Below, piece by piece: positions 1-64,000 of a stretch of 64,000 bases of DNA. Made by a program: the position numbers and the translations under genes. The notes under the pieces are model-generated. The model was given only the letters and a program-made list of their open reading frames with translations, made no database searches and was not told where the DNA came from. The stretch comes from Limibacillus halophilus (GTDB taxonomy: Bacteria > Pseudomonadota > Alphaproteobacteria > Kiloniellales > CECT-8803). How positions within the stretch are numbered: position 1 is the first letter of the stretch; every line of letters starts with the position of its first letter. Where the stretch lies: contig NZ_JACHXA010000004.1 of the NCBI RefSeq assembly GCF_014191775.1, positions 62,001 to 126,000 of the forward strand. The letters run 5' to 3'.

Positions 1-285
1 GCAACGTTGCCCGACCAAACGGCATCCCTGACATTCGAAAGCGCGGTCAGTGTTAGCGGCGATACCGGATGCAACAGCTTTCTAGGGTCGGCACAAGTCG
101 ATGGTTTCGGGCTTCGTTTCGGGCGTCTTGTGTCAACAAGGATGGCCTGTAGTGGCGCTGCAGGCGAACAGGAGGCGCTGTATTTGGCACTGCTCCAGAA
201 AGTAGGGGCCTATCGTGAAGAGGGCGGCGATCTTCTATTGCTCGCAGAAGACGGTCGCACTCTGGTTCGTCTTAGGCGTCTGTAG
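1..285 (+). CDS. META-domain (HslJ-like) protein, C-terminal fragment
   Basis: The frame is open from the first base, so the gene begins left of the window and only about 94 C-terminal residues are visible. They read as the end of a META domain: a GDTGCNSFLG segment, then RMACSG, then an aromatic YLALLQKV helix and a closing strand pair ending VRLRRL. META/HslJ domains occur in secreted or envelope proteins linked to heat-shock or motility phenotypes, but no enzymatic role is known. The last 14 bases overlap the convergent end of modC. The family call is fairly secure from the GCNxF and MACSG motifs. Total length and signal peptide cannot be judged. Confidence 0.7.
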   Translation, partial: ATLPDQTASLTFESAVSVSGDTGCNSFLGSAQVDGFGLRFGRLVSTRMACSGAAGEQEALYLALLQKVGAYREEGGDLLLLAEDGRTLVRLRRL

Positions 286-1399
286 GCGTAGAAGCCGGGG
301 CAGGCCGTGCGCTACGGCCACCGCGACGCTCGACGGTGACGGACTTCACGACCGCAAAGATGTCCAGTCCAGGCCTCAAATTTAGACGCTCCTTGGATTT
401 GCGCGTGACGCGCGCCAGTAAGGTCGTATTGCCGCAGCCCAGCGAAACATCGACATAGGGGCCCGGGTCTTGGCGAATCTCGACGACCTTGGCGGCGATT
501 TGATTGTTGGCGCTGACTTCCGAAAGAGGCGCAAGCGCCAGGATGATATCCCGAGCTCGGATGCGCACGCGCACTGAATCGCCCGGTCGCCCCTGTAGCC
601 CCGGTACCGTAAGGCTGCCGTGGTCAAAGCGTAGTTCCGTCAAATTGAATGCGCTGTCCTGACGTTCGATCAGACAGTCAATGACCGCACCAGCTTCGAA
701 GCGCCCAGTGAGCGGAAAGAGATCTAGCCTCGACATGATGCCCGATACCGACCCGCTGGCCGCCACCTTACCGTTGTTCAGAAGAACCATGTTGTCGGCG
801 AGCCGGGTAACCTCTTCTATCGAATGACTTACCACTAGAATGGGCACGCGTGCTTCATCCCGTAGACCTTCAAGATAGGGAAGAATTTCCTCCTTGCGCG
901 AATGATCCAACGCCGCCAGGGGCTCGTCGAGCAGCAGCAATTTCGGCCCTGACAGTAACGCCCGTCCCAGTGCAACGCGTTGACGTTCGCCACCGGATAA
1001 ACCAGCCGGTCGGCGCATCAATAGTGACCCGATACCCAACAGTTCGACAATTTTGTCGATTTCATGCTCGGGAACGGGCTTTCCCCTGCGGCGCCAACCG
1101 TAAAGCAGGTTGTCTCGGACCTTCAGGTGCGGAAAGAGTCTGCCATCTTGAAAAACATAGCCGATCCGCCGCCCTCTGGTCGGCACATAGAGTTTTGTCT
1201 CGCTGTCGTAGAGCGTCTCACCAGCAAGGCAAATTTTCCCCTTATCCGGTCGAATCAAACCGGCAATCACGTTGATCAAGGTCGTCTTACCTGCGCCGGA
1301 CGGGCCGAAGATCGCCGTAATGCCGCGCGCTTCGGCGGCAAAATCGATGGATAGCGGGAAGCCGCGTCGGTCCAATTCGAAAGAGACTTCCAGAATCAT
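272..1399 (-). CDS. modC: Molybdate ABC transporter ATP-binding protein ModC
   Basis: ATPase subunit of a molybdate importer, 375 aa. Walker A is GPSGAGKTT at about residues 32-40. The ABC signature LSGGERQRVALGRAL and Walker B LLLLDEPLAALD follow at the usual spacing, and VVSH gives the switch histidine. The C-terminal third (about 290-355) is a TOBE/molbindin-type domain, as expected of ModC and not of generic ABC ATPases. It is the last gene of modABC: its ATG overlaps the modB stop by 4 bp, implying translational coupling. It converges on the META-domain gene with a 14-bp overlap. Family and order are diagnostic; tungstate may also be carried. Confidence 0.95.
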   Translation of the reverse strand: MILEVSFELDRRGFPLSIDFAAEARGITAIFGPSGAGKTTLINVIAGLIRPDKGKICLAGETLYDSETKLYVPTRGRRIGYVFQDGRLFPHLKVRDNLLYGWRRRGKPVPEHEIDKIVELLGIGSLLMRRPAGLSGGERQRVALGRALLSGPKLLLLDEPLAALDHSRKEEILPYLEGLRDEARVPILVVSHSIEEVTRLADNMVLLNNGKVAASGSVSGIMSRLDLFPLTGRFEAGAVIDCLIERQDSAFNLTELRFDHGSLTVPGLQGRPGDSVRVRIRARDIILALAPLSEVSANNQIAAKVVEIRQDPGPYVDVSLGCGNTTLLARVTRKSKERLNLRPGLDIFAVVKSVTVERRGGRSARPAPASTPTDA

Positions 1400-2094
1400 C
1401 GGCCGCTCAGCCTCCGAACGCGCTTGGCGGCCACCTCGGAGAGGAGCAACCCACCGAAAGCTAGGGCGATCGACACCAGAGCGAGACGTGCAGCCAGGAC
1501 CTCGCCGCCGGGTGTTTGGATGGCCGTGTAGATTGCCAGCGGCAGTGTTCGGGTCTCACCCGGAATGTTCGACACGAACGTGATGATGGCGCCAAACTCC
1601 CCCAGACTTGCAGCAAAAGCAGTGATCGCGCCTGAGATGACACCCGGCAGCGCCAATGGCAAGGTGATGGTTGTGAAGCGGTCGAGCGGCCCCGCGCCCA
1701 GTGTCTCGGCGGCGACTTCGAGTCCGCTGTCTATTGCCTCCAGGGCCAACCGTATGGCGCGAACTTGAAAGGGGAAGGTGATGATGCCTGCCGCCAGAAC
1801 CGCGCCGGTCCAGCTAAAGGAAAAACGGATACCTAAGGTCTCCAGCAGCCAGGCACCAAGCGGTGCGCGGGTTCCAAAGGTGATCAGCAACAGGTATCCC
1901 ATGACCACCGGCGGCAGAACCAGTGGCAGATGCACTAATCCGTTGACGATGGCCTTGCCCGGGAACTCCTTTCGCGCCAGAAGGAGTGCTGTCACAAGTG
2001 CGAAGGGCAGGGCCATGATGACGGCCAAGCCAGCCACCCGCAAACTCAGCAGCAAGGCTTCCGTTTCAGCCGCTGTAAGCCAGTAATCGCTCAT
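1396..2094 (-). CDS. modB: Molybdate ABC transporter permease ModB
   Basis: Inner-membrane permease, 232 aa, the normal ModB length, with about five hydrophobic segments. The coupling loop EAAETLGAGPLDRF followed by TLPLALPGVISG is the EAA motif that contacts ModC. The segment LPLVLPPVVMGYLLL is typical of ModB/CysT-type permeases. It starts inside the end of modA (4-bp overlap) and ends overlapping modC by 4 bp, so the three genes form one tightly coupled transcript. Expression probably follows the palindromic element upstream of modA. Confidence 0.94.
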   Translation of the reverse strand: MSDYWLTAAETEALLLSLRVAGLAVIMALPFALVTALLLARKEFPGKAIVNGLVHLPLVLPPVVMGYLLLITFGTRAPLGAWLLETLGIRFSFSWTGAVLAAGIITFPFQVRAIRLALEAIDSGLEVAAETLGAGPLDRFTTITLPLALPGVISGAITAFAASLGEFGAIITFVSNIPGETRTLPLAIYTAIQTPGGEVLAARLALVSIALAFGGLLLSEVAAKRVRRLSGR

Positions 2095-2867
2095 GGACGA
2101 TCAACCGGAAAGCCAGCGCGGTCATAAATTTCCAAAGCTGCCGCACTACCGAGAAAATCGAGCGCTGCGCGAGCAGATTTGCTGTCGCGGCCGGCGACAA
2201 TGGCAAAAGGATAGCGAATAGGGTCGTGAAGGTGCTCCGGGAAGACTGCCAGCACTTTGACTCGATTGCTTGCTGCTGCGTCTGTCGCATAGACAATCCC
2301 CATGGCCGCTTCGCCGCGTTCGACCAATACAAGGGCGGCACGCGTGTTATCTGCACGCGCCAGATGGTTCTCCAATGCGGTCCATGTTCCAAGCCGCGAG
2401 AGGGCCTGCTTTGCGTAGAGTCCGGCAGGCACGTGATCCGGGTCGCCAACCGCCATCCAGTTGCCGCGACCAAGAAGCGATAGAAAATCTGTACTCTTGT
2501 CGATGGTGAAAGGTTCCAGGGCGCTTTCGACGGCGGCGATGACGGCCAGCCGATTATGGATGAACACACGCTGACTATCAGCCGCTATCAGGTTGCGTTC
2601 CTGAAGGTACGTCATCCAAACCTCGTTGGCTGCCGCAAAAATATCGGCGGGAGCGCCTTGCTCGATTTGTCGGGCAAGCGTGGAGGAACCGGCAAATGAG
2701 AATGTCAGTACGTGTCCCGTCTGTATTTTATAGGCCTCAGCTATTTCCTGTAACACGTCCGTCAAGCTTGCGGCCGCATAAACCGTGATGCGATCCTGTG
2801 CTTCCAGCTTGCTGGCGAGCATTGTCGCAAGCAACAGCGAGATGGCGAAGAAGGTTGATCTGAACAT
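2091..2867 (-). CDS. modA: Molybdate-binding periplasmic protein ModA
   Basis: Substrate-binding protein, 258 aa, with a Sec signal peptide over roughly residues 1-23 (hydrophobic FFAISLLLATMLA, cleavage near LEAQ). The mature start ITVYAAASLTDVLQEIAEAY is the ModA hallmark, the AAASL serine being an oxyanion ligand in this family. FSFAGSSTLARQIEQGAPADIFAAA is also characteristic. It is the first gene of modABC. Only 33 bp separate its start from the palindrome-containing region shared with the divergent regulator, so its promoter must overlap that operator. Confidence 0.95.
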   Translation of the reverse strand: MFRSTFFAISLLLATMLASKLEAQDRITVYAAASLTDVLQEIAEAYKIQTGHVLTFSFAGSSTLARQIEQGAPADIFAAANEVWMTYLQERNLIAADSQRVFIHNRLAVIAAVESALEPFTIDKSTDFLSLLGRGNWMAVGDPDHVPAGLYAKQALSRLGTWTALENHLARADNTRAALVLVERGEAAMGIVYATDAAASNRVKVLAVFPEHLHDPIRYPFAIVAGRDSKSARAALDFLGSAAALEIYDRAGFPVDRP

Positions 2868-2890
2868 GCTCGCAAGACGCCTTAGAGTTC

Positions 2891-2918
2891 ACCGCTATAT
2901 TTGTATGGATATAGCGGT
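2891..2918. promoter_or_regulatory. Mo-box-like palindromic operator between modA and the regulator gene
   Basis: A perfect inverted repeat with 10-bp arms: ACCGCTATAT (2891-2900), an 8-bp spacer, ATATAGCGGT (2909-2918). It lies in the short region between the modA start (2867) and the proposed regulator start (2949). The CGnTATAT-type half-sites resemble ModE operators in E. coli and the Mo-boxes of purple bacteria. The TATA-rich arms could overlap both -10 regions, so binding would repress both directions. No ModE gene is visible in the window, so the divergent HTH/PBP-like protein is the likely ligand-responsive binder. Confidence 0.7.
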
Positions 2919-2948
2919 GGGTCAATGTGCAAGGGAGGGCCGGGCGCA

Positions 2949-3827
2949 GTGGAACTGCTGACGACAAAAGAAGTTGCTAAGCTTCTGCGGACAAAGGAAC
3001 GAAAGATTTACGAACTGGTCAGCCAGAACGCAATTCCCGTAAGCCGGGCGACCGGAAAGCTTTTGTTCTCACGAAGTCTGATAGAGGCATGGGTTCGCGA
3101 CCATCTGGAATGCGCCGAAGGTATTGAGCGCCTTGAAGTCCATCCCGCCGTTCTTGTCGGTAGCCACGACCCACTGCTGGATTGGGCAGTCAAGGAGTCC
3201 AACTCCGAATTGGCGTCGTTATGCGATGGCAGTCTTGATGGCCTCGAACGCCTTATCGCCGGCAAGGCAGTAGCAGCAGGCGTTCATATTTTCGACCCGG
3301 AAACACGAAGCTGGAACCAGGAAGCCCTGCGTCTGGCCGCGCCTGGCTTGCCGCTTGTTGCGGTTGCTTGGGCGAAGCGTCGGCAAGGGTTGCTTTTGCC
3401 GCCAGGAAACCCCCGGGGTGTCCAAACGTTGAGTGATCTGCGGGGGCTTCGTTTCGTCGCACGTCAGGCCAAGGCGGGGAGTTGGGTTTTGTTCCGGCAC
3501 CTATTGAAAGAGGCGGGTATGACGAGCCTTGATCTAGATGTGCTGGATCGCCCAGCCCGCAGCGAGACAGATGTCGCGCTGGCGGTTGCCGAAGGCCAAG
3601 CTGATGCCGGACTGGCCATAGAATCTCAAGCCAAGCTCTATCGGCTGGAGTTTCTGCCTTTGGCCTGGGAGCATTTCGATTTGGTCATTTGGCGCAGAGA
3701 TTATTTCGAGCCGCCGATCCAACGCTTGCTTGATCTCGCACGGAAAGAATCCTTTGCGGCGAGAGCTAAAACACTGGGCGGGTATGATCTGACGGGTATG
3801 GGCGAGGTGCGTTACAACGGCGGCTAA
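2949..3827 (+). CDS. Excisionase-type HTH / PBP-like sensor regulator, probably Mo/W-responsive
   Basis: One-component regulator of about 292 aa. Residues 2-55 form an excisionase/MerR-like winged helix (LLTTKEVAKLL, then KIYELVSQNAIPVSRATGK and SLIEAWV). Residues about 75-290 look like a periplasmic-binding-protein fold placed in the cytoplasm (PBP_like), with no signal peptide. GTG at 2949 is chosen because a strong AGGGAGGG ends 9 nt upstream; the longer frame from 2901 would code through the palindrome. It is divergent from modABC and convergent with tupA (31-bp gap). Sitting between two oxyanion importers, it probably senses molybdate or tungstate; the ligand is inferred. It is not a phage excisionase, since no integrase or phage gene is nearby. 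Confidence 0.8.
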   Translation: MELLTTKEVAKLLRTKERKIYELVSQNAIPVSRATGKLLFSRSLIEAWVRDHLECAEGIERLEVHPAVLVGSHDPLLDWAVKESNSELASLCDGSLDGLERLIAGKAVAAGVHIFDPETRSWNQEALRLAAPGLPLVAVAWAKRRQGLLLPPGNPRGVQTLSDLRGLRFVARQAKAGSWVLFRHLLKEAGMTSLDLDVLDRPARSETDVALAVAEGQADAGLAIESQAKLYRLEFLPLAWEHFDLVIWRRDYFEPPIQRLLDLARKESFAARAKTLGGYDLTGMGEVRYNGG

Positions 3828-3858
3828 TTTCTCCGATGAAACGCACCTCTTGTCCAAT

Positions 3859-4701
3859 CTATTGCTTGGCGTTCGGGAAGAACAACTGCTGCCCGTCGAT
3901 CTTGTACGCGGCAATCGCCGCCTGACCCTCGCTGCCCAGCAACCAATCGATGAAAGCCTGACCGAGGTCCGCTTTGACATTGGGATGCTTGGCCGGGTTG
4001 ACCAGAATGACGCCGTACTGGTTGAAGAGCGCTTCGTCACCTTCGACCTGGATTTTGAAATCAGCTTTGTTGGCAAAGGAGATCCAGGTCGCCCGGTCAG
4101 TCATAGCATAGGCACCCATGCCGACCGCCGCATTGAGTGTTGCGCCCATGCCCGATCCGGTTTCCCGATACCACGAGCCGCTCTCAAGAGTGGGATCGAC
4201 ACCGGCCGCCTTCCAGAGCGCAACTTCCTTTTTGTGGGTGCCTGAATCGTCGCCGCGGGAGGCAAACCGTGCTTTCGCGGCAGCGATCTTTTTCAACGCC
4301 ACAATGGCATTGTTCATTCCGGCGACCCCGGCGGGGTCGTCTGCCGGGCCGACGATTACGAAGTCGTTGTACATCAGATCCGCGCGTGAAACGCCATCGC
4401 CTTTGGCGACAAAGGCTTCCTCTGCGGCTTTGGCATGAACCAGCAAAACATCGCCGTCGCCATTTGCCGCGTTCTTGATCGCTTGACCCGTGCCGACCGC
4501 AACGACGCGAACCTCAATCCCGGTCTTCTGGGTGAAAAGTGGAAGGACATGATCAAACAGGCCTGAATTTTGAGTGGAGGTCGTGGATTGAACGAGAATG
4601 AACGTCTCATCTGCGACAGCTGGAGCGTGGTTACTGAAATGAAGGACCACTGTGGCCAGCGCCACGGCACTTAAAATGATCAATGAAAATCGTCGTCTCA
4701 T
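3859..4701 (-). CDS. tupA: Tungstate-binding periplasmic protein TupA
   Basis: Substrate-binding protein, 280 aa. A signal peptide occupies about residues 1-30 (basic MRRR, then a hydrophobic core, cleavage near AVADE). The mature N-terminus has VQSTTSTQNSGLFDHVLP; the TTSTQNSG segment is the TupA oxyanion-binding signature and separates it from ModA. AVGTGQAIKNAANGDGDVLLVHA and YNDFVIVGP are also family-typical. It is the last gene of the tupB-tupC-tupA set, 65 bp after tupC, an unusual order since tupA often comes first. The affinity of this protein is not shown by sequence. Confidence 0.92.
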   Translation of the reverse strand: MRRRFSLIILSAVALATVVLHFSNHAPAVADETFILVQSTTSTQNSGLFDHVLPLFTQKTGIEVRVVAVGTGQAIKNAANGDGDVLLVHAKAAEEAFVAKGDGVSRADLMYNDFVIVGPADDPAGVAGMNNAIVALKKIAAAKARFASRGDDSGTHKKEVALWKAAGVDPTLESGSWYRETGSGMGATLNAAVGMGAYAMTDRATWISFANKADFKIQVEGDEALFNQYGVILVNPAKHPNVKADLGQAFIDWLLGSEGQAAIAAYKIDGQQLFFPNAKQ

Positions 4702-4766
4702 AACGTCCTCTTCGTTTTGCTGTCTAATTGAATGGCGGTAGGGTCCTTGGTTGCTAGTCCGGTCGC

Positions 4767-5522
4767 CTAAAGGACAATGCTGCCGGACAGGAATGCCTGC
4801 GCAGCGGGGGTTTTAGGATTCTCGAAGAAGCTTTCGGCCGCTCCGCGTTCGAGCAAGCGTCCGTGGTGGAGGAACGCAACTTCGTCCGCCAAGCGCCGCG
4901 CCTGACCGATGTCGTGTGTAACTAAAAGAATTCGGGTCCCCTGATCGCGCGCCAGCGACACGATTTGCTCAATGGCAAGGGTCGAGGCCGGGTCAAGATT
5001 TGATGTCGGCTCATCCAGCAACAGGACTTCAGGAGCCGCGGCCAGGGCGCGGGCCAGCGCCAGGCGTTGTTGCTCGCCACCTGAAAGCACCCTGGCTGGC
5101 GACCCCGCCAAGTGTTGCAGCCCGGCGCGCTCCAAGGCTTCCGCGGTGCGCCTTTTGCGTTCCGCCCGCGGCAGAGAAAGCGCCGCTAAGACATAATCGA
5201 TGTTCGCGGCCGCAGAGCGGCGCAGCAATATCGGCTTTTGGAACACAAACCCCAAGCGCGGCCGTCGCGACCTGTCCGGTGTTCTACCATTCCAGGTAAC
5301 TTGACCGCTGTCGGGTGCGACCAAGCTGGCCATCACGCGCAGGAGCATCGATTTGCCGGCGCCATTGGGGCCGAGCAGAGCTGTTAACCCACGACCTTCG
5401 AGGTTGAAAGAGAGGTCACTTAGGATGGCTCTACCGCCCCTGATTACATGCAGAGCGCTACAGGTGAGCGGCATGACGCGCGCTGCATCTTTTCCGCCGG
5501 TTCCTGGTGGATCAAAGGGCAT
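4767..5522 (-). CDS. tupC: Tungstate ABC transporter ATP-binding protein TupC
   Basis: ABC ATPase of 251 aa, energising tungstate uptake. Walker A is GPNGAGKS near residue 55, the signature is LSGGEQQRLALARAL, Walker B is LLLDEPTSNLD, and the switch region is LLVTHD. There is no C-terminal TOBE domain, unlike ModC. It lies 7 bp after tupB on the same strand and 65 bp before tupA. The first roughly 15 residues are not conserved in type, and a later start is possible. Confidence 0.88.
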   Translation of the reverse strand: MPFDPPGTGGKDAARVMPLTCSALHVIRGGRAILSDLSFNLEGRGLTALLGPNGAGKSMLLRVMASLVAPDSGQVTWNGRTPDRSRRPRLGFVFQKPILLRRSAAANIDYVLAALSLPRAERKRRTAEALERAGLQHLAGSPARVLSGGEQQRLALARALAAAPEVLLLDEPTSNLDPASTLAIEQIVSLARDQGTRILLVTHDIGQARRLADEVAFLHHGRLLERGAAESFFENPKTPAAQAFLSGSIVL

Positions 5523-5529
5523 GGCAGGA

Positions 5530-6240
5530 TCACGCGAATGCGGCGCGCTGAGCCGTCGCGCGCAAGGCCATTACCAGGGCATTGACGCAAAGCGCCAATA
5601 GCAGGAGCACCATGCCTAACCCCAAGGCAAGGGCGAGATTACCTTTTGAGGTTTCGAGGGCGATTGCCGTGGTCATGACGCGCGTGACATGGTTGATGTT
5701 GCCGCCGACGATAATAACGGCACCGACTTCAGCGATAGCGCGCCCAAATCCCGCCAATAAAGCGGTCAAGAGGGAGTATCGCCCATCCCAGATCAGCGTA
5801 GCTGCCATTTGAAGCTTGCCGATACCGAAGACTCGAAGCTGCTCATCATATTCACCCCGCAAGTCATCGACGGTCTGACGCGTGATCGCAGCCACGATCG
5901 GTGTTACCAGGAGCATCTGAGCGATGATCATGGCGGTGGGCGTGTAGAGGAGTTGCAAGGCACCCAATGGTCCTGCATTGGATAGGGCGAGGTAGACGAG
6001 CAATCCGACGACGACGGGGGGCAATCCCATCATTGCATTGAGCAATAGGACGGCGATGCCATGGCCCGGAAAACGCAGAACGGCAATCACGGCACCCAGA
6101 GGGAAGCCAATCAGGGCTGCCAGGGCAACGGCGCTAAGACTAACGCGCAATGACAGGGCCACGATCTCCAGGAGCGCGGGATCAAGCACTGAAAGTAAGC
6201 GAAAAGCCTCGCCAAAAGCCGCTGAGAAGTCTTGCATCAA
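5530..6240 (-). CDS. tupB: Tungstate ABC transporter permease TupB
   Basis: Permease of 236 aa with five to six hydrophobic segments. The segment LLNAMMGLPPVVVGLLVYL is typical of TupB/WtpB-type permeases. The EAA-like coupling loop is DEQLRVFGIGKLQM. A GRAIAEVGAVIIVGGNI segment follows, seen in tungstate permeases. It is the first gene of the operon. A GGAGG Shine-Dalgarno lies just upstream of the ATG, directly after an inverted repeat at 6254-6289. Confidence 0.9.
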   Translation of the reverse strand: MMQDFSAAFGEAFRLLSVLDPALLEIVALSLRVSLSAVALAALIGFPLGAVIAVLRFPGHGIAVLLLNAMMGLPPVVVGLLVYLALSNAGPLGALQLLYTPTAMIIAQMLLVTPIVAAITRQTVDDLRGEYDEQLRVFGIGKLQMAATLIWDGRYSLLTALLAGFGRAIAEVGAVIIVGGNINHVTRVMTTAIALETSKGNLALALGLGMVLLLLALCVNALVMALRATAQRAAFA

Positions 6241-6253
6241 TTGCCTCCTTCAA

Positions 6254-6289
6254 GAACGCTAGCGACATACTGTGAAAATTCTAGCGTTC
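6254..6289 (-). promoter_or_regulatory. Inverted repeat in the tupB leader, candidate operator
   Basis: Perfect 9-bp arms GAACGCTAG (6254-6262) and CTAGCGTTC (6281-6289) with an 18-bp spacer, immediately upstream of the tupB ribosome-binding site. Both this repeat and the modA palindrome present an A(A/C)CGCTA half-site facing TAGCG(T/G)T, although the spacing differs by 6 bp. It could be a second site for the same regulator or a 5'-UTR hairpin. The flank to 6350 is strongly AT-rich and probably holds the tup promoter. Confidence 0.45.
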
Positions 6290-6449
6290 ATCATTAAAAT
6301 GTAAAAAAAACAATAAAACAGGTAAAAACACATAAACAAAATGCTGTTAAGTCTGAGAGAGGTGATGAGGGCTTTGTGCTGGACCCAGGGTAATCCGATG
6401 GACCAAGATGCGTAGCCATTGACCCGCGCCTGTCTTGAGGAGAATGACA

Positions 6450-7292
6450 ATGTACAAGGATGACCTGTTGGCCGGGAAAAAGGTGCTGGTCACGGGAGGC
6501 GGTACCGGGTTAGGGCGAAGCATGGCGGAGCATTTCCGTCGTTTAGGTGCTGCCGTTGTTATATGTGGCCGTCGCCAGGATGTGCTGGCGCAGACCTGCG
6601 AGGAAGTAAATGCGCGGGATGATGCGCCGGAGATGACCTGGAAAGGCTGTGACATCCGTGACGCGCAGGCGGTCCATGATATGGTTGAAGCCATCTGGAG
6701 CGATGGTCCCCTTGATGTCTTGGTTAACAACGCTGCCGGGAATTTTATCTCTCGCAGCCATGAACTCAGCTCGCGCGCTGTGGATGCGGTTCTCGGTATT
6801 GTTCTCCACGGAACATCCTACGTAACCCTGGCTTGCGGGAAGCGCTGGCTAGCGGGTGAGCATGCGGGGAATGTGCTCTCGATCGTTACCAGTTACGCCT
6901 GGACCGGGTCGGCTTATGTGTTGCCCTCGGCCATGGCCAAAGCCGGGGTCCTGGCGATGACGCGGAGTTTGGCTGTGGAATGGGGCCCCCACGGGATCCG
7001 GTTGAATGCCATAGCGCCGGGCCCGTTCCCGACCAAGGGCGCTTGGGAGCGCTTGGTACCGCGCCCGGAGTTGGCGGAACGCTTTGAGCAGAAGAACCCA
7101 TTGCGCCGCGCCGGACGGCATGAGGAGTTAACCAATCTGGCCTGCTACCTGATCTCCGACCAATCAGGCTATGTAAATGGTGAAGTCGTTACCATCGATG
7201 GCGGCGAGTGGTTGCAGGGTGCAGGACAGTTCAACTTTCTTTCCGAGATGACGGATGGCGACTGGGAAGCCATAAAGCCGAAGAAGAAATAG
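6450..7292 (+). CDS. SDR-family oxidoreductase (2,4-dienoyl-CoA reductase-like)
   Basis: Classical short-chain dehydrogenase/reductase of about 280 aa. The N-terminal cofactor loop is VTGGGTGLGRSMAEHF, followed by CGRR, which favours NADP. The NNAAGNF motif is present, and the C-terminus has YVNGEVVTIDGGEWL. In place of the usual YxxxK, the active site reads SYAWTGSAYVLPSAMAKAGV; this pattern and the closing GGEWL segment match the dienoyl-CoA reductase branch. ATG at 6450 is chosen because TTGAGGAG lies 7 nt upstream. The next gene follows after 5 bp. The substrate is probably an unsaturated acyl-CoA, but that is inference. Confidence 0.8.
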   Translation: MYKDDLLAGKKVLVTGGGTGLGRSMAEHFRRLGAAVVICGRRQDVLAQTCEEVNARDDAPEMTWKGCDIRDAQAVHDMVEAIWSDGPLDVLVNNAAGNFISRSHELSSRAVDAVLGIVLHGTSYVTLACGKRWLAGEHAGNVLSIVTSYAWTGSAYVLPSAMAKAGVLAMTRSLAVEWGPHGIRLNAIAPGPFPTKGAWERLVPRPELAERFEQKNPLRRAGRHEELTNLACYLISDQSGYVNGEVVTIDGGEWLQGAGQFNFLSEMTDGDWEAIKPKKK

Positions 7293-7297
7293 CGCAG

Positions 7298-8353
7298 ATG
7301 ACGGTCAAGCAGGATGAAAGGCAGCGTAATCTTGAGGGTTTCCTGACGCTTGCAGGCTGGGGTGGTGCAAAGCGTGATCCCCTGCCGGGGGATGCGTCCT
7401 TCAGGCGTTACGTGCGCCTGGATCGCGGGCGAGGCGAGCGATGTCTTTTGATGGATGCGCCACCGCCGCAGGAGGATGTTCGCCCCTTCGTCAAGGTTGC
7501 GCGCCATCTGCTCGACTGTGGAGCCAGCGCTCCACGCATCCTGGCGGTCGATAACGACAGCGGGTTCTTGCTGTTGGAAGATTTTGGTGAGGACACCTTT
7601 ACCCGAATTCTTGCCCGCGATCCGGAACAGGAGACCGCACTCTATGAGTTGGCCGTCGATTGCCTGTCTTCATTGCACGGTAATTCTCGCTCGGGTGAGT
7701 TGCACCTGCCCCAATACGATACGCGCGTTCTTCTGAGAGAGGCGGCGCTGTTCTGCGACTGGTATTTCCCCGCCGTAACCGGCCGCGCGCCGACAACGAC
7801 CCAACGTGATTCCTATCTTCAAAGCTGGCGGGAGATCTTTACAGCCCTGCCACCAACTGGACAGGGATTGGTTTTGCGAGACTTCCACGTCGACAATCTG
7901 ATGCTATTGCCCGAACGGTCGGGGGTCGCTGCATGCGGGCTCTTGGATTTTCAGGATGCTTTGCAGGGACCGCTCGCCTATGATCTGGTATCGCTCTTGG
8001 AGGATGCCCGCAGGGACATTGATACCCAGATGGCAGCGCTTCTAAAACGGCGATATCTCAACCAGACATCTGTCGAACCGGACAGCGCGGCATTTGACGC
8101 CTGGTATGCGGCGCTGGGCGCCCAGCGTCATGCCAAGGTCGCCGGTATCTTCGTGCGTTTACTGTGGCGCGATGGCAAGGATGTGTACCTGAAGCATGTT
8201 CCCAGGGTGCTCCGTCTGCTTGCCAGCAAGTTGGAAAGCGAACCGGCGCTGGCTCCAATGGCGGAGTGGGTCACGTGTCATTTTCCGGATTACAAACAGC
8301 CCTTGCCGCCGCCAAAAGTCTGGGCGACTCGTGCGCTGCCCATCGGCCCTTAG
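7298..8353 (+). CDS. APH-family sugar kinase, AmgK-like
   Basis: Aminoglycoside-phosphotransferase-fold kinase of 351 aa. GDASFRRYVRL (about 31-41) is characteristic of AmgK, the anomeric MurNAc/GlcNAc kinase. The catalytic loop RDFHVDNLML holds D195, H197 and N200, and LDFQDA (217-220) is the metal-binding DxxD-type motif. ATG at 7298 follows the SDR stop by 5 bp. AmgK usually sits beside murU for peptidoglycan-sugar recycling; murU is not in this window. The 3' end overlaps the convergent MFS gene by 4 bp. A specificity other than MurNAc cannot be excluded. Confidence 0.72.
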   Translation: MTVKQDERQRNLEGFLTLAGWGGAKRDPLPGDASFRRYVRLDRGRGERCLLMDAPPPQEDVRPFVKVARHLLDCGASAPRILAVDNDSGFLLLEDFGEDTFTRILARDPEQETALYELAVDCLSSLHGNSRSGELHLPQYDTRVLLREAALFCDWYFPAVTGRAPTTTQRDSYLQSWREIFTALPPTGQGLVLRDFHVDNLMLLPERSGVAACGLLDFQDALQGPLAYDLVSLLEDARRDIDTQMAALLKRRYLNQTSVEPDSAAFDAWYAALGAQRHAKVAGIFVRLLWRDGKDVYLKHVPRVLRLLASKLESEPALAPMAEWVTCHFPDYKQPLPPPKVWATRALPIGP

Positions 8354-9570
8354 CGAGCGCTGGACGACGAAAAGCTGCGGGCTATGCCGAGGATCAGGAA
8401 TAAACCGGCCGACGTCGCCAGAACGGTTGGTAATCCGCCCGGCCCAACCACGTCCATCATGGTGCCGGACAAGGGCGGGCCACTCAAGCTACCCATCGCA
8501 TAAAGCATGACGAAGAGGCCATTGGCGGCGGGCAACGCCCCACCTTTGAAACGCTGTCCGAGCATGGCAAGGGATAGGGTGTAAAGGCCGACAAAGACGC
8601 CACCCCAAATAAAGACAACCGGCCAAAGGAGCCAAGGTGTGGACAGCATCCAGGGAAGGGCGAGAGATCCTAGCAATCCAACTGCGCCGCAGGCCATCAA
8701 CAGCATACGCCGGTTGACTTTATCGGCAATGAAACCCAGTGGAATTTGAAGCGCGACCGTACCGGCGATGGCCACGGATAGCAGAAGTATCGAGGTGTCC
8801 TGGTCCAGGCCGTTTCGGATGCCGTAAATCGGCAAGAACGACAGGATTGCTGAATCCATCAGGCCGGAACAGAACACGGCGGCGAACAGAGTGGGGGCGG
8901 CCAACAATATCTGCCATCCACTGCTTTCGTGGCTGACTTCAATCGTCGGAATGCAGTCCCTGGCCCAAATAAGCGGGATGGCGGCGAAGGTTATACTTCC
9001 AGCAAGAAACAGGAACGGGGTCCAACCGTCGGTGCCTATGAAAGTAAGCAACAGTGGTCCGCCGGCGAATCCCAACCCCAGCATTGTTGCGTAGATACCC
9101 GTCATCAAGCTGCGGCGCTCCTCCTTCACCACGGCATTGAGCCAAGTTTCGCTGACCACCCAGTGAACTGCCATTCCAAGGCCGGTCAGAAACCGTAAGG
9201 GGAACCAGGCGGCAAGATAGGGTAGAGCAGGCATTGCCAGATAACTGACGATGATCAAAGCAAACCCGGCCATCAGGATGGGGAACGTGCGCAGATGTCG
9301 CATGGAGCGCGGCAGAACCCAGGCAACGAACAATGTCGCCAGAATGGGAGTCGCCGAATTCAACCCGATAACGGTGCCAGAAACACCCTGCTTTTCCAGA
9401 ATTAAAGCTATCAGTGGGATACCGGTGCCAAAGGTCAAGCCAGCGGCAAGGATGCTGGCCATCAAGGCGATAAGGCCGCGCCGCTGCTGTGACGTTGTCA
9501 GCTTGACCGGATCCGGCGTTGCCGTGACAGGCGTGTGCGGTATGGGGTCATGTGGAAAGGGGCTGCTCAT
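8350..9570 (-). CDS. MFS transporter
   Basis: Major facilitator superfamily carrier of about 406 aa with twelve predicted hydrophobic segments. It has the inter-helix motif (FIADKVNRRMLL, equivalent to GxLaDrxGrr) in the second half and RSMRHLRTFPILMAGF in the first. It belongs near the YcaD/CynX-like sugar-phosphate or small-metabolite group, but no substrate can be assigned. The start at 9570 (MSSPFPHDP) is chosen because upstream residues in the same frame are basic, non-conserved in type and run into the divergent nitrilase gene. No strong Shine-Dalgarno is visible. Confidence 0.82.
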   Translation of the reverse strand: MSSPFPHDPIPHTPVTATPDPVKLTTSQQRRGLIALMASILAAGLTFGTGIPLIALILEKQGVSGTVIGLNSATPILATLFVAWVLPRSMRHLRTFPILMAGFALIIVSYLAMPALPYLAAWFPLRFLTGLGMAVHWVVSETWLNAVVKEERRSLMTGIYATMLGLGFAGGPLLLTFIGTDGWTPFLFLAGSITFAAIPLIWARDCIPTIEVSHESSGWQILLAAPTLFAAVFCSGLMDSAILSFLPIYGIRNGLDQDTSILLLSVAIAGTVALQIPLGFIADKVNRRMLLMACGAVGLLGSLALPWMLSTPWLLWPVVFIWGGVFVGLYTLSLAMLGQRFKGGALPAANGLFVMLYAMGSLSGPPLSGTMMDVVGPGGLPTVLATSAGLFLILGIARSFSSSSAR

Positions 9571-9802
9571 GGAGGTGGAACTACCAATGTGATAAATCTT
9601 GATTAAACGTCCATTCAGCAAACTTAGTCGGTTTTCTGCGGCGCTGTCACTAGGCGGATTGAAAAGTAGCTTCGAACCGTTCCAATGCAGATGACGGGAT
9701 ATCCGCGCTGTTGTATCAAGACCGGCTATACGGACTTTGACGGTTTTCCTGTTTCGGGGTTTGTCGGCTTCGACAGCAGGGCATGGAAGGATCTTAAGCG
9801 GA

Positions 9803-10741
9803 ATGCCAAAGCAAGAACATCGGGCGGACTTTGCCACAGTGGCGCTTTGGGCCATCAACCTGGCCCGACCACTGAACGGAATGAATGCCTGGATCGCAGG
9901 GCTCGACGCAAAGATGGCCGAGGCCGCCGGCTCCGGTGCGGATATTCTCGTTTTACCCGAGTACGTGAGTGAGCAGTGGTTGAGCTATGCACCGAACGAT
10001 CTTGCGCCAACCGAGGAGATTGCCTGGATGGCCGATGAGGGTGAGCTTGCGTTGGATCACCTGAAAGCCTTGGCCGCGAAGCACGATATTGCGGTATTGG
10101 CGGGAAGCTTCCCGGCGCGTGCCGCGGGTGCGCGGAAGGATGGGCCGCCGTTCGTAAATCGCGCTTTTTTGTTCCTTCCAGACGGAAGGATGACCTTTCA
10201 AGACAAACTCTGCTTGACGCCTAGCGAAAAGAATCCGGATGCATGGAATTTGAACGTTGGTGCGGAGGTTACCTTTACTCAGTGGCGCGGCTTACGCATC
10301 GCCACGCTCATTTGTTTGGATGTGGAGCTACCCGCTTTAGCCAGCGCGATCGCAAAGCGCGAGCCGGATTTGGATTTGCTTTTGGTACCCTCTATGACCG
10401 AAAAGGAATCCGGTTACAGCCGGGTTTTCGGTTGTGCCAAGGCTCGTGCCGTCGAGTTACAAACAGCGGTCTGTGCGGTTGGTTCGATTGGCTCGGTCGC
10501 ACCGGACGGATCCCGCCCCAATTTTTCCGGGGCAGCCGTTTTCCTGCCCTGCGAGGAGCCGCTTGGCTTCGATGGACGCTTTGCGGAGATTGCGGGGCGT
10601 GCCGATGCCGAGGACGACGGCCCTCTTCTCATCGCCAAGGATGTGCCGGTCGGTCTAATCCGGGAACTGCGCAAGGGCGGTGATGCCGAGGTATGGCCCG
10701 GCTCCTGGTCTGCGGAGCATGTTTCATTTGGAGAGAATTGA
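9803..10741 (+). CDS. Carbon-nitrogen hydrolase (nitrilase superfamily)
   Basis: Cytoplasmic amidase or nitrilase-fold hydrolase, 312 aa. The catalytic triad is visible: glutamate in ADILVLPEYVSE, lysine in MTFQDKLCLTP and cysteine in TLICLDVELPAL. The CLDVE context, not the more usual CYDxRF, suggests the CN-hydrolase branch acting on omega-amides or carbamoyl compounds. ATG at 9803 is chosen as the first Met before the conserved ADFATVALWAINLARPL strand. The BKACE gene follows 6 bp later, so the two are very likely co-transcribed. The 232 bp upstream, shared with the MFS gene, show no recognisable element. Confidence 0.82.
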   Translation: MPKQEHRADFATVALWAINLARPLNGMNAWIAGLDAKMAEAAGSGADILVLPEYVSEQWLSYAPNDLAPTEEIAWMADEGELALDHLKALAAKHDIAVLAGSFPARAAGARKDGPPFVNRAFLFLPDGRMTFQDKLCLTPSEKNPDAWNLNVGAEVTFTQWRGLRIATLICLDVELPALASAIAKREPDLDLLLVPSMTEKESGYSRVFGCAKARAVELQTAVCAVGSIGSVAPDGSRPNFSGAAVFLPCEEPLGFDGRFAEIAGRADAEDDGPLLIAKDVPVGLIRELRKGGDAEVWPGSWSAEHVSFGEN

Positions 10742-10747
10742 TTTGTC

Positions 10748-11596
10748 ATGAACGATACCAAGCCCGTGAACCCAGCCATCATTGCAGTCGCCATCACCGG
10801 ATCCGTGCCGCGCAAAAAGGATACGCCGGCCATACCGGTAACACCTGCCGAGCAGATCGAGAGCACGCACGAGGCCTATGAGGTCGGCGCGGCGCTGGTA
10901 CATATACATGTCCGCGACGATGACGAGAACCCGTCTTCGGATGCGAGACGCTTTGCGCAGGTCGCGGAGGGAATCCGACGGCACTGTCCTGACATCATCA
11001 TCCAGTTTTCGACGGGTGGCCGGGGGCGTAGCCATGCCGAGCGCGGGGCCGCTTTGGTCTGGGGTCCCGACATGGCGTCGCTGGCAACCGGGTCGGTCAA
11101 TTTTCCAAACATGATTTATGAAAATCCGCCGGCGCTGATCGACACCTTGGCGGCCGAGATGCTGGAACGCAAAATCAAGCCGGAGATAGAGATTTTCGAT
11201 CTTTCAATGCTCTATAAAGCCGCTCAGATGGTTGATGCGGGGACTTTGGCCACGCCGCCCCATGTTCAATTCGTAATGGGAATTCAGAATGCTTTGCCGG
11301 TACGGCGGCAAACGCTGGAGTTCCTGTTGGCCGAACTGAGGGCGCTGATCCCCGATGCGACCTGGACGGCTGCAGCCATCGGGCGGCACCAGTTGCTGGT
11401 CAACGAGTGGGCGTTGGAGCTCGGTGGACATCTTCGCACAGGGTTGGAAGACAATATCCGTTGGGATAAAGACCGGTTAGCCAAGTCGAATGCAGAGTTG
11501 GTCGGGCGTGTCGCAGACCTTTGCCGCGCGGCGGGACGTGGGCCTGCCTCGGCCGTTGAAGCACGCGCCATCCTCGGTTTGCCACAGGTCGGCTAG
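10748..11596 (+). CDS. BKACE family enzyme (beta-keto acid cleavage, DUF849)
   Basis: TIM-barrel zinc enzyme of 282 aa. Characterised members condense a beta-keto acid with acetyl-CoA, giving acetoacetate and a new acyl-CoA. The metal ligands are visible as H52 and H54 in ALVHIHVRD and E234 in TGLEDNIRWDKD. FSTGGRG and GRHQLLV are also family motifs. Here HxHVRDDD differs from the HLHARE of the second BKACE at 50.8-51.8 kb, so the two probably act on different side chains. Pairing with a nitrilase-type hydrolase suggests an amide- or nitrile-derived beta-keto acid; this is inference. Confidence 0.88.
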   Translation: MNDTKPVNPAIIAVAITGSVPRKKDTPAIPVTPAEQIESTHEAYEVGAALVHIHVRDDDENPSSDARRFAQVAEGIRRHCPDIIIQFSTGGRGRSHAERGAALVWGPDMASLATGSVNFPNMIYENPPALIDTLAAEMLERKIKPEIEIFDLSMLYKAAQMVDAGTLATPPHVQFVMGIQNALPVRRQTLEFLLAELRALIPDATWTAAAIGRHQLLVNEWALELGGHLRTGLEDNIRWDKDRLAKSNAELVGRVADLCRAAGRGPASAVEARAILGLPQVG

Positions 11597-11598
11597 GT

Positions 11599-12951
11599 CT
11601 AAAGCCAACGATCCTCCAGTCCGTAACCCAGATAGGCGGCGCGTAGGTAGAGTTTGCGCAAAGCTGGGAGGGGAAATCGCCGTAGTGGGCCACGAACGAC
11701 GGCAGGCAGCTTGTCCTGGGTAATCGCGCCTGCGGCCAAATCCGCGAGCGCCTTCCCGGTCCAACTGCTCATGGCAACGCCGTTTCCATGGAAACCGAAG
11801 CCGGTCCAGGCTTTGTCCAGGCCGGGAACTGCGCCGACGTAAGGCACAAGGTCATAGGTTAAGCAGACGAAGCCGAACCAGAACCTCTCTGTCGGGACAC
11901 CGGCCCATGCTGGGAACATACGCTCGAAGTCGCGGCGCAGGCGGCGATTCATCGCTTCGGAGCCTGCTGGAGATGCGTCGATCCCGCCACGCCCGCCAAA
12001 AAGAAACCGCCCATCCGGCAACAAGCGAAAGTAATGCAGCAGGCGTCGACTGTCATAAGCCATGAGATCACTGGTCCACCCCTGAGCCTTTTGCTCTTCG
12101 GGCGTAAGAGGGCGGGTCACCAGGATGTTCGACATAACCGGCATTGACCGCCCTGCCATACCGCTTGGCATGTTCTCGCTTCCGTAGCCGTTGGTTGCGA
12201 GAATTACCTGTTTGGCGAGGATTCGGCCTTTTGGCAGGGTCAACACGTGCTGGCTCGCTTGCTGGCTCCAGCCGATTACGGGACTATTCTGGTGAATGGC
12301 GGCGCCCGCAGCCAACGCGGCCGTAGCAAGGGCTCGTGCGTAGGCGAGGGGATGCAGTGCAAAGCCGCAGCCAATGAAAAGCCCGCCATGGAACTCGGGC
12401 CCCGCAACGCCAATCTCCGCCATCTCGTCACGGGAGAAGACCTGCATCTTCATTCCGAAGGTGTGGGTCATATACCGGGCTTCTTCACGTAATTCGCTCA
12501 TGCGCCCAGGTTTGTGGGCCAAAGCCAGTTCACCCGCACTATGGCGATCTGCTTGAACATTCCGTGAGTCCAGGAATCCACGGACGTTCTCTACCGACTC
12601 GACCTGCGCCGCATAGAAACGGCGCATCTCCGTTTCGCCGTAACGCTTTTCCAGTTGTGGATAGGAAAGCCGCGTTGATCCGAGGCAGCAAAATCCGCCG
12701 TTGCGGCCCGACGCACCCCAAGCGGGCTCACCAGCATCAAGCAACATTACCTTCGCTTCATAGGTTTCTGCCAGGCGATAGGCCGCCCACAGGCCAGTGA
12801 ATCCGCCGCCGATAACCGCGAAATCGACGCTGTGATCGCCCTCGAGTGAAGGGAGATCGACCGACAACGGTGTTGCGGTCGCTCGCCAGTGGCTATCCGG
12901 CGGTCGGGAAGGATCAAATGCGCTGGGGTGATAGATGCGACGAAGGTTCAA
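11599..12951 (-). CDS. FAD-dependent amine/amino-acid oxidase (PuuB/OrdL-like)
   Basis: DAO-superfamily flavoenzyme, 450 aa. The dinucleotide-binding motif is FAVIGGGFTGLWAAYRLAE (about residues 43-61), followed by the GASGRNGGF motif typical of gamma-glutamylputrescine oxidase and related enzymes. The C-terminal WTGFGFHGNGVAMSSWTGKALADL closes the FAD site. It is convergent with the BKACE gene, separated by 2 bp. It would oxidise a primary or secondary amine to aldehyde plus H2O2. Polyamine-type substrates fit the transporter operon at 50-57 kb, but no direct link is visible. A proline- or sarcosine-oxidase-like role is the alternative. Confidence 0.78.
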   Translation of the reverse strand: MNLRRIYHPSAFDPSRPPDSHWRATATPLSVDLPSLEGDHSVDFAVIGGGFTGLWAAYRLAETYEAKVMLLDAGEPAWGASGRNGGFCCLGSTRLSYPQLEKRYGETEMRRFYAAQVESVENVRGFLDSRNVQADRHSAGELALAHKPGRMSELREEARYMTHTFGMKMQVFSRDEMAEIGVAGPEFHGGLFIGCGFALHPLAYARALATAALAAGAAIHQNSPVIGWSQQASQHVLTLPKGRILAKQVILATNGYGSENMPSGMAGRSMPVMSNILVTRPLTPEEQKAQGWTSDLMAYDSRRLLHYFRLLPDGRFLFGGRGGIDASPAGSEAMNRRLRRDFERMFPAWAGVPTERFWFGFVCLTYDLVPYVGAVPGLDKAWTGFGFHGNGVAMSSWTGKALADLAAGAITQDKLPAVVRGPLRRFPLPALRKLYLRAAYLGYGLEDRWL

Positions 12952-13017
12952 GTGGAGCTACCTGACGGCAAGGGTCCGAAAAGTAAAACCAACCTTACCG
13001 TTTCTCGTCGTCACCTG

Positions 13018-13899
13018 TCATCGTTTACGCCTGGGCTTCCAGTAAATCCCTTCGGCGTTGCGAAGTGCATCGATCCGTGCGATTGCCTCGACGACCTCCC
13101 TGTCACCCTTGGAGACGATCAAGGCGAGGAGGCTTTCCAGCAATGCCAGCGCCGAGGTCATGGAGGGAAAAAACTGAGGGCTCGCCGTCGGCGCCAGCAG
13201 CAGATGGTCGGCAAACTGTGCTACAGGGGCCGCCCGGCTATCGGTGACGATCACGCATCTGGCGCCCTGGCGCTTGGCGAAGGCAACCGCTTTTAGCGTT
13301 TCCTCTGCATAGGGTTGAACGGAGAGGGTGAGCAGCACATCGCCGTCACCGATGCGCAGCAACTCATCCATCACACTTCCGGTACTTTGGACGAGTGTGA
13401 GGTTTTCAAGCGCCAATCGCCCGACGAAGTGAAAATAGCCTGAAAGACCATTCAAAGCCCCAAGGCCCATGATGTAACTTCGGCGCGCGGATATGATGCT
13501 GGCTGCGGCGTCACCGATGACCTGCGGGTCGATTTGGCGGAACGCGCTTTCTATGTTGGCAAGTTGAGCCTTAGCCATCTCTGCAAGGACCGGCCCGCCG
13601 TCGCCTTGGCTGCCAACCTGCTGCAGCCATTCGGCGCGGGTTGCGAAGGTATCGGGGCCGGATCTGACAGCTTCCTGGAAGCCATGACGGAACTGTTCAT
13701 AGTTATCAAAGCCGAGCTCGCGGGCTAACCTGAGCATGCTTCCGGGTGTGATACCAAACTTCTGGGCAAAGCCGCGCATCGAAGTGATCGCAACCTCTTC
13801 TGGCTGATCCAGAACGGCGCGTGCGGCCCGCTGCAACTGAGGGCTGAGGGCCGATTGTCGCGCGGCCAGAAGGTCGAGTATCTCGACTAATTGCATCAT
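13018..13899 (-). CDS. MurR/RpiR-family transcriptional regulator
   Basis: 293 aa with an N-terminal HTH_6 domain (about 1-77, including GSMLRLARELGFDNYEQFRHGF) and a C-terminal SIS sugar-phosphate-isomerase domain (about 125-265, with LLTLSVQPYAEETLKAVAFAKRQGARCVIVTDS). RpiR proteins usually respond to phosphosugars or related metabolites. It is divergent from soxB across 120 bp and is the obvious candidate to control soxBDAG and perhaps the DAO gene downstream. An imperfect palindrome at 13945-13961 could be its operator. Confidence 0.85.
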   Translation of the reverse strand: MMQLVEILDLLAARQSALSPQLQRAARAVLDQPEEVAITSMRGFAQKFGITPGSMLRLARELGFDNYEQFRHGFQEAVRSGPDTFATRAEWLQQVGSQGDGGPVLAEMAKAQLANIESAFRQIDPQVIGDAAASIISARRSYIMGLGALNGLSGYFHFVGRLALENLTLVQSTGSVMDELLRIGDGDVLLTLSVQPYAEETLKAVAFAKRQGARCVIVTDSRAAPVAQFADHLLLAPTASPQFFPSMTSALALLESLLALIVSKGDREVVEAIARIDALRNAEGIYWKPRRKR

Positions 13900-13944
13900 A
13901 TAAATCTCTTGCTATGATAAAGCGTATGATCTAGAAGCTATCAC

Positions 13945-13961
13945 GAATAAAACATTTGTTC
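13945..13961. promoter_or_regulatory. Imperfect palindrome, candidate RpiR operator
   Basis: GAATAAAACATTTGTTC in the 120-bp gap between the RpiR regulator and soxB. The two 8-bp halves match at six positions (GAAtAAAa versus GAAcAAAt), and a further TTGTTTC repeat lies just downstream. Its place between the divergent genes suits an RpiR operator, but it is a single short site without a second example in the window. Confidence 0.3.
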
Positions 13962-14019
13962 CATTGTTTCTCTGACATGCTCTCAACTGAGTAGGGTTGG
14001 AGGGGGAGCGACAGGCGTC

Positions 14020-15276
14020 ATGCAGCGTTATTCGGTTTTCAGCCTTGTGAGCAATGCACTCCGCGGCAATCAGCATTGGGAGCGCGCCTGGCGTGATCCC
14101 GACCCCAAGGAAGAATACGATGTGGTGATCGTCGGCGGCGGCGGGCATGGGCTGGCTACTGCTTACTATCTTGCCAAAGAGCACGGCATCAACAAGGTGG
14201 CTGTTCTTGAGAAGGGCTATCTTGGAGGGGGCAACGCGGGCCGGAACACCACAATTGTCCGTTCGAACTACATGATCGACGGCAACACCCAATTCTATGA
14301 ACACTCTTTAAAGCTGTGGCACGGGCTCAGCCAGGACCTGAACTACAATGTCATGTTCAGTCCGCGCGGCTACGTGGCGCTGGCAACCTCCCAGGCGCAG
14401 ATGGATGCCTCCGCCTTCCGCGCCAACTCGATGAGAATGAATGGGATTGATGCGGAGCTGTTGACGCGTGAGCAGGTACAAAAACTGCTTCCGTACTTGG
14501 ATTGCTCGCCCAACGCCCGCTTTCCGGTGTACGGAGGCTTATGGCAGGGGCGTGCAGGCACTGCTCGGCACGACGCTGTCAACTGGGGCTTTGCGAGAGC
14601 CGCCGATTCCAGAGGCGTCGACATTATCCAGCAGTGTGAGGTTCTGGGATATCTGTGGGACGGCGGCCGAATCGTTGGCGTGGAAACGACTCGGGGCAAC
14701 ATTCGGGCAAAGAAAGTCGCACTCGCTGTTGCTGGCAGTACCACCCTGCTAGGCCAAAAGGCTGGTCTGGAACTGCCGATTGAAAGCCATCTTCTGCAGG
14801 CTTTCGTGACTGAGCCGATCAAACCGATGATTGACTACGTGATCGCTTATGGCACAGCGCATTTCTATATCAGCCAGTCTGATAAGGGCGGTTTGGTGTT
14901 GGGTGGCGATCTGGATGGATACAATTCCTACGCTCAGCGCGGCAATCTGCCGATAGTCGATGAAGTTCTGACCGTCGCCAAAGCACTTATTCCTGCCCTG
15001 TCACGGCTGCGGGTGCTCCGGCACTGGGCAGGTGTCATGGATATGTCCATGGATGGCAGTCCGATCATCTGCAAAGCGCCTGTTGACGGCCTGTACCTGA
15101 ATTGCGGCTGGTGCTATGGCGGGTTCAAGGCGACGCCTGCTTCGGGCTTTGCCTTCGCCCATACAATCGCCAAGGACGAGCCATACGAAACCAATGCCCG
15201 TTTCACGCTTGATCGTTTCCGACGCGGGTATCAGATCGATGAAAAAGGCGCGGGCCCCACGCCCGGCGCGCACTAA
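14020..15276 (+). CDS. soxB: Sarcosine oxidase subunit beta
   Basis: Catalytic flavoprotein subunit of heterotetrameric sarcosine oxidase, 418 aa, the standard length. The N-terminus MQRYSVFSLVSNALRGNQHW is family-typical. FAD binding is at DVVIVGGGGHGLATAYYLA (about 34-52). H184 in TARHDAVNWG corresponds to the histidine that carries covalent FMN in characterised SoxB. Sarcosine is oxidatively demethylated to glycine, passing the methyl to tetrahydrofolate. A GGAGGGGGAG Shine-Dalgarno precedes the ATG. First gene of soxBDAG. Confidence 0.96.
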   Translation: MQRYSVFSLVSNALRGNQHWERAWRDPDPKEEYDVVIVGGGGHGLATAYYLAKEHGINKVAVLEKGYLGGGNAGRNTTIVRSNYMIDGNTQFYEHSLKLWHGLSQDLNYNVMFSPRGYVALATSQAQMDASAFRANSMRMNGIDAELLTREQVQKLLPYLDCSPNARFPVYGGLWQGRAGTARHDAVNWGFARAADSRGVDIIQQCEVLGYLWDGGRIVGVETTRGNIRAKKVALAVAGSTTLLGQKAGLELPIESHLLQAFVTEPIKPMIDYVIAYGTAHFYISQSDKGGLVLGGDLDGYNSYAQRGNLPIVDEVLTVAKALIPALSRLRVLRHWAGVMDMSMDGSPIICKAPVDGLYLNCGWCYGGFKATPASGFAFAHTIAKDEPYETNARFTLDRFRRGYQIDEKGAGPTPGAH

Positions 15277-15288
15277 GGAGGGACCAGC

Positions 15289-15564
15289 ATGCTGCGACTA
15301 AAGTGTCCCCATTGCGGCGAACGCGATCACTCGGAATTTGCTTATGGCGGTGATGCCGGCGTGAAAATGCCCGCCATCGACAATGAAGATTTCGAGGCTT
15401 GGTACCAAGCGGTGTTTATCCGCAAGAATCCGCGTGGCCGCCACCTGGAGTACTGGCACCACGTACAAGGGTGCCGGGAGTGGCTGAAAGTCGAGCGCGA
15501 TACAATGACTCACGAGATATTCTCCGTTGCCGCAGCCCGTGAAGTAGAGGAGGGCGCGCAGTGA
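15289..15564 (+). CDS. soxD: Sarcosine oxidase subunit delta
   Basis: Small zinc-binding subunit, 91 aa. The zinc ligands C6 and C9 (KCPHCGERD) and H58 and C62 (HHVQGC) keep the spacing seen in solved SoxBDAG structures. AGGAGGGA lies a few bases before the ATG. The stop codon overlaps the GTG start of soxA by 4 bp, so translation is coupled. Confidence 0.95.
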   Translation: MLRLKCPHCGERDHSEFAYGGDAGVKMPAIDNEDFEAWYQAVFIRKNPRGRHLEYWHHVQGCREWLKVERDTMTHEIFSVAAAREVEEGAQ

Positions 15565-18560
15565 CCTCGCAGCCTTATCGCATATCTCAAGGCGGGAGAA
15601 TCGATCGCTCCCAGCCACTATCGTTTTCATTCGATGGCAAAGCCTATGTGGGCTACGAAGGCGATAGCTTGGCCTCGGCCTTGCTGGCTAACGGCGTCCA
15701 CCTGGTCGCCCGTAGCTTCAAGTATCATCGTCCGCGTGGAATCTATGGTGCGGGAGTTGAAGAGCCTAATGCCCTGGTCGCTTTACGTGAAAGCGGCCGT
15801 CACGAACCTAACGTGCGGGCAACAACCGCAGAATTGTATGATGGCCTATCGGCGCGAAGTCAGAACAACTGGCCGTCGCTGAAGCTCGACTTGATGGCCG
15901 TCAATGGTTTGCTGTCACCGGTATTTGGCGCGGGCTTCTATTACAAGACCTTCATGGGGCCGACCCGTAAGGCATGGATGTTTTATGAGCACTTCATCCG
16001 CAAGGCTGCGGGAATGGGCAAGCCGGGCCGCGAAGCCGACCCGGACCGCTATGAGAAAGGCCATCTGTTCTGCGACATTCTGATCGTGGGCGCTGGGCCG
16101 GCCGGAATCGCGGCTGCGTTGTTGGCGGGAAGCAGCGGTGCCCGGGTTATCTTGGTCGAGCAGGACCGGGAGTTGGGCGGATCATTGCTTGCCGATGCGG
16201 TTGGCAGTGCCGGCGATGTTTGGTTGGCCGAGCAAGTCGCAGCGCTGACTGCGATGAATAACGTGCGAATCATGCCCAGAACCTGCGCTTTTGGTGCCTA
16301 TGACAATCTGACTTTTGGGCTGTTGGAGCGGGCCGCGGATCATCTCGCGGTACCCGATGCCTTGCAGCCGCGCGAGCGTTTCTGGACCTTGCGCTGCCGC
16401 CAAGCGATCATCGCGACCGGTGCGCTGGAGCGGCCAATCGTGTTCTCGCGCAATGACCTTCCTGGCATCATGTTGGCATCTGCCGCACGGACTTATGTCA
16501 ATCGTTACGGCGTATTGCCCGGACGCAATGCCGTGGTGTTCACCAATAATGATAGCGGTTATGCGGCCGCCTTCGATTTAGCCGACGCAGGCGCAAATGT
16601 TACCATCGTTGACCCACGTCAAGACATTGGTCCCGATCTCTATCATGGAGCAGCGGAACGTGGCATCGACTTGCGCCCTGGACAGGCCGTTATCGAAGCG
16701 AACGGCGGCCAACACGTCAAAAGCGTTGTCGTCGGCGCCTATGATCCAGCTAGCGGTCAGGCAGGCGGGGCAACCGGTGCTGTAGCCTGCGATTTGCTTT
16801 GTTTGGCGGGCGGCTGGAACCCAACGGTGCATTTGGTTAGTCAACGCGGCACGCGACCGGCTTTCGACGAGGCGCTGGCGACCTTTATCGCTGACAGTGC
16901 GCCTGCCGGGTATCAGGTCGCGGGCGCAGTAACCGGGGATCTTTCTAGCAGTGGCGCTGTGGCAAGGGGTATCTCCGCAGGGCAAACTGCCGCCAAGGCT
17001 TGCGGTCAGGAGGGGCGGATAGAGGTTCAGACCCTTGATCCATCCCTGGGTGAAATTTGGACACAGCCCTTGTTGCCGATCTGGCAGGTCAGTCCTGCCA
17101 AGGGGAAAGCGACAAAGGCTTTCCTCGACCTGCAGCATGACGTTTCCACTTCCGATGTCGAATTGGCTCATCGTGAAGGCTATGTATCGGTCGAACATTT
17201 GAAGCGCTATACGACGTTGGGCATGGCAACCGACCAAGGCAAGCTGGCGAACGTCAATGCCTTGGCGATCATGGCCGGGCTACGTGCCGAAGCCATTCCC
17301 GAGGTCGGAACAACGACATTCCGACCACCATTTACACCTGTCACGATCGGTGCCTTAGCCGGTCAGGAAACCGGGCGGCACTTCCGTCCTATCCGCCGCA
17401 CGGCGATGGAAGAGTGGCATCGTGCTAACGGCGCGGTCTTTGTTGAGGCGGGACTGTGGATACGTCCTTGGTACTATCCCCAAGAAGGCGAAGACCTGAA
17501 CGCGGCATATCGCCGAGAAGCAGCTGAGGTCCGTAAGCGCGTTGGAATCGTCGATGTATCGACACTAGGTAAAATCGATGTTCAAGGGCCTGATGCCGGT
17601 GAGTTCTTGAATCGGGTTTACGTCAACGGCTTTGCCAAGTTACCGGTGGGTCGGGCGCGTTATGGCGCCATGCTGCGGCCGGACGGCATCGTCTACGATG
17701 ATGGGACGACGTCACGGTTGAGTGAGGATCATTACTTCATGACGACCACGACGGCTGCCGCTGCAAAGGTCCTGTCCGAGTTGGAGTTCCTGCTGCAGAC
17801 ACAATGGCAGGATCTTCGTGTGCAGGTGACTTCTGTAACGGATCAATGGGCTGGAATGGCCGTGGCGGGGCCCAAGAGCAGGGCGTTGCTGGAAGACGCC
17901 GTTGAGGATATCGATTTGTCGAACGAGGCTTTTGGTCCGATGAGTGTCGGAACTGGTCGGGTCGGCGATATCCCTGTGCGTATCTTCAGACTGAGCTTCT
18001 CCGGTGAGTTGGCCTATGAAGTCTTTACGCCTTCGGGGTATGGAGAAGAGCTGCTTGACCGCTTGGTTCGGGCGGGTAAGCCGCATGGCGTGCTGCTCTA
18101 TGGTCTCGAAGCTATGGGCGCACTTCGGATTGAGAAAGGCCACGTGACCCACTCCGAGATCGATGGACGTACAACCTTGGACGATATTGGCCTTGGCCGT
18201 ATGGCCAGCAGTAAGAAACCCTATATTGGAAAGGTTTTGGCGCAGCGCGAAGGACTTGTCGACCCGAACCGACCCAAATTGGTCGGGCTGGAGGTTGTCG
18301 AGGAAGCTGACAGAATTGGCGGTGGTGCGCTGCTCTTCGGCGCAGCGGCCGTTAAGGAAGGGCACGGTGAGGGTCATGTGACGTCGGTCACATACAGCCC
18401 GCACAAAAGCCGTTACATCGGGCTGGGTTTCCTGGCTCGTGGAGATCAGCGACAGGGCGAGATCATAGAAGCTCATGACCCGGTTAGGGGACGTGTGACG
18501 AAGGTGAAGGTCGTCTCATCCGTTTTCTATGATCCAGAAGGGGAGAGGACAAATGCCTGA
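15561..18560 (+). CDS. soxA: Sarcosine oxidase subunit alpha
   Basis: Large subunit, 999 aa. Residues about 1-110 form the ferredoxin-like N-terminal domain. An NAD-binding domain begins at CDILIVGAGPAGIAAALLAG (about 172-191). The C-terminal 400 residues are a GCV_T/folate-binding domain like glycine-cleavage T protein, where the methyl group enters tetrahydrofolate. It starts with GTG overlapping the soxD stop, and its last 8 bp overlap soxG. All domains are intact and of normal length. Confidence 0.96.
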   Translation: MTSQPYRISQGGRIDRSQPLSFSFDGKAYVGYEGDSLASALLANGVHLVARSFKYHRPRGIYGAGVEEPNALVALRESGRHEPNVRATTAELYDGLSARSQNNWPSLKLDLMAVNGLLSPVFGAGFYYKTFMGPTRKAWMFYEHFIRKAAGMGKPGREADPDRYEKGHLFCDILIVGAGPAGIAAALLAGSSGARVILVEQDRELGGSLLADAVGSAGDVWLAEQVAALTAMNNVRIMPRTCAFGAYDNLTFGLLERAADHLAVPDALQPRERFWTLRCRQAIIATGALERPIVFSRNDLPGIMLASAARTYVNRYGVLPGRNAVVFTNNDSGYAAAFDLADAGANVTIVDPRQDIGPDLYHGAAERGIDLRPGQAVIEANGGQHVKSVVVGAYDPASGQAGGATGAVACDLLCLAGGWNPTVHLVSQRGTRPAFDEALATFIADSAPAGYQVAGAVTGDLSSSGAVARGISAGQTAAKACGQEGRIEVQTLDPSLGEIWTQPLLPIWQVSPAKGKATKAFLDLQHDVSTSDVELAHREGYVSVEHLKRYTTLGMATDQGKLANVNALAIMAGLRAEAIPEVGTTTFRPPFTPVTIGALAGQETGRHFRPIRRTAMEEWHRANGAVFVEAGLWIRPWYYPQEGEDLNAAYRREAAEVRKRVGIVDVSTLGKIDVQGPDAGEFLNRVYVNGFAKLPVGRARYGAMLRPDGIVYDDGTTSRLSEDHYFMTTTTAAAAKVLSELEFLLQTQWQDLRVQVTSVTDQWAGMAVAGPKSRALLEDAVEDIDLSNEAFGPMSVGTGRVGDIPVRIFRLSFSGELAYEVFTPSGYGEELLDRLVRAGKPHGVLLYGLEAMGALRIEKGHVTHSEIDGRTTLDDIGLGRMASSKKPYIGKVLAQREGLVDPNRPKLVGLEVVEEADRIGGGALLFGAAAVKEGHGEGHVTSVTYSPHKSRYIGLGFLARGDQRQGEIIEAHDPVRGRVTKVKVVSSVFYDPEGERTNA

Positions 18561-19161
18561 GGTGCGTTCGGCTTTGCAGAGCGGGTATCCAGCTCCGGGG
18601 CATTATGGTCCAGAGCACTTGCAGGGTGTGACCTTGCAGGAGGATTTGACTAGGGACCTCGTGCAGGTCACAGCCTGGACAACACAGCGCGCCGCTGTCG
18701 CCGCTGCCCTGGAAGAAACGCTCTCCATTGCGCCGCCAAAGAGCGGTGGCGTTGCCACCATGAAAGAGATGACAACCTTGTTCCAGGTTGGCCCCGGTCG
18801 CTATTGGGTGTCCGCACCGCGTGAAGCACGGCTGATGGACAAGCTATCGGCACGGATCGATAGCGACCTGGGGGCGGTTACCGACCTTGGGCACAGCCGC
18901 ACCACTCTGCGGATTTCCGGCCCGGCGGCCCGAGACGTTCTGGCTAGAGGCTTTGCCATCGATTTGGATCCGACCCAGTTTGGGCCAGGTGCCTTCGCTC
19001 AGACGGTCGTGCACCATATTGGCGTCATGGTGCACAGGCCTGGAAACGATGAGGCATTGTTCGAATTATTGGTTCTACGCACTTACGCCTTAAGTTTTTG
19101 GGAATGGCTGTTCGATACGGCGCAAAGCTTTGGTTGCACACTGGAGGCGCGGAAGGTCTGA
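18553..19161 (+). CDS. soxG: Sarcosine oxidase subunit gamma
   Basis: Small T-protein-like subunit, 202 aa, completing the heterotetramer. The start at 18553 (MPEVRSALQ) follows a GGGAGAGGAC Shine-Dalgarno and overlaps the soxA stop by 8 bp. LGHSRTTLRISGPAARDVLARG and FELLVLRTYALSFWEWL are typical of SoxG. No glyA, folD or purU gene follows it here, unlike many sox operons; the next gene is a sugar kinase after 33 bp. Confidence 0.94.
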   Translation: MPEVRSALQSGYPAPGHYGPEHLQGVTLQEDLTRDLVQVTAWTTQRAAVAAALEETLSIAPPKSGGVATMKEMTTLFQVGPGRYWVSAPREARLMDKLSARIDSDLGAVTDLGHSRTTLRISGPAARDVLARGFAIDLDPTQFGPGAFAQTVVHHIGVMVHRPGNDEALFELLVLRTYALSFWEWLFDTAQSFGCTLEARKV

Positions 19162-19194
19162 TAGGGTGTTTGCAGCTATCCTTGAAAGACCTAT

Positions 19195-20148
19195 ATGACC
19201 GCGATTCTTACGGTTACGGTGAACCCCACTGTCGACCTGTCTTCCGAAGTGGAGACCCTGCGACCACATAGCAAACTGCGATGCGAGCCCTTGTGCCGTG
19301 AACCTGGCGGCGGCGGCATCAATGTCGCGCGTGTCTGTCAGCGGCTGGGGGCGCCTGCGACGGCTGTCTACACAGCAGGCGGGGCTACCGGCGCCATCCT
19401 CCACGACCTCCTCATGGGGGAATCGCTGGATGGAGAAGCGGTTTCGATCACAGGTGAAACGCGCGAGAGCTTCACGATTTTCGAGCAGAGTAGCCAGCGG
19501 CAGTATCGATTTTTGTTCCCCGGCCCCAATGTGAGCGAGGAGGAGGGGGCCGCATTGCTGTCCGTCATCGAAAATTGCGAGCCGGTGCCGGCGTTTGTCG
19601 TCGCAAGTGGCAGTATCGCACTTGGATTGGGGGAAGGTTTCTTTGCGAGGCTCTGCGCGCTTTCGAACACTCTTGGTGCGCGCTTTGTCCTCGATACCCA
19701 CGGACCGGCGCTTCGGCGCGCGGTGGCCGCGGGTGGCATCGACATCTTAAAAGTCAACTTGCGTGAGCTGCGCGAGTTGACCGGTCGTAGTCTGGAGCGG
19801 GAAAGTGACCAGCTTGAAGCCGCACGCGGCCTCGCCGCCGACGGTAGCTGCAGGGTACTCACCCTCACCCTGGGAGACAGGGGTGCCTACGTAACCAGTC
19901 CGGAGGGAAGCTTTCGGGCGCAGGGCTTGACGATCAAGACCGTTAGCGCCGTGGGCGCGGGCGATAGTTTTCTGGGCGGTTTTCTTAGTCGGCTGTCTCG
20001 GGGAGACAGCCTCAAGGAAGCATTTCGTTGGGGGGTGGCGGCGGGCAGTGCGGCCTTGCTGACACCTGGAACCCAGCTTTGTGAAGCCGACGCCGTTAAT
20101 GAACTGCTGAGTGCTGTTAAGGTGGTGCCGGTCTCGTTGCCGGCGTAG
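19195..20148 (+). CDS. PfkB-family phosphofructokinase (Pfk-2-like)
   Basis: Ribokinase-family hexose-phosphate kinase, 317 aa. The N-terminus resembles E. coli PfkB: TVNPTVDLSSEVE, then KLRCEPLCREPGGGGINVARV and AGGATGAILHDLL. QYRFLFPGPNVSEEE is a further PfkB signature. The catalytic GAGDSFLGGFLS motif near the C-terminus holds the base aspartate. 6-phosphofructokinase is the best call; tagatose-6-phosphate or 1-phosphofructokinase activity cannot be excluded. It lies 33 bp after soxG and may be co-transcribed, though its function is unrelated. Confidence 0.85.
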   Translation: MTAILTVTVNPTVDLSSEVETLRPHSKLRCEPLCREPGGGGINVARVCQRLGAPATAVYTAGGATGAILHDLLMGESLDGEAVSITGETRESFTIFEQSSQRQYRFLFPGPNVSEEEGAALLSVIENCEPVPAFVVASGSIALGLGEGFFARLCALSNTLGARFVLDTHGPALRRAVAAGGIDILKVNLRELRELTGRSLERESDQLEAARGLAADGSCRVLTLTLGDRGAYVTSPEGSFRAQGLTIKTVSAVGAGDSFLGGFLSRLSRGDSLKEAFRWGVAAGSAALLTPGTQLCEADAVNELLSAVKVVPVSLPA

Positions 20149-20261
20149 GATACAAACGCGATGCCCTTTCGGGGTTTGGCGGCAGGGTATTATCCTGCGG
20201 AAAGCGTTTGTTGCGTCATTTCCACAAAGATTGTTCTTACAGGCTGTAAGTGGATTGCCTC

Positions 20262-20861
20262 ATGGTGGGTGTAACGCTTCGCAAGGCATCGGTTAGGGCA
20301 CCTTCGACACCGCCTAGCTATGTCGCTTGCTTCGCCGGTGTTTTTACCGAAGCGGAGTGTTTGCGGTTGAGGGACTTGGTCGATCTCGATCGTCCGGAAC
20401 CGGCGGCCACAAAGGCGGGTTACGCGCCGCTCGTTCGCCGCAGCACGATCGCTTGGGTGCCGGAGAGTCCTGCATGGGAGTGGACGGATAAACGGATGGC
20501 CACGCTGTTGGCCGACGCTAACCGCGAACATTTTGCATTTGAGTTGCTGGGATTTGAAGAACGACTGCAAGTTGCCCGCTATGAAGCCATTCGGCGCGGA
20601 GCCTTTGATTGGCATTGCGACCGGGCGCTTTCTGGGCTTGCAGCAAGCCGAAAGCTATCAATCACGGTCCAACTGTCGGAGAAAACAGAATATCGTGGCG
20701 GCAATCTGGAGTTCTTTGGGAACGGAAGGAAATGGAGAGCGCCACGCGAACGTGGAACCGCAATCGTTTTCGCGTCCTTTTTGTCGCACAGGGTGACGCC
20801 AGTCACTCACGGCGTGCGCCACAGTTTGGTTGGTTGGGCGCACGGGCCAGATTTTAGGTGA
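20262..20861 (+). CDS. 2-oxoglutarate/Fe(II)-dependent oxygenase (P4Hc type)
   Basis: 199-aa dioxygenase of the prolyl-4-hydroxylase-like fold. The facial triad is visible as H118 and D120 (FDWHCD) and H176 (SFLSHRVTPV), with R186 in THGVRHSLVGW as the likely 2-oxoglutarate anchor. TEYRGGNLEFF is the conserved strand before the second half of the site. Upstream residues from a GTG at 20250 are possible, but ATG at 20262 is preferred. The substrate is unknown: such small proteins hydroxylate protein residues or small molecules. The 113 bp before it show no clear promoter. Confidence 0.78.
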   Translation: MVGVTLRKASVRAPSTPPSYVACFAGVFTEAECLRLRDLVDLDRPEPAATKAGYAPLVRRSTIAWVPESPAWEWTDKRMATLLADANREHFAFELLGFEERLQVARYEAIRRGAFDWHCDRALSGLAASRKLSITVQLSEKTEYRGGNLEFFGNGRKWRAPRERGTAIVFASFLSHRVTPVTHGVRHSLVGWAHGPDFR

Positions 20862-20873
20862 AGGTTTGTACCG

Positions 20874-21170
20874 TCAGGTCGCTCTATCCGGCCCCGGATC
20901 CTCATCGACTTTCGTAGAGTTCCCCTCGCGCAGCGTTTGTATGAAATCCACGGCGGTCAGGATCAAGACACCAACGACCACGACGGACAGATCGAAGAAG
21001 GGAACGGTATAGATGATGTAGACGAGAAAGCTGGCGAAAACCATGTAGGCAATGAATGCATAGATCACATCCTCGGACTGGCGTAGACGAGAAAGCAAAA
21101 AGATCGCGAAAGTCGTCCCACCGATGATGAGATAAAAGTGCATCTCGATGAACTTCATTAACTCTTGCAT
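20874..21170 (-). CDS. Small integral membrane protein, unknown function
   Basis: 98 aa with three hydrophobic segments (about 12-27, 37-58 and 62-80) and an acidic soluble tail ending DEDPGPDRAT. No catalytic motif is recognised. ATG at 21170 is preferred to an upstream TTG. It is the last gene of the TRAP-amidase operon, 39 bp after the amidase, which hints at an accessory role in the same uptake pathway. It is convergent with the 2OG oxygenase gene. Confidence 0.6.
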   Translation of the reverse strand: MQELMKFIEMHFYLIIGGTTFAIFLLSRLRQSEDVIYAFIAYMVFASFLVYIIYTVPFFDLSVVVVGVLILTAVDFIQTLREGNSTKVDEDPGPDRAT

Positions 21171-21209
21171 GGTCAAGTATCCTTCATCAGCCCAACAGTG
21201 TCCTGCACT

Positions 21210-22625
21210 CTATTCAGGCTTCTCATTGTCTGTTACCGCGGCATCCACGGTCTTTGCGAGCCAGCGCGCGACGCGCAGCAATCGAGCGTCATCGCCCCTA
21301 CTTGCAACCAGTTGCACACCGAGCGGTAGCCCGTCGGGGCCCTGTAGCAACGGGAGCGTGATGCAGGGGAGGCCGCAGAACGTCCAAAGCGTAGAGAAGA
21401 TTGGATCGCCGGTTTTACCTAACCCATTCGGAGCCTGCCCTGGTGTTGCCGGCGTCAGGATGGCGTCAAAATTCTCGAACAACTCATCCAGGCCATTTCG
21501 TAAAGCTTTGCGGCGATCCAGGCCTCGATTGTAATCCAAAGCCGTTACCTTATGCCCTTCCTCGATCATATCGCGAAGCGTTTGGGTAAGTTGGTCCCGG
21601 CCTTTCTCGTAGAAGGGGTTTAGGTTCTTGGCAAGGTCGGCGACCATGATCCGGCGATGGTGGAGATCCGCTTCACCGTAAGCGTCACCCAGTTCCACCT
21701 GGACGCTGGTATCGCCCAACAAGGCAGCCAGTTCTTCGAAAGCCTCCTTGGTGTAGTCCTCGGCTCGATCCCAGAAAGGGGACGGCACGAAAGCTAGGCG
21801 TGGCGTTACGGGCGGCGCTTCACTCGCTACGCGCAGCAGAGGCGGCGGCGCTTGGGCCGTCATGGCTGGATCCGCGGCATCAAATTGCATCAAAGTCTGC
21901 CCGAGTAGTGCGCAATCCTCGACGCTTCTGCCAAATACACCAACGGTGTCGAAATGTCCCGAACCGGGCAGCACGCCCTTACGGGAAATCAGACCGAAGG
22001 AAGGTTTGTAGCCGTAAACGCCGCAGTACGACGCTGGACGTACGACCGAACCGTTGGTTTGCGTGCCAATTGCCAGTGGTGCCATGTAGGCGGCCACTGC
22101 CGCTGCCGACCCGCTTGAAGAGCCGCCCGGCGTGTGGTCCGCGTTGTGCGGGTTCCGGGTTTTGCCCGGCCCAAACACCGCAAGCTCTGTGGATACGGTC
22201 TTACCTAGAACGATGGCACCGGCTGCTTTAAGAACGGAAACCAGGGTTGCGTCTTCAAACGGGCGCCGTCCAGATTGCAAGACAGTTCCGTTCTCGGTTG
22301 GTAAATCCCTGGTATCGATATTGTCCTTCAGTGCCACAGGCAGTCCATGCAGCGGTCCGAGGGGTAGTCCATGTTGCTTGCGCTTATCCGCAGCCTCGGC
22401 TTGCCGCAACACGAAGCCTACATCGAGGTGTGCCCAAGCCTGTACATCCGGATCGACGGCTTGGATGCGGGCAAGATAGGCTTCCGCCAGTTCGGTAGCT
22501 TTGAGACTGCCGTCGCGAAGTTGCGCAGCAGCGTCACCGGCACTTAGACCCAGCAGGGCCTCTTTCGCCGAACTTTTGGCGCTTGAACCGATTGTCTTGC
22601 TCGTAGCACTGCTATTCTCAGTCAT
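21210..22625 (-). CDS. Amidase signature-family hydrolase
   Basis: 471 aa. The Ser-cisSer-Lys triad is visible: lysine in LPVALKDNIDTRDLPT and the glycine/serine-rich HTPGGSSSGSAAAVAAYMAPLAIGTQTNGSVVRPASYCG. Members hydrolyse small amides or act as GatA-like amidotransferases; without gatB or gatC nearby, a catabolic amidase is more likely. The start at 22625 has GGAGG about 11 nt upstream; residues before it in frame are not family-like. It directly follows dctM (7-bp gap), so the TRAP substrate may be an amide or N-acyl compound. Confidence 0.85.
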   Translation of the reverse strand: MTENSSATSKTIGSSAKSSAKEALLGLSAGDAAAQLRDGSLKATELAEAYLARIQAVDPDVQAWAHLDVGFVLRQAEAADKRKQHGLPLGPLHGLPVALKDNIDTRDLPTENGTVLQSGRRPFEDATLVSVLKAAGAIVLGKTVSTELAVFGPGKTRNPHNADHTPGGSSSGSAAAVAAYMAPLAIGTQTNGSVVRPASYCGVYGYKPSFGLISRKGVLPGSGHFDTVGVFGRSVEDCALLGQTLMQFDAADPAMTAQAPPPLLRVASEAPPVTPRLAFVPSPFWDRAEDYTKEAFEELAALLGDTSVQVELGDAYGEADLHHRRIMVADLAKNLNPFYEKGRDQLTQTLRDMIEEGHKVTALDYNRGLDRRKALRNGLDELFENFDAILTPATPGQAPNGLGKTGDPIFSTLWTFCGLPCITLPLLQGPDGLPLGVQLVASRGDDARLLRVARWLAKTVDAAVTDNEKPE

Positions 22626-22632
22626 TGTGCGA

Positions 22633-24009
22633 TCAGCCTCCGCCCGTCGAGTAGACAGTGTTGGGCAGCCAAAGCGCGATGCCTGGGAAAACATAAAGCA
22701 GAACCATACAAATCAGCACCAAAGCGAGATAGGGCATCACACCCTTGAATATATGGACCAGCTCCACGTGCGGCGGCGCGACACCTTTCAGGTAGTAAGC
22801 GGACATCGCCATGGGCGGGGTCAAGAACGACGTTTGAAGGTTAAGCGCGACCAGTATCCCGAAAAACAGTGGATCGATCTCAAAATAGTGGACCAGGGGC
22901 AGGAAGATCGGCACGAAAATAATAATGATCTCCGACCACTCGAGCGGCCAACCAAGCAGGAAGATGATGATCTGGGCAATAATTAGAAAGAAGATCGGAG
23001 ACAGATCCAGCCCGATCACGAACTCCTGGATGAGTTTGTCGCCGCCAAGAACCGAGAACACGGAAGAGAACAGCCAGGAACCGACGAACATCCAGCACAC
23101 CATCGCGGACGTTCTCACTGTCAGGTATACCGACTCCCTCAGTCTTTCCCAAGTCAGCGCCCGATAAGCAAAGGCAAGGACCAGGCCGCCCAAGGCACCA
23201 GCCGCCGCCGCCTCCGACGGCGACGCCCATCCAAAGAGGATCGCACCGAGAACCGAAAGGATCAGAAGTGCCAGAGGCACGAAGGAGGTGAGCATCAACC
23301 AGAGAATCTGCTTCTTATCCACGCCTTCGACTTCTTCATCGGAGAGGCGAGGCGCAAGCTTGGGGTTCAACCAGGCACGCGTCACGACATAGATCATGTA
23401 CATGCCTGCAAGCAGAAACCCTGGGAAGATGGCACCAGCGTATAGCTGGACGATGGAGACGCCTGATGCAGCCGCATAAACGATCAGCATGATCGAGGGT
23501 GGGATCAAGATGCCTAGGCAACCACCGGCGCAGATCACGCCCGCCGCAAAAGAGGTATCGTACTTGGCCTTGAGCATGGCCGGAAATGCCAGCAAACCCA
23601 TCAGCGTTACAACAGCACCGATGATGCCGGTCGCCGTTGCAAAGAGCGCACAGGTCGCCAAGGCCGCGACGGCCATGGAGCCGGGCATCGAACGGGCGGC
23701 GACCTGGATGGAATAGAAGAGGCGGGCAACGATGTTGGCCCGCTCGACCACATATCCCATAAACAAGAACAACGGTATCGCCGTTAGAACGTCACTCGAC
23801 ATGACCTCATAGGTTTTCGAGGTGATGAGGAAAGAGAGGCGTCCCACGACGCCAGGATCGAGTATGGATGACATGTAGGAGGGATCGTAAAAGGCATAAA
23901 CACCGAATAGGACGCCCATACCCATGAGTGTAAAACAAATGGGAAACCCGAGCAAAATGACCAGGATGAACATGGCCAACATCATTACCGCGACTTGGGG
24001 GTCGGTCAT
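22633..24009 (-). CDS. dctM: TRAP transporter large permease (DctM)
   Basis: 458-aa inner-membrane subunit with about twelve to thirteen hydrophobic segments. PICFTLMGMGVLFG, GCLGILIPPSIMLIVYA and LNLQTSFLTPPMAMSAYYLKG are DctM hallmarks. It overlaps dctQ by 4 bp and precedes the amidase by 7 bp. The longer-than-minimal loops match the mannitol/chloroaromatic type of TRAP system. It uses the sodium gradient, not ATP. Confidence 0.93.
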   Translation of the reverse strand: MTDPQVAVMMLAMFILVILLGFPICFTLMGMGVLFGVYAFYDPSYMSSILDPGVVGRLSFLITSKTYEVMSSDVLTAIPLFLFMGYVVERANIVARLFYSIQVAARSMPGSMAVAALATCALFATATGIIGAVVTLMGLLAFPAMLKAKYDTSFAAGVICAGGCLGILIPPSIMLIVYAAASGVSIVQLYAGAIFPGFLLAGMYMIYVVTRAWLNPKLAPRLSDEEVEGVDKKQILWLMLTSFVPLALLILSVLGAILFGWASPSEAAAAGALGGLVLAFAYRALTWERLRESVYLTVRTSAMVCWMFVGSWLFSSVFSVLGGDKLIQEFVIGLDLSPIFFLIIAQIIIFLLGWPLEWSEIIIIFVPIFLPLVHYFEIDPLFFGILVALNLQTSFLTPPMAMSAYYLKGVAPPHVELVHIFKGVMPYLALVLICMVLLYVFPGIALWLPNTVYSTGGG

Positions 24010-24647
24010 TGCGGCTTACCTCCCGATGCGGCGTCACCGGTTATCTCTGGGCCGCCTGTGCTGACAAGAACCACGTCTTCATGCTGGTGCAGCAGCATGG
24101 TTTCCATTTCCTCCACATCATGAAGCCGATCGGGCCACGCGCCGTCCTTGATGCAAATGATGCAGCGTAGGACCTCCGCGATACCTTGCATAAACAGCAG
24201 GACAGCCGCGATCGGGATGATTGATTTGAACTGTGCGATAGGGACACCGGCAGGGCTGTTAATCGACACCTCGCCTGTACCCATGTTGAAACCCCAGGAT
24301 TGTGCGGCGTACTGTGCGCCGACGATGATCATCGCGATAATGCCAGGGAAAAACAGTACGAAATAAAGCGTTATCTCGATGATGGCCTGAACTCTGGGCT
24401 TCAGGAGTCTGAAAATAACATCGCCGCGAACGTGGCCGTTCCGAGACAACGTGTAGGCGCCCGCCATCAAAAACAGCGCCCCGTACATGATGTAACTCAG
24501 ATCAAATGCCCAGGCCGTTGGGGCTCGGAAGAGCTTCCGAACAATAATCTCGTAGCTTACGCCCAAGGTCATTACCAAGACACACCAAGCGAATGCCTTG
24601 CCTGTCCAGGCGCTGAATTTGTCGATTGAGAAAAGGAAATCACGCAT
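24006..24647 (-). CDS. dctQ: TRAP transporter small permease (DctQ)
   Basis: About 213 aa with four membrane segments, including LMAGAYTLSRNGHVRGDVIF, the conserved DctQ region. The start at 24647 (MRDFLFSIDKFSAW) is favoured by a GGA-GGGA-like sequence upstream. A longer form from 24743 would add a hydrophobic N-terminus, MLVFWIVVGTLQSLARS, and cannot be excluded. The C-terminus ends in an acidic cytoplasmic tail. It overlaps dctM by 4 bp. Confidence 0.88.
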   Translation of the reverse strand: MRDFLFSIDKFSAWTGKAFAWCVLVMTLGVSYEIIVRKLFRAPTAWAFDLSYIMYGALFLMAGAYTLSRNGHVRGDVIFRLLKPRVQAIIEITLYFVLFFPGIIAMIIVGAQYAAQSWGFNMGTGEVSINSPAGVPIAQFKSIIPIAAVLLFMQGIAEVLRCIICIKDGAWPDRLHDVEEMETMLLHQHEDVVLVSTGGPEITGDAASGGKPQ

Positions 24648-24756
24648 GCGTTCCCATCCGTTCGCGTTGTCGGGTGGTGTTCGTAATGCGCCGCTTCTGG
24701 CTAAGCTTTGGAGCGTTCCAACGACAATCCAGAATACGAGCATTCACGGGTGCTTA

Positions 24757-24780
24757 AGGGCGGCACCGGAGCGCCGCCCT
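24757..24780 (-). terminator. Hairpin between dctP and dctQ (attenuator or mRNA stabiliser)
   Basis: Arms AGGGCGGC (24757-24764) and GCCGCCCT (24773-24780) with an 8-base loop. No U-run follows on the minus strand, so it is probably a partial attenuator or 3'-end stabiliser that keeps the binding protein more abundant than the permeases. Confidence 0.45.
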
Positions 24781-24815
24781 ATCAGCGTTATGCGATTTAG
24801 CTCATTACTCCAGGA

Positions 24816-25979
24816 TCAGAAGTTAATCTCACCCGGGAAGTAATGTTTGAAGGCCAGCTTATAGTCTGCTGAGTTGATCAGATCGTAGAAGGCGACCCGA
24901 TGTGACCATTCGCGCTGGGAGTCCACAACTTTCTTGAAGAAAGCGTCCTTGTTCAATTCTTCAAGAACCTTATCCCAAGACGCTAGCTGTGCCGCCATCA
25001 CGGAATCCGGCGTGCGGTGCACCTTGACACCAGCCTCGTTGATCAGCTTCTGCAGATCGTTCGAGTAGTTATCCATGGCCGTTGCATAGTTTGAGGTGTT
25101 GGCTGCTTCAGCCGAATACTCAAGAATCTTCTGGTGCTCTTCCGGCAGAGATTCAAAGCGTGCCTTGTTGAAGATGATTTCGAAGAATTCTGCAGCTTGG
25201 TGGTAAGAACCCATCATGTAGGTCTTCGAAACGTCCTGAGCGCCAAACCGGCTATCGGACGTCGGGTTGTTGTACTCAAAGGCTTCGATAACGCCACGCT
25301 CCAGGGCTGGCACGATTTCGCCGCCCGGCAACTGAGTCACCTGCAGGCCCATACCCTGCATGATGTCCGTAGCCAAGCCAACGGTACGATACTTGAGGCC
25401 TTGGAGATCGTCTGCGCTCTTGATTTCCTTCTTAAACCAACCAAGCGGCTGAGTCGGCATCGGCATGCAGAAGAACCCAACAAGGTTCAAGCCGAGGATA
25501 TCCTGCACCAGCTCTCTGTATAGCTCTTTACCGCCGCCCTTGTGAATCCAGGCCAGAATTTGCGAGGCGCTGGCGCCGAACACAGGACCGGTTCCAAAGA
25601 GGGATGCTGCTTTATGCTTGCCGTACCAGTAAGCGGTAACTTGGTGCCCGCCATCCAGAACACCATTATGAACGGCGTCTTGGACCTGGAACGCGGCCAC
25701 AACCGCACCGGATACAAGGTATTCGATCTTGAGGCGACCACCGGCCATATCCTCGACGCGCTTGACGTATTCTTGCGCCATTTCATTGAAAATATCCGCC
25801 GCACCCCAGGCACCTTGCATGCGCAACGTTACGGTCTGAGCCCGTGAAACCTGCGGAAATGCGATGCTGGCGGCAGCGGCTGCACCGGCAACGCCAGCGC
25901 CCTTTAGAAACTTACGACGATCTGGCGTTTGAGCCTTTTCTTCTGAAACCTTAACCTTCTTTTCGGAGACCTTTGTCAT
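24816..25979 (-). CDS. dctP: TRAP transporter substrate-binding protein (DctP)
   Basis: 387 aa with a twin-arginine-type leader (DRRKFLKGAGVAGAAAAASIAF, positions about 20-41, written here in two parts as DRRKFLKG and the following Ala-rich stretch). The mature protein starts TVTLRMQGAWGA. LKYRTVGLATDIMQGMGLQV and the PGGEIVPALERGVIEAFEYNNP segment are those of the mannitol/chloroaromatic DctP7 group, in which acids such as 2-oxo or hydroxy acids are bound. First gene of the TRAP-amidase operon. Tat export would suggest cytoplasmic folding before export. Confidence 0.92.
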   Translation of the reverse strand: MTKVSEKKVKVSEEKAQTPDRRKFLKGAGVAGAAAAASIAFPQVSRAQTVTLRMQGAWGAADIFNEMAQEYVKRVEDMAGGRLKIEYLVSGAVVAAFQVQDAVHNGVLDGGHQVTAYWYGKHKAASLFGTGPVFGASASQILAWIHKGGGKELYRELVQDILGLNLVGFFCMPMPTQPLGWFKKEIKSADDLQGLKYRTVGLATDIMQGMGLQVTQLPGGEIVPALERGVIEAFEYNNPTSDSRFGAQDVSKTYMMGSYHQAAEFFEIIFNKARFESLPEEHQKILEYSAEAANTSNYATAMDNYSNDLQKLINEAGVKVHRTPDSVMAAQLASWDKVLEELNKDAFFKKVVDSQREWSHRVAFYDLINSADYKLAFKHYFPGEINF

Positions 25980-26548
25980 GCTTTCCTCCCGAAATGCGTG
26001 CGTTAAGAGCCAGCCCGTTCTTTTTTTGCTTAATGACGGGTCACAACTCTGCTTACAGAAAAACAGCGTAGGGGGTGGTATCTAGGACTGCAAGTCAAAG
26101 TACATGGCATAAATCGAAAGTGATGATTATCGCAGGGGCGAAATAACCTTTCATCCAATCACAGACTGCAGATATTTGCGTTCTTGTGCTGTGGCAAAAA
26201 AGCAACAATTCTAATAATTGAATTGATGCGGGCTGTTAGCTGTTACCCAATAGATGATGAAAAACCTTGAAAAATGGCGAAATCATTTAACAGCTGTTCT
26301 GGACAAGATGACCAGTCGCGCGTGATGTATTTGTCATAATTTTCCTGTAGAAACATGAAGATACCGGCATCAATGCTAAGCACCGGTGTGCGTCGTTAAA
26401 ACGCAAAATTTGTTCGGAAATATCCTTCGTATGCCGGGACATAGACGGAATTATCGCTAGTCGTAGGTCTTCGTTAATCGCTTGATACAAAAATCAGCGC
26501 TATGTATCGTTTTGTAAGGTTCTGGCAACCTAACAAGGGGAATGAGAC
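25980..26548. other. 569-bp non-coding interval between dctP and the tolC-like gene
   Basis: AT-richer than the flanking genes. It must hold the dctP promoter at its left end and the tolC promoter at its right end, but no strong -35/-10 pair stands out. A small AGGTT-N5-AACCT hairpin at about 26517-26531 precedes the AAGGGG ribosome-binding site of the tolC gene. A short minus-strand frame near 26.3-26.5 kb has no recognisable features and is not called. Confidence 0.5.
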
Positions 26549-27910
26549 GTGAAAAAGCAATTTTACAGAGTATCTGCCGCAGCCGTAGCGTTGCTCGTGG
26601 GTATGGGAGCAACCGGCGCGCAGAGTGCAACGCTGAGTGAGGCGATTGCTCAGGCATTGGGTTTTAATCCACGCATTAAAGCAGCAGACAGCAACCGGGA
26701 GGCAGTCAATTACGAGTTGCGTCAATCCCGTTCATTCTATCTGCCACAGGTTGATGCGACCGCGGGCATAGGTGTCGCGTCGATCAACGATTCGATCACC
26801 CGGAGTTCCGGAACAGACGACTACAGCACGATGCAGCCGGAGGAATACGGCATTATTCTCCAGCAGCGTTTGTTCGATGGCTTCGAGACCGACAGCCTAG
26901 TCGCTCGCGATAAAGCACGGTTCAAGGCGGCCAGCCGCAGGGTCTATGAGACTTCGGAATTTTTGGCGCTGGATGTGACTGAATCCTACCTCAACGTCGT
27001 CCGTGCACAGAACTTGTTGGCTTTGGCCGAGGAGAACGCTCGGATTCACGAGGCAATCCTCGATTCCTTGCGCCAGCGGGGCAGTGGCGGCGTAGGCAAT
27101 CGTGCCGACATCGACCAGACGGAAGCGCGTTTGTTGCGCGCCCGTTCCGTCGTCGAGGATACGGAGAACAGCCTTCAGGATGCTCGCGCCTCCTATACGG
27201 CGCTCGTCGGTGAGCTGCCACCTGCGCTTGACGCCCCGGGCTGTCCGACCGGCAGCATACCCCCGGGTGAAGCCGAAACGTTGGCTCAATTAATTGCCCA
27301 GAACCCGACATTGAGGGCTTTGGATGCCGACGTGGAGGCCAACGACGCCCGTGTCGACCTTTCTGAGTCTCCGCTTTATCCGCGGTTGTCGGTTGAGGCG
27401 AGTTCAACCTACCGCGACGACCAAGACGGTGCGGAGACCTGGGAGTGGGATAATCGCGTCATGCTGATGATGCGCTGGAATCTTTACAGCGGCGGTCGCG
27501 ACGTTGCTGGTAAACGTGAAGCGGTGGCGCGTCTTGGACAATCGAAGTTCGAACGCAGCGTCGCGTTGCTGCAGGCTGAGGAAGAAACCCGGCAATCGTG
27601 GAACGCGCTGCGTGCATCGCAACGCCGCACCGGACTGTTGACTGACGCCGTTGGCTCGTCGCGGGCAACCCGTGATGCCTACCGTGAACAGTTCCGCGTC
27701 GGCAATCGAACGCTCCTTGATGTGCTGGATGCGGAAAACGAAGTCTTCGTGGTCAGCAGCGAGTTGGTGGATTCACAAACGGTTGAGTGTTTCCAGCAGT
27801 ATCGTATCCTCGCGCTGACGGGTGGTTTGCTCAGGTCGGTCGATGTTGCCGCGCCAGCGACGACCGATGAAACGCCACCTTCGTTTGAAGACACTATCTT
27901 AGTTGAGTAG
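26549..27910 (+). CDS. TolC-family outer-membrane channel (LapE-like)
   Basis: 453 aa with a signal peptide (about 1-27, ending GAQSA). The mature start TLSEAIAQALGFNPRIKAADSNREAVNYELRQS is the first outer-membrane-efflux domain. A second begins at TLAQLIAQNPTLRALDADVEANDARV, giving the usual two-repeat TolC architecture. RVGNRTLLDVLDAENEVF is the typical C-terminal helix. It starts with GTG, 8 nt after AAGGGG. Placed at the left edge of the type I secretion block, it is the probable outer-membrane partner of the ABC and HlyD proteins at 33.7-37.3 kb. Confidence 0.92.
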   Translation: MKKQFYRVSAAAVALLVGMGATGAQSATLSEAIAQALGFNPRIKAADSNREAVNYELRQSRSFYLPQVDATAGIGVASINDSITRSSGTDDYSTMQPEEYGIILQQRLFDGFETDSLVARDKARFKAASRRVYETSEFLALDVTESYLNVVRAQNLLALAEENARIHEAILDSLRQRGSGGVGNRADIDQTEARLLRARSVVEDTENSLQDARASYTALVGELPPALDAPGCPTGSIPPGEAETLAQLIAQNPTLRALDADVEANDARVDLSESPLYPRLSVEASSTYRDDQDGAETWEWDNRVMLMMRWNLYSGGRDVAGKREAVARLGQSKFERSVALLQAEEETRQSWNALRASQRRTGLLTDAVGSSRATRDAYREQFRVGNRTLLDVLDAENEVFVVSSELVDSQTVECFQQYRILALTGGLLRSVDVAAPATTDETPPSFEDTILVE

Positions 27911-27927
27911 TCGAAAGGCGGGTCCTA

Positions 27928-28260
27928 TTGGCTGACCAGGCGAGCAATTCCCTGGATTTGTTTGGAGGCGAGGCGCCGGATGCGAATGCTCCGGCGCCTG
28001 CCGACACTTGGGTGCTGGACCTTGGCGACCTAATTGCTGACGCCCAAGGTGAGATCGTTGTGGCGGAAACCGCGGGAGCGCATCTTACCATCACCGCCAG
28101 CGCGTCCATTTCGGCGACAGGCTTGGCTGAAGCGCATACGACGAGCGCCGGTTTCGATGTAGATGGCTACAATTTTGTCCGTTTCGACAACGGAATTACA
28201 CTCTATTACGAAGATGGGATGGATCTGTCCCTTCTCGCTCAACACGGCACAACTGGCTGA
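27928..28260 (+). CDS. Small acidic protein of unknown function, downstream of tolC
   Basis: 110 aa, no cysteine, no signal peptide or membrane segment, strongly acidic. The N-terminal third is Ala/Pro/Asp-rich; the C-terminal half (GFDVDGYNFVRFDNGITLYY) looks like beta strands. It would start with TTG at 27928, 17 bp after the tolC stop, behind AAAGGCGGG. It could be a small type I secretion substrate, since it lacks an N-terminal signal, or a cytoplasmic accessory. I do not recognise a family. Co-transcription with tolC is likely from the spacing. Confidence 0.5.
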   Translation: MADQASNSLDLFGGEAPDANAPAPADTWVLDLGDLIADAQGEIVVAETAGAHLTITASASISATGLAEAHTTSAGFDVDGYNFVRFDNGITLYYEDGMDLSLLAQHGTTG

Positions 28261-28318
28261 GATAGCGTTCTCACACCTGTTTCCTTGTTTCACCTTAGTT
28301 AATGTTCTCAGTTGCGGA

Positions 28319-29053
28319 TCAGGCGCCGAGCGCTGGGACACGCGCGGCAGCTTTTGGTGGTGCAAACCAGGCAATGTAATTCGGCGGCGTTTCCGCCCGA
28401 CGCTGCAAGCGGATGAAACTGATTTCCGTTGCGGTTAATTTGCCTGGCAGAAGCACAAGCGCCTGGCGGACTGAAAGTTCCGTCTGGCCGGTCACCAAGC
28501 CATCCCAGAAGCGGGCGAAGGATTGGCCCATTTGCAGCCGTAGCAATGACCCCAAATCCGCGCCGACCAACGTCCTTCGTTCACGTCCTAGCCAATTCAG
28601 AACAGATGCGTTGCAGTCTAGAATCGTTGCCTGCGCCGAAAGAAGAACGCCGGGGCAGGGGGTCAGGTGAAATACGTCAAGAACCTCGGATGACGGCTCA
28701 TCTTTCTTGCTGGCTTTCTTGAGCGAACTTCCTTCCATACTGCCGAATGCAAGGCGGGCCAGACAGTCGAGCATGCAAACGCCTCTGAGGTAAGCCGTCA
28801 GATTGCCGCTCACATAATCCCTGCTCATACGGCCAATGAGCGGACCAAGTTGCCGCTTCTCAATCCTTGCCACCTCTTCGAGGTACTCCCAAAAAACTTC
28901 TTCCAGACGAATGGAGGTTCGCTTTTTCCTGAATTGTAACGTCCGCGTGCGCGTCGTTAAGGAGCGGACCGGGGCACGCTGCGGTGCTGCGTGAGGAAAC
29001 CCGCCCCTGTCCGGGGGAGTTGCTTTGGGGGGCACTGTCACGGAGTTAGCCAT
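28319..29053 (-). CDS. Ribbon-helix-helix / PAS-domain regulator
   Basis: About 244 aa. After a basic N-terminal region comes an RHH_4-like DNA-binding domain (RTSIRLEEVFWEYLEEVARI, then GNLTAYLRGVCML). The C-terminal half is PAS-like, with FHLTPCPGVLLSAQATILDCNASVLNWLGRERRTLVG followed by a strand-rich segment to the end, described here in pieces: TPCPGVLL, DCNASVLNWLG and TATEISFIRLQRR. PAS domains sense small ligands, redox state or light, but no heme or flavin ligand can be assigned. ATG at 29053 is chosen over 29077, which would leave almost no leader after a likely -10 at 29090-29095. It is divergent from the adhesin gene, so it is the likely local regulator. Confidence 0.72.
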   Translation of the reverse strand: MANSVTVPPKATPPDRGGFPHAAPQRAPVRSLTTRTRTLQFRKKRTSIRLEEVFWEYLEEVARIEKRQLGPLIGRMSRDYVSGNLTAYLRGVCMLDCLARLAFGSMEGSSLKKASKKDEPSSEVLDVFHLTPCPGVLLSAQATILDCNASVLNWLGRERRTLVGADLGSLLRLQMGQSFARFWDGLVTGQTELSVRQALVLLPGKLTATEISFIRLQRRAETPPNYIAWFAPPKAAARVPALGA

Positions 29054-29086
29054 ATCAGTCCGATCGATAAAATTCATTTAAACAAG

Positions 29087-29100
29087 CATAATATATTATG
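29087..29100. promoter_or_regulatory. 14-bp palindrome in the RHH-PAS / adhesin promoter region
   Basis: CATAATATATTATG is a perfect palindrome in the gap between the divergent regulator and adhesin genes. On the minus strand a TTGTTT / TATATT pair with a 16-bp spacer overlaps it, giving a possible promoter for the regulator. RHH proteins commonly bind short symmetrical sites near their own start, so autoregulation is plausible. AT-rich palindromes also arise by chance, so the call is tentative. Confidence 0.45.
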
Positions 29101-29217
29101 TCGCATTTAGTAAACAAAGTATTGTCCGCCTTCCGATTCCACGTCAAAGTGTCGTCGAATACAAATTAAGACTGTGGGAGAGGTGTGCGCAGCGCGCCCG
29201 AAACGGGAGATAAGAAG

Positions 29218-32200
29218 ATGTCGGAAAAGTTGACACAGATCGCTCAGAGTGAAACGGCCCTCATATTGACGCCGCCAGCTGCTGGAGAGGTCATTCGGGT
29301 TGAACTCTCGGATCAACCGTTGCAGTTCAATTTCAATATCGATCAAGCGACTTTTTCGATCGAAGGCAACGACCTTGTGATTACTTTTGCCAATGGCGGT
29401 ATGATCATTGTCGAGGACTATGTGGTCGACGCGCCTTTAGGCGTCGGTTCAATCATTCTTGCTGATGGCACGGAACTGGTTCCCGCAGAAGTCGGTGCCC
29501 GGCTTGAAACGGCGCAGACGATCGAGCAACCGGCGGCTGGTGAGACCATCAGTCTTCTCGTCGAACCAAACCAGGCTTTCGTCTTCAACTTCGACCCGGC
29601 TTCCGCAACGATTCAGATTGATGGCGATAACCTGATTTTGGTGTTTGCCGATGGCGGCCAGATCGTATTGGAGAATTATTTCGCGCCAACTCCCGGCAGC
29701 GAGTTTACGCCTTTCACGCTTCTCGCGGACGGTAGCCCGCTGTCTGGCGATCTTATCGCGGCGCTGGCAATTCAGCCTGCTGCCGGACCGGCCGCGCCGA
29801 CGGATCTGACGACGCCGCAGCCGAGTGATAACCCACAGGGCGGCGGCGGTGAATTCGAAACCCCCGGAACGACGCTGTTGGCGGGTGAGAATCCGTTGAA
29901 TTTGTTGGGCCCGGAGCATGAGGACCAGGGCGTTCCGCCTTTGCCCATCGACGACCAGCTTCCGCTGCCTGAGGAAGAGCTGCCGGTCAACTTGCCGCCC
30001 GATGCTATCGATAACGACTACGTGGCGGACGAAGACAATCCCATCAACGGCAACATCGTGACCGACGAGACCGGTGACGGCGTTGACAGCGATCCGGACG
30101 GCGACACGCTGACGGTGATCGCGGTTGACGGTGACGGCGGCAACGTCGGCACGCAGATCGCGTTGGGCAATGGCCTGCTGACGGTAAACGCCAACGGCAC
30201 CTACAGCTTTGACCCGAACGGCGGCTACGAGAGCCTGGGCGTGGGTGAGTCGACCAGCGAGAGCTTCACCTACACGATCAGCGACGGCAACGGCGGCACG
30301 GACACGGCGACGGTGACCATCGTCATCAACGGCGTGAACGACGCTCCCGACGCCATCGACAACGACTATTCGACCGATGAGGATACGCCGGTGGGTGGCA
30401 ACATCGTGACCGACGAGACCGGTGACGGCGTCGATAGCGATCCCGAGAACGACACTTTGACGGTGATCGCGGTTGATGGTGACGGCGGCAACGTCGGCAC
30501 GCAGATCGCGTTGGGCAATGGCCTGCTGACGGTAAACGCCAACGGCACCTACAGCTTTGACCCGAACGGCGGCTACGAGAGCCTGGGCGTGGGTGAGTCG
30601 ACCAGCGAGAGCTTCACCTACACGATCAGCGACGGCAACGGCGGCACGGACACGGCGACGGTGACCATCGTCATCAACGGCGTGAACGACGCTCCCGACG
30701 CCATCGACAACGACTACTCCACCGATGAGGATACGCCGGTGGGTGGCAACATCGTGACCGACGAGACCGGTGACGGCGTTGACAGCGATCCGGACGGCGA
30801 CACGCTGACGGTGATCGCGGTTGACGGTGACGGCGGCAACGTCGGCACGCAGATTGCGCTGGGCAATGGCCTGCTGACGGTAAACGCCAACGGCACCTAC
30901 AGCTTTGACCCGAACGGCGGTTACGAGAGCCTGGGCGTGGGTGAGTCGACGAGCGAGAGCTTCACCTACACAATCAGCGACGGCAACGGCGGCACGGACA
31001 CGGCGACGGTGACCATCGTCATCAACGGTGTGAACGACGGCCCGTCCATTTCCGCAACGGCGACCGCAGTCGTCTCGGAAGAGGGATTGCCCGGCGGTAT
31101 TCCGGACACGGTCGGCACGGACGATACCACCGACTCAATCACGGCCAACGGTTCCTTTACCGTTAGCGACCCGGATGGCGATGCCTTGACGGTCGTCTTC
31201 AACAGCGCGCCGGCAGACGGGTTCCTGACGGTCGATGGCGTGGATATAAACTGGAGCGGCGTTGGCACGCAGACTTTGACCGGCACCGGTGGCGGCACGA
31301 CGATCACTATCACGATCGACAATACCGGCGCATATACGGTGGCGATTGACGGTCCGGTGGATCACGCAAATGGTGCGATCGAAGACGACCTCGACTTCAA
31401 CGTCGGCGTGCTGGTTTCCGATGGCAACGGCGGCAGTGCGACTGGCACCCTGACGGTGACCATCGAAGACGACATGCCGATCCCGAGCGCCGACTTCCTG
31501 TTGGCGGACAATGCGCCGGGAACCTACAACGGTGATATGGGACTGCAGTTCGGTGCAGACGACGGTGCCGTAGGTGGTCTCACGGTGACGGGTCTGCCGA
31601 CCGGCTTCACGGCCAGTGCGGTCTCGGAGAATCTGGACGGATCCTACTCGACCACCATTACGGGCGATAACGGCTCCGAATTCGAACTGACGGTGTTCAG
31701 CGATGGCACATACAGTTTCGAGGTGGTGAATATCCTGCCGCCGGTCGAAACCTTGCTGTCATTGACCAATCTACCGAACTCCGGTCCGCATGCGCCCGCG
31801 TACGAGAACATTGTTGGTGATTTCGGCCTGATCTTCGAGGGCGACAAGGACATTACGAATAATGGCGGTGCAGCCTTCATTGCTGATAGTGACGGCGCGA
31901 ACGTTTCTGGGCAGGGTGTTGGCGTGTTCAACAACAACGTGAACACCAATGAGGCGCTCAGTATCAAGTTCGCCGATCCGGCAAGTCTTGGCGACACCAC
32001 GGTTATCGGTGATACGACGCCAATTCCGGTAACCATCGCCGATATTTCCACGATTGTTGTTTCGCAGTGGAGCGCCGGTGAAGACCTGATCATTAAAGTA
32101 CTGAAAGACGGCGTCGTGCTGGATGAGGGCACCGCAACGGCGGGTTCACCGCTCGGCGGTGACGTGGCGCTCGATATCGTCGGCCTTGACCCAGCAAACT

Positions 32201-32859
32201 ATCCTGATGGCATCGATCAGATTCTGATCATCGGCTCCTCCGGCAGCACGAACCTGAAGGTCGTGGGCTTGGGCATCATCGAGTCCGATGCCGCCAGTGA
32301 CCAGACGTTCCAATTCGACGTGGTCAGCACCGACCGGGATGGCGACAGTGCAACCTCGCCCTTGACCATCACCGTTGATGGAAACGGCGATGGGATTGCC
32401 CAAATCAACGGAACGAGTGGTGAAGACCATCTGGTGGGCGGCAGCCTGGCTGATCTCATCACCGGTTTTGCGGGTGCGGATACCTTTGTTGGCCAGGGTG
32501 GCGACGACGAGATCACTCTCGGTGTCGATGCCTCGACCAATGACAATGCCTCCGACACGGTGGTCATCGGCGTCGGCGATGGGGTCGATACGATCTACGG
32601 CTTCGATGTCAGCGACCCGGCCGGCACCGGCGACTTCCTTGATGTCTCCGAGCTCTTCACCGATCCGGCGGGCTTTGTCAGCTTCGACGGCAGTGCCGAC
32701 GTCAACGGTGACGCAATCAATGACTACGTGGTCAGCGTCAGCGCCGACGGCGGGCCGGCTGTGCAGGTGGCCATCCTCGATGGCGCAAGCCTCTTCAACA
32801 GCACGGGCAATGCAGCGGCGGATCTGGCGGACAACGTCAGCGCGAATTCGCTGGTATAA
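29218..32859 (+). CDS. RTX/VCBS-repeat type I secreted adhesin (LapA-like, compact)
   Basis: 1213 aa, acidic, cysteine-poor, with no N-terminal signal. Residues about 20-185 are two copies of an ~85-residue module, each opening with PAAGE and containing FNF...I.G..L.. .FA.GG.I..E.Y. A third PAAG lies at 187-190. Residues 262-609 are three near-identical 116-residue VCBS/cadherin-like repeats. A T1SS-143-like domain (about 610-757) and two further beta-rich domains follow. An RTX nonapeptide stretch near 1065-1090 (GEDHLVGG, GGDDEITLG) and a C-terminal secretion region complete it. ATG at 29218 follows GGGAGATAAG. The AAG motifs resemble the TAAG site that LapG cuts in LapA. It is small for this family. 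Confidence 0.88.
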   Translation: MSEKLTQIAQSETALILTPPAAGEVIRVELSDQPLQFNFNIDQATFSIEGNDLVITFANGGMIIVEDYVVDAPLGVGSIILADGTELVPAEVGARLETAQTIEQPAAGETISLLVEPNQAFVFNFDPASATIQIDGDNLILVFADGGQIVLENYFAPTPGSEFTPFTLLADGSPLSGDLIAALAIQPAAGPAAPTDLTTPQPSDNPQGGGGEFETPGTTLLAGENPLNLLGPEHEDQGVPPLPIDDQLPLPEEELPVNLPPDAIDNDYVADEDNPINGNIVTDETGDGVDSDPDGDTLTVIAVDGDGGNVGTQIALGNGLLTVNANGTYSFDPNGGYESLGVGESTSESFTYTISDGNGGTDTATVTIVINGVNDAPDAIDNDYSTDEDTPVGGNIVTDETGDGVDSDPENDTLTVIAVDGDGGNVGTQIALGNGLLTVNANGTYSFDPNGGYESLGVGESTSESFTYTISDGNGGTDTATVTIVINGVNDAPDAIDNDYSTDEDTPVGGNIVTDETGDGVDSDPDGDTLTVIAVDGDGGNVGTQIALGNGLLTVNANGTYSFDPNGGYESLGVGESTSESFTYTISDGNGGTDTATVTIVINGVNDGPSISATATAVVSEEGLPGGIPDTVGTDDTTDSITANGSFTVSDPDGDALTVVFNSAPADGFLTVDGVDINWSGVGTQTLTGTGGGTTITITIDNTGAYTVAIDGPVDHANGAIEDDLDFNVGVLVSDGNGGSATGTLTVTIEDDMPIPSADFLLADNAPGTYNGDMGLQFGADDGAVGGLTVTGLPTGFTASAVSENLDGSYSTTITGDNGSEFELTVFSDGTYSFEVVNILPPVETLLSLTNLPNSGPHAPAYENIVGDFGLIFEGDKDITNNGGAAFIADSDGANVSGQGVGVFNNNVNTNEALSIKFADPASLGDTTVIGDTTPIPVTIADISTIVVSQWSAGEDLIIKVLKDGVVLDEGTATAGSPLGGDVALDIVGLDPANYPDGIDQILIIGSSGSTNLKVVGLGIIESDAASDQTFQFDVVSTDRDGDSATSPLTITVDGNGDGIAQINGTSGEDHLVGGSLADLITGFAGADTFVGQGGDDEITLGVDASTNDNASDTVVIGVGDGVDTIYGFDVSDPAGTGDFLDVSELFTDPAGFVSFDGSADVNGDAINDYVVSVSADGGPAVQVAILDGASLFNSTGNAAADLADNVSANSLV
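30001..31044 (+). repeat. Three tandem 348-bp VCBS-encoding repeats
   Basis: Units at 30001-30348, 30349-30696 and 30697-31044, each coding 116 residues of the adhesin. Identity is very high at DNA level. The pattern is mosaic: in the 5' part unit 1 matches unit 3 better than unit 2, while in the 3' part units 1 and 2 agree and unit 3 carries a few silent changes. This points to recent duplication or gene conversion, and copy number may vary between strains. Confidence 0.95.
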
Positions 32860-32905
32860 GGTTCTTTCCTCGCCCTCGGCAGGTCAGCCAAGGGTTCAAG
32901 TCGAG

Positions 32906-32942
32906 AAGGCCGGTTTTCCCAATAGGGGAGCCGGCCTTTTTC
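32906..32942 (+). terminator. Rho-independent terminator of the adhesin gene
   Basis: Stem AAGGCCGG (32906-32913) pairs with CCGGCCTT (32931-32938), extended by TTTCCC/GGGGA inside, and is followed by a T-run. It lies 47 bp after the adhesin stop. Confidence 0.85.
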
Positions 32943-33004
32943 GCTATCAGGGGTGAGGGGTGTCAGGAAAGACTGTGCCGTAGAGATCGTACAAGAAGAA
33001 AAAG

Positions 33005-33034
33005 AAAAGGCTCCAATGTTGGAGCCTTTTTCTT
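33005..33034. terminator. Bidirectional terminator before the lipoprotein gene end
   Basis: Perfect 12-bp arms AAAAGGCTCCAA (33005-33016) and TTGGAGCCTTTT (33019-33030) around a TG loop, with A- and T-runs on both sides. It can end the minus-strand lipoprotein transcript and back up the adhesin terminator. Confidence 0.85.
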
Positions 33035-33053
33035 GGTTACAAAGCGTAGAGCG

Positions 33054-33275
33054 TTAGTTGACTTGCTTCATACGCTCATAGGACTTGCGACGCCATTCGG
33101 CATCGTTAGCGATGTCTTTCAAGGTTACCTTTTCCTCAGTTTGCTTACCCTGCTCCAGAACCAAAGGCTCCTTCACGGGTGCAGGGGCGGTAACTGCTTC
33201 TCTATCATTGTTAGCAGGCCCAGAGCATCCCCAAAGGAATATGCTTCCTGCAATCAACACTGACTTACACGTCAT
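33054..33275 (-). CDS. Small lipoprotein, unknown function
   Basis: 73 aa. The lipobox is LWGC after a short hydrophobic core (SVLIAGSIFLWGCSG), giving a predicted lipidated cysteine near residue 17. The mature part is short and charged, with a C-terminal amphipathic helix (DIANDAEWRRKSYERMKQ). ATG at 33275 follows GGGAG with an 8-nt spacer. It is transcribed against the adhesin and ends at a bidirectional terminator. Conserved placement in the secretion locus could mean an envelope accessory; there is no family match I recognise. Confidence 0.65.
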   Translation of the reverse strand: MTCKSVLIAGSIFLWGCSGPANNDREAVTAPAPVKEPLVLEQGKQTEEKVTLKDIANDAEWRRKSYERMKQVN

Positions 33276-33457
33276 CTGCACATCTCCCTGTGCATATTTT
33301 CGTATTTGAATGTATATTACAGTTGATTATTAATCATTTATCAAGTGTTTCTAATCATCTTTAGAAAGAAAAATATTTAAATAAATTGAATCATACGATG
33401 CCTAAGATTTACTATCTTGGGCTTGGAAAGTGAGATTTGGAGATAAGGGGCGGAAGC

Positions 33458-33679
33458 GTGCGAGCTGGACGACTGGGATTCCAGAAGTTGGTGTTGGCCA
33501 CCGAGCTTGCCGTGATTTTTGGCGGTCTTCTCGCTTTTGGAATTGGTCACTCTTGGATAGAGCAGCCGGAACTGGGGGATGCCCTGGATGAAATCGGAAC
33601 TCTCGCGAGCGGCCTGGCCGATGAGGGAGGCCGCTTGCTGAAAGAGCTGACGGCTGACGGTGATGATGCGGCGAATTAA
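33458..33679 (+). CDS. Small single-pass membrane protein, unknown function
   Basis: 73 aa starting with GTG, behind AAGGGG at a 7-nt spacing. One hydrophobic segment (LVLATELAVIFGGLLAFGIG, about residues 11-30) is followed by an acidic helix (LGDALDEIGTLASGLADEGG). It lies 68 bp before the type I ABC exporter gene and in the same direction, so it may be co-transcribed. No known type I secretion component of this size is recognised. Confidence 0.55.
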   Translation: MRAGRLGFQKLVLATELAVIFGGLLAFGIGHSWIEQPELGDALDEIGTLASGLADEGGRLLKELTADGDDAAN

Positions 33680-33747
33680 GCAGGCGCCTCGACTGCAAAA
33701 TGACACGTTACGCTGTAACTTGATGTGAGAGAGATGGAACATTCCGT

Positions 33748-35913
33748 ATGGATCAGGCCGACGTATTGAAAGCTATTGGGGCAGATGCTGATAGGAATGT
33801 AGCCGGCCAAAGCGCCGATAGTCCGGTCATGAGTGCCGGCATCGCTCTTTCCAAGCTTGCCGGTCGGCCGGTTTCGCCCTTGCAATTGCGTCATCATATG
33901 GGTGAGCGCAACGATTTGGAGAGCTTGGGCCGCAGCCTCAAGGCTATTGGGTTGCCTGCGAGTATCTCGCGGGCCCGCAAGCTTCAAGCGATAGCGCCTA
34001 GGCACTTTCCCTGTTTGCTCGAACAGCAAGACGGCAAGGCTTCGGTTCTCCTGCGTTTCATTACCCGCACACGGGTTCAAATTTGGAATCCAGAATCGCG
34101 AATGGCCGAGGTTGTCGAATGTGACGAACTTGCCAAGTCGTTCACCGGCCGCTTTCTGGTGGTTGGTGGAGCAGGCGAGGCGGGTAACCGTTTTGAACTG
34201 GCGGCATCGGCCAGCCGCCGTGGCTGGTTCTGGCAAACGCTCAGATCATTCTGGCCGGTTTACGGCCACGTCATTATCGTCTCTTTCCTAATCAATTGCT
34301 TCGCACTGTCGATCCCGCTTTTCGTTATGAACGTTTATGATCGGGTCGTGCCAAACCAAGCTATTGCGAGCTTATGGGCGCTTGCAATAGGCGTCATTCT
34401 GGCGTTGTCATTCGATTTCCTGTTCCGCAATTTGCGCAGTTATTTCATCGATCACGCAGGGCGCACGGCCGATAGCGTGATTGGATCCCGTCTAATGGGC
34501 CAGCTCTTATCGCTGCGGCTGAAAGAGCGCCTCGGACAGGTCGGAACTTTCGCCAACTCCTTGCGGGAATACGAGAACATTCGCGAGTTCTTCTCTTCCA
34601 GCACGATCAGCGTGCTGGTCGATCTGCCATTCGTGCTGTTGTTCATTCTGGTTATATATCTGATCTCGGGTCCCTTGGCTTTCGTGCCTCTGGCGGCACT
34701 TCCTTTGGTTCTGTTGTTCTCGCTTTTACTCCGGATCCCGATGCGCAGGTTGACGGAGCGGAACCTGCAGGACGCCGGCACGCAGCACGGCGTCATTGTC
34801 GAGGTGACGGCCGGGTTGGAGACCATTAAGTCGAGCGGCGCCGAAAGCCTGTTCATGGATCGTTGGGATCGTGCCATCGAACGAAGCTCCGAGACCTCGC
34901 GGCAACTACGTTTCTACTACACTGTTTCAACGGCCTTTACGCAGTTTTCGGTGCAGATGGCGACGGTTGTCATCATCGTCTGGGGCGTCTATCTGATCAA
35001 AGACAATCAAGTCTCCGTCGGTGCTCTGGTCGCCGCTACCATTCTGACCGGTCGGTCGCTGGCCCCGCTTGGCATGATGTCGAACATGCTGTTGCGGCTT
35101 CAGCAGTCACTGTCTTCCTTGAAGCGGCTGAATGCCTTCATGAAATTGGAATTTGAAGATTACGGCGCCGGGCGCCTTTCATCGATCCTGGAAGAAGGCG
35201 GGTTGGACATGCGCCAGGTCGTCTTCAGTTATCCCGACGCCAAGCGTCAGGCGCTCAATGGCGTGAGTTGCCGCATCCGCCCGGGCGAGAAGGTCGCAAT
35301 ATTGGGGCGCATCGGTTCAGGCAAGAGTACGGTTGCTCGGATGATGGTCGGCCTTTATGACCCCGAAGAGGGCAGCATCTCGCTCAACGGCATCGATCTG
35401 GCGCAGTACAACCCCGCGGACTTGCGGCGCTATGTCGGCTATGTCGGGCAGGAGAATTTTCTCTTCTCCGGATCGATCAGAGAAAACATTGGGATTGGCG
35501 CACCGCTTGCAGATGAGGAAGCGATCCACCGGGCGGCGGATGTCTCCGGTGTCTCCGAGTTTGTGCGGCAGTTCCCTGACGGTTACGAAACCCCGGTGGG
35601 CGAGCGCGGCGCCTCCTTGTCCGGCGGACAACGGCAAACGATTGCGCTAGCGAGGGCACTGGTGCTCGATCCGTCGATTCTCATACTCGATGAACCGACG
35701 AGCCAAATGGATCAAGGTTCGGAGGCTCGGTTGCGTGAGCGGTTGACCGAGTACACCAAGGACAAGACACTTATCATCATAACCCATCGCACTTCGTTGC
35801 TTTCACTGGTGGACAGACTGATCGTCATCGACGCGGGTCGTATCGTGGCGGACGGACCGAAAGAAAAGGTTTTACAAGACCTGAACCAGGGAAAAGTGAA
35901 GGCGGCGGAGTAG
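33748..35913 (+). CDS. Type I secretion ABC exporter with degenerate C39 domain (LapB-like)
   Basis: 721 aa. Residues about 25-145 form a C39-peptidase-like domain without the catalytic cysteine, as in exporters of uncleaved RTX proteins. A six-helix ABC membrane domain follows (about 165-450). The ATPase has Walker A GRIGSGKST near 519-527, signature LSGGQRQTIALARAL and Walker B SILILDEPTSQMD. It powers export of the adhesin through HlyD and TolC partners. The HlyD gene follows 12 bp later. Confidence 0.93.
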   Translation: MDQADVLKAIGADADRNVAGQSADSPVMSAGIALSKLAGRPVSPLQLRHHMGERNDLESLGRSLKAIGLPASISRARKLQAIAPRHFPCLLEQQDGKASVLLRFITRTRVQIWNPESRMAEVVECDELAKSFTGRFLVVGGAGEAGNRFELAASASRRGWFWQTLRSFWPVYGHVIIVSFLINCFALSIPLFVMNVYDRVVPNQAIASLWALAIGVILALSFDFLFRNLRSYFIDHAGRTADSVIGSRLMGQLLSLRLKERLGQVGTFANSLREYENIREFFSSSTISVLVDLPFVLLFILVIYLISGPLAFVPLAALPLVLLFSLLLRIPMRRLTERNLQDAGTQHGVIVEVTAGLETIKSSGAESLFMDRWDRAIERSSETSRQLRFYYTVSTAFTQFSVQMATVVIIVWGVYLIKDNQVSVGALVAATILTGRSLAPLGMMSNMLLRLQQSLSSLKRLNAFMKLEFEDYGAGRLSSILEEGGLDMRQVVFSYPDAKRQALNGVSCRIRPGEKVAILGRIGSGKSTVARMMVGLYDPEEGSISLNGIDLAQYNPADLRRYVGYVGQENFLFSGSIRENIGIGAPLADEEAIHRAADVSGVSEFVRQFPDGYETPVGERGASLSGGQRQTIALARALVLDPSILILDEPTSQMDQGSEARLRERLTEYTKDKTLIIITHRTSLLSLVDRLIVIDAGRIVADGPKEKVLQDLNQGKVKAAE

Positions 35914-35925
35914 GGAAGCCAAAGC

Positions 35926-37254
35926 ATGACACGCGGGCATGAAGCCGACGAATTGATCGACCTAGCCTTGATGGAGGAGCGCGCCGCCCGCTCGGGAAGC
36001 CGCTTTGCCTACATCCTGAGTCTGCTGACGGTTGCAGCACTGGTTACATTCTTTGTTTGGGCGGATAGGGCCGTTCTCGAAGAGGTCACGCGGGGTACTG
36101 CGACGGTTATTCCTTCGAGCCGCACCCAAGTGATCCAAAATCTCGAAGGCGGCATTATCGACGGACTACACGTGTCGGAAGGCGATATCGTGTCACCCGG
36201 CGATCTGTTGGTGACGATACGTAACGAGATAGCGCAGAGCGCCTTTGCCAATGCCTACACGCGATACTACAGCCTACTTGCTTCCACGGCGCGGCTGGAG
36301 GCTGAGGTGTCGGGTAAGGAAGCACCCACTTTTCCCAAAGAGGTAATTGCCGAGGCACCGGAGATGGTTGCCCAGGAACTGCGTCTCTTCAACGCCCGTC
36401 AGGATCAGTTGAACGCCGGCTTGCAAGTGCTGCAAACAGCAGCTGACTCGGTGGATCGCGAGATCATTGAGTTGAAGGCCAGGCATGATGCCGTTACGGC
36501 GACCCTTTCGCCGGCCCGTCGTGAACTATCCATGCTGCGCCCTCTTGCCAGCCGGGGAATCGTCTCCCAAGTCGATGTGCTGAGGCTCGAGAAAGAAGTC
36601 GCCTCCCTGTCAGGAGAAGCGACGACCGTTGAGCGCTCCATCGAACGGGCCGAGAGCAATGCCAAAGAAGCGCGAGAACGGGTGGTAGAAGCCGTTTTGG
36701 GCTTCAGGAGCGATGCCTTGGCCCAACTCAATGAGCAGCGTGTCGATTTGAAGTCTATTGCGTCTCAGATCAATGCTGAGCAGGACCGGGTACAGCGGAC
36801 CGAGGTACGTGCACCCGTTCGTGGCACCATCAAGCAGCTCTATAAGACTACGTTGGGTGGCGTTGTTCGTCCTGGTGAGACGATCATGGAGATTGTTCCG
36901 CTCGACGATACTCTGTTGGTCGAGGCGGAAATCACGCCGAAGGATATCGCGTTCCTTCACCCCGAACAAAATGCGGCCGTCAAAATGACGGCGTATGATT
37001 TTTCCGTCTATGGCGGATTGGTTGGCACCGTAGAGCGAATCAGTGCCGACACGATTGTCGATCAGGAAGGTAGAAGTTTCTTTAAAGTCTATGTACGCAC
37101 CAACAAGAACTACCTCGAGAAAGACGGCGAGGTCTTGCCAATAATACCGGGAATGACGGCTCAGGTGGATATCCTAACCGGCCGGAAGTCGGTCTTAGAG
37201 TACCTCAGCAATCCAATCGTGAATTGGAGAGAGGACGCATTGCGGGAACGGTAA
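35926..37254 (+). CDS. HlyD-family periplasmic adaptor (LapC-like)
   Basis: 442 aa with a short cytoplasmic N-terminus, one membrane segment (about 27-46, ILSLLTVAALVTFFVWA), a lipoyl-type half-motif (VIQNLEGGIIDGLHVSEGDIV), a long coiled coil (about 130-300) and the closing RAPVRGTIKQLYKTTLGGVVRPGETIMEIVP, given here as RAPVRGTI and GGVVRPGETIMEIVP. It ends with the conserved GMTAQVDILTGRKSVLEYL. It bridges the ABC exporter and TolC. A terminator follows. Confidence 0.93.
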   Translation: MTRGHEADELIDLALMEERAARSGSRFAYILSLLTVAALVTFFVWADRAVLEEVTRGTATVIPSSRTQVIQNLEGGIIDGLHVSEGDIVSPGDLLVTIRNEIAQSAFANAYTRYYSLLASTARLEAEVSGKEAPTFPKEVIAEAPEMVAQELRLFNARQDQLNAGLQVLQTAADSVDREIIELKARHDAVTATLSPARRELSMLRPLASRGIVSQVDVLRLEKEVASLSGEATTVERSIERAESNAKEARERVVEAVLGFRSDALAQLNEQRVDLKSIASQINAEQDRVQRTEVRAPVRGTIKQLYKTTLGGVVRPGETIMEIVPLDDTLLVEAEITPKDIAFLHPEQNAAVKMTAYDFSVYGGLVGTVERISADTIVDQEGRSFFKVYVRTNKNYLEKDGEVLPIIPGMTAQVDILTGRKSVLEYLSNPIVNWREDALRER

Positions 37255-37285
37255 ATCCATATAGCTACCCACGACAAAACAAAAT

Positions 37286-37310
37286 AGGCGCCATTTCGGC
37301 GCCTTTTTTA
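37286..37310 (+). terminator. Rho-independent terminator after the HlyD gene
   Basis: GGCGCC (37287-37292) and GGCGCC (37298-37303) around ATTTC, followed by a run of six Ts. It separates the exporter transcript from the protease gene, which must therefore have its own promoter in the AT-rich stretch 37311-37459. Confidence 0.85.
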
Positions 37311-37459
37311 TGAGTAACATATAAAAATTTAATAAAATAAGTCTATAGTTATAGTATAAGTGTATTACAAATCTAACTATTAACGGCGATTTAACATCGT
37401 ATTACTAAGGTTCATCTGCTTACGCCAAATGCGGCGTCTTCAGTACGAAGGAAAAGCAG

Positions 37460-38137
37460 ATGAATTCCGACCCGATATTTCACCCCTTCACGAAACAATT
37501 TCTGAGAATTCCGTCTTTCTGCCTGGCGGTAATATTCCTTTTGGCTATGACGGTCGATACCATGGCTGCTTCCAACTCGATCGCCGGCGCGGCATCCTTT
37601 CGACATGCTGCGCTAGGGAATCTCGTCAGCTTGTCGACGGATATGGTGCCGAAATGGAGCCGGGTAAGAACGGACCTGAAATCGGTCGGGAGAGGACGCG
37701 TAGCGCTCGCTCGGTCGCAGCACACGCGCTCGTGGAGCAGATGGGGGCATCTCGTCGAGAGAAAGAAAGCCGTCACCCTTGGGGCGTTGGCAGAAGGTAT
37801 TCATCGCCGACTGCAAAAGGTGGCGTATCGAGAAGATGGCGACGGTGATGTTTGGCAAACACCGGAGGAAACGCTAGCCGCAATGGCGGGCGACTGTGAA
37901 GACCAAGCAATCTTGGGTCTCTCGCTAGCTTTGGCCGCGGGAGTGCCACCTTCAGAAGTCGGCTTGGCCATTGGTTATGACAAATACGGTCGAGCACACG
38001 CCATTCTCGCGATTTTCGATGGAGACCGCGTCCTTGCGGTCGATATCAACGAGCCGAAGGTGCAGGAAATCGAAGCGAGTGGGTTCCAGGCGCGCATGGT
38101 GACGTTTGTCGATCAGGTCTGGATCACGCGAAATTGA
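37460..38137 (+). CDS. LapG-like periplasmic transglutaminase-type cysteine protease
   Basis: 225 aa, BTLCP family (bacterial transglutaminase-like cysteine proteinase). A signal peptide covers about residues 15-37. The triad is visible: C146 in AGDCEDQAILGLSLAL, H180 in GRAHAILAI and D195 in LAVDIN. The acidic E147/D148 next to the cysteine match the calcium-dependent LapG type. In Pseudomonas, LapG cuts the N-terminus of the LapA adhesin to release it. Start and AAGGA Shine-Dalgarno are clear. It has its own transcript after a terminator. The adhesin at 29.2 kb with its PAAG motifs is the natural target; this is inferred. Confidence 0.87.
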   Translation: MNSDPIFHPFTKQFLRIPSFCLAVIFLLAMTVDTMAASNSIAGAASFRHAALGNLVSLSTDMVPKWSRVRTDLKSVGRGRVALARSQHTRSWSRWGHLVERKKAVTLGALAEGIHRRLQKVAYREDGDGDVWQTPEETLAAMAGDCEDQAILGLSLALAAGVPPSEVGLAIGYDKYGRAHAILAIFDGDRVLAVDINEPKVQEIEASGFQARMVTFVDQVWITRN

Positions 38138-38361
38138 TGAATCCGACCGGCGCCAGTGATCGGCTACTCTAAAATCGCTACACAGTTATAAAAATTCTAA
38201 TTTGGCGGCATTTTTTTTGATTGATTGTTCAATTTTCGTCCTGCACCTACTTTTATTCGATCGAAAGCTGATTTAAACTCGCACTCTCAAAAAGGCGAAT
38301 TGCGTCCGGCAGTGTGCTGGCAAAGCATTTTGACCAATAAAAATGTCAGGGAGTGTCATCA

Positions 38362-39945
38362 GTGAAATATCTTGAAAAGCTAACGCAGCAACTTGCGCAG
38401 GGACGCATCGGTCGGCGCGAGTTTTTACAGGGTGCCACCGCACTAGGTGTGAGCGCGACAGTTGCTACCTCGATGGCCGGGAAAGCGCTTGCGGCTCCAA
38501 AGCGTGGCGGGCGTTTCCGCTATGGTGTGGCGCATGGCTCGACAACCAACCAGTTGGATCCGGCACTCTACCTCGACGGTTGGGATTTGGGGATGGACTA
38601 CACCATCCATAACCACGTCGGTGAGATGAAGGCGGATGGCAGCCTCGTTCCAGAGGCGATCGAGTCCTGGGAAGCCTCGGATGACGCTCAGAAATGGGTC
38701 TTCAATATTCGCAAGGGAATGGAGTTCCACGACGGCAAGACCTTCGATGCCGATGATATGGTCGCGTCCATTGCCCACCACCGCGGGGAAGACAGTAAGT
38801 CGCCGGCAAAGTCGCTGCTTGAGCAGATTACTTCAATCAAGGCCGACGGCAAGAACCAGGTGGTTGTCGAACTTGCTGCTGGTAATGCCGACTTCCCCTT
38901 TGTTATGAGCGATTACCACATCGCCATGCTGCCGTCGAAGGATGGCGTCGCCGACGCTACGTCCGGTAACGGCCTTGGGCCCTATGTCCTCAAAGAGTTC
39001 GAGCCTGGCGTGCGCGCGTCTTTCACGCGCAACCCGAACTATCACAAGTCAGATGCGGCCTATTTCGATGAGATCGAGATGCTGGCGATCATTGACGTAA
39101 CGGCTCGCACCAACGCACTCACATCCGGTGAGGTGGATGCTATCGACCGCGTCGATCTTCAGACCGTTCATTTGCTAGGCCGAACGCCTGGCGTGAAGAT
39201 CGAAGAAACGGTTGGGTTCAGGCACTATGTGTTCCCAATGCGTGCCGATACTGCGCCTTACGATGACAACAATGTACGGATGGCGTTGAAACATGCCATC
39301 AATCGTCAAGAGATCGTCGATAAGATTCTGCTGGGCCACGGCATCGCGGGTAACGATCACCCGATCTCCCCGTCACTGAAGTTCCATGCAGCCGATCTTG
39401 AGCCTCGTACCTATGATATCGACAAGGCAAAGTTCTATTTGAAGCAGGCCGGACTTTCGAACATCAAGGTTCAGCTCAGCGCTGCCGACGCCGCCTATGC
39501 GGGAGCCGTCGATGCCGCCGTGCTCTTCAAAGAGCATGCCGCGCCGGCCGGCATCGATATCGAAGTTATTCGCGAACCCAACGACGGATACTGGTCCAAC
39601 GTTTGGATGAACAAGCCCTTCTGCGCGTCTTATTGGGGTGGGCGTCCGACGGTCGACTTCATGTTCAGCACCGCTTATGCCGCCGAAGCACCTTGGAACG
39701 ATAGCTTCTGGAAACATGATCGCTTCAACGATCTGCTGATCAAGGCGCGTGCTGAAATCGACGACAAGAAGCGTGGCGAGATGTACTTCGAGATGCAGAA
39801 GATTCTGCGTGACGAAGGCAGTGTCATCGTCCCGATGTTTGCGAACTATGTCTTCGCTGTATCCGACAAGCTCGGATACAACAAGATGGCCGGTAACTTC
39901 GAGATGGATGGCTCGAAGTACGCCGAACGTTGGTGGTTCGCATAA
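38362..39945 (+). CDS. ABC transporter substrate-binding protein (peptide/opine type, family 5)
   Basis: 527 aa with a twin-arginine-like leader (GRIGRREFLQGATALGVSAT, residues about 14-33). The SBP_bac_5 fold is shown by DPALYLDGWDLGMDY, GLGPYVLKEFEPGVRASFTRN (given in part) and the NVRMALKHAINRQEIV segment. GTG at 38362 is preferred because GGGAG lies 8 nt upstream; GTG at 38353 is the alternative. It heads a five-component operon with two permeases and a double ATPase. The ligand may be a di- or oligopeptide, but related proteins bind nickel, opines or sugars. Confidence 0.9.
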   Translation: MKYLEKLTQQLAQGRIGRREFLQGATALGVSATVATSMAGKALAAPKRGGRFRYGVAHGSTTNQLDPALYLDGWDLGMDYTIHNHVGEMKADGSLVPEAIESWEASDDAQKWVFNIRKGMEFHDGKTFDADDMVASIAHHRGEDSKSPAKSLLEQITSIKADGKNQVVVELAAGNADFPFVMSDYHIAMLPSKDGVADATSGNGLGPYVLKEFEPGVRASFTRNPNYHKSDAAYFDEIEMLAIIDVTARTNALTSGEVDAIDRVDLQTVHLLGRTPGVKIEETVGFRHYVFPMRADTAPYDDNNVRMALKHAINRQEIVDKILLGHGIAGNDHPISPSLKFHAADLEPRTYDIDKAKFYLKQAGLSNIKVQLSAADAAYAGAVDAAVLFKEHAAPAGIDIEVIREPNDGYWSNVWMNKPFCASYWGGRPTVDFMFSTAYAAEAPWNDSFWKHDRFNDLLIKARAEIDDKKRGEMYFEMQKILRDEGSVIVPMFANYVFAVSDKLGYNKMAGNFEMDGSKYAERWWFA

Positions 39946-39967
39946 GCATTCATCGTAGGGTATTCAG

Positions 39968-40927
39968 ATGAATGCGTTGATCAAACTGGTGGCCCAGCGC
40001 TTGGCGCTGGGCCTCCTGATCCTCTTCATCGTATCCGCAGCCATTGCATTCGTGGTTGAACTCCTGCCGGGTGATACCTGTCAGGAACTCATGGGGCAGG
40101 GGGCGACGCCGGATACCTTGCAAGTGTGCCGTCAAGAGATGGGGTTGGATAAACCACCTCACGAGCGCTACCTCAGTTGGCTGGGGGGTATGCTGACCGG
40201 CGATATGGGCAAAACACTGTCGACCGGGCGAGAGATTTCCGAATTGATTGGCTCTCGTATTGGAAACACGCTGTTCCTAGCCGGGTTTGCGGCAATTATG
40301 GCGGTTCCGCTTTCCCTGATTCTCGGCATGTTGGCAGCGCTCTATCGAAACTCTCTTTTTGACAGAGCAATCAACGTTCTGACGCTATCGTCGATCTCTT
40401 TCCCGGAGTTCTTCGTGGCATACCTGTTGATTTACTTCTTTGCGAGTAAGTGGGGTATTTTTCCGGGTATCTCGAACGTCTCAAGTCCGGGCCTTAGCCT
40501 GGCCGAGAAGGTGTACCGCACCCTGCTGCCGGCCATCACCCTTACTTTGGTCGTAACGGCGCACATGATGCGCATGACACGTGCTTCCATCATCAACCTG
40601 TTGGCCAGCAGTTACATCGAGATGGCACACCTGAAGGGGATCAAGCGCAGTCGCGTCATTTTCAAGCATGCCTTGCCCAACGCCTTGGCGCCGATCATCA
40701 ACGTGGTGGCATTGAACCTGGCTTATCTCATCGTTGGCGTCGTGGTGGTCGAGGTTGTTTTCGTTTACCCCGGTCTGGGGCAATTGTTGGTAGACGCCGT
40801 TTCCAAGCGTGACATGCCCATGGTCCAGGCGGGCAGCATGATTTTTGCCGCGGTATATATCCTGCTGAACTTAACGGCGGATATCCTGGCCATCGTAACC
40901 AATCCACGCCTTCTGCACCCGAGATAA
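39968..40927 (+). CDS. ABC transporter permease (DppB/OppB type)
   Basis: 319 aa with six membrane segments. The conserved periplasmic start (LPGDTCQELMGQ, then GLDKPPHERYLSWL) and the EAA loop SYIEMAHLKGIKRSRVIFKH are those of DppB-like permeases. VVVEVVFVYPGLGQLLVDAV is the typical closing region. It follows the binding protein by 22 bp and precedes the second permease by 13 bp. Confidence 0.92.
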   Translation: MNALIKLVAQRLALGLLILFIVSAAIAFVVELLPGDTCQELMGQGATPDTLQVCRQEMGLDKPPHERYLSWLGGMLTGDMGKTLSTGREISELIGSRIGNTLFLAGFAAIMAVPLSLILGMLAALYRNSLFDRAINVLTLSSISFPEFFVAYLLIYFFASKWGIFPGISNVSSPGLSLAEKVYRTLLPAITLTLVVTAHMMRMTRASIINLLASSYIEMAHLKGIKRSRVIFKHALPNALAPIINVVALNLAYLIVGVVVVEVVFVYPGLGQLLVDAVSKRDMPMVQAGSMIFAAVYILLNLTADILAIVTNPRLLHPR

Positions 40928-40940
40928 GGAGGCCTGGGGA

Positions 40941-41771
40941 ATGTTCAGCACCATTTTAAAAGAGATCATCAAAGCCCCGCTGTCCGCCAAGTTTGGCCTC
41001 CTGATTATTCTTAGTTACGGCTTCGTGGCGATTTTCGCGCCCGTCATAGCGCCTTATGGTGAGCGTGAAATCGTCGGGTCGCAGTTCATGCAATGGGAAG
41101 GAGACTTTGTTCTCGGGACCGACAACCTGGGCAGAGATATGCTGTCACGGGTAATCTACGGTGCCAGGAATACGGTCGGAATTGCGCTTGCCGCAACTGT
41201 TTTGACCTTTCTGATCGGTGGCTTGACCGGCATGTTGGCCGCAGCTCTTGGCGGTTGGTTCGACTTGGTATTTTCACGCATCGTCGATGCAATTATGGCG
41301 ATCCCGACACTGATCTCTGCATTGATGCTGCTGACGGTGTTTGGCACGGCGATCCCGGTTCTGATCATTGTCATTGCCGTCCTTGATTCGACGCGCGTAT
41401 TTCGTTTGGCGCGCGCCGTCGGCGTCAACATTACGGTTATGGAATATGTTGAAGCCGCACGATTGCGTGGCGAAGGCTTGGTTTGGATTATTCGCCGCGA
41501 GTTGTTGCCAAACGCCATGGCGCCGTTGGTCGCGGAATTTGGTCTGCGCTTCTGTTTCGTCTTTCTCACAATCTCGGCCCTGTCGTTCCTCGGCTTGGGC
41601 ATTCAGCCGCCGACGGCGGATTGGGGGTCGATGGTGCGCGAGACCGCAACGCTTATCTCCTTTGGCGACCCGACGCCTTTGATTCCAGCGGGTGCGATTG
41701 GCCTTTTGACGGTTGGTGTGAATTTTGTTGTCGATTGGTTCCTCCATAAAACCAGCGGACTGAAGGATTGA
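40941..41771 (+). CDS. ABC transporter permease (DppC/OppC type)
   Basis: 276 aa with about six membrane segments. FVLGTDNLGRDMLSRVIYGARNTV gives the DppC hallmark (in part: LGTDNLGRDMLSR). The EAA loop is EYVEAARLRGEGLVWII, and SFLGLGIQPPTADWGSMV closes the family pattern. An AAGGAGG Shine-Dalgarno precedes the ATG. The stop TGA overlaps the ATG of the next gene. Confidence 0.92.
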   Translation: MFSTILKEIIKAPLSAKFGLLIILSYGFVAIFAPVIAPYGEREIVGSQFMQWEGDFVLGTDNLGRDMLSRVIYGARNTVGIALAATVLTFLIGGLTGMLAAALGGWFDLVFSRIVDAIMAIPTLISALMLLTVFGTAIPVLIIVIAVLDSTRVFRLARAVGVNITVMEYVEAARLRGEGLVWIIRRELLPNAMAPLVAEFGLRFCFVFLTISALSFLGLGIQPPTADWGSMVRETATLISFGDPTPLIPAGAIGLLTVGVNFVVDWFLHKTSGLKD

Positions 41772-43435
41772 TGCCGATGAGCGAGACAAAGGCAGCCGGT
41801 AGCGGTGGAAAAAAGGAGGTGCTACTGCGCATCCGTGGCCTTCGCATCGAGGGGCGGTCCGATGATATCTGGCACGAAATCGTTAAGGGCATTGATCTGA
41901 CTTTGCACCGCGGTGAGGTCCTCGGTTTGATTGGCGAATCAGGCGCAGGAAAATCGACCATCGGTCTGGCGGCTATGGGCTTCGCCCGCGACGGCTGTCG
42001 AATCTCCGGTGGCGAGATCCTCTTCGATGGCGTCGATCTGGCAAAAATTACGCGGGAGGAAAAAAGACGGTATCGGGGATCGCGCATTGCCTATGTCGCG
42101 CAGTCCGCCGCGGCCGCGTTCAACCCGGCCCATCGCTTGATCGACCAGTACGCTGAAGCGCCGGTCCAACACGGAATCCGCACCAAGCCGGAGGCGGAGG
42201 AAGAGGCCATCGATCTTTATCATCGTTTGCGGCTTCCCGAGCCGGAGAGCATTGGTTTCCGCTATCCCCATCAGGTATCGGGTGGGCAGTTACAGCGCGC
42301 GATGACGGCCATGGCGATGGCCTCGCGCCCAGACTTGATTATTTTTGATGAGCCGACGACTGCTCTTGATGTCACGACCCAGATCGAGGTGTTGGCCGCA
42401 ATCAAGGATGTCGTCCGTCAGTTTAACACGGCGGCTATTTATATTACCCACGACCTTGCTGTGGTGGCTCAGATGGCCGACCGGATCATGGTCCTGCGTT
42501 ATGGCGAACTGGTGGAAGAAAACGCCACCGGCGAGATGCTTGATGATCCACAGGAAGATTATACAAAATCGCTATGGGCAGTGCGTACCTTCCGCAAGGA
42601 GAACCCTGCGGAATCGGAAGGCAAGGTGCCAATCGTCAAGGTGGAAAATATCTCGGCCTCCTATGGGCCGGTGCAGGTCCTCCGGAATGTAAGTTTTGAA
42701 GTACACCGTGGGCAAACGGTCGCCGTGGTCGGTGAGTCGGGCAGCGGGAAATCTACGACGGCGCGGGTAATTACAGGGCTCTTGCCGCCGGATGAGGGAC
42801 GTATCCTCTTCAAGGGAACGGCCCTGCCGCCGCGTTACAAGCAGCGCAGTAAAGACCAACTGCGCCATGTCCAGATGATCTATCAAAGCGCCGACACCGC
42901 CGTTAATCCGAAGCATCGGATACGCGATATCATTGGTCGGCCACTGGAGTTCTATCTCGGTCTGAAAGGCCGCAAGAAAGACGAGCGCCTTCGCGAGCTT
43001 CTTTCCATGATTGAGCTAGAGCCGGGTGAGTACATTGATCGCTTGCCTGGCGAGCTGTCCGGTGGTCAGAAGCAACGGGTCTGCATTGCCCGTGCGTTAG
43101 CGGCCGAGCCTGAGTTGATTATCTGTGACGAGGTAACCTCCGCTTTGGACCAATTGGTTGCGGAGGGGATTTTGAGGCTCTTGGATCGGCTGCAATCCGA
43201 GTTCCATTTAGGGTACATGTTTATTACCCACGACCTTGCAACGGTTAAAGCCATCGCCGACGAGGTGGTGGTCATGTACCAGGGCGAGGTGGTCGAGCAC
43301 GGTCCGAAGGAAGATATCTTCAAGCCGCCCCACCATGAGTACACGGAACTGCTGTTATCGTCGGTGCCGGAGATGGAAGTTGGATGGTTGGAACGTGTGC
43401 TTGAGGACCGGACCATGGAATCGGCCGGGAACTAA
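41771..43435 (+). CDS. Double ABC ATPase (DppD-DppF fusion)
   Basis: About 554 aa containing two complete ABC domains. The first has Walker [10 protein letters not shown] (about 55-63), signature [15 protein letters not shown] and FDEPTTALD. The second has [12 protein letters not shown] (about 320-331), signature [15 protein letters not shown] and CDEVTSALD, a slight departure from the usual DEPxSALD. Fusions of the two ATPases are common in peptide importers. ATG at 41771 overlaps the permease stop; ATG at 41777 is an alternative. Its 3' end overlaps the convergent esterase by 4 bp. Confidence 0.93.
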
Positions 43436-44346
43436 AGCGGACTTTCCTCGCTCAACCAGCGCAGCGCTTCCACCATTCGCTTGAAACTATCGGCGGCGCG
43501 CCAGCTCATGCCGCGTGCGCGCAGATACCCGTGAACGAGCTGCGTTTCCCGATGGAGTTTGGTCGGGACTCCGGCATCCTGTAGACGTTCCGCATACAGG
43601 ACTGCTTCGTCGCGCAGGGGGTCAATTTCGGCTGCAAAGAGCACCGCGCGCGGTAACCCTCCATAATCGGTTTCCGCGAGGGGTGCGAAAAATTTGTCGT
43701 CATACGGCGGTGGCTCGTCACTCCGCACCTTTTGGTAAAACTGCATATCCTGCGATGTGAGAAGCGGTGCCGCGGCTTCCTCGCGGTTGCTGGCTGCAAG
43801 GGCCTCACCGCCCAGTGTGGGATAAATGAGCAGTTGCCCGGTTGCAGGCAGCTCACAGTCCCTGGCCGCAAGAGCAACAGCGGCCGCCAGATTTCCGCCT
43901 GCGCTGTCGCCGGCGACGATAACCGGGTTCTCTTGCCGTAGGGATAGATACGCGCCGAGGGCATCCTCGAAGGCGGCAGGGTGGCGATGTTCGGGTGCAA
44001 GTCGGTAATCCAGCGCGAACACGTTCATGCTTGCTGCCACGGCAAGTTCCGCGCAGATACTGTCATGGCTTTTGATGCCCCCCACAACAAATCCACCGCC
44101 GTGAAAGAACAGAAGATGAGCCGTCGTTCTAACGACATCCGGCTGATAATGCCGTGCCGGGCGATCTGCCAGTGTGAGGTCGTGCACCGTTAGACGGTCT
44201 GGTAGCGGCGCGCCAAAAGCAGCACAGAGCCTATCGTAAAGCGTCCGCTGTTGGTCAATGCTTAGGTTCGATCCGTCTTGGGGAAAAAAATCTTCCGATT
44301 TTTCCACGAACTGGCGGACTTCCGGATCTGTCAGCGCTGTGGCCAT
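43432..44346 (-). CDS. Alpha/beta hydrolase, HSL-family esterase
   Basis: 304 aa, cytoplasmic. The oxyanion-hole motif HGGGFVVGG and nucleophile elbow GDSAGGN mark hormone-sensitive-lipase (group IV) esterases. The acid is in AEIDPLRDE and the histidine in THLVHGYL-like sequence (LVHGYLRARG). It starts one base inside the end of the MBL gene, so the pair is co-transcribed. Substrates are probably short-chain esters; lactone or N-acyl hydrolysis is possible. Confidence 0.88.
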   Translation of the reverse strand: MATALTDPEVRQFVEKSEDFFPQDGSNLSIDQQRTLYDRLCAAFGAPLPDRLTVHDLTLADRPARHYQPDVVRTTAHLLFFHGGGFVVGGIKSHDSICAELAVAASMNVFALDYRLAPEHRHPAAFEDALGAYLSLRQENPVIVAGDSAGGNLAAAVALAARDCELPATGQLLIYPTLGGEALAASNREEAAAPLLTSQDMQFYQKVRSDEPPPYDDKFFAPLAETDYGGLPRAVLFAAEIDPLRDEAVLYAERLQDAGVPTKLHRETQLVHGYLRARGMSWRAADSFKRMVEALRWLSEESPL

Positions 44347-45209
44347 CAGAAAGTGTTCGCCGGTAGTTTCAGATAAGAAATGCCGTTACTTTCCGGGTCT
44401 GGCAGCGCGCCGGCACGCATATTGACTTGAACGGCGGGGAGAAGAAGGCGAGGCACAGCAAGGTTGGCATCGCGCTCTGTCCTTGTACGGACGAAGTCCT
44501 GCTCGGTGACGCCGTCGCGCAGATGAACATTGCCCTCACGTTGCTTCGCCACGGTGGTTTCCCATGCGAAGACATCGCGGCCGGGTGCCTTGTAATCGTG
44601 TCCGACGAAAATTCGCGTTTGGGCAGGCAAGGCCAGGATCCGCTGAATGGATCGATAAAGCAGTCCGGCATCGCCACCTGGAAAGTCACAGCGTGCGGTG
44701 CCGAAATCTGGCATGAACAGAGTATCTCCGACGAAAATCGCATCCCCAATCAAATAAGCCATGCATGAGGGTGTGTGTCCGGGCACGTGCAGTGCCTTTG
44801 CGGGCAGGGTGCCGAGTTGAAACGATTCGTCATCTTGAAACAAGCGGTCAAACTGAGATCCATCCTTGGCGACCTCGGGCCCAAGGTTGAAGACCTCAGC
44901 GAATGCAGCCTGGACGGCTTTGATGTTGAAACCGATGCCGACAGGTGCACCAAGCCGTTCTTTAAGATACTGCCCCGCCGATAAATGATCGGCGTGCACA
45001 TGTGTTTCCAGAATCAAGGACACGGAAAGAGCTTGTTGGTTGATGTGGGCGATGATCTTGTCTGCTGATTCATGTGATGTGCGACAGGATGCCGGATCGA
45101 AATCAAGCAGAGGATCAATCACGATGGCTTTCTTTGTTTCCGGATCACTAGCGATATAGCTAACAGTGTTGGTGGCGTTATCAAAAAACGCTTTCACGTC
45201 GGTCTTCAT
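44346..45209 (-). CDS. MBL-fold protein, persulfide dioxygenase (ETHE1/Blh)-like
   Basis: 287 aa. The metal motif THVHADHLSAG and later VPGHTPSCMAYLIG, VGDTLF and VGHDY give the histidine/aspartate set of the ETHE1-like branch. MPDFGTARCDFPGGDA is the distinctive stretch of Blh/SDO-type sulfur dioxygenases, which turn glutathione persulfide to sulfite and use one iron. ATG at 45209 follows AGGGG. Sulfite produced could be handled by the SoeABC enzyme at the right end. A glyoxalase II-type hydrolase is less likely from the motifs. Confidence 0.82.
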   Translation of the reverse strand: MKTDVKAFFDNATNTVSYIASDPETKKAIVIDPLLDFDPASCRTSHESADKIIAHINQQALSVSLILETHVHADHLSAGQYLKERLGAPVGIGFNIKAVQAAFAEVFNLGPEVAKDGSQFDRLFQDDESFQLGTLPAKALHVPGHTPSCMAYLIGDAIFVGDTLFMPDFGTARCDFPGGDAGLLYRSIQRILALPAQTRIFVGHDYKAPGRDVFAWETTVAKQREGNVHLRDGVTEQDFVRTRTERDANLAVPRLLLPAVQVNMRAGALPDPESNGISYLKLPANTF

Positions 45210-45294
45210 AATTTGGCCCCTGAACTGCTCTTGCCGCATACTCGATTGAATTTATGATAATGCCAGACAATAAATGCGAAAGTAGAGGCAGTCG

Positions 45295-46917
45295 ATGACG
45301 CAGGCCGAGCGCAAGGATTTAGGGGTCTTTGATTATGTGATCGTGGGGGCCGGCTCGGCCGGCTGTGTTCTTGCGAATAGACTCTCCAAGGATCCAAAGA
45401 ACTCTGTGTTGTTGCTCGAAGCCGGTGGGCGTGACAACTATTTCTGGATTCATGTCCCGATCGGTTATCTCTATACGCAGAACAATCCACGTACTGACTG
45501 GTGTTTTAAGACCGAACCCGAAGCGGGGCTTGGCGGTCGGTCGCTAAACTATCCACGGGGCCGGGTGCTCGGTGGCTGTTCATCCATCAACGGCATGCTC
45601 TATCTGCGCGGCCAGGCTCGAGACTATGACCTATGGCGGCAGATGGGTAACGAAGGCTGGGGTTGGAATGAGATTCTGCCGCTGTTCAAGCGTGGGGAGG
45701 ACCAGTCCAGAGGCGCAGACGACAATCACGGGCAGGGCGGTGAGTGGCGGGTTGAAGAGATGCGGCTCACGTGGGAAATCCTTGATGCCTTTCGGGAGGC
45801 GGCAGCGGAGATAGGCATTCCCAAGACTGACGATTTCAACCGCGGCAACAACGAGGGTTGCGGTTACTTTCAGGTGAACCAGAAACGCGGTGTACGGTGG
45901 TCCGCAAGCAAGGGCTTCCTGCGCCCGGCAGCGAACCGTGAAAACCTGACGGTCATGACACATGCCCAGGCACAAAATCTGCTGTTTGAAGGAAAACGGG
46001 CCACCGGGTTGAACTTCGAGCTGAAGGGTGCGCCGGTAAGCGTCAGGGCATCACAGGAGGTCATTCTCTGCGCGGGCGCGGTCGGCAGTCCAAACATTCT
46101 TGAGCTTTCGGGGATTGGTCAGGCGCAGAGGCTTCGGGACCTAGGAATCCCTGTTGTGTTGGACCTACCGGGAGTCGGCGAGAACCTGCAGGACCATCTA
46201 CAAATTCGCTGCGTCTACAAGGTTAGGAACACGGTAACTTTGAACCAGCGCGCCAACAGCTTATTCGGGCGTATCGGGATGGGCTTGGAATATTTCCTGT
46301 TCCGGCGCGGGCCCTTGACGATGGCGCCCAGCCAACTTGGCGCCTTTGCCAAGAGCGATCCAAGCTACGAAACGCCAAACCTCGAATTCCATGTGCAACC
46401 GCTTTCACTGGATAAATTTGGCGACCCTCTGCACGAGTTTCCTGCATTTACGGCCTCGGTGTGCAATTTGAGGCCCGAAAGCCGTGGGTCCATTCACCTG
46501 AAAAGTCCTGATTATCGTGAGAAGCCGTCGATCCGCCCCAACTACCTGAGTCATGAGCGCGACCGCCAAGTTGCCGCAGACGCGATCCGATTGACTCGCA
46601 GGATTGCGGACGCCAAGGCCCTACAGGCCTTTGAGCCTGAGGAGTATTTGCCCGGTCCGGCTGTGGAGGGGGATGAGGCGCTGGCACGCGCGGCCGGTGA
46701 GATCGGCACAACGATCTTTCATCCAGTCGGCACCTGCCGGATGGGACAGGATGACGCCGCGGTCGTCGATGAACGTTTGCGCGTGCGGGGAATTGCGGGA
46801 CTGCGGATAGCCGATGCTTCGATTATGCCGACCATTACCTCCGGCAACACGAATTCACCGTCAATGGTCATCGCAGAGAAGGCAAGTGATCTGATCCGGG
46901 AAGACCGGCGGGATTAA
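45295..46917 (+). CDS. GMC-family FAD oxidoreductase (choline/alcohol dehydrogenase type)
   Basis: 540 aa. FAD-binding motif is DYVIVGAGSAGCVLANRLS near the N-terminus, then GGRSLNYPRGRVLGGCSSIN (GMC signature 1, given in part as PRGRVLGGCSSING). The catalytic His region is IFHPVGTCRMG, and the C-terminus has NTNSPSMVIAEKASDLI. Related enzymes oxidise choline, glycerate-type or polyethylene-glycol alcohols; specificity cannot be read from sequence and no betaine-aldehyde dehydrogenase is adjacent. It overlaps the convergent ccmC by 4 bp. Confidence 0.9.
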   Translation: MTQAERKDLGVFDYVIVGAGSAGCVLANRLSKDPKNSVLLLEAGGRDNYFWIHVPIGYLYTQNNPRTDWCFKTEPEAGLGGRSLNYPRGRVLGGCSSINGMLYLRGQARDYDLWRQMGNEGWGWNEILPLFKRGEDQSRGADDNHGQGGEWRVEEMRLTWEILDAFREAAAEIGIPKTDDFNRGNNEGCGYFQVNQKRGVRWSASKGFLRPAANRENLTVMTHAQAQNLLFEGKRATGLNFELKGAPVSVRASQEVILCAGAVGSPNILELSGIGQAQRLRDLGIPVVLDLPGVGENLQDHLQIRCVYKVRNTVTLNQRANSLFGRIGMGLEYFLFRRGPLTMAPSQLGAFAKSDPSYETPNLEFHVQPLSLDKFGDPLHEFPAFTASVCNLRPESRGSIHLKSPDYREKPSIRPNYLSHERDRQVAADAIRLTRRIADAKALQAFEPEEYLPGPAVEGDEALARAAGEIGTTIFHPVGTCRMGQDDAAVVDERLRVRGIAGLRIADASIMPTITSGNTNSPSMVIAEKASDLIREDRRD

Positions 46918-47654
46918 GGTCGATGGCCTCGGCTGGCCTCTTCTATCGCCATGAGCCGGAGACTTCGGGTTCGGGCATCTAGAAGACCGTTCTTCATACG
47001 AATCAGCAGTACAAGTAGGAAGTACAGCTTGAAACCGAGCGCCATGACGAGCAAGGGCCAAAGCATCGATGGATCGATCGTAGGGCCGTCGAGGCGTAGG
47101 ACGCTTGCCGGTTGGTGAAGCGTGTTCCACCATTCCACCGAAAACTTGATTACCGGCAGATTCACGACCCCGACAAGGGCCAGGATTGCCGCCGATCGCT
47201 GGCCGCGTTCCGAGTTCTCAAATGCGCTCAAAAGAGCCAGGTGGCCTAGGTAGAGGAAGAACAGTACCAGGACCGAGGTCAAACGGCCGTCCCAAACCCA
47301 CCAGGTACCCCACATGGGTTTACCCCACAGAGAACCGGTAACAAGTGCGAGGAAAGTAAAACAGGCTCCGATCGGAGAGGCTGCTTTCGCTGCTAGATGC
47401 GCCAGTGGGTGCCGCCACACAAGACCGACGAAACTTGATACGGCGACCACCAGGTAGATAAAAAGGGCCATCCATGCCGACGGCACGTGGACAAACATGA
47501 TCCGCACCGTCTCGCCTTGCTGGTAGTCCGGCGGCGCGACAAACAGGGATAGATAGAGTCCCAGAGCCAGTGTCAAAACGGTAGCTCCCACGATCCAAGG
47601 CTGGAACCTGTCGGCGAGACGTCGAAACCGGGCCGGGTTGGCGAAGCGTTGCAT
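46914..47654 (-). CDS. ccmC: Heme exporter/handling protein CcmC
   Basis: 246 aa with six membrane segments. The tryptophan-rich WGTWWVWDGRLTS motif of heme-handling proteins is in a periplasmic loop, flanked by conserved histidines (FVHVPSAWMA, and the later WNTLHQPAS). CcmC passes heme to CcmE for c-type cytochrome maturation. Here it is alone: no ccmA, ccmB, ccmD or ccmE is within the window. The strong family signature supports the call despite the missing neighbours. A GST gene lies upstream on the same strand. Confidence 0.93.
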   Translation of the reverse strand: MQRFANPARFRRLADRFQPWIVGATVLTLALGLYLSLFVAPPDYQQGETVRIMFVHVPSAWMALFIYLVVAVSSFVGLVWRHPLAHLAAKAASPIGACFTFLALVTGSLWGKPMWGTWWVWDGRLTSVLVLFFLYLGHLALLSAFENSERGQRSAAILALVGVVNLPVIKFSVEWWNTLHQPASVLRLDGPTIDPSMLWPLLVMALGFKLYFLLVLLIRMKNGLLDARTRSLRLMAIEEASRGHRP

Positions 47655-47758
47655 GAAACCTCTCTAGCGCCGCGAATGGCCGGAGATATAACGCAGCTGG
47701 CCGCGCGGCAAAAGGCACGGATTCGTTATACAGCCTGGCAAACCGGGATACACGATGC

Positions 47759-48460
47759 TCAGTTGGATGTCGCGACGCGGGTCGCCTTGCCCGCCATGCC
47801 GCCGAAAAGGCCCGAGATCCTTTCACGCCATTCAGCAACTTCATCCTCGGGAGACAGCAGTTCGAACGTCGAGCAACAGCGCGCCCACTGAAAAGCGCTA
47901 AATACGATGTAATCGCCAAAACCGGGCGATTCGCCGCAGAGAAAGCTTTGTTCATGCAACGTCTTGCGAAGCGGGGTCAGAAGGTCATGGAAAGCGGGTA
48001 GCCTGGCGTCGCGGTCAGCGGTGACTTCTTCCAGTCGTTTCCCATATCTTTGCTCTCTGGATTGCCTGAAATACCCCTTATCCTTTTCATCCAGACAGTC
48101 GTGGATATCGGAAACGATCAATCGCGCCACTGCGGGGTACAAAACGGTTTCGGACCAAAACTTGAAGAAGTGGGTTATGCCCCGGCCGATATCGCATCCG
48201 AACAAGTTGGGGGAATCGGGATAGGTTTCCTCCAAGTAGCGGGCGATAGTCCAGGAATCATGAATCCAGGTATCCCCGTCGACAAGCACTGGAACGCGGC
48301 CCTGTCCTGACGGTTCCAGGCGGTGTTTCTCGGTAAAAAGCCAGGGTACGGTCTCAAACTCCAGGCCCTTATGCACCAGGGCCATGCGAATGCGCCAGCA
48401 ATAGGGACTAAAGCGGAGGTCCGGGTCCGCACCGGCCAATTCGTAAAGTGTTAGCGGCAT
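47759..48460 (-). CDS. Glutathione S-transferase family protein
   Basis: 233 aa. The N-terminal thioredoxin-like domain is LTLYELAGADPDLRFSPYCWRIRMALVHKGLEFE (seen in parts: LYELAG and FSPYCWRIRMAL), then GRVPVLVDGDTWIHDSWTIARYLEE with cis-Pro VPV and the D-S pair for glutathione. The C-terminal helical domain follows. The SPYCWR motif suggests a cysteine- or serine-type GST. ATG at 48460 is preceded by AAGGAAG; residues upstream in frame are non-homologous. The substrate is unknown. Confidence 0.85.
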   Translation of the reverse strand: MPLTLYELAGADPDLRFSPYCWRIRMALVHKGLEFETVPWLFTEKHRLEPSGQGRVPVLVDGDTWIHDSWTIARYLEETYPDSPNLFGCDIGRGITHFFKFWSETVLYPAVARLIVSDIHDCLDEKDKGYFRQSREQRYGKRLEEVTADRDARLPAFHDLLTPLRKTLHEQSFLCGESPGFGDYIVFSAFQWARCCSTFELLSPEDEVAEWRERISGLFGGMAGKATRVATSN

Positions 48461-48633
48461 CTTCCTTAAATCTTTCCTGTCTCGTCGGCTAAATCTCAGT
48501 TCAAGGATATCCAATGTGCGCAGACATGACGAGCCGATTGCGCGAATTGGGTTTGTCTTTGAGATTTGCGTCATAGAGAGGGTAATCTGGGACTGCGAAT
48601 CCTTCAGACCAATTCACTCCGGAGATCCGACAG

Positions 48634-49758
48634 ATGAAGATCAAAGCCGCCGTCCTTCACCAGATGGGGTTAGCGCGCCCCTACAGCCAATCACGTCCCC
48701 TGGTAATCGAGGAGCTTGATTTGGATGGACCCGGTGAAGGCGAGGTTCTGGTCCAGATCAAGGCCGCGGGACTTTGCCATTCCGACCTTTCGGTGATGGA
48801 TGGCGCTCGTCCCCGACCGACTCCCATGGCTCTTGGACATGAAGCAGCCGGCATTGTCGCCGATGTCGGTAAAGGTGTGGACGATCTCAGGAAAGGCGAT
48901 CACGTCGTGATGGTCTTTGTGCCTTCCTGCGGTCATTGTCTGCCTTGCGCCGAAGGGCGTCCGGCGCTTTGCGAACCTGCCGCAAAGGTGAACGGAGAAG
49001 GGGTGCTGCTTTCGGGGCAGCGACGCCTGAAGCTGAATGGCGAGCCGGTCAACCATCATATGGGTGTCTCCGCTTTTGCCGAGTACGCCGTGATGTCGCG
49101 GCGCTCACTGGTAAAGGTCGACCCGGATTTGCCATTGGAGCAGGCGGCGTTGTTTGGCTGTGCGGTCCTGACAGGAGTTGGCGCGGCGCTCAATACGGCA
49201 GGTGTGACGCCGGGAAGCAAGGTGGCCGTGATTGGTCTGGGCGGCGTCGGATTCAATGCCCTGCTTGGGTCGGTCTTGGTTGGCGCGGATCAGGTAGTGG
49301 CACTAGATCTCGTTGCTTCCAAGCTCGATCTTGCCCGGCAGCTTGGCGCCACAGACGCCTTTCTGGCAAATCAGGAGGACATAGTCGAGGCCGTCAAGGA
49401 AGCGACCGGGGGAGGCGTGGACTTCGCGCTGGAAATGGCAGGGTCCGTTCCGGCGTTGGAACTCGCTTATAAGATCACCCGACGCGGCGGTACAACCGTG
49501 ACCGCCGGTTTGGCACATCCTTCAAAAATGATGCAGCTCCAGCAGGTTTCTTTGGTTGGAGAGGAACGCACGCTAAAGGGGAGCTATATAGGGTCTTGTG
49601 TTCCGGTCAGGGATATTCCTCGCTACATCGGATTGTTCCGCAAGGGGCGCCTGCCGATTGACCGCCTGATGAGCGAGAAGGTCGGATTCAACGAATTGAA
49701 CGGTGCATTCGATAGGCTTGCCGAAGGCGCAACGGTGCGGCAGCTTCTGATTCCCTAG
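48634..49758 (+). CDS. Zinc-dependent alcohol dehydrogenase (class III/long-chain type)
   Basis: 374 aa MDR protein. Catalytic zinc ligands are C48 (AAGLCHSD), H69 and E70 (LGHEAAG), and structural zinc is bound by C99, C102, C105 and C113. NAD binding is at VIGLGGVGFNALLGSVLVGA. It resembles the group of aryl-alcohol or formaldehyde-type dehydrogenases. GGAGATCC lies upstream of the ATG. It is convergent with the deacetylase gene (4-bp overlap). Together with the GMC enzyme it may handle alcohol intermediates. Confidence 0.9.
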   Translation: MKIKAAVLHQMGLARPYSQSRPLVIEELDLDGPGEGEVLVQIKAAGLCHSDLSVMDGARPRPTPMALGHEAAGIVADVGKGVDDLRKGDHVVMVFVPSCGHCLPCAEGRPALCEPAAKVNGEGVLLSGQRRLKLNGEPVNHHMGVSAFAEYAVMSRRSLVKVDPDLPLEQAALFGCAVLTGVGAALNTAGVTPGSKVAVIGLGGVGFNALLGSVLVGADQVVALDLVASKLDLARQLGATDAFLANQEDIVEAVKEATGGGVDFALEMAGSVPALELAYKITRRGGTTVTAGLAHPSKMMQLQQVSLVGEERTLKGSYIGSCVPVRDIPRYIGLFRKGRLPIDRLMSEKVGFNELNGAFDRLAEGATVRQLLIP

Positions 49759-50807
49759 GATGCGCGATCGCGGCCTGCTGCGAAGCCTTCAAGGAAGGTC
49801 TTGAGGTTATCGCCAAGGGCGGCGGTCAAATAGCCGCCTTCCTGCACTAAAACAGTGGGCAATCCGAGCGCCGCGATGGCTCGTGCGACTTTGCCAAAAT
49901 CGTCGGTTGTCAGAGCAAGGCCTGCAAGCGGGTCGGCTTCGTGGGCGTCGAGGCCCAATGCTACGACCAGTGCGCTGGGGCCGAAAGCACTGATTCTTTG
50001 TGTAGCTTTTTGTAATGATTTTAGGAAGTTATCGCCCGTTGTTCCCCTTGGGAGTGGAAGGTTAAAGTTATAACCCAGACCGCGACCGGTACCGCGCTCA
50101 TCGGCAAAGCCCCAAAAGAAGGGATAAAAACGGACCGGATCAGCGTGCAACGAGATCGTCAGAACGTCATCTCGGTCATAGAAGATGGCTTGCGTGCCGT
50201 TACCGTGATGCAGATCGACATCCAGGACGGCGACAGTCCCAAGGCGTTCACGGAGATATTGGGCGGCTATGGCGGAGTTGTTCAGGTAGCAAAAGCCTCC
50301 GGCCATGTCGGCGAAGGCATGATGTCCCGGTGGACGGCAAAGTGCGTAGGCTTCTGGCGCACCATCCAGGATCAACTGCGCTGCCTGTGTCGCGATGTCG
50401 GCGGACAAGCACGCCGCTTCCCAGGTGCCTTCCCCGATGGGGCAGGCCGTATCTGCCATGTGGTAGCCAGCCTGGCCAACGGCGGAAGCGGGATACCCAG
50501 CGACGCCAAGACTGGCACCTCGGGCTTGTGGATGGATGTTTGGTATTACTTCCGGCGATGCATCGGGAATCCGTTGCCAGCGGGTGTAGATGTTTTCAAG
50601 AAACTCGAGGTATTCAGGCGAATGCACCGCGCCTCGCGGTGCTGCACCAAAAGATCTTGGGGTTACAATGATATGGCCTGCGTCCTTTACCGATGAAATC
50701 AAGGCATCGGCGCGCTCTGGAACTTCGGGATTCTGCTGCTGGCTCCCGCTCACCAGGAAGTTCTTTGGATAATGGATTCTATGGCCGTCGCTATAGACGA
50801 TTTTCAT
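49755..50807 (-). CDS. Histone-deacetylase-like acetylpolyamine amidohydrolase
   Basis: 350 aa zinc or iron hydrolase of the HDAC superfamily. H162 and H163 (RPPGHHA) are the catalytic pair, and D198, H200 (LDVDLHHGNG) and D287 (GLDAHEADP) the metal ligands. ENIYTRWQRIP and GYHMADTACPI resemble acetylpolyamine amidohydrolases such as AphA. It removes acetyl groups from an acetylated amine. It is the last gene of the polyamine-type operon. It contains a rare-codon, AT-rich patch at about 49.99-50.07 kb. Confidence 0.87.
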   Translation of the reverse strand: MKIVYSDGHRIHYPKNFLVSGSQQQNPEVPERADALISSVKDAGHIIVTPRSFGAAPRGAVHSPEYLEFLENIYTRWQRIPDASPEVIPNIHPQARGASLGVAGYPASAVGQAGYHMADTACPIGEGTWEAACLSADIATQAAQLILDGAPEAYALCRPPGHHAFADMAGGFCYLNNSAIAAQYLRERLGTVAVLDVDLHHGNGTQAIFYDRDDVLTISLHADPVRFYPFFWGFADERGTGRGLGYNFNLPLPRGTTGDNFLKSLQKATQRISAFGPSALVVALGLDAHEADPLAGLALTTDDFGKVARAIAALGLPTVLVQEGGYLTAALGDNLKTFLEGFAAGRDRAS

Positions 50808-50846
50808 GGTGGAGCAGCCTTGTGAGTATTAGGGAATAACAACGGG

Positions 50847-51779
50847 TTAGAAGCGGACCGTGTCACCACCTTTAAGTTTCAGGATAGCGCGTGCCTCATC
50901 TGGCGAGGCGACCTCCAAGGACAGGCTCTCCAGTATGGTTCGGACACGCGCAACCTGTTCTGCGTTGCTCTTTGCCAGGACACCCTTACCTAGGTAGAGG
51001 GAATCCTCCAATCCAACCCGGACGTTCCCGCCGAGAACCGCGGCTTGTGTCACCAGTGGCATCTGATGCCGTCCGGCGCCCAGTACCGAGAAAACATAAG
51101 TATCGCCGAAGAGCTTGTCGGCCATCCGCTTCATGTGAACTAGGTTTTCCGGATCCGGCCCGATACCGCCCAGAACGCCCAGAACAAATTGAATGAAGAA
51201 GGGAGGTTCAATCAGACCGCGATCTGCGAAGTGACGCAGGCTGTAGAGATGCCCGACATCATAGCATTCAAACTCAAATCGCGTTCCATTTTTCTTACCT
51301 AAAGTATTAAGAATATATGCTATATCTTTGAAAGTATTTTTAAAAACAAAATCTTCCGAGTTCTGCAGGAAATCCCGCTCCCAGGGATACTTGAAGTCGG
51401 TAAAGCGTTCGAGTGCAGGAAAGAGGCCAAAGTTCATTGATCCCATGTTCAAGGAGGCCATTTCCGGCGCCGTCTTTTCTGCTGCCATCAAGCGTTCGGC
51501 GACGGTCATATGCTGACCACCGCCCGTGGAAATATTTACCACTGCGTCGGTCGCCTGTTTGATTCGGGGCAAGAACTGCATAAAAACGTTCGGATCAGCC
51601 GTCGGCTTACCGTCTGCGGGTTCGCGCGCATGCAGATGCAAGATCGCCGCGCCGGCCTCGGCCGCTTCGATTGCCTGAGTTGCAATTTCATCCGGCGTCA
51701 GCGGCAGATATTCGCTCATGCTCGGTGTATGGATCGAGCCGGTAACGGCGCAGGAGATTATGACTTTGCTTTGTGCCAT
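50847..51779 (-). CDS. BKACE family enzyme (beta-keto acid cleavage), second copy
   Basis: 310 aa zinc enzyme. Metal ligands are H48 and H50 in ILHLHAREP and E258 in VGLEDSLYLGKG; NISTGGGQH and GAGRHQMPLV are family motifs. The HLHARE form and the extra SMNFGLF/FKNTFKDI region place it in a different subgroup from the 10.7-kb copy. It converts a beta-keto acid plus acetyl-CoA to acetoacetate and an acyl-CoA. ATG at 51779 has GGGAG 12 nt upstream. It carries an AT-rich stretch at 51.29-51.35 kb. Confidence 0.88.
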   Translation of the reverse strand: MAQSKVIISCAVTGSIHTPSMSEYLPLTPDEIATQAIEAAEAGAAILHLHAREPADGKPTADPNVFMQFLPRIKQATDAVVNISTGGGQHMTVAERLMAAEKTAPEMASLNMGSMNFGLFPALERFTDFKYPWERDFLQNSEDFVFKNTFKDIAYILNTLGKKNGTRFEFECYDVGHLYSLRHFADRGLIEPPFFIQFVLGVLGGIGPDPENLVHMKRMADKLFGDTYVFSVLGAGRHQMPLVTQAAVLGGNVRVGLEDSLYLGKGVLAKSNAEQVARVRTILESLSLEVASPDEARAILKLKGGDTVRF

Positions 51780-51807
51780 GAGTTGCGATGGCTCCCTTGG
51801 TATTGGT

Positions 51808-53190
51808 TCAAGCGGCTTGCACACCGAGGTCCGGCAATCCGGACTCTTGGGCAAAGGTTGCCAATGTGTCTGCGATAATACTCAAAATTTCTTCGACTTC
51901 CGCTGCAGTTACGATCAAGGGAGGGCATACAAGCAGATGGTCGCCTTCTATCCCACCCCGGGTGCGCCGGGAATAGATGATCAGTCCCTTCTCATGGGCC
52001 AGATCGACGCAACGCTGATAGGCGTTCAATTCCTTAGGTAAAACGGCCATTGTCGCGCGGTCCGAAACAAGCTCGAAGGCCACCAAGAGCCCTTTGCCGC
52101 GTACATCGCCGATGAAAGGGAATCGCTCAGCCAGACGCCGGAGCCCGGCCTGTATCTGTTCACCACGCAGCGTCGCGTTCTCCATCAAGTTATGGTCCAG
52201 CAGTTCATGCAGGACGGCACGACCGGCAGCACAAGCCAAGGGATTGCCTGCATAGGTGTAGCCGTGCATGAAACCGCCAGCGTCGAGAACGGCCTCGACA
52301 TGGGGTGTGCGTGCGATCATCGCGCCCAACGGCGCATAACCCGCTCCAAGACCTTTCGACAGTGCGACGATATCTGGTGTGATGCCCCAATGGTCGGCTG
52401 CCAAATATCGACCGGTGCGGCCGGCACCGCTCATCACTTCGTCATAGATCAGAAGAACACCGTACTGCTTACAGATCTCGGCAACGCGGCCGTAGTAGCT
52501 ATCCGGAGCGACGAGGGCGCCTGTTGAAGCGCCGCCAACGGGCTCCATCAGGAATGCCAGAACACTTTCCGGGCCTTCTCGCTCTATGGCATCGGCCAGA
52601 AGATCGGCATACTTCAGGCCGCGTTGCTCTGGGCTCAGATTGTCACGATCGAGGTAAGTCGTCGGCGCCGGGATTTTTGGCATGGATTCCATCATCGGCG
52701 CAAAAGGAGCCGTTAAAGGCTCGTAGCCTGTGACCGCCAAGGCTCCCAGCGTTCCGCCGTGATAGGAGGGGAACCGGGAGATAACTTTCCGTCGCTGGTC
52801 CTGGCCGGTTGCCAAGGCGTACTGCCGGGCGAACTTGATGCAGGATTCCACCGCCTCGGAGCCGCCTGACACAAAAAAAGCGCGATCAAGATCGCCTGGC
52901 ATTTGTGCGGTTAACTCACGCGCCAATTCTTCGGCCGCTTCGTTCTCGAAATGAAGCCGATAGGCGAAGCTGGTCTGATCCAATTGCCGCTTGATTGCCT
53001 CGTTCACGCGCGGGTTGCCGTATCCGATGTTGACGCACATGGGGCCGGAGGTGCCGTCAATGTATCGCTTTCCGCTCTGATCCCACAGGTAGATTCCCTC
53101 GGCGCGGGCAACGAGCGGGCGTCGCAGACGGCTCTGATAGAAGAGGTGGGACGGCTTGCGGGTGTCGGGGCCGCTTGATGTGCTATTCAT
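51808..53190 (-). CDS. PLP-dependent class III aminotransferase
   Basis: 460 aa. The PLP lysine is K279 in ALSKGLGAGYAPLG; D250-E251 in LIYDEVMSGAGRTG and FVSGGSEAVESCIKFAR are the other class III landmarks. Relatives act on omega-amino acids, beta-alanine, diamines or polyamines with pyruvate or 2-oxoglutarate. With BKACE next downstream, transamination of a beta-amino acid to a beta-keto acid is chemically coherent. ATG at 53190; a further N-terminal extension is not family-like. It lies 31 bp after potA. Confidence 0.9.
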   Translation of the reverse strand: MNSTSSGPDTRKPSHLFYQSRLRRPLVARAEGIYLWDQSGKRYIDGTSGPMCVNIGYGNPRVNEAIKRQLDQTSFAYRLHFENEAAEELARELTAQMPGDLDRAFFVSGGSEAVESCIKFARQYALATGQDQRRKVISRFPSYHGGTLGALAVTGYEPLTAPFAPMMESMPKIPAPTTYLDRDNLSPEQRGLKYADLLADAIEREGPESVLAFLMEPVGGASTGALVAPDSYYGRVAEICKQYGVLLIYDEVMSGAGRTGRYLAADHWGITPDIVALSKGLGAGYAPLGAMIARTPHVEAVLDAGGFMHGYTYAGNPLACAAGRAVLHELLDHNLMENATLRGEQIQAGLRRLAERFPFIGDVRGKGLLVAFELVSDRATMAVLPKELNAYQRCVDLAHEKGLIIYSRRTRGGIEGDHLLVCPPLIVTAAEVEEILSIIADTLATFAQESGLPDLGVQAA

Positions 53191-53221
53191 TCTTGGTGCA
53201 ACTCCAGAACTAGAAACTGTT

Positions 53222-54331
53222 TCAAGCCGTGGCGGGTAACAGGACACAATCGTCGGGTCTGACGGTCAGCTTAACGGCTGCGCCTTCGGCGAAGGGACGT
53301 CCTTCGATAGGGTTTATTGCCTGTAGCGTGTGAGGTCCAGCCTGCAGGAAGTACCGTGCCGCCAATCCTTGGTAATCGACGGCGTTGACGGTTGCGTCCA
53401 GACTAGATGCCTTGTCGAATTCGCCGGTTTGAGCGGTAAGTTTCAGTCTCTCGGCACGGAGTACGAGACGAAGCCGATCGCCGGAGGCAAAACGCGCGTT
53501 GCGGTCCAACGCTGTGAGTTTCATGCCGCCGTCCACGACAAGCAATAGCTCTTGGCCGTTCTTCTCCGAGACCTCGGCATCTAAAATGTTCGAGTTTCCA
53601 AGGAAGGTGGCGACAAACTCGTTGCAGGGGGCGTTGTAAACATCCTCGGGAGAACCGATCTGCTCGATGCGGCCTTGGTTCATGACCACGACCTTATCCG
53701 ACATGGCGAGCGCTTCCGACTGGTCGTGTGTGACGAAAACGGTGGCTACGCCGAGTTCCCGCTGAATACGCTTGAGTTCGACACGCATCTCCTCGCGCAG
53801 ATTGGCATCCAGAGCCGATAGCGGTTCGTCGAGCAGCAAGACGTCGGGCTGAATGACGATGGCGCGTGCTAATGCAATGCGTTGCTGCTGCCCGCCGGAA
53901 AGCTGCGCCGGATAGCGATCACCGACATGCGGCAGGCGCACAAGATCAAGTGCCTTTTTTACTCGCTCCGCTGCTTCTGCTTTGCTGACACTTCGGTATT
54001 TAAGCCCAAACGCCACGTTATCTTGGACGGACTTGTGAGGGAAAAGGGCGTAGTTCTGGAAGACGAGGCCGAGATTCCTCTTATGGATTGGTACATCGTT
54101 GACCCGTTTGCCTTTGATCGTGATTTCACCCTCGCTGGCCTGCTCCAGACCGGCGATAACCTTCAAGGTCGTCGTCTTCCCGCAGCCCGAGGGGCCAAGC
54201 AAGGTGACGAACGCGCCATCTTCAACCGTGAGGTCGATATCACGGGTCGCGACGAATTCGCCGTAGCGTTTCACCAGGGCCTTAATTTCGACTGCGTGCT
54301 GAGATGCGGTCACGGTGCTGTCAATCCTCAT
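53222..54331 (-). CDS. ABC transporter ATP-binding protein (PotA/spermidine type)
   Basis: 369 aa. Walker A is GPSGCGKTT, the signature is LSGGQQQRIALARAI and Walker B is LLLDEPLSALD, with FVTHDQSEAL as the switch. A C-terminal TOBE_2 domain (about 290-365) follows. LGLVFQNYALFPHKSVQDNVAFGL is the PotA-like Q-loop. It is the fourth gene of the operon, preceded by a hairpin. Iron- or sugar-type importers share these features, but the two PotB/C-like permeases favour polyamine-type cargo. Confidence 0.9.
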   Translation of the reverse strand: MRIDSTVTASQHAVEIKALVKRYGEFVATRDIDLTVEDGAFVTLLGPSGCGKTTTLKVIAGLEQASEGEITIKGKRVNDVPIHKRNLGLVFQNYALFPHKSVQDNVAFGLKYRSVSKAEAAERVKKALDLVRLPHVGDRYPAQLSGGQQQRIALARAIVIQPDVLLLDEPLSALDANLREEMRVELKRIQRELGVATVFVTHDQSEALAMSDKVVVMNQGRIEQIGSPEDVYNAPCNEFVATFLGNSNILDAEVSEKNGQELLLVVDGGMKLTALDRNARFASGDRLRLVLRAERLKLTAQTGEFDKASSLDATVNAVDYQGLAARYFLQAGPHTLQAINPIEGRPFAEGAAVKLTVRPDDCVLLPATA

Positions 54332-54358
54332 TAAAAGGGGCGTGTCGTAGCGGGTGGA

Positions 54359-54382
54359 AGGGGACCACGATCGCGGCCCCCT
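54359..54382 (-). terminator. Imperfect hairpin between the binding protein and ATPase genes
   Basis: AGGGGaCCaCGA (54359-54370) mirrors TCGcGGcCCCCT (54371-54382) with two mismatches. There is no T-run. It probably acts as an attenuator or stabiliser setting the binding-protein level, as with the dctP/dctQ hairpin. Confidence 0.4.
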
Positions 54383-54394
54383 CCCTTAGCTTCT

Positions 54395-55549
54395 CTAGTA
54401 TCCCTTTTGAACGCGGCCGAAGGTCTTCGACCACTCAGCCTCGTTACCGTTCCAGTAAGCAGGATCGGCAAAGGTAAGCTGACTTAGCGTTCCGGTCGCG
54501 TCGTAGGCCGGAAGCAAAGGAATCTTGTCGCCCAGATCAACTTTCGTCGGGTCGAGCGACGGCGGGTAGCTCTGGCCCTCGGCAACTGCAATGGCTACTT
54601 CAGGCTCCAGCATGAAGTTCAAAAGTTCTTCGCAGGCCTCCAAGGGGCTGCCCTTCAGAACCATCAGACACTCCTGCCAACCGAAACCATTCTTCGGGTC
54701 ATGGTAGGCGATCGGATGGCCCTGTTGTTGTAGGGCGGCAATTCGACCGGACCAGCCTTCGGTCACGTAGATCTCTTCTTCGGCCAAAAGGCTCATCAGT
54801 TCTGCCCCGGAACCCCAGTATTTCAATGCATTGTCCCGATGTGCCCGGATGGCGTCCCAAACGGCGTCCATGTCCTTGATGTCATTTGGATTTTGATCGG
54901 TTGCCAGTGCGCCGTACCAGACACGCGTCCGCCAGTCGCCCCAACCGCCGATTTTACCTTTGTACTTCGCATCAATGAGAATCTTGGCGCCTTTTTCTTC
55001 CATCTCCTCCTTGGAGATGTACTTCGTATTGTAGGCTAGACCGGTGGTGCCGTAATCGTAGGGCGCGCAAGAGAGATTGCCGTTGGTGACCTTTCTGAAA
55101 GGCTCCTTCAGGGCAGTCATGGCGAGTTCGAGATTCGGAATGTTGGCCTCGTTCAAAACCACATCGTATCCAAGACCGGCGTAGCGCGCGTAATCGAACA
55201 CACCCGAGGCGTGGAAGAGATTGAACTCACCGGGCTGTCCCGCTTTGACGCGGCTCAGATACTCGTCACCGCTGGAAAAGGTGCCATCGATGACTTCGAT
55301 GCCCGTGGCTTTTTGGTAAGGATCGAATGCGTACTTTCGGAATGCCTCGGATACGACACCGCCCCAACCGTCGAAGCGCACGGAATCAGGTTTGGCCGCT
55401 AGCGCCTGCTTGCCAAGTGCACCCATCGGACCGCCGGTCAGGCCGTAAGCCAATCCGGCCGCACCAATGAGCGACATGAGTTCGCGCCGGCTGAGGTCGC
55501 CGCTGCGATAACGTTCTAGAAGCCGTTGATAGCGTTTCGTGTTGTCCAT
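54395..55549 (-). CDS. Polyamine-type ABC substrate-binding protein (PotD/PotF-like)
   Basis: 384 aa with a twin-arginine-like leader (LSRRELMSLIGAAGLAYGL, residues about 19-37). The mature start SVRFDGWGGVVSEAFRKYAF, given here in part as RFDGWGGVVSEAF, and the later YDYGTTGLAYNTKYIS are typical of spermidine/putrescine-binding proteins and their relatives. AGGAGG lies 9 nt before the ATG at 55549. Polyamines, acylated polyamines or amino compounds are the likely ligands; the pocket cannot be read with certainty. Confidence 0.88.
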   Translation of the reverse strand: MDNTKRYQRLLERYRSGDLSRRELMSLIGAAGLAYGLTGGPMGALGKQALAAKPDSVRFDGWGGVVSEAFRKYAFDPYQKATGIEVIDGTFSSGDEYLSRVKAGQPGEFNLFHASGVFDYARYAGLGYDVVLNEANIPNLELAMTALKEPFRKVTNGNLSCAPYDYGTTGLAYNTKYISKEEMEEKGAKILIDAKYKGKIGGWGDWRTRVWYGALATDQNPNDIKDMDAVWDAIRAHRDNALKYWGSGAELMSLLAEEEIYVTEGWSGRIAALQQQGHPIAYHDPKNGFGWQECLMVLKGSPLEACEELLNFMLEPEVAIAVAEGQSYPPSLDPTKVDLGDKIPLLPAYDATGTLSQLTFADPAYWNGNEAEWSKTFGRVQKGY

Positions 55550-55576
55550 GGTGGTTATCCTCCTGTTCATGGGCTT

Positions 55577-56371
55577 TTAGTTTGATGGTGTTCGTGAAAG
55601 GCGCCGCGCCAAGCCGGCGCCAAGCAAAGGAAGAGCCACGGTCACAAGGATCATGACGGTTCCCAGGGCGTTGATTTCGGGGCTGATTGAATTTCGCAGC
55701 ATCGAGAAAATCTGGGTCGGGACCGTTTCCACACCCGCGGGTTTCCAGAACAACGTGCCGGTGATGTCGTCGAAGGAAACGGTAAAGGCAAATAGCATCC
55801 CCGCGGCCACTGCCGGCATCAGTAAGGGGAGGGTTACTTGCATAAAAGCCTGTACTTTATTGGCGCCCAGGCTCAGGGCAGCTTCCTCATAAACGCGCTT
55901 GATGGCCACCAGGCGGGCCTGCACGACAAGAATGACGAAGGGCAGGGTGAAGATGACATGTCCCATCAGCAGCATCAGGAAGTTCTTGGGCAGCGACAGC
56001 CAGCGCAGGAACAGCAGCAGTGCCACGGCCAGCACGACCTCCGGTACCAGAACGGGTGCAATCAGCAGAGTGTTGAGAAATGACTTCCCCGGAAAATCGT
56101 AACGCACCAGCGCCAACGATGCGAGAATGCCCATGGCGGTTGAAATCAAAGCCGTCAAGCTGCCCAGAAGTAACGATGTCTGAAAGGCACGAACGATCGC
56201 CGCATTGTTCCAGAGCGCCTCGAACCAACGTAGACTCAATCCTTCGATCGGAAAGCCGCCGAACTGGCTGCTGTTGAAGGACAGCAGCACGACGACCGTC
56301 ACCGGAGCGAACATGAAGAGGTACACCAGCACGGTGTACGATTTGAGCGCTATCCAGCCTTTATTTTGCAT
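55577..56371 (-). CDS. ABC transporter permease (PotC type)
   Basis: 264 aa with six membrane segments. VYEEAALSLGANKVQAF is the EAA coupling loop, and FNSSQFGGFPIEGLSLRWF is the characteristic periplasmic stretch of PotC. Third in operon order after the binding protein is transcribed later; it lies 9 bp after potB. Confidence 0.9.
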   Translation of the reverse strand: MQNKGWIALKSYTVLVYLFMFAPVTVVVLLSFNSSQFGGFPIEGLSLRWFEALWNNAAIVRAFQTSLLLGSLTALISTAMGILASLALVRYDFPGKSFLNTLLIAPVLVPEVVLAVALLLFLRWLSLPKNFLMLLMGHVIFTLPFVILVVQARLVAIKRVYEEAALSLGANKVQAFMQVTLPLLMPAVAAGMLFAFTVSFDDITGTLFWKPAGVETVPTQIFSMLRNSISPEINALGTVMILVTVALPLLGAGLARRLSRTPSN

Positions 56372-56380
56372 CGCCGGTCC

Positions 56381-57250
56381 TCATGAGAAGCTCTTGTACA
56401 ACTGGTTTAGGCCAAGATAGCGGTTGTAGAGCAGCACCACCGATCCCAGAATCAAAAGCAGCACGATGGACAGCGCCGATCCAAGAGGCCAGTTCAACTG
56501 CGTTATGATGGCCTCGTAAATCAGGTTGGCGAACATGGCATCGGTCGGACCGCCGAGTACCAGCGGTGTAATATAGGTGCCGGACCCCAGCACGAAACAA
56601 AGCAGGCCGCCGGCCGCCAATCCAGGCATGGACAGCGGTAAGGTAACTTCCAAAAATGCCTGCCAGGGCGTTGTTCCTAGGCTGCGGGCCGCCGGGACCA
56701 GATCGCGGTCCATACCATCCAGGCTGACGTATATGTTGAGGATCATGAACGGCAGCAGGAAATGAAGTAACCCGAGGATTACCGTGACCTCGTTGTAGAG
56801 CATTTGCAGCGGTTCATCGGTTAAAGAAAGAGCCTCAAGCAGGTAGTTGAACGCGCCGCTGACACCCAGGATGTTGATCCAAGACATCGTGCGGATGATG
56901 TAGCTGATCCAGAAGGGGAGCATTAGCAACAGCAGCAAAAGCGCCTTGTTACGAAATCGCGTGTTAGCAACGAAGAAAGCTGCCGGATATCCAAGCAACG
57001 CGCACAGGATCGTCGTAATCCCGGCAATGCGCAAAGTGCTGAAAAGGATGTCGCGGTAAAAGCTGTCCGTCAGAACCTCCACCCAGTTATCCAGGTAAAA
57101 ACCTGGCTGCTCGCCACCCACGGAGGTTCTTAGCCAAAAGGAGTAAACGACGACGAACGCCACCGGAACCACCAGCAAGAAGGCCACGGATACCATCGCC
57201 GGGGTTAGCAAGATTATAGGGTTCAAGTTGGGCCTGCGATCCGAGGCCAT
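56381..57250 (-). CDS. ABC transporter permease (PotB type)
   Basis: 289 aa with six membrane segments. The EAA-like loop is LVPAARSLGTTPWQAF, and FWISYIIRTMSWINILGVSG is a PotB marker. It is the first gene of the seven-gene operon, divergent from the LysR regulator across 141 bp. The next gene follows by 9 bp. Confidence 0.9.
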   Translation of the reverse strand: MASDRRPNLNPIILLTPAMVSVAFLLVVPVAFVVVYSFWLRTSVGGEQPGFYLDNWVEVLTDSFYRDILFSTLRIAGITTILCALLGYPAAFFVANTRFRNKALLLLLLMLPFWISYIIRTMSWINILGVSGAFNYLLEALSLTDEPLQMLYNEVTVILGLLHFLLPFMILNIYVSLDGMDRDLVPAARSLGTTPWQAFLEVTLPLSMPGLAAGGLLCFVLGSGTYITPLVLGGPTDAMFANLIYEAIITQLNWPLGSALSIVLLLILGSVVLLYNRYLGLNQLYKSFS

Positions 57251-57391
57251 GGCGTCATCCCGTCAGTTTCACAACGACAAGAATCCTCCCGGACGCTTGC
57301 CAAGTCCCTTGATTACGTCCGGCTTCATAATATAAAGCAAATAGATAAGCAGAATATTAGACATAGATAGAAACTATAATAGGGGTGTCGG

Positions 57392-58375
57392 GTGAACCAG
57401 ATTGAAGAACGACGCAAGGAACGCCTCAGCCGCCAGTTGGACTGGAATTTGCTACGAACCTTTATGGTTATCGTTCAGGAAGGAAGCATCACCCGAGCGG
57501 CGGAACGCCTGCTATTGAAGCAACCGTCCGTCAGTAGCGCCCTCAAGCGTCTCGAAACTCAGCTCGCTCGACAACTGATCGAACGCGGGCCCAGCATTTT
57601 CCGGGTAACGCCAGCGGGTGATCTGCTTTATCGGGAGTGCGTGGAAATTTATGGCAGTGTGTCGCGCCTTGCGGTTCTGTTGCGCGACGTACATGACGAG
57701 ATATCAGGGCACATAACGATTTCCCTAGCCAGCCATGTGGTCTGTCCGACTTTTGATGAGGTCTTGTCGAGATTCCACCAAGAGCACCCGAAAGTAACCT
57801 ACGCGCTTGAAATCGATACCAGTGCGGTGGTTGTCGAATCTGTTTTGCAGAAGCGGGCAAGCCTTGGCATTTGTTTGGTACACGACAAGGATCCGCGCCT
57901 TCCTTATCTCCATTTATACCGTGAGTTCTTTGGATTCTTCTGCGGCCCCCGACATCGCTTTTTCGGCAGAAGCGATCTGCAGTTAACAGATTTGCGAGGC
58001 GAACCGAACGTTTCCTTTAAGACCGACCAGCTTTCAGATGCCCTGCGCCCCGTAGCTTTGCTGCGCGAGCGTCATGACTTGCAGGGTCCCATCATCGGAA
58101 CGTCCTCAAACCTGGAAGAGGTGCGCCGCATGATCATTGGCGGGCTTGGGATTGGACCCTTGCCGCTGCATGTCATGACGCGGGACCAAGAGGCGGGATT
58201 GCTCTGGCGTTTGCCTCCCTACGAGGATCCGCCGGTAATCGACATCTATATGGTTTACAATCCGCGCGCCCACCTGAATCGCGCCGAGCGTCACTTCATC
58301 GAGGCTTTGCAGGATGCTGTTGCGGCGACACCGCTGGAAGAGCGAACCTACGTACCTGAACGCGCGAACGGCTGA
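57392..58375 (+). CDS. LysR-family transcriptional regulator
   Basis: 327 aa. An N-terminal winged helix (LLRTFMVIVQEGSITRAAERLLLKQPSVSSALKRLE, seen in part as GSITRAAERLLLKQPSVS) is followed by a periplasmic-binding-like effector domain. GTG at 57392 follows AGGGG with a 6-nt spacer. Divergent from the polyamine-type operon, it is its natural regulator, with an amine or amino acid as co-inducer. The 141-bp gap is AT-rich and contains an ATAG-N3-CTAT repeat and TATAAT sequence, but promoters are not clear. Confidence 0.9.
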   Translation: MNQIEERRKERLSRQLDWNLLRTFMVIVQEGSITRAAERLLLKQPSVSSALKRLETQLARQLIERGPSIFRVTPAGDLLYRECVEIYGSVSRLAVLLRDVHDEISGHITISLASHVVCPTFDEVLSRFHQEHPKVTYALEIDTSAVVVESVLQKRASLGICLVHDKDPRLPYLHLYREFFGFFCGPRHRFFGRSDLQLTDLRGEPNVSFKTDQLSDALRPVALLRERHDLQGPIIGTSSNLEEVRRMIIGGLGIGPLPLHVMTRDQEAGLLWRLPPYEDPPVIDIYMVYNPRAHLNRAERHFIEALQDAVAATPLEERTYVPERANG

Positions 58376-58377
58376 AC

Positions 58378-58716
58378 CTAGATTTCCTTACCCTCAAAGG
58401 GGTGCCAGCCGTCTCGGTGCTCGATTTCGACAATCCAGACATCCGGATCGCGTTTGATGCTGCGTGCCAGGTACTCCTCGCCTTCGGCATTGCTGACGAT
58501 GCCGTCGCGAAACGCAGCCATCCACCCCAAATTGCCATCGAGATCGCGAGCTTGAGTGAGAACCTTGCAACGACCATCCAATAGATCGAGCTTCAGGATA
58601 ACAGCACCGCTCTGTCGCTCTCCCTTGTGGCGCACCATTGCCGAAATCGCCTGCTGATCGCAGTAGCGAATTTTCGCGCCGACCCACAAGTGCGTCGGCA
58701 AGCGTTCCTCAGTCAT
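58378..58716 (-). CDS. DUF1491-family protein
   Basis: 112 aa. PTHLWVGAKIRYCDQQAIS, KGERQSGAVILKLDLLDG and RDPDVWIVEIEHRDGW are the conserved parts of DUF1491, a small, mostly alphaproteobacterial family of unknown function. ATG at 58716 is preferred, with GAGG 6 nt upstream; it overlaps the end of rsmI by 8 bp, so expression is coupled. Convergent with the LysR gene. Confidence 0.75.
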   Translation of the reverse strand: MTEERLPTHLWVGAKIRYCDQQAISAMVRHKGERQSGAVILKLDLLDGRCKVLTQARDLDGNLGWMAAFRDGIVSNAEGEEYLARSIKRDPDVWIVEIEHRDGWHPFEGKEI

Positions 58717-59503
58717 CGGCAACCTCATCGGTCACCGACGGTTCCGGGGGCAGGCCATAGCGCGCACGCTTGGCCGCCTTGCGTTCGGCACGCGCCTGTA
58801 GCTTCTCTTCCTTGCGATCGAGCCCTTCGATAACGATGACGGCTTCGCCTTTGGTCTCCTCAGCGTCAAAGGCTTGAACAAGGTCTGAAAGCTTGCCGCG
58901 GCGTACGCGCTCATAGAGCTTGGTGAGCTCAAGACAAACCGCAGCACGTCTGTCCCCGAGCACATGGAGAGCATCGGCGAGAAATCCCGCAATGCGGTGT
59001 GGGGATTCGTAAAAGACGAGCGTATGGAATCCCAATGCTTCTTCCTCGATGAAACGCTGCCGCTGGCCTGCTTTCTTCGGCGCAAAACCCTTGAAGACAA
59101 AAGATGAGGTCGGGAGGCCCGATATTGTCAGAGCCATGACGGCGGCGTTAGGGCCGGGCAGGGCGGTCACTTCAAATCCCGCGGCCAAAACAGTTTCCAC
59201 CACACGGTAGCCCGGGTCCGAAAGGCCGGGCGTACCCGCATCGCTGCAAAGACCTACCGAGACGCCGGATTGCAGCAATCGCACAATCTGCATTGCCGCT
59301 TTTGCCTCGTTGTGTTCGTGGCAAGCGAGCAGACGTTTGCGCTTTGTGATTCCATGACGGTCCAACAATCGCGCAGTGTGTCGGGTATCCTCGCAGGCAA
59401 GGGCTGGCAACTCGTTAAGCTGCGCCAAGCTGCGGAGCGAGACATCCTCAAGATTGCCGATTGGCGTGGCGATGAGAACAAGCTTGGGGACTGGAGTGTC
59501 CAT
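58709..59503 (-). CDS. rsmI: 16S rRNA (cytidine1402-2'-O)-methyltransferase RsmI
   Basis: 264 aa tetrapyrrole-methylase-fold enzyme that 2'-O-methylates C1402 of 16S rRNA using SAM. LVLIATPIGNLEDVSLRSL at the N-terminus, ACEDTRHTARLL and LCSDAGTPGLSDPGYRVV are family hallmarks. ATG at 59503 is chosen because residues upstream in frame are non-homologous, and GAGAGG lies 4 nt before it. It follows soeC by 17 bp, an unusual neighbour for a housekeeping gene. Confidence 0.93.
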   Translation of the reverse strand: MDTPVPKLVLIATPIGNLEDVSLRSLAQLNELPALACEDTRHTARLLDRHGITKRKRLLACHEHNEAKAAMQIVRLLQSGVSVGLCSDAGTPGLSDPGYRVVETVLAAGFEVTALPGPNAAVMALTISGLPTSSFVFKGFAPKKAGQRQRFIEEEALGFHTLVFYESPHRIAGFLADALHVLGDRRAAVCLELTKLYERVRRGKLSDLVQAFDAEETKGEAVIVIEGLDRKEEKLQARAERKAAKRARYGLPPEPSVTDEVADD

Positions 59504-59520
59504 TTCCCTCTCGTGCTCCC

Positions 59521-60459
59521 TCAGGCGTTTGGTGCTCCGTAATAGAGCGTCACGGTATGCTTGGCTTCGGCAAAGAATAGCCAGCGCTCCATCAAGATGC
59601 CAACAAGTCCCATTAACACGGCAACGATCACGATTGGCGCGGCCGGGAGCACAACGAGTAGATCGGCGGCCAACAACAGGACCAGAGGTGCGACGAAGCC
59701 ACAGGCAATCGCCAGACGCCTCAGTTTCATGGCGTGCTTGCGGCCGATCGCGAAAGCCATTTCCTTGAGCAGATAATTCTCTTCGGAGTGAGGCGCCTCT
59801 AACAGGCGCACCTTCCCAAACTGCCCTAACCCAGTGGCGCTCTCGGGTGTTGCCTGACTGCGCCGGTTGGAGGCAATCGCCCAATAGCCCGCTTTGATGG
59901 TCCAGCCCACGGATAGCAATAGCGCCGAGAGTCCCATAGGCCAGTTACCTTGCGGCGCATAGAAAACCGTGATGAGGGAGAAAAGCAACGCGCCGCCGGC
60001 TAACGCCATGCCGACAAAGGCCGGTAGAGTCCAGGCGCTGTGCCATTGCGCAATAGGCTTCAGGGACGCGTAGATCATGGCGGTGCAGCCAACGGTCACA
60101 GCTGCGCCAAGTGCTGACAATACCGCGGCCAAGGTCCACACCTCGTTGAAGAACACCCACCCGATTGCCAACGCCAACGCAGGAGCGAAGGTCACCAGCG
60201 ATGCCACCCCTTCGCGTGAAAGCCAAGAGCTTCGCCATTGGCTAAGCGCACGCCAAGCGCGCTCCGGGTGCCCAAGATGCAGCGTCGATGACAGAAGGCC
60301 CGTGGTGATCATGCCAAGGCTTATGATCATGGATATTAATCCAAAAGCGCTATCGGCCGGCAGCATGCCCGCTGCGCCAAGAACGCCTATCAGGAACAGC
60401 AATCCGTAACCGCTGCCGGAAAAAACAGTAAAGACTATTATGGAAGGTGCAGGATGCAT
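59521..60459 (-). CDS. soeC: Sulfite dehydrogenase membrane anchor SoeC (DmsC-like)
   Basis: 312 aa with eight membrane segments. HPAPSIIVFTVFSGSGYGLLF and STLHLGHPERAWRAL (loop between helices) are typical of DmsC/SoeC anchors. The protein links the cytoplasmic iron-sulfur/Mo subunits to the quinone pool. It follows soeB by 9 bp. DMSO reductase DmsC is the alternative identity; the SoeB-like neighbour favours sulfite dehydrogenase. Confidence 0.8.
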   Translation of the reverse strand: MHPAPSIIVFTVFSGSGYGLLFLIGVLGAAGMLPADSAFGLISMIISLGMITTGLLSSTLHLGHPERAWRALSQWRSSWLSREGVASLVTFAPALALAIGWVFFNEVWTLAAVLSALGAAVTVGCTAMIYASLKPIAQWHSAWTLPAFVGMALAGGALLFSLITVFYAPQGNWPMGLSALLLSVGWTIKAGYWAIASNRRSQATPESATGLGQFGKVRLLEAPHSEENYLLKEMAFAIGRKHAMKLRRLAIACGFVAPLVLLLAADLLVVLPAAPIVIVAVLMGLVGILMERWLFFAEAKHTVTLYYGAPNA

Positions 60460-60468
60460 GCTTGTCCC

Positions 60469-61206
60469 TCAATCGCTCAGAACGCGGTCTAGCCAACCGA
60501 GTAAACCGCCGCTTGCGATGGGCTCCAGGGGCTGTGCCGTGGGCGTGGATGTGTTCGGCCGTTTGCGTTCGCGCGGTGGCAGGTACTTGTTGGTTGGTTT
60601 GTAGCCCATTTCCGGCATCAGATCGTACCCGTCTCTGTCAGCGACCATTCGAGAAACCTCTGATTCGGGATCGCCGAGATCGCCGAAATGCCGGGCGCTG
60701 GCGGGGCAGGTGCGTACGCAAGCCGGTTGGCGCTCTTCTTCTGCGATGTTCTCGTTGTAAATTCGGTCAATGCAAAGCGTACATTTGCGCATCACCTGTT
60801 CGCCCGGGTCCATCTCTCTGGCGCCGTAAGGGCAAGCCCAGGCGCAAAGGCCGCACCCGATGCACTTGTCTTCTTCGACCAAGACAATTCCATCTTCCGA
60901 CCGTTTGTAGGAAGCGCCAGTCGGACAGACCGTCACACAGGCGGGTTCTTCGCAGTGCAGACAAGATTTTGGGAAATGCACGGTGCGCCCGTCGCAGCCT
61001 TCGCCTGCTTCGAAGCTGTGTACGCGGTTCAGCCAAGCGCCAGCAGGATCGGCACCATAGGCCGAAACGTCGGTGAGCGGTCCCGGATAGCCACCTGTGT
61101 TCCATTCCTTGCAATTGACCACGCAAGCGTGGCATCCGACGCAGATGTCCAAGTCGATGACTAGGCCAAGTTTCTTCGGCCCGGGATTTGTCGGGAGACT
61201 GGTCAT
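60469..61206 (-). CDS. soeB: Sulfite dehydrogenase iron-sulfur subunit SoeB
   Basis: 245 aa, cytoplasmic, with four cysteine clusters for four [4Fe-4S] centres: CVGCHACVVNC, CLHCEEPACVTVCP, CIGCGLCAWACP and CTLCIDRIYNE..CVRTCP. LVIDLDICVGCHACVVNCKEW and FPKSCLHCE, ending GYKPTNKYLPPR, match the SoeB pattern of roseobacters and Allochromatium more closely than DmsB. It overlaps soeA by 4 bp. Confidence 0.82.
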   Translation of the reverse strand: MTSLPTNPGPKKLGLVIDLDICVGCHACVVNCKEWNTGGYPGPLTDVSAYGADPAGAWLNRVHSFEAGEGCDGRTVHFPKSCLHCEEPACVTVCPTGASYKRSEDGIVLVEEDKCIGCGLCAWACPYGAREMDPGEQVMRKCTLCIDRIYNENIAEEERQPACVRTCPASARHFGDLGDPESEVSRMVADRDGYDLMPEMGYKPTNKYLPPRERKRPNTSTPTAQPLEPIASGGLLGWLDRVLSD

Positions 61207-64000
61207 CGTTTTCCTCCCTTTTTGCCATATGCCACCGTTTCGGGAGCTCTGGGCATCCCGGGAGGTCGCTTGAAGGCTTTGCGCTTGAGTGCGGTTTCCT
61301 CGAACCCTGGTTTTTCAGCTTTCTTTATACGTACTCGTAAGTCATACCAAGCGGCCTGTCCTGTAACCGGGTCGGACGCGGCGTAGCGATAGCCGCTGCC
61401 CTGTTCGGGGAGTAGTTCATCGATCAGGTGATTCAGCAGAAAGCCGCGGGTGCTTTCCGGCGCATCCTTGTCGAGGTTCCAGGCACCAGCACGCTTTCCA
61501 ATGGCGTTCCAGGTCCAAACCGTCTTGGCGTTCACGCCTTGCATTATCTTTGTTGGGGCTTTGATCTTTCCGTGCCGGCTTTCAACCCAAACCCAATCAT
61601 CTGCCTTCAGCTCAAGCTCCTGGGCTAAGGATTCCGGGACGAAGAGCACGTTGTGGCCATGAATCTGGCGCAACCAGGCATTCTGCGATCCCCAGGAATG
61701 ATACATCGCCATCGGCCGTTGACTCACGGCATGGAGTGGAAAGTCATCGGCTGTCCGGGTTTCATCCTCCAGCGGGGGGTACCAGAAGGGTAGCGGATCG
61801 AAGTAACGGCGCAGACGTTCACGCTCGCGTTCGGGGGGCAGAACATCGCCATGACCGTCTGCTGCAAGCCGGAACTTTTGCAAGGGCTCGACGTAGAGCT
61901 GCAGGACCACAGGCGCGGCTTCCGTCATGAAACCCATGGACTTCGCCCAATCGAGGTAAGCCTGGTTGGCGAATTTAAAGTAATGCCCTTCCTCGGGGAT
62001 ATCGTGCCGCCAGAAGCATCCGTTCTCTATGTAGCGATCGAGTTGGTTAGGGTTGGGCGCGCCGACACCCTGTGCATCACCGTTCTCGCCGCGCCATCCC
62101 GCAAGCGGACCGATACCTGGTTTGCGTTGATGCTGGGTAATGTACTGTTTGTACCCCTCCGGAAATTTTTCCGAGCCGTCTTCGTTTGTCATCCCGGGCA
62201 AGCCAAGTCGATAGCCGAGATGGATCAGCACATCCTGGAAGGGGCGGACATCACGGTCGGGCGTCAAAACGGGCTGGCGAATTGCGTCGGCTGCGGCCTC
62301 GGCACTGCCGATCGGGCGGTCCAGCAAGGAAATGCAGTCCCATCGTTCCAGATAAGTCGTATCCGGCAGTACAAGGTCAGCGTAGGGCACCGTTTCAGAA
62401 TAGAAGGCGTCGGAGTAGATCACGTGTGGAATGCGATATTCACCGGTTTCGGGATCCTTGTCGGTCAACATCGAGACGGTGCCGCCGGTGTTCATGGCTG
62501 AGTTCCAGGCCATGTTGGCCATGTAGAGGAACAAGGTATCAACCGGGTAGGGATCACCCTTCCACGCGTTGGTGATGACCATATGCATCAACCCGTGGGC
62601 AGACAGAGGATTCTCCCATGAGAACGCCTTATCGATGCGCTGCGGCTTTCCGTCCGGTCCCACGAGCAGATCTTCGGGGCCCTGCACGAAGCCAAGCGGC
62701 GGACCGGGCAGGGGCTGTCGCGGGTTCACCTGGCCTGGCTTGCCAGCTGGTTTGACCGGCGGTGGCGCGGACTGCGGGAACGGCGGCTTGTAACGGAAGC
62801 TGCCGGGGCTATCGATGGCTCCCAGCAGCATTTGCAATAGATGCAAGGCGCGGCAGGTATGAAAACCGTTCGAATGGGCCGAAATACCACGCATGGCATG
62901 CAGGGCCACGGGTCTGCCGACCATGCGTTCATGACGGACGCCACGCCAATCGGTCCAGGGCTGCTCGATCACCACGGTTTGGCTGAACGCGGCTTCGGCG
63001 ATCTCCGCGGCAATACGACGGATCGTATCGGCAGGCAAGCCGGTTCGCTCGGCCACAGCTTCCGGGGCGTACTCCGCGGTCAGATACTTCTCAGCCAAGA
63101 GATAGAATACAGGCTTTGCCTGCCGGCCATCAGGTAACGTCACGGTTTCCCTTAAATCGGGCACGACTCCGTCACTGTCCCATGGTAACGCGGCCGCCTG
63201 TTTCTGATCCCATACCAGGGGCTTTCCGTCGGCGTCGCGAGCGAACAAGCCGTGGGAACTACTGCCGGGAGCATCGATGACCAACCAAGGAGCGTTCGTG
63301 TAGGATTTGAGGAATTCTTTGTCGATTTTTCCTGCGCTCAGGAGTTCATGAACCAGGGAGAGGGCAAAGAGGCCATCACTTCCCGGCGTAATTGGCAACC
63401 ATTCGTCAGCGATGGCGGAATATCCTGTCCGCACGGGATTCACCGAGACGAACTTCGCACCGTTTGCACGCAACTTACTTAGGCCGATCTTGATAGGATT
63501 GGAGTCGTGATCTTCAGCCACGCCAAACATCATGAAAAACCGACTGTGCTCCCAGTCCGGTTCGCCAAACTCCCAAAAGCTGCCGCCGATGGAATAGAGA
63601 CCACCTGCTGCCATGTTGACCGAGCAGAAGCCACCGTGAGCCGCAAAATTTGGCGTACCGAATTGCGAAGCCCACCAGGCCGTCAGGCTCTGGCTCTGAT
63701 CGCGTCCGGTGAAAAAGGCAAGCTTACGGGGGTCTTCATTGCGGATCGCGGACAACCAACCGGTTGCGATCCCCAGTGCCTCGTCCCACTCGATCTCCTC
63801 GAACTCCCCAGAGCCGCGTGGACCCACGCGCTTTAAGGGTTTGCGCAGCTTGGCCGGGCTTTCCTGGTGCATGATCCCGGCGGAGCCCTTGGCACATAAG
63901 ACCCCCTTGTTGATCGGATGATCGGGGTTGCCTTCGATGTAACGAATACCGCCATCTTTGAGGTGGACGCGGATACCGCAACGACAAGCGCACATATAGC
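61203..64000 (-). CDS. soeA: Sulfite dehydrogenase molybdopterin subunit SoeA, 5' end cut off
   Basis: At least 932 residues are visible; the start lies beyond the window. The first visible Met is internal: the motif YMCACRC is part of an iron-sulfur site, and the codon at the very edge is compatible with the missing cysteine (xGC), so CxxCxxxC plus a later C34 form a [4Fe-4S] site. C124 (GGFCSVNM, counted from that Met) is the probable Mo ligand, as in the PsrA/PhsA/SoeA branch. The C-terminus has the molybdopterin-dinucleotide domain. A Tat signal, absent in true SoeA, cannot be assessed. Polysulfide or thiosulfate reductase is the alternative. Confidence 0.8.
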   Translation of the reverse strand, partial: YMCACRCGIRVHLKDGGIRYIEGNPDHPINKGVLCAKGSAGIMHQESPAKLRKPLKRVGPRGSGEFEEIEWDEALGIATGWLSAIRNEDPRKLAFFTGRDQSQSLTAWWASQFGTPNFAAHGGFCSVNMAAGGLYSIGGSFWEFGEPDWEHSRFFMMFGVAEDHDSNPIKIGLSKLRANGAKFVSVNPVRTGYSAIADEWLPITPGSDGLFALSLVHELLSAGKIDKEFLKSYTNAPWLVIDAPGSSSHGLFARDADGKPLVWDQKQAAALPWDSDGVVPDLRETVTLPDGRQAKPVFYLLAEKYLTAEYAPEAVAERTGLPADTIRRIAAEIAEAAFSQTVVIEQPWTDWRGVRHERMVGRPVALHAMRGISAHSNGFHTCRALHLLQMLLGAIDSPGSFRYKPPFPQSAPPPVKPAGKPGQVNPRQPLPGPPLGFVQGPEDLLVGPDGKPQRIDKAFSWENPLSAHGLMHMVITNAWKGDPYPVDTLFLYMANMAWNSAMNTGGTVSMLTDKDPETGEYRIPHVIYSDAFYSETVPYADLVLPDTTYLERWDCISLLDRPIGSAEAAADAIRQPVLTPDRDVRPFQDVLIHLGYRLGLPGMTNEDGSEKFPEGYKQYITQHQRKPGIGPLAGWRGENGDAQGVGAPNPNQLDRYIENGCFWRHDIPEEGHYFKFANQAYLDWAKSMGFMTEAAPVVLQLYVEPLQKFRLAADGHGDVLPPERERERLRRYFDPLPFWYPPLEDETRTADDFPLHAVSQRPMAMYHSWGSQNAWLRQIHGHNVLFVPESLAQELELKADDWVWVESRHGKIKAPTKIMQGVNAKTVWTWNAIGKRAGAWNLDKDAPESTRGFLLNHLIDELLPEQGSGYRYAASDPVTGQAAWYDLRVRIKKAEKPGFEETALKRKAFKRPPGMPRAPETVAYGKKGGKR

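Follow-up and report, generated by a model that had tools for sequence, protein, structure and literature searches.

An RHH–PAS fusion protein and a co-inherited small acidic protein at a Lap/Bap-type adhesin secretion locus in Limibacillus halophilus and its relatives

Introduction

The control of giant adhesins exported by type I secretion systems (T1SS) is known mainly via c-di-GMP and the LapD/LapG proteins. In a 64,000-nucleotide stretch of the Limibacillus halophilus genome (contig NZ_JACHXA010000004.1; the window), the gene for a predicted DNA-binding protein with a second, sensor-like half faces an adhesin gene, raising the question of what such a protein might regulate and in response to what. 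A preliminary description had read it as a ribbon-helix-helix (RHH) domain joined to a PAS domain in a one-component regulator that could tie an intracellular signal to surface adhesion. If that is broadly right, a PAS–RHH switch at adhesin loci would offer marine Alphaproteobacteria a second way, open to testing, of coupling the state of the cytoplasm to attachment at surfaces. A literature search with access to few subscription journals returned no paper on an RHH–PAS fusion.

Domain architecture of the RHH–PAS protein

The gene lies at 28319..29053 (-) and encodes a protein of 244 aa, as delineated by the open reading frame, the RHH_4 and PAS_4 matches and the orthologues; taken from its first start, the frame spans 28319-29077 (-), with an in-frame ATG at 29077 that would yield 252 aa. 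In profile HMM searches of the kind the preliminary description had proposed, the RHH_4 DNA-binding domain (28772..28951 (-); residues 35-94) is recovered in the window copy with a Pfam E-value of 3.2e-12 (PF13467; 46.7 bits, above the cut-off of 25). It is matched in all 22 of the 22 orthologues, and this part of the AlphaFold2 model (pLDDT 71 overall) forms a strand-helix-helix. The C-terminal half (28355..28702 (-); residues ~118-233) matches PAS_4 in the window copy below the cut-off (residues 131-217; 9e-4; 19.9 bits against 23.1), but 19 of the 22 orthologues match it, the best at 4.5e-7, and the family profile matches the PAS chains of FixL, an HTR-like protein and PpsR. Residues ~118-233 of the model retrieve PAS structures in Foldseek (E 2e-6, probability 1.00) and superpose on 3mfx with a VIA-align Z of 12.8 (rmsd 2.7 over 107 residues). 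The PAS assignment, therefore, is founded on fold and family matches rather than on the window copy's own PAS_4 score, and by the predicted structure the C-terminal half is a PAS domain. Hence, the proposed fusion is borne out, and a C-terminal half unlike PAS, the outcome named as telling against it, is not what we found: this copy is sub-threshold by sequence, yet orthologue profiles and fold are those of PAS.

The alignment retains invariant PAS core residues (N148, G156, G164, P203-G204 and W229). No His or Cys is invariant in its PAS part; thus, the domain is without the usual heme or LOV-flavin anchoring residue. The protein is basic (pI 10.1). With a DNA-binding and a sensor-type domain combined in one polypeptide, and helped by a conserved operator-like palindrome (below), we can soundly infer a one-component transcription regulator.

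One-component regulators and RHH–sensor fusions are already known; what appears new is PAS as the sensor of an RHH domain, together with a co-inherited small protein. NikR, an RHH domain fused to a ligand-binding ACT domain, shares the plan of an RHH reader and a small-molecule sensor in one protein; its sensor is ACT, whereas that of the RHH–PAS protein is PAS, with no known metal site. With the latter, PAS joins the few sensor domains known to be fused to RHH. The DNA-binding half resembles BP1543 (PDB 3kk4, RHH_4; phmmer 2.5e-6) in its RxSIRLE ribbon and two helices, though that 125-aa protein matches over the RHH part only and the RHH–PAS protein adds the PAS domain. On the sensor side, the likeness is to PpsR and FG214, which also couple a cytoplasmic PAS fold to DNA binding: the Q-PAS1 domain of PpsR is the top Foldseek match of the model, and the FG214 PAS aligns with a VIA-align Z of 12.5. 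Both, however, bind DNA through helix-turn-helix domains rather than RHH, FG214 being described as HTH-PAS (PMC13060918).

A Lap/Bap-type secretion locus

As the preliminary description had it, the adhesin gene (29185..32859 (+); 1224 aa) is divergent from the RHH–PAS gene; the two lie 131 bp apart. Its product matches Big_9, Cadherin_4, VCBS and BapA_N, with Big_9/VCBS/cadherin-like repeats, and has an RTX-like C-terminal end. At the N-terminus (29221-29760) are two BapA-prefix repeats, each opening with PAAGE; the prefix is picked up over two stretches slightly under threshold (26.6 bits versus 27 in Pfam, 32 versus 35 in NCBIfam). We take these repeat starts to resemble the di-alanine site at which LapG cuts LapA.

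The wider T1SS context had not featured in the preliminary description, nor had a small acidic reading frame at 27928-28260. On one side stands a TolC-family outer membrane protein of T1SS (26549..27910 (+); TIGR01844 9.9e-85, above cut-off). Beyond the adhesin follow an LssB/LapB-type permease/ATPase (33748..35913 (+); TIGR03375 7.8e-250, 830.9 bits against a cut-off of 693.1), an HlyD-family membrane fusion protein (35926..37254 (+); HlyD_3 7.5e-20) and a weakly matching LapG-like periplasmic cysteine protease (37460..38137 (+); Peptidase_C93 6e-6, 26.5 bits against a cut-off of 27; NF045674 LapG 3.8e-5), whose counterpart in the related locus L031 is clearer (Peptidase_C93 1.8e-16, over cut-off). 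Judged by these profiles, the window locus reads as a Lap/Bap-type system, with TolC, ABC, HlyD and adhesin components and a protease that weakly resembles LapG. It is comparable to LapA-LapBCE-LapG in its LssB-type ABC, HlyD and TolC and, by near-threshold matches, in a BapA prefix with PAAGE motifs and a LapG-like protease. To our knowledge, the described Lap/Bap systems have neither a dedicated RHH–PAS regulator nor an acidic small protein. Upstream of TolC (22633-25979) lie a TRAP transporter (DctM, DctQ and DctP by resemblance) and an amidase; Dct-like genes are also found near RHH–PAS in L122.

Phyletic distribution and linkage to secretion

The survey of the architecture and its neighbors, likewise proposed earlier, covered 58 Kiloniellales genomes and recovered the full-length fusion in 32 of them, including Kiloniella, Pelagibius, Denitrobaculum and other Kiloniellaceae, and in 15 of 385 sampled Alphaproteobacteria, spread over eight families including the window's own; full-length relatives are ~30% identical. 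Among the genome contigs, a single-sequence scan gave no match and an alignment-based scan gave 31 loci, 29 of them full length; plasmid searches for the versions from family f44 gave no match. On these sequence comparisons, the fusion is not a one-genome accident.

Within Kiloniellales, an LssB-type T1SS ABC protein is encoded by all 32 genomes with RHH–PAS and by 8 of the 26 without it (Fisher 3e-9, a test that counts these related genomes as independent). RHH–PAS is physically linked to TolC, ABC and HlyD genes in much of the order; in Kiloniella (g4) the ABC and HlyD genes are unlinked to it. Adhesin linkage is patchier. In three loci of family f138 (L130-L132), RHH–PAS is divergent from ~790-aa RTX proteins with BapA-prefix-like N-termini and the TIGR03661 secretion domain, with which the window adhesin aligns at both ends. 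In three loci of f44 (L125, L127 and L128), it stands directly upstream of adhesin ORFs of 2.7-2.9 kaa, with T1SS-143 repeats shown for that of L125. As read from gene order, adhesin adjacency recurs independently in f138 and f44. In most Kiloniellales, RHH–PAS has no adjoining adhesin gene: it is flanked by the small acidic ORF and TolC and, on the other side, by a 113-120 aa protein. By that comparison, the window's adjacent adhesin is partly lineage-specific. Hence, of the link to adhesion drawn in the preliminary description, the part that stands is that the fusion recurs with adhesin/T1SS loci elsewhere; direct adjacency holds in some lineages only.

The flanking 113-120 aa proteins, which start with MPYV or MPFV (A4; L031:8495-8833), are encoded upstream of RHH–PAS in most Kiloniellales and f44 and have no Pfam match. 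A query that matched 30 relatives found none in the window genome; they therefore fall outside the window system.

The small acidic protein

The conserved small acidic protein (27928..28260 (+); 110 aa) is encoded 17 bp after TolC, convergent with RHH–PAS. Its family spans 93-151 aa with a pI of ~4, and searches of Pfam, NCBIfam and PDB returned no family match. It occurs in the same 32 of 58 Kiloniellales as RHH–PAS (concordance 58/58) and, class-wide, in 15 of 15 RHH–PAS genomes and only one other. In family f1 the window genome has both genes and a sister genome neither, and f4 and f5 split likewise; hence, common descent by itself accounts poorly for the co-occurrence. On these counts, the small protein is the most conserved partner of RHH–PAS and the least expected element of the locus, which suggests that the two work as a unit.

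It is convergent with RHH–PAS in 29 of 29 named Kiloniellales loci and often adjoins T1SS genes on their strand. In L129, RHH–PAS, the small ORF, ABC and HlyD follow one another on one strand; in f138, the small protein and RHH–PAS are inherited together, yet not adjacent. A beta-rich domain is predicted, for which Foldseek returned no match at E <= 0.001 and VIA-align a best Z of 4.0, under the informative level; the comparison with an RTX block at the C-terminus of one T1SS protein was similarly weak (Z 3.9). An hhalign comparison with neighboring adhesin C-termini, using an alignment of 4 rows only, found no match. Derivation of the small ORF from an adhesin fragment was also considered and set aside, profile comparison with adhesin N- and C-termini being empty. 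From its genomic associations, we propose that the small protein is T1SS-linked, as a substrate, an accessory or a ligand of the regulator.

A candidate operator upstream of RHH–PAS

Between the RHH–PAS and adhesin genes lies a perfect 14-bp palindrome, CATAATATATTATG (29087..29100), a candidate operator that occurs once in the window and, across the 3.48 Mb genome, is matched exactly nowhere else. In the 6.8 kb lying upstream of RHH–PAS genes, the pattern CATA-N6-TATG has 11 occurrences (one of them the window's own), against 2 in the remaining 487 kb of the loci, counts to be read in light of the pattern having been framed after viewing the same sequences and of the non-independence of close relatives. 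We found the palindrome before RHH–PAS alone, with none in front of TolC, ABC or the small ORF. The region upstream of RHH–PAS in ~19 relatives, from an alignment whose rows were selected by the block ends, contains a promoter-like TTGC-N19-TATGAG block, which is absent from Kiloniella (g4); sites from a generic promoter scan of the window's intergenic region did not align with it. The palindrome falls within the -35/-10 spacer of the relatives' element, making repression the likelier direction of control.

Proposed mechanism and alternatives

We favor, with reasonable though far from complete confidence, the reading that RHH–PAS is an autoregulated one-component regulator that specifically serves a Lap-type adhesin together with its T1SS, because its RHH_4 and PAS domains, the T1SS co-occurrence and linkage, the recurrent adhesin adjacency, the concordance with the small protein, the palindrome and the promoter-like block converge on it. 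Several observations weigh against it: in Kiloniella (g4) the promoter-like block is missing and ABC and HlyD are unlinked, most Kiloniellales have no adhesin gene adjoining RHH–PAS, the palindrome is confined to the RHH–PAS gene, and the pair in L121 has T6SS-like rather than T1SS neighbors. Domains, locus and co-inheritance are observed features; DNA binding, its direction, the signal and the role of the small protein are proposals. In outline, an RHH–PAS dimer would use its RHH ribbon to contact the CATA-N6-TATG palindrome within the promoter region common to the two genes. It would thereby control its own expression and, in L. halophilus, that of the divergent adhesin as well, more likely as a repressor. 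DNA binding might then change in response to a partner protein or to a cytoplasmic signal perceived by PAS, the small acidic protein being a candidate T1SS-linked partner. Such a scheme makes a link to surface adhesion plausible.

Alternatively, the protein might regulate only itself and the TolC and small-protein genes, the adhesin being a chance neighbor. The different small protein on the other flank in most Kiloniellales, and a palindrome that tracks the RHH–PAS gene alone, are in keeping with this; we nevertheless regard it as rather unlikely, since f138 and f44 each place an adhesin next to RHH–PAS independently and no RHH–PAS genome of the order lacks an LssB-type T1SS. Antitoxins are common among RHH proteins, and the pairing of an RHH protein with a small partner gene, one basic (pI 10.1) and the other acidic (pI ~4), could evoke a toxin–antitoxin-like module. 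That is highly improbable, for the genes are convergent rather than operonic in the window and Kiloniellales and unlinked in f138, the synteny is orderly and the small ORF often sits beside same-strand T1SS genes; gene order and distribution led us to reject it, the single operon expected of a type II system being absent.

A further alternative concerns the PAS step only and is compatible with a regulator of adhesin and T1SS: PAS might be a plain dimerization module without ligand, regulation being achieved by protein partners or protein level. The lack of an invariant His or Cys in the PAS alignment would fit, but the core residues are invariant and many PAS domains bind ligands non-covalently, leaving this possible but doubtful. 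More speculatively, the small protein might itself be a T1SS substrate that accumulates when export is blocked or absent and then acts on RHH–PAS, much as FlgM acts on its sigma factor in flagella. We consider this a long shot; if true, it would be an export-linked circuit in which adhesin and T1SS expression would report a working secretion channel.

Additional genomic contexts

A few loci depart from the arrangements above. In L121 (2138-6032; family f23), the pair of RHH–PAS and small protein lies beside ORFs that by eye are Hcp-like and ClpV-like T6SS components rather than T1SS genes. In f44, extra copies of the small protein are found beside FecR-domain proteins (L160-L163; Pfam-confirmed in L162), and the RHH–PAS-linked copy in L125 adjoins a CHASE2-PAS-GGDEF-EAL protein. 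Finally, Kiloniella (g4) encodes a second, short copy of ~90 aa away from its RHH–PAS locus (L158:9153-9419).
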